11,676 nucleotides of DNA from Nitrososphaerales archaeon TH526 (GTDB lineage: Archaea > Thermoproteota > Nitrososphaeria > Nitrososphaerales > Nitrososphaeraceae), in the NCBI GenBank assembly GCA_014523665.1, contig JAATVR010000179.1, forward strand, positions 1 through 11,676. The letters are read 5' to 3'. The notes under the pieces were generated by a model. The model had not been told where the DNA came from, ran no database searches, and saw only the letters and a program-made list of their open reading frames with translations. The position numbers were made by a program, and so were the translations under genes. Below are positions 1 through 11,676 of this stretch, piece by piece. Each line of letters starts with the position of its first letter. Position 1 is the stretch's first letter.

Positions 1-182
1 AAATTCATCCCGTTGCATTGTACGTCAGAACTCTTACACCTTATTAATGCCAGAACAATAGCGATAGTCTGAACGCGTCAAAGCAATCATTGCATGACGT
101 TGTTTCCTTCTCTAATTGTCTTTCACCCTTCTCTACTGCTGATTGAAACCGAAGAGAAGACTAATAATCTAGGCTTTAGATA

Positions 183-578
183 ATGTTTCGGAAGATATTG
201 GATAATCAGGAAATACGTGCTACTTTGGATCGCCACTGGGAAGCCACAGTGGCTCTTGATATAGACAAAGCGCATGAGATATACCATGACGATGTTATAA
301 TTGAATTTCCACAATCTGGCGAGCGAATCCTGGGTAAGCACAACATATACGAACTTCGAGCACATTATCCATCTAAACTTAGTTTTAAGATTCTGAGAGT
401 AAGGGGAGAAGGAAATCTCTGGATAACTGAAAAACTTGTTACCTATGATGGACGTCCTGCGAAAACAGTAACCATCATGGAGTTCAGGGATGGTAAAGTC
501 GCACATGAAACGCACTATTTTGCGGATCCTTTTGTGCCTCCTGCGTGGCGATCTCAGTGGGTCGAGACAGTACAATGA
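183..578 (+). CDS. SnoaL-like / NTF2-fold protein
   Basis: A 131-residue cytosolic protein of the SnoaL-like (NTF2-like alpha+beta barrel) type. Seen: an N-terminal helix pair (EIRATLDRHWEATVALDIDK), then the family-typical 'yhdDVIIEFPQSGERILGKHNI' region at about residues 35-55, and a C-terminal strand pair ending in EFRDGKVAHETHYFADPF, which is the usual closing signature of this fold. Length is normal for a single-domain member. The fold hosts isomerases, hydrolases and ligand-binding proteins, so the substrate cannot be read from sequence. It starts at ATG; no Shine-Dalgarno site is visible and only a weak TATA-like stretch (taataatc, about 161-169) lies upstream. It stands alone: downstream is decayed mobile-element DNA on the other strand. 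The long minus-strand ORF over it is an antisense shadow. Confidence 0.85.
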   Translation: MFRKILDNQEIRATLDRHWEATVALDIDKAHEIYHDDVIIEFPQSGERILGKHNIYELRAHYPSKLSFKILRVRGEGNLWITEKLVTYDGRPAKTVTIMEFRDGKVAHETHYFADPFVPPAWRSQWVETVQ

Positions 579-651
579 CCACTAAAAGGAGAAGAATTTC
601 AAGTAAATTTCGTGCTATATCTTCTCCTGTATCAGTCTATCAATGCCAGAA

Positions 652-887
652 CTACAACGACATCCTAAAAGCATCAGAGATCATTATGGCTAGTTGCTTC
701 CTTATCCAATGTACCGGTCTCCCTTCTCTACCGCAGTCCTTAACGAAGTGATCAACTTGGTGTGTTTAGGCTGAATTGCTACCTGTCCATTTCTGTATTC
801 AAGCATCTCTTTGCAAAGTGCTAGCATGTTCTTAAACACTTTAGCCAATGAGACTGACAGCACAAACATATTCTGTTGCCCTGAATA
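652..887 (-). pseudogene. Decayed C-terminal end of a terminase-large-subunit-like protein
   Basis: Read on the minus strand, 887 to 702 is open and encodes a peptide whose later part (residues such as AIQPKHTKLITSLRTAVEKG) resembles the 'helix, K-L-I/L-x-x-L-R-T-A-V-E' segment near the end of archaeal terminase-like ATPase/nucleases. It stops at TAA 704-702. In another frame the next segment, about 684-655, reads IMISDAFRMSL and then hits TAG 654-652. The D-A-F-R-M-S-L string matches the family's last acidic nuclease motif (DDxxDAFRxSL). An in-frame TAG (890-888) bounds the open part on the N-terminal side. So at least one frameshift and two stops interrupt it, and the first several hundred residues are absent. 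The family call is from memory of Thaumarchaeota proteins and is moderate. The neighbouring HTH gene at 991 is of the type often found beside such terminases, which supports a provirus or integrated-element remnant. Confidence 0.5.
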
Positions 888-990
888 CTATCCTAAATAA
901 AATATTAGCCGCGTTAAATATCTCTGAGTGGAATACTAGCAGATTGAAAGCCCTGTTTAGCCAGAGAGAAAAATAGTACGTAAGTCTAGG

Positions 991-1350
991 GTGATTGAAC
1001 TGTACTCTCGAGGTCTTTCAGAAAGGGAGATGGCTAAGGCACTAAACATTTCTAGGAGCACTATCAACCTCGACGTACGAGTAATGAGACGACAGGCTAG
1101 AACTAATGTCAAGACCTTCGTTGAAGACCGCCTTCCCTTTGAACATGAATCATTGATGACTGGAATAAGATGTGTCTTGAAAAAGGTCTGGGGTATCATC
1201 AATGATGAACGTTTAACGGAGAAAGCGGTTGCAAATACGTTACATCTTGTACTAGATTGCTACGCATTCAAACGTCAACTGTTAATGGATGTCACGTATA
1301 TCGCTCCTGCAATAAGGGATTTCATTGAAGAGAGCAACGGCAAGAACTAG
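991..1350 (+). CDS. Terminase-associated helix-turn-helix protein, probably N-truncated
   Basis: A 119-residue protein with a resolvase-type helix-turn-helix at its start (IELYSRGLSEREMAKALNIS, then RSTINLDVRVMRRQAR), followed by a helical domain with a DCYAFKRQLLMDV segment near residue 90. I recognise this layout from many Nitrososphaera-type genomes, where such genes are often next to terminase-like genes. It probably binds DNA, either as a small-terminase-like recognition subunit or as a regulator. The start is odd: the frame is open back to the codon after TAG 958-960, and residues upstream of GTG 991 (PERKIVRKSR) continue the family's basic N-terminal arm, but no ATG, GTG or TTG occurs in that stretch. 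Either translation begins at GTG 991 and the arm is lost, or the true start was destroyed. The C-terminus looks complete. Confidence 0.65.
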   Translation: MIELYSRGLSEREMAKALNISRSTINLDVRVMRRQARTNVKTFVEDRLPFEHESLMTGIRCVLKKVWGIINDERLTEKAVANTLHLVLDCYAFKRQLLMDVTYIAPAIRDFIEESNGKN

Positions 1351-1450
1351 ATCTGCGATCTCCAAGAGCAATATTATCTGGTTCTATTGAAGACGGTAAT
1401 GCACTGTTTTGAACCAGAAAATAGGATGTAGTATGCCGGAACTGCATACT

Positions 1451-1576
1451 TTAAGTTCGTTTCACAACAGTCCTATTTTTGCGGCTGTTATCAGTCAGTT
1501 CGACTATTTCATCTATCGTTTCTTGATTTAATATTGGCGTAGTATTATTTTCAGGTTTAATCTTTTTTGGATACAT
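1451..1576 (-). CDS. Small hypothetical protein, 41 aa
   Basis: An ATG (1576-1574) to TAA (1453-1451) frame of 41 codons encoding a polar, charged peptide beginning MYPKKIKPENNTTPIL and containing QETIDEIVELTDNSRKN. Its composition is protein-like, with a possible single amphipathic helix, but I recognise no family. Just upstream on its strand is an A/T run made of a TTTA tetranucleotide repeated about four times (1579-1596), which could act as a TATA-like element very close to the start or may be simple low-complexity sequence. It lies downstream of the truncated integrase in the same orientation, so it could be a remnant of the same element. The rest of 1351-1607 shows nothing else that I can name. 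Confidence 0.3.
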   Translation of the reverse strand: MYPKKIKPENNTTPILNQETIDEIVELTDNSRKNRTVVKRT

Positions 1577-1657
1577 GATTTTATTTATTTATTTATTACA
1601 TTTCTGACTAAATGTTAATAGACACGAAGCACCTAATCAAGTTTTGTAAAGTAAGCA

Positions 1658-1822
1658 ATGGCACACGATTTCTACAAAAGCAAAGAAGGAGTTGAAGAGT
1701 ACAAAAAGTTAGGTCTGTCATGCGATGATGAACTCTGGGATAGACAGTACGAAGAGTTCTTGAAACCAACCAAAATGACTCCAGCAAAGGAGGTAAAAAT
1801 CGATTTATCTTTTTCTTATTGA
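1658..1822 (+). CDS. Small hypothetical protein, 54 aa, ending in antisense integrase DNA
   Basis: An ATG to TGA frame encoding MAHDFYKSKEGVEEYKKLG, then CDDELWDRQYEEFLKP and TPAKEVKIDLSFSY. The first 44 or so residues look like genuine protein (acidic/basic helical, with aromatic residues at regular positions). The last residues are encoded by DNA that on the other strand is the integrase segment LLLNKKKINRF, so the frame runs across the break point of the integrase at about 1788. I infer that this is the surviving front end of a gene whose 3' part was lost when the two sequences were joined, with the stop codon supplied by chance from antisense integrase sequence. It matches no family that I know. 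The integrase frame continues in antisense over it, and that antisense part is not integrase-like. Confidence 0.35.
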   Translation: MAHDFYKSKEGVEEYKKLGLSCDDELWDRQYEEFLKPTKMTPAKEVKIDLSFSY

Positions 1823-2180
1823 GAAGTAAATCATTCAACTCGCAGAAGTGATATATCGCATCACATTCTGCTTGAATAGAAGCCCTCGATAGTTTCTTGA
1901 CATCTCTTGCATTAATGACATACTTTATTATCATCTGTTCCATAACCTTCGGTCCTAGGTCTCGCAATACTTGCAAATCATGAATTTTGATAACGCTTTG
2001 GAAGCGATTGAAACTAGTCTTGTATGCTTGCCTGGTATAAGATGAATTGATCCCTTCAGTTACTGGATAGATAACATTGTTGTTGTTGTAACCTAAGTCA
2101 ACTTCCTTCTTAATAACACCGAGACTAGTTTTTTGAGTGTCACTTTGGAGTAAAGTATCTTGAAGGTCATTTAGTTGCAC
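1788..2180 (-). pseudogene. Tyrosine-recombinase integrase, N-terminal domain only
   Basis: From GTG 2180 the minus strand encodes about 131 residues typical of the SAM-like core-binding domain of archaeal tyrosine recombinases: SYTRQAYKTSFNRF, then DLGPKVMEQMIIKYVINARD, LSRASIQAECDAIYHFCELND and LLLNKKKINRFLPP. In complete relatives 'KKxxxFLPPDE' leads into the catalytic domain with the R...HxxR...Y residues. Here similarity ends abruptly at the PP codons (about 1788), and the remaining roughly 60 codons to 1608 are antisense to a different ORF and carry no catalytic motif. The protein therefore cannot recombine DNA by itself. The break could be a deletion or recombination end point, or the site where an integration event split the gene. 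The promoter region carries a perfect 26-bp palindrome. Confidence 0.72.
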
Positions 2181-2203
2181 GGCTTAGTATAGGCAACTAT
2201 TAT

Positions 2204-2229
2204 TTATTATGAAGATATCTTCATAATAA
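2204..2229. promoter_or_regulatory. 26-bp perfect palindrome in the integrase promoter
   Basis: The half-site TTATTATGAAGAT is followed immediately by its exact reverse complement, giving 13+13 bp without a spacer. It lies 24-49 nt upstream of the integrase GTG on the minus strand and abuts the A/T-rich stretch (2199-2210) that would serve as TATA box. A dimeric repressor bound here would block TBP/TFB, so an operator is the natural reading. It could also be a recombination or nicking site of the former element. No T-run follows, so a terminator is unlikely. Confidence 0.6.
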
Positions 2230-2308
2230 TCCACCTTATTGACAAACAATGGATTGAGTTACTTTCTCTTGTTGCCGCCGCCTGCATCCTGATTCATGAT
2301 ATCAATCA

Positions 2309-2635
2309 CTATTGGCTAAACTTACGATATTGTGCTATAGTATTGTTGCAATTCCGACATTTGTATTCTCCTTTTTCAATTAAAATAACATTTTCAGCTA
2401 CCTCTTCATTGGGAACTTCATAAGTGAGCAATGGCCAGCCATCGTGTTCCTTTCCACATTTGTTACAATAATATCTCAAAAATCTATCTTCAGCAAGTCT
2501 TCCTATATTTGCCAAGAATAAATGCGGCACTCCAAGATTCGCTTTTATTTCCTCATCCTCAGTCAGTTTGGCGATCGCATAGCCGCCTGATCCTAACAAT
2601 TTCTTTTCCTCTAGATCTTCATTGTTTTCGCCCAT
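2309..2635 (-). CDS. Zinc-ribbon-like protein with two CxxC motifs
   Basis: A 108-residue protein with an acidic N-terminus, a middle segment GVPHLFLANIGRLAEDRFLR and two cysteine pairs, C57/C60 (YYCNKCGKEH) and C93/C96 (YKCRNCNNTI), spaced as expected for one structural zinc site. I believe this is a conserved thaumarchaeal hypothetical, but I cannot assign a function. It could be a nucleic-acid- or protein-binding adaptor. It is the second gene of an operon: its ATG lies 13 nt after the stop of the DUF4760 gene on the same strand, with no separate promoter and no Shine-Dalgarno site between them. After its stop (TAG) about 80 bases remain before the palindrome region, including a 12-codon frame (MNQDAGGGNKRK) that I do not call as a gene. 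Confidence 0.75.
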   Translation of the reverse strand: MGENNEDLEEKKLLGSGGYAIAKLTEDEEIKANLGVPHLFLANIGRLAEDRFLRYYCNKCGKEHDGWPLLTYEVPNEEVAENVILIEKGEYKCRNCNNTIAQYRKFSQ

Positions 2636-2648
2636 TTCTATTTCCCAA

Positions 2649-3038
2649 TCACACCTTCTTCCTTCTCTTCTTTGCCCAACTTAATCTCTTATTATTTAAA
2701 GACTCAAAGTTTTCGTAAATGTAAGGTCTCTTTTTTCTCATTTCCTTAACTATTGGTTCAGCCTTTTGCCAGAATGGCGTAGGATTAAACATATCAAAAT
2801 AGAGGTTCAGATCTATTAACTTATGCTTTACAATAACACCCGACAGTTCAAAAAAACCACATATGGCAATGAACTGTGATCGTTCATTTGAAGAACCTGG
2901 ATATTTCTGAAGGTACTCCTGATAATTATTGGCATCAAGGTCTTCTAAAAACCAAAGAATAGAATGCCTGTGTTCGTCATACAGCTTGTACAACTTCAGC
3001 AATGCGTCTATATTCTTGTTATCATTATCCTTCATCAT
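2649..3038 (-). CDS. DUF4760-like protein
   Basis: A 129-residue soluble protein with the sequence pattern of the DUF4760 family: an N-terminal helix (IDALLKLYKLYDEHRHSILWFLEDL), a central ICGFFELSGVIVKHKLID segment and the following LNLYFDMFNPTPFWQKAEPIVKEMR. The 'FFELSGVLV...GLID...FDMF' core is the recognisable part. The C-terminus is strongly basic (WAKKRRKKV). Members occur in bacteria and archaea and their role is not known to me. It is the first gene of a two-gene unit with the zinc protein downstream. Start: ATG 3038, immediately followed by a second ATG; a TTTTAA-type TATA element on the minus strand centred near 3064 is about 26 nt upstream, which fits a leaderless message from the first ATG. 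Confidence 0.75.
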   Translation of the reverse strand: MMKDNDNKNIDALLKLYKLYDEHRHSILWFLEDLDANNYQEYLQKYPGSSNERSQFIAICGFFELSGVIVKHKLIDLNLYFDMFNPTPFWQKAEPIVKEMRKKRPYIYENFESLNNKRLSWAKKRRKKV

Positions 3039-3059
3039 GTTTCTCTTCTAACTCATAGA

Positions 3060-3068
3060 GTTAAAACA
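3060..3068 (-). promoter_or_regulatory. TATA-like box of the DUF4760/zinc-protein operon
   Basis: On the minus strand the segment reads approximately gttttaac, centred about 26 nt before ATG 3038, the spacing expected between an archaeal TATA box and a leaderless start. A short inverted repeat, actctatgagt (3050-3060), sits between box and gene. Confidence 0.4.
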
Positions 3069-3113
3069 TTTCTATTTGTATACAGTTCTAGTACGATATC
3101 CACAAAGGCCTTA

Positions 3114-3308
3114 ATGACTTGGTAGAACATTTACACTTGAAGAAAGAACACGCATTACTGACGGTTTAAGAGAATTACACAAGACACGCGCACTTCTGAA
3201 CGTAGAAGTGAGTGAATCCCTGAAAGAATTTTACAAGACGCGTACAGTTTGAACAAGGGGTTAAAGTGGCAGGACGACATGAAGGAACGCATTAGACACA
3301 AGCGTTAA
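3114..3308 (+). pseudogene. Frameshifted small coiled-coil-like gene
   Basis: On the plus strand 3118-3249 is open and encodes TFTLEERTRITDGLREL, HKTRALLNVEVSES and LKEFYKTRTV, then meets TGA 3250-3252. Restoring one base just before that TGA continues the same pattern as LNKGLKWQDDMKERIRHKR up to TAA 3306-3308. The peptide has an internal duplication: 'LRELHKTRALLN' is echoed by 'LKEFYKTRTVLN', and the echo holds only if the frameshift is repaired, which argues that the frameshift is a real lesion in former coding DNA. No good start remains: ATG 3114 is in another frame and meets TAG after three codons. The whole is leucine-rich, charged and probably helical. I recognise no family. Confidence 0.45.
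3171..3254 (+). repeat. Imperfect direct repeat, two units of about 30 bp
   Basis: Unit 1 (3171-3201) begins agaattacacaagacacgcg and ends ctgaac. Unit 2 (3225-3254) begins agaattttacaagacgcgta and ends ttgaac. The units are alike at most positions, with one-base gaps, and correspond to a repeated peptide element in the broken gene. Confidence 0.5.
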
Positions 3309-3325
3309 TCTACTAGGGTGGGAAA

Positions 3326-3454
3326 ATGGAACAGCAACAAGACGAAATACAACAAAGAATAGAATCTTACGAGTTCTATCGTACCCTCAACCGAACAGGT
3401 AATAATAGCATTGGGATCATAATATCCTGTGTATTTACAGATCAACTGGGTTGA
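3326..3454 (+). CDS. Small hypothetical protein, 42 aa (doubtful)
   Basis: An ATG-TGA frame following the broken coiled-coil gene by 17 nt on the same strand. It begins MEQQQDEIQQRIESYEFYRT, a strongly polar helix, and ends in a hydrophobic stretch (IGIIISCVFTDQLG). The first half looks more like real protein than chance, while the second half may be read-through into non-coding DNA. No TATA box at leaderless distance; gtgggaaa precedes the ATG. A 94-codon minus-strand frame overlaps it (3305-3589) and the end of the antiporter; I regard that one as spurious. From 3455 to 3560 I see nothing. Confidence 0.25.
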   Translation: MEQQQDEIQQRIESYEFYRTLNRTGNNSIGIIISCVFTDQLG

Positions 3455-3560
3455 GGGGTTAGAGTCAATGTTCGAATCAAACTTGAAGGCAACAAGATAG
3501 CATGGGAGAAAGTAGGTTAGTAAATGTCCGGTATAATACCTTGCAACGTATGCCAACAAT

Positions 3561-4784
3561 CTAAGACGAATGTTGAGAAGCCAATTCACTCTTAAACGAC
3601 TTCTTGAGCCAAATTGGTGTAATTATAGTAGTAAGGGCAACCATGATTATGACCGTGGTATAGATATCAGAAGTCAATACTCCAGCAGATACTCCTACTC
3701 CTGCCACAATCAAACCTACTTCGCCTCGTGATACCATTCCAATTCCTACTCTCAATGCCTTAGTCTTGTCTTTTAGAAATATCAGAGAAGGAAGTCCACA
3801 TCCAACTATTTTAGTCACTACAGCTATGACTATTACTATGCCTGAGAGGTATAATACATCCAGATTTACTCCTCGTAAATCTACTTGAGCACCAATAATA
3901 GCAAAGAACAGAGGACCGAATATTATCAACAGTTTTTCAGCGTATTCATCGACTTGTCTAATAAGACGTGTACCGGCTACCGCCATACCAACAGCAAAGG
4001 CTCCTACGATAGGAGATAGCCCAACAAACGCAGCTATACCTGCAGCTCCAAAGAAAGAAGCAGTCACAATTCCTTCTATACTACCTTTTGATTTCCATAG
4101 CTTTTCAACGTGGAGTAACCTTGGTATCAGCACAATTGATCCAATTAATAGAACTGCAAATAGTCCAAGTATCTGGAGTATAAGAAATATGACATCCATT
4201 ACTTGTGGAGAAGTATCACCAGTTTGAACCATGGTAGTTACAACAGATAATACGGCAATAGCAAGAATATCGTCTACTATTGCTGCACCCAGTATTAATT
4301 TGGCTTCTTTTGTCTGCATTTTTCCTAGTTCTGTCAATACCTGGACGGATATAGCAATACTTGTTGCCGTGAGTGCGGTAGCCACTAGCATAGATTCAAG
4401 TGCCTCCAATCCGAAGAATGTCAGTACAACAAATCCAACGAAGAACGGTACGATAACACCAATTGATCCTACTGTAAAAGAAGCAGCTCCTCCTCTCAAG
4501 AATTCTCGCGGTGTAATCTCAAGTCCTGCTACAAACAAAATGACAATGGCAGATATCCCACCAATATTACGTACTGTCTCATCGAGTACTACTAGCGGCT
4601 CACCATCAAAAAAGATTAAACCACCTATGGCAAAAGGTCCTATTATTATTCCTGCTAAAAGTTCACCCAGAACTATTGGCATCTTTAGTCTGTGAAAAAT
4701 TTCAGCAAATACCTTTGCAGTAAAAAGTAATATGGCCAGAGAAATTATAACATGAAGAAACTCGAAGCCATTTTCTAAAGCCAT
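3561..4784 (-). CDS. CPA2-type Na+/H+ antiporter (NapA/Kef-like)
   Basis: A 407-residue membrane protein with about a dozen hydrophobic segments and the hallmarks of the monovalent cation:proton antiporter-2 family: LGELLAGIIIGP (39-50) in the first inverted repeat, TALTATSIAISVQVLTELGK (136-155) in the unwound-helix region, and the ion-binding pair D171-D172 in GAAIVDDILAIAVLS. Late in the protein, GMVSRGEVGLIVAGVGVSAG is also typical. The DD pair is the arrangement of electrogenic antiporters such as NapA, so exchange of Na+ (or K+) for protons across the cytoplasmic membrane is expected; the ion is inference. It ends without an RCK/TrkA-N regulatory domain, so it is the short transport-only form. 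Start ATG 4784 has a TATA-like tattaaag centred near 4813, 29 nt upstream. It appears monocistronic and intact. Confidence 0.9.
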   Translation of the reverse strand: MALENGFEFLHVIISLAILLFTAKVFAEIFHRLKMPIVLGELLAGIIIGPFAIGGLIFFDGEPLVVLDETVRNIGGISAIVILFVAGLEITPREFLRGGAASFTVGSIGVIVPFFVGFVVLTFFGLEALESMLVATALTATSIAISVQVLTELGKMQTKEAKLILGAAIVDDILAIAVLSVVTTMVQTGDTSPQVMDVIFLILQILGLFAVLLIGSIVLIPRLLHVEKLWKSKGSIEGIVTASFFGAAGIAAFVGLSPIVGAFAVGMAVAGTRLIRQVDEYAEKLLIIFGPLFFAIIGAQVDLRGVNLDVLYLSGIVIVIAVVTKIVGCGLPSLIFLKDKTKALRVGIGMVSRGEVGLIVAGVGVSAGVLTSDIYTTVIIMVALTTIITPIWLKKSFKSELASQHSS

Positions 4785-4808
4785 ATTAGAACTACAAATA
4801 TTTATGAC

Positions 4809-4817
4809 CTACTTTAA
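4809..4817. promoter_or_regulatory. TATA-like box, possibly read in both directions
   Basis: The segment ctttaatac reads gtattaaag on the minus strand, centred about 29 nt before the antiporter start at 4784. Read on the plus strand it is about 28-30 nt before ATG 4843 of a small ORF. Both spacings suit leaderless transcripts. The antiporter assignment is the firmer one. Confidence 0.4.
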
Positions 4818-4842
4818 TACGTATTCTTTGTATAAGCAAAAG

Positions 4843-4986
4843 ATGCATATCGAGTCGAAATCTGGAAGAAACAAAGAACATTTGGAACTGATGAAGCTAA
4901 AACAAGCATGCGTAAGCAAAGGCATACTTAAGATACATCCTAGGTTTGAGATAAGTTATTATTTCATTAAAATCGGCACAGAATAA
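4843..4986 (+). CDS. Small basic hypothetical protein, 47 aa
   Basis: The frame is open from ATG 4804, but ATG 4843 (MHIESKSGRNKEHLELMKLK) is at the right distance from a TATA-like element at 4809-4817, while the upstream ATG would lie before that box; I therefore prefer 4843. The peptide is rich in Lys, has one cysteine (KLKQACVSKG) and ends in a beta-like hydrophobic stretch (FEISYYFIKIG). No family is recognised. It is divergent from the antiporter. With the nearest alternative being plain intergenic DNA, this is a weak call. The stretch from 4987 to 5097 holds nothing that I can name. Confidence 0.3.
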   Translation: MHIESKSGRNKEHLELMKLKQACVSKGILKIHPRFEISYYFIKIGTE

Positions 4987-5097
4987 AGGTAATGATCACT
5001 GCTCATTAGATAAGACTAAATCAGCATATCATGATACATCATGTGCGCATAGGCTTGCAATGAGCTGTATGAGACAGATTTAATACTGCTAGCATCA

Positions 5098-5928
5098 TCA
5101 TTCTTTTACTGTCTTAATAACTAGACTGGTAATCCTTCTGTTATCAACCTGATCTCCTTCGATATAGATCTTTTCCTCTAACACCTCTACATTCTCAAAT
5201 CCACCCTTTTTGATGCTAGCAATGTAATTTTCCTTAGTCAGCGCACCATCAATGCAACCGCACCACTGATCTGGGTTTATCAACGAAGTGCCTTCTGCTA
5301 TTTGCCTATCCGTAACAAGATCTGAGATAACCATTCTGCCAATTCCATTAGGTTTGAGAATTCTGTATATTTCTCTAAATGTCTTTGCCTTATCTATTGT
5401 CAGATTAATTACACAGTTGCTTATTACAACATCTACACTGTTTTCATCAACCGGAATTCTTTCTTCAATATCTGACTTTCTGAATTCAACATTCGTGTAA
5501 CCATTATCTGCTGCATTCCTTTTCGCTTTCTCCAGCATTTCATCAGTCATATCTATACCTATTACTCTTCCGGAGCCTTTGACTACGTTAGCTGCTAGAA
5601 ATACATCAATACCTGCACCCGAACCTAGATCCACGACCGTATCACCTTCCTTAATGAAAGCAAATTTTGTCGGAGTTCCACATCCCGCTCCTAGGATAGA
5701 CGCTTCTGGTATTGAACTAAGCTCTTTAGTGTCATATCCTACTAGTTCAGATACTTCTGCAGCTGCTGATTGTGAAGGTTGTAGAACTGTATTACTGTTT
5801 CCTGAGCAACATGCTTCTCCACTTTCAACCCTCACCGAAGGACCACAACAAGAATCACCTGTCAAAGCTAACTTTCCATATTTTTCCTTCACCTTTTCCT
5901 TTATTGTTATTAAATCAGTCATATACAT
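5098..5928 (-). CDS. arsM: Arsenite S-adenosylmethionine methyltransferase ArsM
   Basis: A 276-residue class I methyltransferase that methylates As(III) to mono-, di- and trimethylated arsenic with SAM, in the cytosol. Seen (numbering from ATG 5928): SAM-binding glycine motif VVDLGSGAGIDVFLAA (98-113), acidic motif VIGIDMTDEML (122-132), and the cysteines that match the three As(III) ligands of characterised ArsM: C83 in LGAGCGTPT, C172 in ISNCVINL, and C223 in DQWCGCIDGAL, with C225 adjacent. The N-terminus adds two CC pairs (C27/C28 in DSCCGP and C40/C41 in EACCSG), also usual in microbial ArsM and probably arsenic-binding. Length is normal and all motifs are intact. The third codon is also ATG (5922); a TATA-like element centred at 5949-5950 is 27-28 nt before 5922 but only 21-22 nt before 5928, so 5922 may be the real leaderless start. 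A divergent HxlR-type regulator is 59 nt away. Confidence 0.93.
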   Translation of the reverse strand: MYMTDLITIKEKVKEKYGKLALTGDSCCGPSVRVESGEACCSGNSNTVLQPSQSAAAEVSELVGYDTKELSSIPEASILGAGCGTPTKFAFIKEGDTVVDLGSGAGIDVFLAANVVKGSGRVIGIDMTDEMLEKAKRNAADNGYTNVEFRKSDIEERIPVDENSVDVVISNCVINLTIDKAKTFREIYRILKPNGIGRMVISDLVTDRQIAEGTSLINPDQWCGCIDGALTKENYIASIKKGGFENVEVLEEKIYIEGDQVDNRRITSLVIKTVKE

Positions 5929-5944
5929 AGGTTTACCATGGAAA

Positions 5945-5954
5945 CTATTTAAGT
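5945..5954. promoter_or_regulatory. Shared TATA-like element between arsM and the HxlR-type gene
   Basis: The near-palindromic ctatttaagt is the only convincing TATA-like sequence in the 59-bp gap. On the minus strand (acttaaatag) it is 21-28 nt before the two possible arsM starts. On the plus strand it is about 38 nt before ATG 5988, which would leave a leader of about a dozen bases. A regulator bound over it would control both genes at once. Confidence 0.5.
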
Positions 5955-5987
5955 TGTCAAGAGAAGCTAGGTAAAGTAAGTGTAAAA

Positions 5988-6404
5988 ATGGAAACTAAAG
6001 CAAAATCTAAAAAATCAAGAGTGTCGAAAAGAGCTGGAAGGTCCCTTCCTATTGTTCATGAATCATGTAACTTCACAGGTTATGATGCTGAACTACTTAT
6101 GAATGAAACTGAAAAACTAAGGGAATTGATTACTAAAAGAGGAACACTTGAAATCTTAATACCTCTATGCTGCACTACAGATCCAGTTCGTTATATAAAG
6201 TTCAGAAGATCTATGAAAGGATTTAGCAGCAAAACACTAGCAATAAGACTTAAACAACTAGAAGGAAATGGAATTCTTGAAAGGAAAGCATATAATGAGA
6301 TACCCCCAAGGGTTGAATATCGCCTTACAGGTAAAGGACAAGAACTTGTAGAATCAGTGATAGGTCTATTACAATGGATGAGGAAATGGTCTAATTTAGC
6401 TTAA
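5988..6404 (+). CDS. HxlR-type winged-helix regulator with three cysteines, candidate arsenic sensor
   Basis: A 138-residue DNA-binding protein. Seen: basic N-terminal tail (KAKSKKSRVSKRAGRS), then the HxlR/MarR-like order of helix (RGTLEILIPLCCTTDPVRYI, 51-70), F-R-R-S-M-K-G-F-S-S-K-T-L recognition region (72-84), helix AIRLKQLEGNGILERKAY and the wing with IPPRVEYRLTGKGQEL (105-120), ending in the dimer helix LLQWMRKW. HxlR members act as dimeric repressors or activators, some through thiol chemistry. This one has C27 (ESCNFTG) and the vicinal pair C61-C62 placed where most family members have ordinary hydrophobic residues. With divergent arsM sharing its promoter, I infer an As(III)- or thiol-responsive regulator of arsM and of itself. 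It could instead sense oxidants, or act elsewhere. No ArsR-type signature (ELCVC) is present. Confidence 0.82.
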   Translation: METKAKSKKSRVSKRAGRSLPIVHESCNFTGYDAELLMNETEKLRELITKRGTLEILIPLCCTTDPVRYIKFRRSMKGFSSKTLAIRLKQLEGNGILERKAYNEIPPRVEYRLTGKGQELVESVIGLLQWMRKWSNLA

Positions 6405-6525
6405 GGTAATCATTTGAAGAGACTAACGGTCAAAATACCGGTTTTACAAACTTATGCCTAGTGATATTTTAACACTTTCACGCTTAGGACTTTGTTAAGC
6501 TTTAACTAGTAACATTCGCGTAGTG

Positions 6526-6780
6526 TTATCGATCTTCTTGATTTTGTAATTCTTCTATTCCTTTATTCGTTATACTCAACATTCTAAAATCTGCACCACT
6601 AAACTTAATTCCTACAGTTATCAATTCAAGACCTGCTAATTCGTTAATGTATTTCCGTGCTTCTGACTCTGGAAGTCCACTCTCCCCAATCACTGCTGAA
6701 TCCATAATACCGCTGCTGGGATTGCTTTCTGTTTTGTCCGAAATGATATTTAGTATTTTTTGTAACTCATTTCTAATCAT
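6526..6780 (-). CDS. Small winged-helix protein
   Basis: An 84-residue protein with a winged-helix pattern: helix NELQKILNIISDK, a segment VIGESGLPESEARKYINELA (about 30-49) that reads as helix-turn-helix with its recognition helix, then LELITVGIKFSGADFRMLSIT as the beta wing and NKGIEELQNQ as the closing helix. It resembles the stand-alone small wHTH proteins common in Nitrososphaeria and is probably a DNA-binding regulator of unknown target. Its ATG overlaps the stop of the upstream 51-aa gene in the four-base ATGA arrangement, which indicates translational coupling and a shared promoter. It faces the HxlR-type gene convergently, with about 120 bases between the stops in which I see no clear terminator. 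Confidence 0.7.
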   Translation of the reverse strand: MIRNELQKILNIISDKTESNPSSGIMDSAVIGESGLPESEARKYINELAGLELITVGIKFSGADFRMLSITNKGIEELQNQEDR

Positions 6781-6932
6781 ATTAATCCCTCACCAGTAAC
6801 TATTTTGGATGTCCTTCCAAAAAATTTTAGAGACTTTGGACAACGCTTGAGGGTCGAGTTATCACGTTCGTCAATCTTCAAATTTTCAGTATCTAATAGG
6901 GCATTACAATGTGGACAGTTAAATGCTATCAT
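6777..6932 (-). CDS. 51-aa three-cysteine zinc-finger-like protein
   Basis: ATG 6932 to TGA 6777 encodes a 51-residue protein: MIAFNCPHCNALLDTENL, then an acidic/basic linker, KRCPKSLKFFGRT and a short tail. C6 and C9 form a normal zinc knuckle (CPHC). The second knuckle is CPKS, so the expected fourth cysteine is Ser34, and H8 or another residue would have to complete a site. The gene is supported by its ATGA overlap with the downstream winged-helix gene and by a strong TATA-like tttatata on the minus strand, centred about 27 nt upstream (6955-6962). The two are probably one functional unit, for example a zinc-dependent partner of the DNA-binding protein. That is inference, and the family is unknown to me. 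Confidence 0.65.
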   Translation of the reverse strand: MIAFNCPHCNALLDTENLKIDERDNSTLKRCPKSLKFFGRTSKIVTGEGLI

Positions 6933-6954
6933 TTTATAGTATTTGAGATGTAGA

Positions 6955-6962
6955 TATATAAA
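6955..6962 (-). promoter_or_regulatory. TATA box of the three-cysteine/winged-helix operon
   Basis: The minus strand reads tttatata, the best TATA match in the window, centred about 27 nt before ATG 6932. This fits a leaderless transcript of the two overlapping genes. Confidence 0.6.
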
Positions 6963-6969
6963 ATATTAT

Positions 6970-7266
6970 GTGACTAAATCACTGTGATTAAGATAATAAT
7001 ATTCTAGTCCTTCGAGAGACGTATATCATTAGTGATTTTGATAGGGGAAGATAATGCGCGCAGTGAGGACCCACGACGGCCTACCTACCCACTTTGTGAA
7101 AGTATTGTCATATTATGGACATTCTAACTAATTATGCCTTGCACCAATAACTGTGCAGACCTGTTAAATTAGGACTGATCTATAAACTTTATTGCGCTTC
7201 TATTTCAATTTGATACATCTATCACCAATTTTCAAAATGACGATACAAAATAATTTTATCTTATGA
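6970..7266. other. Intergenic stretch of about 300 bases
   Basis: No frame of protein-like composition is seen on either strand. A GC-richer patch at about 7055-7093 (around atgcgcgcagtgaggaccca) stands out in AT-rich surroundings and could belong to a structured RNA, but I can form only very short stems in it. The minus-strand 91-codon frame at 7200-7475 is an antisense shadow. Confidence 0.4.
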
Positions 7267-7277
7267 GTGAGTACATG

Positions 7278-7287
7278 TATTATATAT
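7278..7287 (+). promoter_or_regulatory. TATA box before the 97-aa gene
   Basis: The segment tattatatat is centred about 28-29 nt before ATG 7312, the usual leaderless spacing here. It lies downstream of the GTG at 7267, which argues against that earlier start. Confidence 0.5.
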
Positions 7288-7311
7288 GTGAGAAGGAGTA
7301 TCAAAAAACTC

Positions 7312-7605
7312 ATGCCACTCAGTGTTGAAGATAGAGGGGTTTTAGAACGACAAGTTGATAATTTCCTATCATTGATACCGCAGTATGTTGAAATGTTTCG
7401 CGACAAGCAAAGCCAATTGCACATTAAGGAGCCTAATGACGCAGTGTTAGGTTTTGTATTAGGATCTATTAACACTTCTTTCGCTCCTACTTTGACTCAC
7501 CTCGCTTTTACAAACAGACTGACTCCTGATATTATGACTGAAGTAAGTGAAATTGTGTTTAGAAGAATTGCAGAAATACGCGACAGAATTTTTGATACAG
7601 GTTGA
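7312..7605 (+). CDS. Hypothetical protein, 97 aa
   Basis: A soluble, mostly helical protein: MPLSVEDRGVLERQVDNFL, IPQYVEMFRDKQSQLHIK, EPNDAVLGFVLGSINTSF, APTLTHLAFTNRLTPD and a final helix TEVSEIVFRRIAEIRDRIF. No cysteine, signal peptide or membrane segment is seen. The frame is open from GTG 7267, but the TATA-like sequence at 7278-7287 falls inside that extension and is at leaderless distance from ATG 7312; a purine-rich gaaggag (7292-7298) also precedes the ATG. The residues of the extension (STCIIYVRRSIKK) are unlike the rest. I believe it is a conserved thaumarchaeal hypothetical, with no function known to me. Confidence 0.65.
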   Translation: MPLSVEDRGVLERQVDNFLSLIPQYVEMFRDKQSQLHIKEPNDAVLGFVLGSINTSFAPTLTHLAFTNRLTPDIMTEVSEIVFRRIAEIRDRIFDTG

Positions 7606-7642
7606 ATAAAAAATAAGCTTAGAATGCTCGTCCTACCCATGA

Positions 7643-7670
7643 CATACTTCACATGAAAGTATCCATACTT
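7643..7670. repeat. Alternating CATACTT repeats able to form rival hairpins
   Basis: CATACTT occurs at 7643-7649 and 7664-7670 with the inverse AAAGTAT at 7656-7662 between them. The middle copy can pair with either flank, giving a 6-bp stem with a 7-nt loop or a nearly spacerless palindrome. It lies about 40 nt after the stop of the 97-aa gene. There is no T-run, so a protein-binding site is as likely as an RNA hairpin. Confidence 0.35.
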
Positions 7671-7731
7671 ACTCGAAACAATCGTAGGTGACTGACAGAG
7701 CTTGTTTAATAGTTTTTAGGATCCTTAACCT

Positions 7732-7926
7732 ATGGTATGGTCTGCCATGAGTTGTGAGAACCCACGCCACAAGGAACACGTAAAGAACTTTGTAAAAGGA
7801 TTCCCTACAGCAAAAGGAAGGGTGCCCGACACTATTATAATGGTAGATCCGAATAATTGGTATATTTCAGATATTCCAAAATTTAACACTGTTCCATGCT
7901 GCCAGACAGATTTGCTCTATCAGTGA
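7732..7926 (+). CDS. Hypothetical protein, 64 aa (doubtful)
   Basis: ATG 7732 begins MVWSAMSCENPRHKEHVKNF, followed by GFPTAKGRVPDTIIMVDPNN, then WYISDIPKFNTVPCCQTDLL and the stop. Three cysteines (one CC pair) and the Pro/Asp-rich middle look protein-like, but no domain is recognised. A tttaat element at 7705-7710 is about 24 nt upstream of the ATG, in keeping with other promoters in the window. A second ATG (7747) lies five codons in. It could be a small conserved protein or chance; the promoter raises it above the other short frames. Confidence 0.38.
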   Translation: MVWSAMSCENPRHKEHVKNFVKGFPTAKGRVPDTIIMVDPNNWYISDIPKFNTVPCCQTDLLYQ

Positions 7927-8000
7927 GGACATAATTCGAGCAAGCAATCCCGAGCGAAGAAAAGAACCATATTAACCATGTACCTGCCAACATGATCAGT

Positions 8001-8010
8001 TAAAATATTA
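8001..8010 (+). promoter_or_regulatory. TATA box before the 133-aa gene
   Basis: taaaatatta is centred about 28-29 nt before ATG 8034 and is preceded by gt. It would give a leader of only a few bases. Confidence 0.5.
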
Positions 8011-8033
8011 GCCGGCTTCTTTTCTATCCGAAT

Positions 8034-8435
8034 ATGAGTGATAACAAGGACAGCAACAAATATGAGGATATGTATGTAATCGTTAAGCAGGTCAAAGTAG
8101 TGGGTTCAAAAGAGATATTTGAGTTACAATTTGTAGATGGAAATGGAAACTCGGAATTTTCAAGCTCTAATGAGGACTACAGAGAGTTGTTTAAAATGTT
8201 ACTTTCAAAATATGTACCCCTGTGTGATATAGGCAGAAAGGAATTTCAGTATAGGATACCACAGGTTCCAATATCTTCTGATGAAATGAAATCAGTGGCT
8301 CAGGAATTGAAGGGAGACCTGGAGAGATTTGCACGAGATCCTACTAATGATCCTAATTTAAGAAGGATAAAGCAGTTAATCTATGACGTAATACAGGATA
8401 TAGAAAACCAATTGAAGGCAGATAAAGGCGCATGA
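8034..8435 (+). CDS. Hypothetical protein, 133 aa
   Basis: An acidic soluble protein. The first half alternates beta-like segments (MYVIVKQVKVVGSKEIFELQ, FVDGNGNSEF) and a helix (EDYRELFKMLLSKYVPL). The second half is helical (DEMKSVAQELKGDLERFA, NLRRIKQLIYDVIQDIENQL). No catalytic motif, metal site or membrane segment is seen; there is a single cysteine (PLCDIG). ATG 8034 has a good TATA-like element at leaderless distance and clear protein-like composition, so I am confident that it is a gene, but I recognise no family. It is probably alone: the next small gene has its own TATA box. Confidence 0.7.
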   Translation: MSDNKDSNKYEDMYVIVKQVKVVGSKEIFELQFVDGNGNSEFSSSNEDYRELFKMLLSKYVPLCDIGRKEFQYRIPQVPISSDEMKSVAQELKGDLERFARDPTNDPNLRRIKQLIYDVIQDIENQLKADKGA

Positions 8436-8455
8436 GGCCTTTGTACTACTGCACT

Positions 8456-8467
8456 AGTGGTACCACT
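8456..8467. promoter_or_regulatory. 12-bp perfect palindrome upstream of a small gene
   Basis: agtggt followed directly by accact, 23 nt upstream of the TATA-like tatatatg and 52 nt upstream of ATG 8520. Its position suits an upstream operator or activator site. It is short enough that chance is possible. Confidence 0.3.
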
Positions 8468-8489
8468 CCCATTGGGTGCTAGCCTATCC

Positions 8490-8497
8490 TATATATG
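8490..8497 (+). promoter_or_regulatory. TATA box before the 46-aa three-cysteine gene
   Basis: tatatatg is centred about 26-27 nt before ATG 8520. It lies inside the longer open frame that begins near 8457, so that frame's first 21 codons are probably untranslated promoter DNA. Confidence 0.5.
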
Positions 8498-8519
8498 TGA
8501 ATTCCCAGTAGGTACTTCT

Positions 8520-8660
8520 ATGAAATGCCCAAGTTGTAAGGAAGCAATTGTAGGAACCAAAGTCCCTAAGGAGGGTCAGTTTATTTGCTATCCCAATGAC
8601 ACTGAGGGGGGTAGTTCTGTTACACAAATAGGTTCCAGTGGAAGTTTACCCTCTAATTGA
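8520..8660 (+). CDS. 46-aa CxxC protein with glycine/serine tail
   Basis: From ATG 8520 the product reads MKCPSCKEAIVGTKVPKEG, QFICYPNDTEGGSS, then VTQIGSSGSLPSN. C3/C6 form a zinc knuckle at the extreme N-terminus. C23 would start a second knuckle, but its partner position is N26, so only three cysteines are present, as in the 51-aa protein at 6777-6932. The tail is Gly/Ser-rich and probably flexible. The frame is open upstream to 8457, but the TATA-like box at 8490-8497 decides for 8520. The function is unknown; small single-knuckle proteins are usually adaptors in nucleic-acid or protein complexes. Confidence 0.5.
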   Translation: MKCPSCKEAIVGTKVPKEGQFICYPNDTEGGSSVTQIGSSGSLPSN

Positions 8661-8751
8661 TAACGTTTTTACACGACCGAAAGTATTAAAATATCACTAG
8701 TAACATGCAAACTGAATTCAGAAAACCGGATTTCTACTAGTCTATACCCGT

Positions 8752-8955
8752 ATGAACTCCTACTTCGCAAAGACAGTACAAATAGTAAAGAAGATAATAG
8801 CGGAACTAAAGGCAACTAATACCACAATCATAGGTCAACCACCTTCCAAAGGTAAGGCTGTAATGGCTGCATCTTTAGCCAAAGGATTACTTAAAGACAA
8901 AAGCAAGCCTACGTCTACGATGTTAGTATTACAAAGTGTTGCATTGCAGACCTAG
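8752..8955 (+). CDS. Hypothetical basic protein, 67 aa (doubtful)
   Basis: The peptide begins MNSYFAKTVQIVKKIIAELK, continues ATNTTIIGQPPSKGKAVMAA and ends LLKDKSKPTSTMLVLQSVAL. It is basic, rich in Lys, Thr and Ala, with one probable N-terminal amphipathic helix. I see no TATA-like sequence at leaderless distance; the nearest A/T-rich element (attaaaatatcac, about 8685-8697) is some 60 nt upstream. Palindromic hexamers (actagt twice) and ctgaattcag lie between. It may be a real small gene or an open frame by chance, in front of the cupredoxin promoter. Confidence 0.3.
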   Translation: MNSYFAKTVQIVKKIIAELKATNTTIIGQPPSKGKAVMAASLAKGLLKDKSKPTSTMLVLQSVALQT

Positions 8956-8964
8956 TTTATTTAA
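8956..8964 (+). promoter_or_regulatory. TATA box before the cupredoxin-like gene
   Basis: tttatttaa is centred about 29 nt before ATG 8989, matching the leaderless pattern of neighbouring genes. Confidence 0.5.
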
Positions 8965-8988
8965 GGCGTATCATACAGTACGAGAAAT

Positions 8989-9831
8989 ATGGGTAATTAC
9001 TTTTTTCTTACTTCAACCTTGGGATTGCTGCTCGTTTTAGTATATTTTAGTCCCCTGGTGTCGCACGAGCAGAATGTACTTGGGTCAGTATCAGATGATG
9101 TCGATAACGCTGCTGTGGAACAACCGTTACAGCAGTTACTACCTGACAACGGAACGTCTGGTGCTGCAAAAGATGTTTACGATACACATGAATTCAATGT
9201 GGGAGATGGTGCACAAAATTTGTTTATTTTGATACCAAATGAAGGACATCATGGCCCACAAGAAGATGAAGACAGGTTCCTGGATCAACCATTTATTCCT
9301 CAAAATGCAGTCTTAAATAAGGGAACAACTATTATTTGGCTCAATGGTGATGTAGGTCATGAACACAATCTTGTAGTTACTAATAATTCGACAGGCGGAT
9401 CTGTATATGAAACTGGTGCATTCCCAGAGTTTGAAGTAAGGAGTTTAGTTCTTAATGAAACAGGTAATTATCATTATACAGATACTGAAGAATACGAAGA
9501 AGGATTTGTAATGAATGGAAATATAGAAGTAGTGGATCAGACACAAACATCATCACCGTCATCACCTACATCACTGGCAGATAATACTCAAAGTTCAGCC
9601 GATACTGTTGGAGTATTAATGGTTCCCACGCAGAACATTCAGTTGTACACTACTGATCTTGAGAGTAGAGGTTTCGATATAGACAGTACATATAACTTCA
9701 AAGATCGTAGAGGAGGTCAGAGCGGAACTGGTGACGAACAAACGTTGATTGTATGGACAACAGCTGGCATGGATTTGTCCAATATAGCTACAAACCTACA
9801 AGAGTTCTCATCAGGGCTTCCATATAGCTAG
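8989..9831 (+). CDS. Exported cupredoxin-fold protein with unrecognised C-terminal domain
   Basis: A 280-residue protein. Residues 1-25 form a hydrophobic signal segment (FFLTSTLGLLLVLVYFSPLV), so it acts outside the membrane, perhaps anchored. Residues 65-183 follow the plastocyanin-like order: KGTTIIWLNGDVGHEHNLVV (111-130) with H124 and H126, then FEVRSLVLNETGNYHYTDTE (148-167) and EEGFVMNGNIEVV (170-182) with M175. In copper-carrying cupredoxins the Y-x-Y is followed by Cys and, a few residues on, His; here those places hold Thr/Asp and Glu/Tyr, and the protein has no cysteine. An ordinary type 1 copper site is therefore missing. A Ser/Thr/Pro linker (184-204) leads to a domain (205-280; VGVLMVPTQNIQLYTTDLES, GGQSGTGDEQTLIVWTT) that I cannot name. 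Such multi-cupredoxin inventories are typical of ammonia-oxidising archaea. Confidence 0.82.
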   Translation: MGNYFFLTSTLGLLLVLVYFSPLVSHEQNVLGSVSDDVDNAAVEQPLQQLLPDNGTSGAAKDVYDTHEFNVGDGAQNLFILIPNEGHHGPQEDEDRFLDQPFIPQNAVLNKGTTIIWLNGDVGHEHNLVVTNNSTGGSVYETGAFPEFEVRSLVLNETGNYHYTDTEEYEEGFVMNGNIEVVDQTQTSSPSSPTSLADNTQSSADTVGVLMVPTQNIQLYTTDLESRGFDIDSTYNFKDRRGGQSGTGDEQTLIVWTTAGMDLSNIATNLQEFSSGLPYS

Positions 9832-9879
9832 GAGAGAGTTTTCTGCTTTAGCTATGGGAATTCGAAGTGTGTAAGAAGG

Positions 9880-10488
9880 CTATACGAAAGGCTTAACCAG
9901 AATATATGTTCCAAGTCCGACGAGGACAAAAGGCAAAACTATGTGTCCAATACGCCGTACTTTGGAAGCGACTAGTGGGTGATTTATGATACAGTATCAT
10001 GCTATACACCATACTCCGGTCATTGCCATTAAAATTACAATAAGCGTAGTCGTTTGACCTACAGAACTATACTGTGTGAACATAGGAGTATAAACCCTAA
10101 TGTTATCACCCCCATTTGAAAGTGATGGCTGCAACAGCCAAAAAAGATAGATACTGCTTGTTCCATCTATTATTCGTCTTTTGTATTGCATGTATTGAAG
10201 TAGATACTCTGTCTTCTTTCTTTATGATCTGAACTAGCCTCTTGGCGCCTAATACTATCTGCATTATGCCTAATAACCCTATAATATACGGCGGAACTAT
10301 CAGTGGAATACGCGAACCTAGTGCACTGATACCTATAAGCAGACCTATCCCTAAATACTGGCCCAATACTACTTATCTAACTGGAAATATTGAGGAAGAG
10401 AAGAACATAATAATCAGAAAAATATGATCAATGTTGGTGGCTGTAAGGCCGCTACGCCAATTGCCAACTGACTGATAATTTCTGTCAT
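9880..10488 (-). pseudogene. cadD-family cadmium resistance transporter, decayed full length
   Basis: Read on the minus strand, the whole length of a CadD-type transporter can be recovered, from ATG 10488 (MTEIISQLAIGVAAL) to TAG 9882-9880, about 203 codons as in the family. In order: TATNIDHIFLIIMFF (the family's NIDD motif with D to H), VVLGQYLGIGLLIGISALGS, PPYIIGLLGIMQIVLGAKRL, FLAVAAITF, NGGDNIRVYTPMFTQY, LIVILMAMTGVWCIA and a final INHPLVASKVRRIGHIVLPF with VLVGLGTYILVKPFV. Lesions: a frameshift near 10446, TAA at 10375-10373, a one-base loss near 10115-10121 inside ITF(A)NGGDN, and TGA at 9999-9997. CadD proteins export or sequester Cd2+ at the membrane; this copy cannot. The family identification rests on several motifs in correct order. 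Confidence 0.85.
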
Positions 10489-10888
10489 CACTTACATTTG
10501 CAAAAGGCATATTGACCTCTTATTATATGTTAAATAATTGCCAGACATACGTATTGGCTATAAACCAAAATGATTCTGATAGGGGACTGTTATGGAGTAA
10601 TTCATGGTACGTTCTCAAGAAAGCCGTCGCGATTTGGCTGGAGTGTTGAATGCAAGTTACCATTAAGTGGAAAAATAATGTTCCTTTCACAATTAACTTG
10701 GGCTAAATAACATAGTATCAAGAGTGTGATAACAATAAGGGAACGACCATTGAACGAAAAATGGTTTCCACAAGGTTGTAAAATTGACTATAGACATTTA
10801 ATAGTCAACGAAGACTCGCAGAGTTAACAGAAGCTGAAATCTACAATATCTCTATAAACAGGTTCAAAGTTAAACAAGGAGAACAATA
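10489..10888. other. Intergenic stretch of about 400 bases
   Basis: The cadD-side end carries an A/T-rich promoter-like segment (ttatttaacatataataag on the minus strand, about 10518-10536). A 46-codon ATG frame on the plus strand (10570-10710, MILIGDCYGVIHGTFSRK...) has no promoter at the usual distance and is probably chance. A stem-loop lies at 10784-10808. Otherwise I see nothing. Confidence 0.4.
10784..10808. repeat. Inverted repeat, 8-bp arms, 9-nt loop
   Basis: ttgactat and atagtcaa are exact reverse complements around agacattta. It lies about 80 nt upstream of the first YnfA-like gene. It could be an operator or an unrelated hairpin. No T-run follows. Confidence 0.35.
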
Positions 10889-11267
10889 TTGCCTGATACT
10901 TTTAAAGTGAAGAAGATACTGTATTCACTATTTTTCTTCTTCATTGCTGGCCTTTGTGAAATTGGAGGTGGTTATTTGGTTTGGTTATGGTTGCGAGAAG
11001 ATATGAGCTGGATATTTGGCGCCATAGGTGGGTTTATTTTATTTTTATATGGTATTGTTCCTACCTTTCAACCTTCGCATTTTCACAGAATATACGCAGC
11101 TTATGGTGGAGTCTTTATTGCAATGATTTTATTGTGGGGTTTAATCTTTGAAAAATGTTATTCCTGACTTTTATGATATATTAGGCGCTACAATAGCAAT
11201 TATTGGGATAGTCATAATATTTTATGTTCCTAGAAAAGGAGAAGAATCATTATGGCAGAAACAGTAA
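10889..11267 (+). pseudogene. UPF0060/YnfA-type small membrane transporter, frameshifted
   Basis: TTG 10889, preceded at proper spacing by aaggag, one of the few Shine-Dalgarno-like sites here, starts a protein of the UPF0060 (YnfA) family: [60 protein letters not shown] and [16 protein letters not shown]. The frame then stops at TGA 11165-11167 after 92 codons. Moving by one base at the AAAAAT run (11151-11156) continues the family's end perfectly as [20 protein letters not shown] with IFYVPRKGEESLWQKQ, ending at TAA 11265-11267. Members have four short membrane helices and are related to small multidrug transporters; the lesion removes the fourth. It is either a pseudogene, a sequencing error at the A-run, or, less likely, programmed slippage. 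It overlaps the next gene by 16 nt. Confidence 0.8.
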
Positions 11268-11623
11268 TTACAGATAACCTAGCATTAAGCGTATTTACAA
11301 GTATCATATTGTTTTTTGTAGCGGCACTTGCTGAAATCGGTGGAGGATATCTTGTATGGAAGTGGATACGCGAAAGAAAAGGAATAGTGTTTGGCTTATT
11401 TGGTGGAATCATTTTATTCATTTATGGTATCATCCCTACACTACAACCTTCTAGCTTTGGAAGGGTTTATGCTGCGTACGGTAGAATCTTTGTTATATCT
11501 GCAGTTATATAGGGAGTGTTTATAGACAGAAAAAAACCTTACGATCATTTCAGATTATTTTGTGGCCGTATTATTACCATTGCCTTTGAATCAGTTATTT
11601 TTTATTTTTCAAAACGTTTTTAG
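11252..11623 (+). pseudogene. Second UPF0060/YnfA-type gene, broken by an amber codon
   Basis: ATG 11252 (MAETVITDNLALSVFTSIIL) starts a close paralogue of the preceding gene: [40 protein letters not shown] and TLQPSSFGRVYAAYGRIFVI. At 11510-11512 TAG stands where relatives, and the upstream copy (ILLWGLI), have Trp; TGG to TAG is a single change. After it the same frame goes on as GVFIDRKKPYDHF, and weaker similarity (IITIAFESVIFYFSKR) continues to TAG 11621-11623. The usually invariant second Gly of AYGG is Arg here, a further sign of relaxed selection. A purine-rich ggagaagaatcatt precedes the start, inside the end of the first copy, so the two were once co-translated. The truncated 86-residue product would lack the last helix. 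After 11623 I see nothing. Confidence 0.78.
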
Positions 11624-11676
11624 CCCATATTGTTGATGTACACTTGATAGCTGTGCTTATTACTTGTGCAGATTGT

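Follow-up and report, generated by a model that had tools for sequence, protein, structure and literature searches.

The locus described here raises the question of whether an HxlR-family regulator, encoded divergently from the arsenic methyltransferase gene arsM, acts as an arsenic sensor. It lies in the window, by which we mean the whole 11,676-nucleotide stretch of Nitrososphaerales archaeon TH526 DNA that was analysed; it corresponds to contig C17 in an assembly of 4.9 Mb and 833 contigs (96.6% complete, 5.3% contaminated). Few microbes are commoner in soil and sea than ammonia-oxidising archaea, which, judged from the comparisons below, appear to control their arsenic-detoxification genes by an HxlR-family regulator instead of the usual ArsR.

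The regulator gene was placed at 5988..6404 on the forward strand based on a 138-aa open reading frame, a PF01638 match, and the conservation of its cysteines. The interval of 5929..6404 given in a preliminary description of this DNA holds for the end of the gene; what begins at position 5929 is the intergenic region. The protein matched PF01638 (HxlR) in Pfam over residues 47-136 with an E value of 3.7e-19 and 68.8 bits against a cut-off of 20.8, and the only other Pfam match at E <= 0.01 was a sub-threshold one to PadR, with none to the ArsR family. PF01022 (ArsR-type HTH) was not matched in Pfam at E 0.01, which leaves the protein outside ArsR/SmtB, and an ArsR-family match was likewise absent from the combined Pfam and NCBIfam results at the limits used. 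Its sequence also matches solved HxlR-family chains (e.g. 1yyv, 4a5n, and 7bzd), and a winged helix is expected. The regulator thus belongs to the HxlR family and not to the ArsR family, as had been proposed. Its sole cysteines are those noted previously, C27 (codon 6066-6068) and the vicinal pair C61 (6168-6170) and C62 (6171-6173), all on the forward strand.

The facing gene, arsM, was located at 5098..5928 on the reverse strand and encodes an As(III) S-adenosylmethionine methyltransferase, which scores 265.8 bits with the NCBIfam model NF008823 for arsenite methyltransferases, above its cut-off of 263. It aligns with the solved arsenic methyltransferases 4kw7/4fr0, and its C83, C172, and C225 fall on the GCG, SNCV, and ECL cysteines of those proteins, presumably the substrate-binding cysteines of arsenic methyltransferases. 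Among 82 distinct ArsM sequences, C83 was kept in 78/79, C172 in 79/79, and C225 in 79/79 of those covering the respective site. The description of an intact, divergent arsM therefore stands, as does the 59-bp gap, measured start to start; the gap would be 65 bp if ArsM starts at the internal ATG at 5922, which may well be the true start because the nearest orthologues align from residue 3 and because the distance from the TATA-like box would fit better. A single TATA-like element was found in the gap, as reported.

The window arsM is not followed by arsC and an aquaglyceroporin gene (aqp), and contig C551 of the same assembly carries arsM-arsC-aqp with a regulator of its own. Downstream of the window arsM, on the same strand, a CPA2-type cation/proton antiporter (PF00999, 3561-4784) occupies the place where many relatives carry arsC-aqp. 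Elsewhere in the window, a small winged-helix protein (6526-6780, weak PF14947 match) is convergent with the regulator, and tandem YnfA/UPF0060 membrane proteins (PF02694) are encoded at 10889-11167 and 11252-11512. Two further contigs carry such a UPF0060 pair: C631, where it adjoins a regulator copy (L184 178-899), and C817, where a one-mismatch version of the operator described below is close by (L173 35-756).

Cysteine conservation was assessed by aligning the window regulator with the best 120 of 3856 database homologues (E 0.001 or better). C27 was kept in 120, C61 in 121, and C62 in 120 of these 121 proteins, so that the three residues, which the preliminary description had asked to see compared, do not vary freely. 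Exactly three cysteines were present in 115 of the best 120 homologues, four in 3, and two in 2. Named loci for regulator homologues (n = 39) were labelled Nitrososphaerales, Nitrososphaeraceae, Nitrosocosmicus, Nitrososphaeria, or Thaumarchaeota, with Nitrosopumilus appearing twice. The fetched loci yielded 94 distinct regulator matches, 82 of them with an ars partner. All three cysteines were found in 17/17 regulators with arsM-arsC, in 10/10 with arsC-aqp and no adjacent arsM, and in 41/42 with arsM-arsC-aqp, the remaining one (L082) being split and not covering the site. C27 was aligned in 12/13 regulators with arsM alone; the gap in L095 is an alignment shift, and its cysteine is present. 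Wherever the site was covered, the 82 partnered regulators thus kept the three cysteines. Regulators without an ars partner had them in 8/12 cases, and the four exceptions are broken (L079, the same gene as L100) or truncated (L101, L135, and L139). A regulator copy containing a stop (L081) retains all three.

Gene neighbourhoods were compared in two families of the order, the window's own (f1), which is taken to be Nitrososphaeraceae, and a second (f2), which is probably Nitrosopumilaceae. In the 70 genomes of the window's family, the regulator (E 1e-20 or better) was detected in 54 and arsM (E 1e-40 or better) in 52; 50 genomes had both, 4 the regulator only, 2 arsM only, and 14 neither, counts that are partly driven by the incompleteness of some genomes. 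Both arsM-only genomes show traces of a regulator beside arsM, namely a frame of ~93 residues in G038 and a regulator-like start cut by the contig end in G045. None of the four regulator-only genomes has an adjacent arsM; three have arsC-aqp there and one (G021) has nothing.

With a split copy in G067 counted once, the window's family contains 84 regulators, of which 67 are divergent to arsM within 1 kb, mostly with gaps of 45-156 bp; some of these arsM copies carry internal stops. The other 17 face arsC-aqp (4), a truncated or decayed arsM (4; G068:C211, G015:C39, G023:C632, and G005:C11), an arsM cut by the contig end (1; G035), or a cysteine-rich peptide (1; G000:C755), are themselves at contig ends (2), or have no ars neighbour (5; G067:C253, G021, G053, the broken G016:C32, and the truncated G066:C338). 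The second family was surveyed within 350 genomes of the order, and 28 of its 38 regulators are divergent to arsM, with arsC in between in 4; among the other ten, six stand opposite arsC-aqp, one (G526) stands opposite a degenerate arsM accompanied by arsC and aqp, one lies at the end of its contig, and two are truncated. The pairing with arsM is therefore present in related genomes: in the two families together, 95/122 orthologues have a divergent arsM within 1 kb, and 10 more face arsC-aqp. Neither of the two refutations set out in the preliminary description came true. Linkage to arsenic genes is thus conserved, as would be looked for in an arsenic-responsive regulator. Only 7/122 have no ars gene in their vicinity; five belong to the window's family and two, both truncated, to the second. 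Three of the seven (G053, with an adjoining P450 gene, G021, and G067:C253) have intact cysteines and operator. Beyond these two families, the 350 genomes of the order contained no match to the regulator at E 1e-25, and 300 genomes sampled across the phylum yielded only weaker ones (best 1.9e-19).

The earlier tie to arsM held, and in relatives the target usually reaches beyond methylation. Of the 72 distinct arsM-linked regulator sequences, 59 showed arsC behind arsM, and 42 of these showed aqp too, counted within 2.6 kb and as far as the locus ends allow. In Pfam, the arsC proteins score above the cut-off of LMWPc and the channels beside arsC above that of MIP; the arsC proteins also match the NCBIfam thioredoxin-type arsenate reductase models, below the cut-offs of these. 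In eight genomes of the second family, arsM was found and no regulator match; the arsM match is close in six and at 44-46% identity in two. Five loci from this family (L147-L151, in G137, G487, G494, G520, and G591) hold arsM without regulator or operator; in L147-L149, a gene of 257 aa precedes arsM, which in L147 is a rhodanese gene, and the genomes are small (1.1-1.4 Mb).

The intergenic region was examined column by column. A candidate operator that the preliminary description does not mention, the palindrome GTTTAC-CAT-GGAAAC, was identified at 5931..5945 (no strand assigned) from conserved intergenic columns and genome-wide exact matches; its consensus is GTTTAC-N3-G[TA]AAAC, also written GTTTAC-N3-GnAAAC, and it is joined to the TATA-like element TATTTAAG at 5946..5953, which is conserved by column and readable in both directions (CTTAAATA for arsM). 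The element TTGTCAAG at 5954..5961 on the reverse strand was also conserved, and here CTTGACAA, in the arsM direction and directly upstream of the arsM TATA-like box, is a candidate BRE. Ahead of the regulator start, TAAAGTAAGTGTA (5972..5984, forward strand; positions +30 to +42 of the columns) is conserved in a form that varies between families and is a candidate initiator or second site. When 77 distinct intergenic sequences were aligned on the AAAC half, the pattern read GTTTAC, about 4 free bases, [GT]AAAC, and [CT]ATTTAA, followed less strictly by GTTGTCAAG, and the flanking columns were variable. The strict form GTTTAC-N4-[GTA]AAAC[CT]A occurred in 58/77, with 0.0 expected under mononucleotide shuffling, and the perfect GTTTAC-N3-GTAAAC in 22/77.

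Exact operator matches numbered 73, in 46 of the 70 genomes of the window's family, against 1 for the reversed control. Regulator starts accounted for 54 of them, and only 54/84 regulators have the exact form. These matches are partly by construction because the pattern was derived from those loci, and matches away from them therefore serve as an independent test. Eight further sites lie at other arsM starts, and the operator also precedes the second gene of tandem arsM pairs and a solitary arsM-arsC-aqp operon that has no regulator adjoining it. Of the other 11 sites, six lie ahead of cysteine-rich peptides (G030, G043, G066 twice, G068, and G069), one faces a decayed arsM and regulator (G025:C277), one faces an arsM fragment (G053:C114), and one heads an aquaglyceroporin gene beside a truncated regulator remnant (G045); the last two precede only a short METK-starting frame (G025:C184) or have no visible relation (G047:C12). 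The exact operator was absent from 27 genomes without a regulator match except G045, in which the contig breaks off within what looks like a regulator start next to arsM, and a truncated regulator stands at the second site. It was absent also from the five arsM loci L147-L151, a co-loss with the regulator. The putative target promoters thus share one candidate operator. The tandem arsM genes of L180 and L181 each have an operator copy to themselves and are followed by arsC and aqp.

Relaxed patterns were not specific. With up to 2 mismatches, 61 matches were obtained in 18 genomes against 138 for the reversed control, and two-mismatch sites were rejected as background. At one mismatch, the 27 genomes without a regulator match gave 4 matches against 12 for the control, and three one-mismatch sites located away from regulators, G005:C1 (before a SnoaL-like gene), G066:C5, and G000:C817, were not counted in the regulon, since the control matched too. 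A one-mismatch operator in L179 (3417-3851) that precedes a SnoaL-like gene close to an ars locus may be background.

Directly behind the operator lie short frames for cysteine-rich peptides, 28-48 residues long and unannotated (in L086 3017-3145, reverse strand, and L174 3562-3708, forward strand, and in L175, L233, L234, L178, L230, L094, L096, and L098). The operator-led P0121 (48 aa) contains CCDDSCC and carries GGGCC at its C-terminus, has no Pfam match, has 8 unnamed or hypothetical database relatives, and aligns with the ArsM N-terminus; some of the peptides resemble that N-terminus. A 42-aa form is encoded in the window's own assembly (C755), forms of 28-30 aa precede an ABC-2 transporter gene in G030 and G043 (assigned by domain match for G043 and by eye for G030), and forms of 28-34 aa that end in CKCCCCC lie ahead of arsC-aqp in G002, G031, and G034. 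These peptides may be small arsenic-binding peptides.

A single genome from another family of the order, G389, carries an arsM that is 61% identical and divergent from a PF01022 ArsR with the sequence MCVCEV (CVC motif); this arsM is followed by an SBF-type transporter that we take to be ACR3-like. Since this related arsM faces a classical ArsR, the one case suggests that ArsR was replaced by the HxlR-type regulator.

From the computed family membership, cysteine conservation, synteny with two arsenic routes, and conservation and genomic specificity of the operator, we infer that the regulator binds the palindrome, represses, and binds As(III) through C27, C61, and C62. The arsenic role first proposed for it gains support from the linkage, and further support from the exchange of arsM for arsC-aquaglyceroporin as partner together with the shared operator. 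That the protein regulates an arsenic regulon is very probable, that it is a repressor probable, and that the three cysteines sense As(III) directly is likely; an arsenic-responsive repressor of the ars regulon on an HxlR scaffold, sensing As(III) via C27/C61/C62, is as a whole a reading that we hold with good confidence, and the protein likely works like an ArsR. In the proposed mechanism, the dimer would bind GTTTAC-N3-GTAAAC, covering the expected arsM transcription start, and the other side of the palindrome would abut the TATA-like box of the regulator's own promoter. Without arsenic, arsM (or arsM-arsC-aqp) and the regulator would both be repressed. As(III) would then be held by three thiolates, from C27 in the N-terminal extension and from the C61-C62 pair that immediately precedes the recognition motif, perhaps with both subunits contributing, and the loaded dimer would leave the DNA, so that the operon is expressed.

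The main rival is a thiol-redox or electrophile sensor of the HxlR/DUF24 kind (YodB, HypR, QsrR), because proteins of this family are thiol sensors; disulfides or adducts would form under oxidative stress, and the ars operon would be induced in a general thiol-stress response. Characterised HxlR/DUF24 members sense HOCl, quinones, and diamide via conserved N-terminal cysteines (PMC6943732, PMC8063818, PMC6798810). A disulfide switch needs only two or more cysteines, which three conserved ones fit, and a zinc-type alcohol dehydrogenase is convergent to the regulator copy on C551. The exact operator sites of the window's family, in contrast, occur almost only at ars genes or remnants of them and at cysteine-rich peptides, and no recurrent quinone reductase or dioxygenase was seen among the limited set of neighbours scanned. 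As a control for the cysteines, a PF01638 search of 12 genomes returned 53 rows, and the 30 loci fetched comprised 7 orthologues and 23 other HxlR proteins; the orthologue L218, translated in a wrong frame, was left out of the tree and of the orthologue counts, which leaves 6 readable. C61 and C62 were absent from 23/23 of the other HxlR proteins of the same order and present in 6/6 readable orthologues. A cysteine stands 13 residues before a GKKW-like motif in 21/23 of the other proteins, whereas C27 stands 25 residues before it in the window protein and in 6/6 readable orthologues; the equation of C27 with the usual N-terminal HxlR cysteine, suggested by an alignment column, was therefore rejected. 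The displaced cysteine marks the regulator and its orthologues as a divergent HxlR subfamily. In a tree of 48 proteins, 16 orthologues formed a single group (support 100/99) on a long stem, with a program warning of long branches. The cysteine at position 49 of the HypR chain, which we take to be its Cys49, aligns opposite M76 of the window protein and not with C61 or C62. A redox switch is, on balance, unlikely.

Equally doubtful is a repressor of the arsenic regulon that responds to another soft effector, methylarsenite or antimonite, and not to inorganic As(III). ArsM makes methylarsenite, a vicinal cysteine pair would serve, and SpArsR responds to methylarsenite and not to As(III) with only two cysteines (PMC11868830). 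Against this, all three cysteines are conserved here, even in the ten regulators beside arsC-aqp that have no adjacent arsM.

Slightly less probable again is an activator of arsM, as HxlR and HypR are in Bacillus subtilis; HxlR is named an activator in the PDB, and PMC6943732 speaks of HypR activation. The palindrome, however, sits downstream of the arsM TATA-like box, directly beside it and near the start codon (5922 or 5928). Lying between box and start, it would let a bound dimer block initiation, which suits a repressor, and its abutting the box on the regulator side suggests autoregulation. That an ordinary HxlR gene stands beside arsM by chance, with no functional link, could appeal to the 7/122 orthologues without an ars gene nearby and is hardly credible given the linkage conserved in two families, the partner exchange, the operator, and the co-loss.

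The repressor proposed here may be set beside known systems. The aqpS-arsC route of Sinorhizobium meliloti combines an arsenate reductase with a channel, an aquaglyceroporin, through which As(III) leaves the cell, as arsC-aqp would here, and its regulator is an ArsR. Arsenic-responsive ArsR repressors resemble the HxlR-type regulator in having three cysteines that could give three-coordinate As(III) binding and in the control of arsM/arsC operons that is proposed here, and differ in protein family; the likeness would therefore be convergent if the arsenic function is right. CgArsR uses vicinal Cys15 and Cys16 with Cys55 of the other subunit, and the Arsenicibacter rosenii arsR-arsM-arsC operon is As(III)-inducible with a co-transcribed ArsR (PMC11868830). 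The former layout resembles the putative As(III) site of C61 and C62 with C27; the latter operon shares a regulator, ArsM, and ArsC, and its counterpart here has a divergent regulator of HxlR type. With the HxlR/DUF24 thiol sensors (YodB, CatR, HypR, and QsrR, and HxlR itself), the regulator shares the PF01638 domain, cysteines, and a palindromic operator, which for YodB is preferably TACT-7-AGTA (PMC8063818). It departs from them in its putative arsenic effector and ars-gene targets, in the 25-residue spacing of C27, and in the added C61-C62.

In the open-access literature, outside which subscription papers and preprints mostly fall, no report linking HxlR to arsenic was found, the sole co-mention of HxlR and arsM being in a Staphylococcus species description, and no paper on arsenic sensing by ammonia-oxidising archaea was found there. 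A broader proposal, whose chances we judge evenly balanced, is that ammonia-oxidising archaea have replaced ArsR by an HxlR subfamily in which a three-cysteine site of its own evolved, and whose regulon takes in arsM, arsC, an aquaglyceroporin, and arsenic-binding cysteine-rich peptides, of which some would stem from the N-terminal part of ArsM and one kind lies ahead of an ABC-2 transporter gene. The operator offers an immediate route to reading the regulon from sequence. An HxlR arsenic sensor, if confirmed, would mean that a redox-sensor family can be converted into a metalloid sensor, would offer arsenic biosensors a second scaffold to build on, and would account for the regulation of archaeal arsenic methylation.
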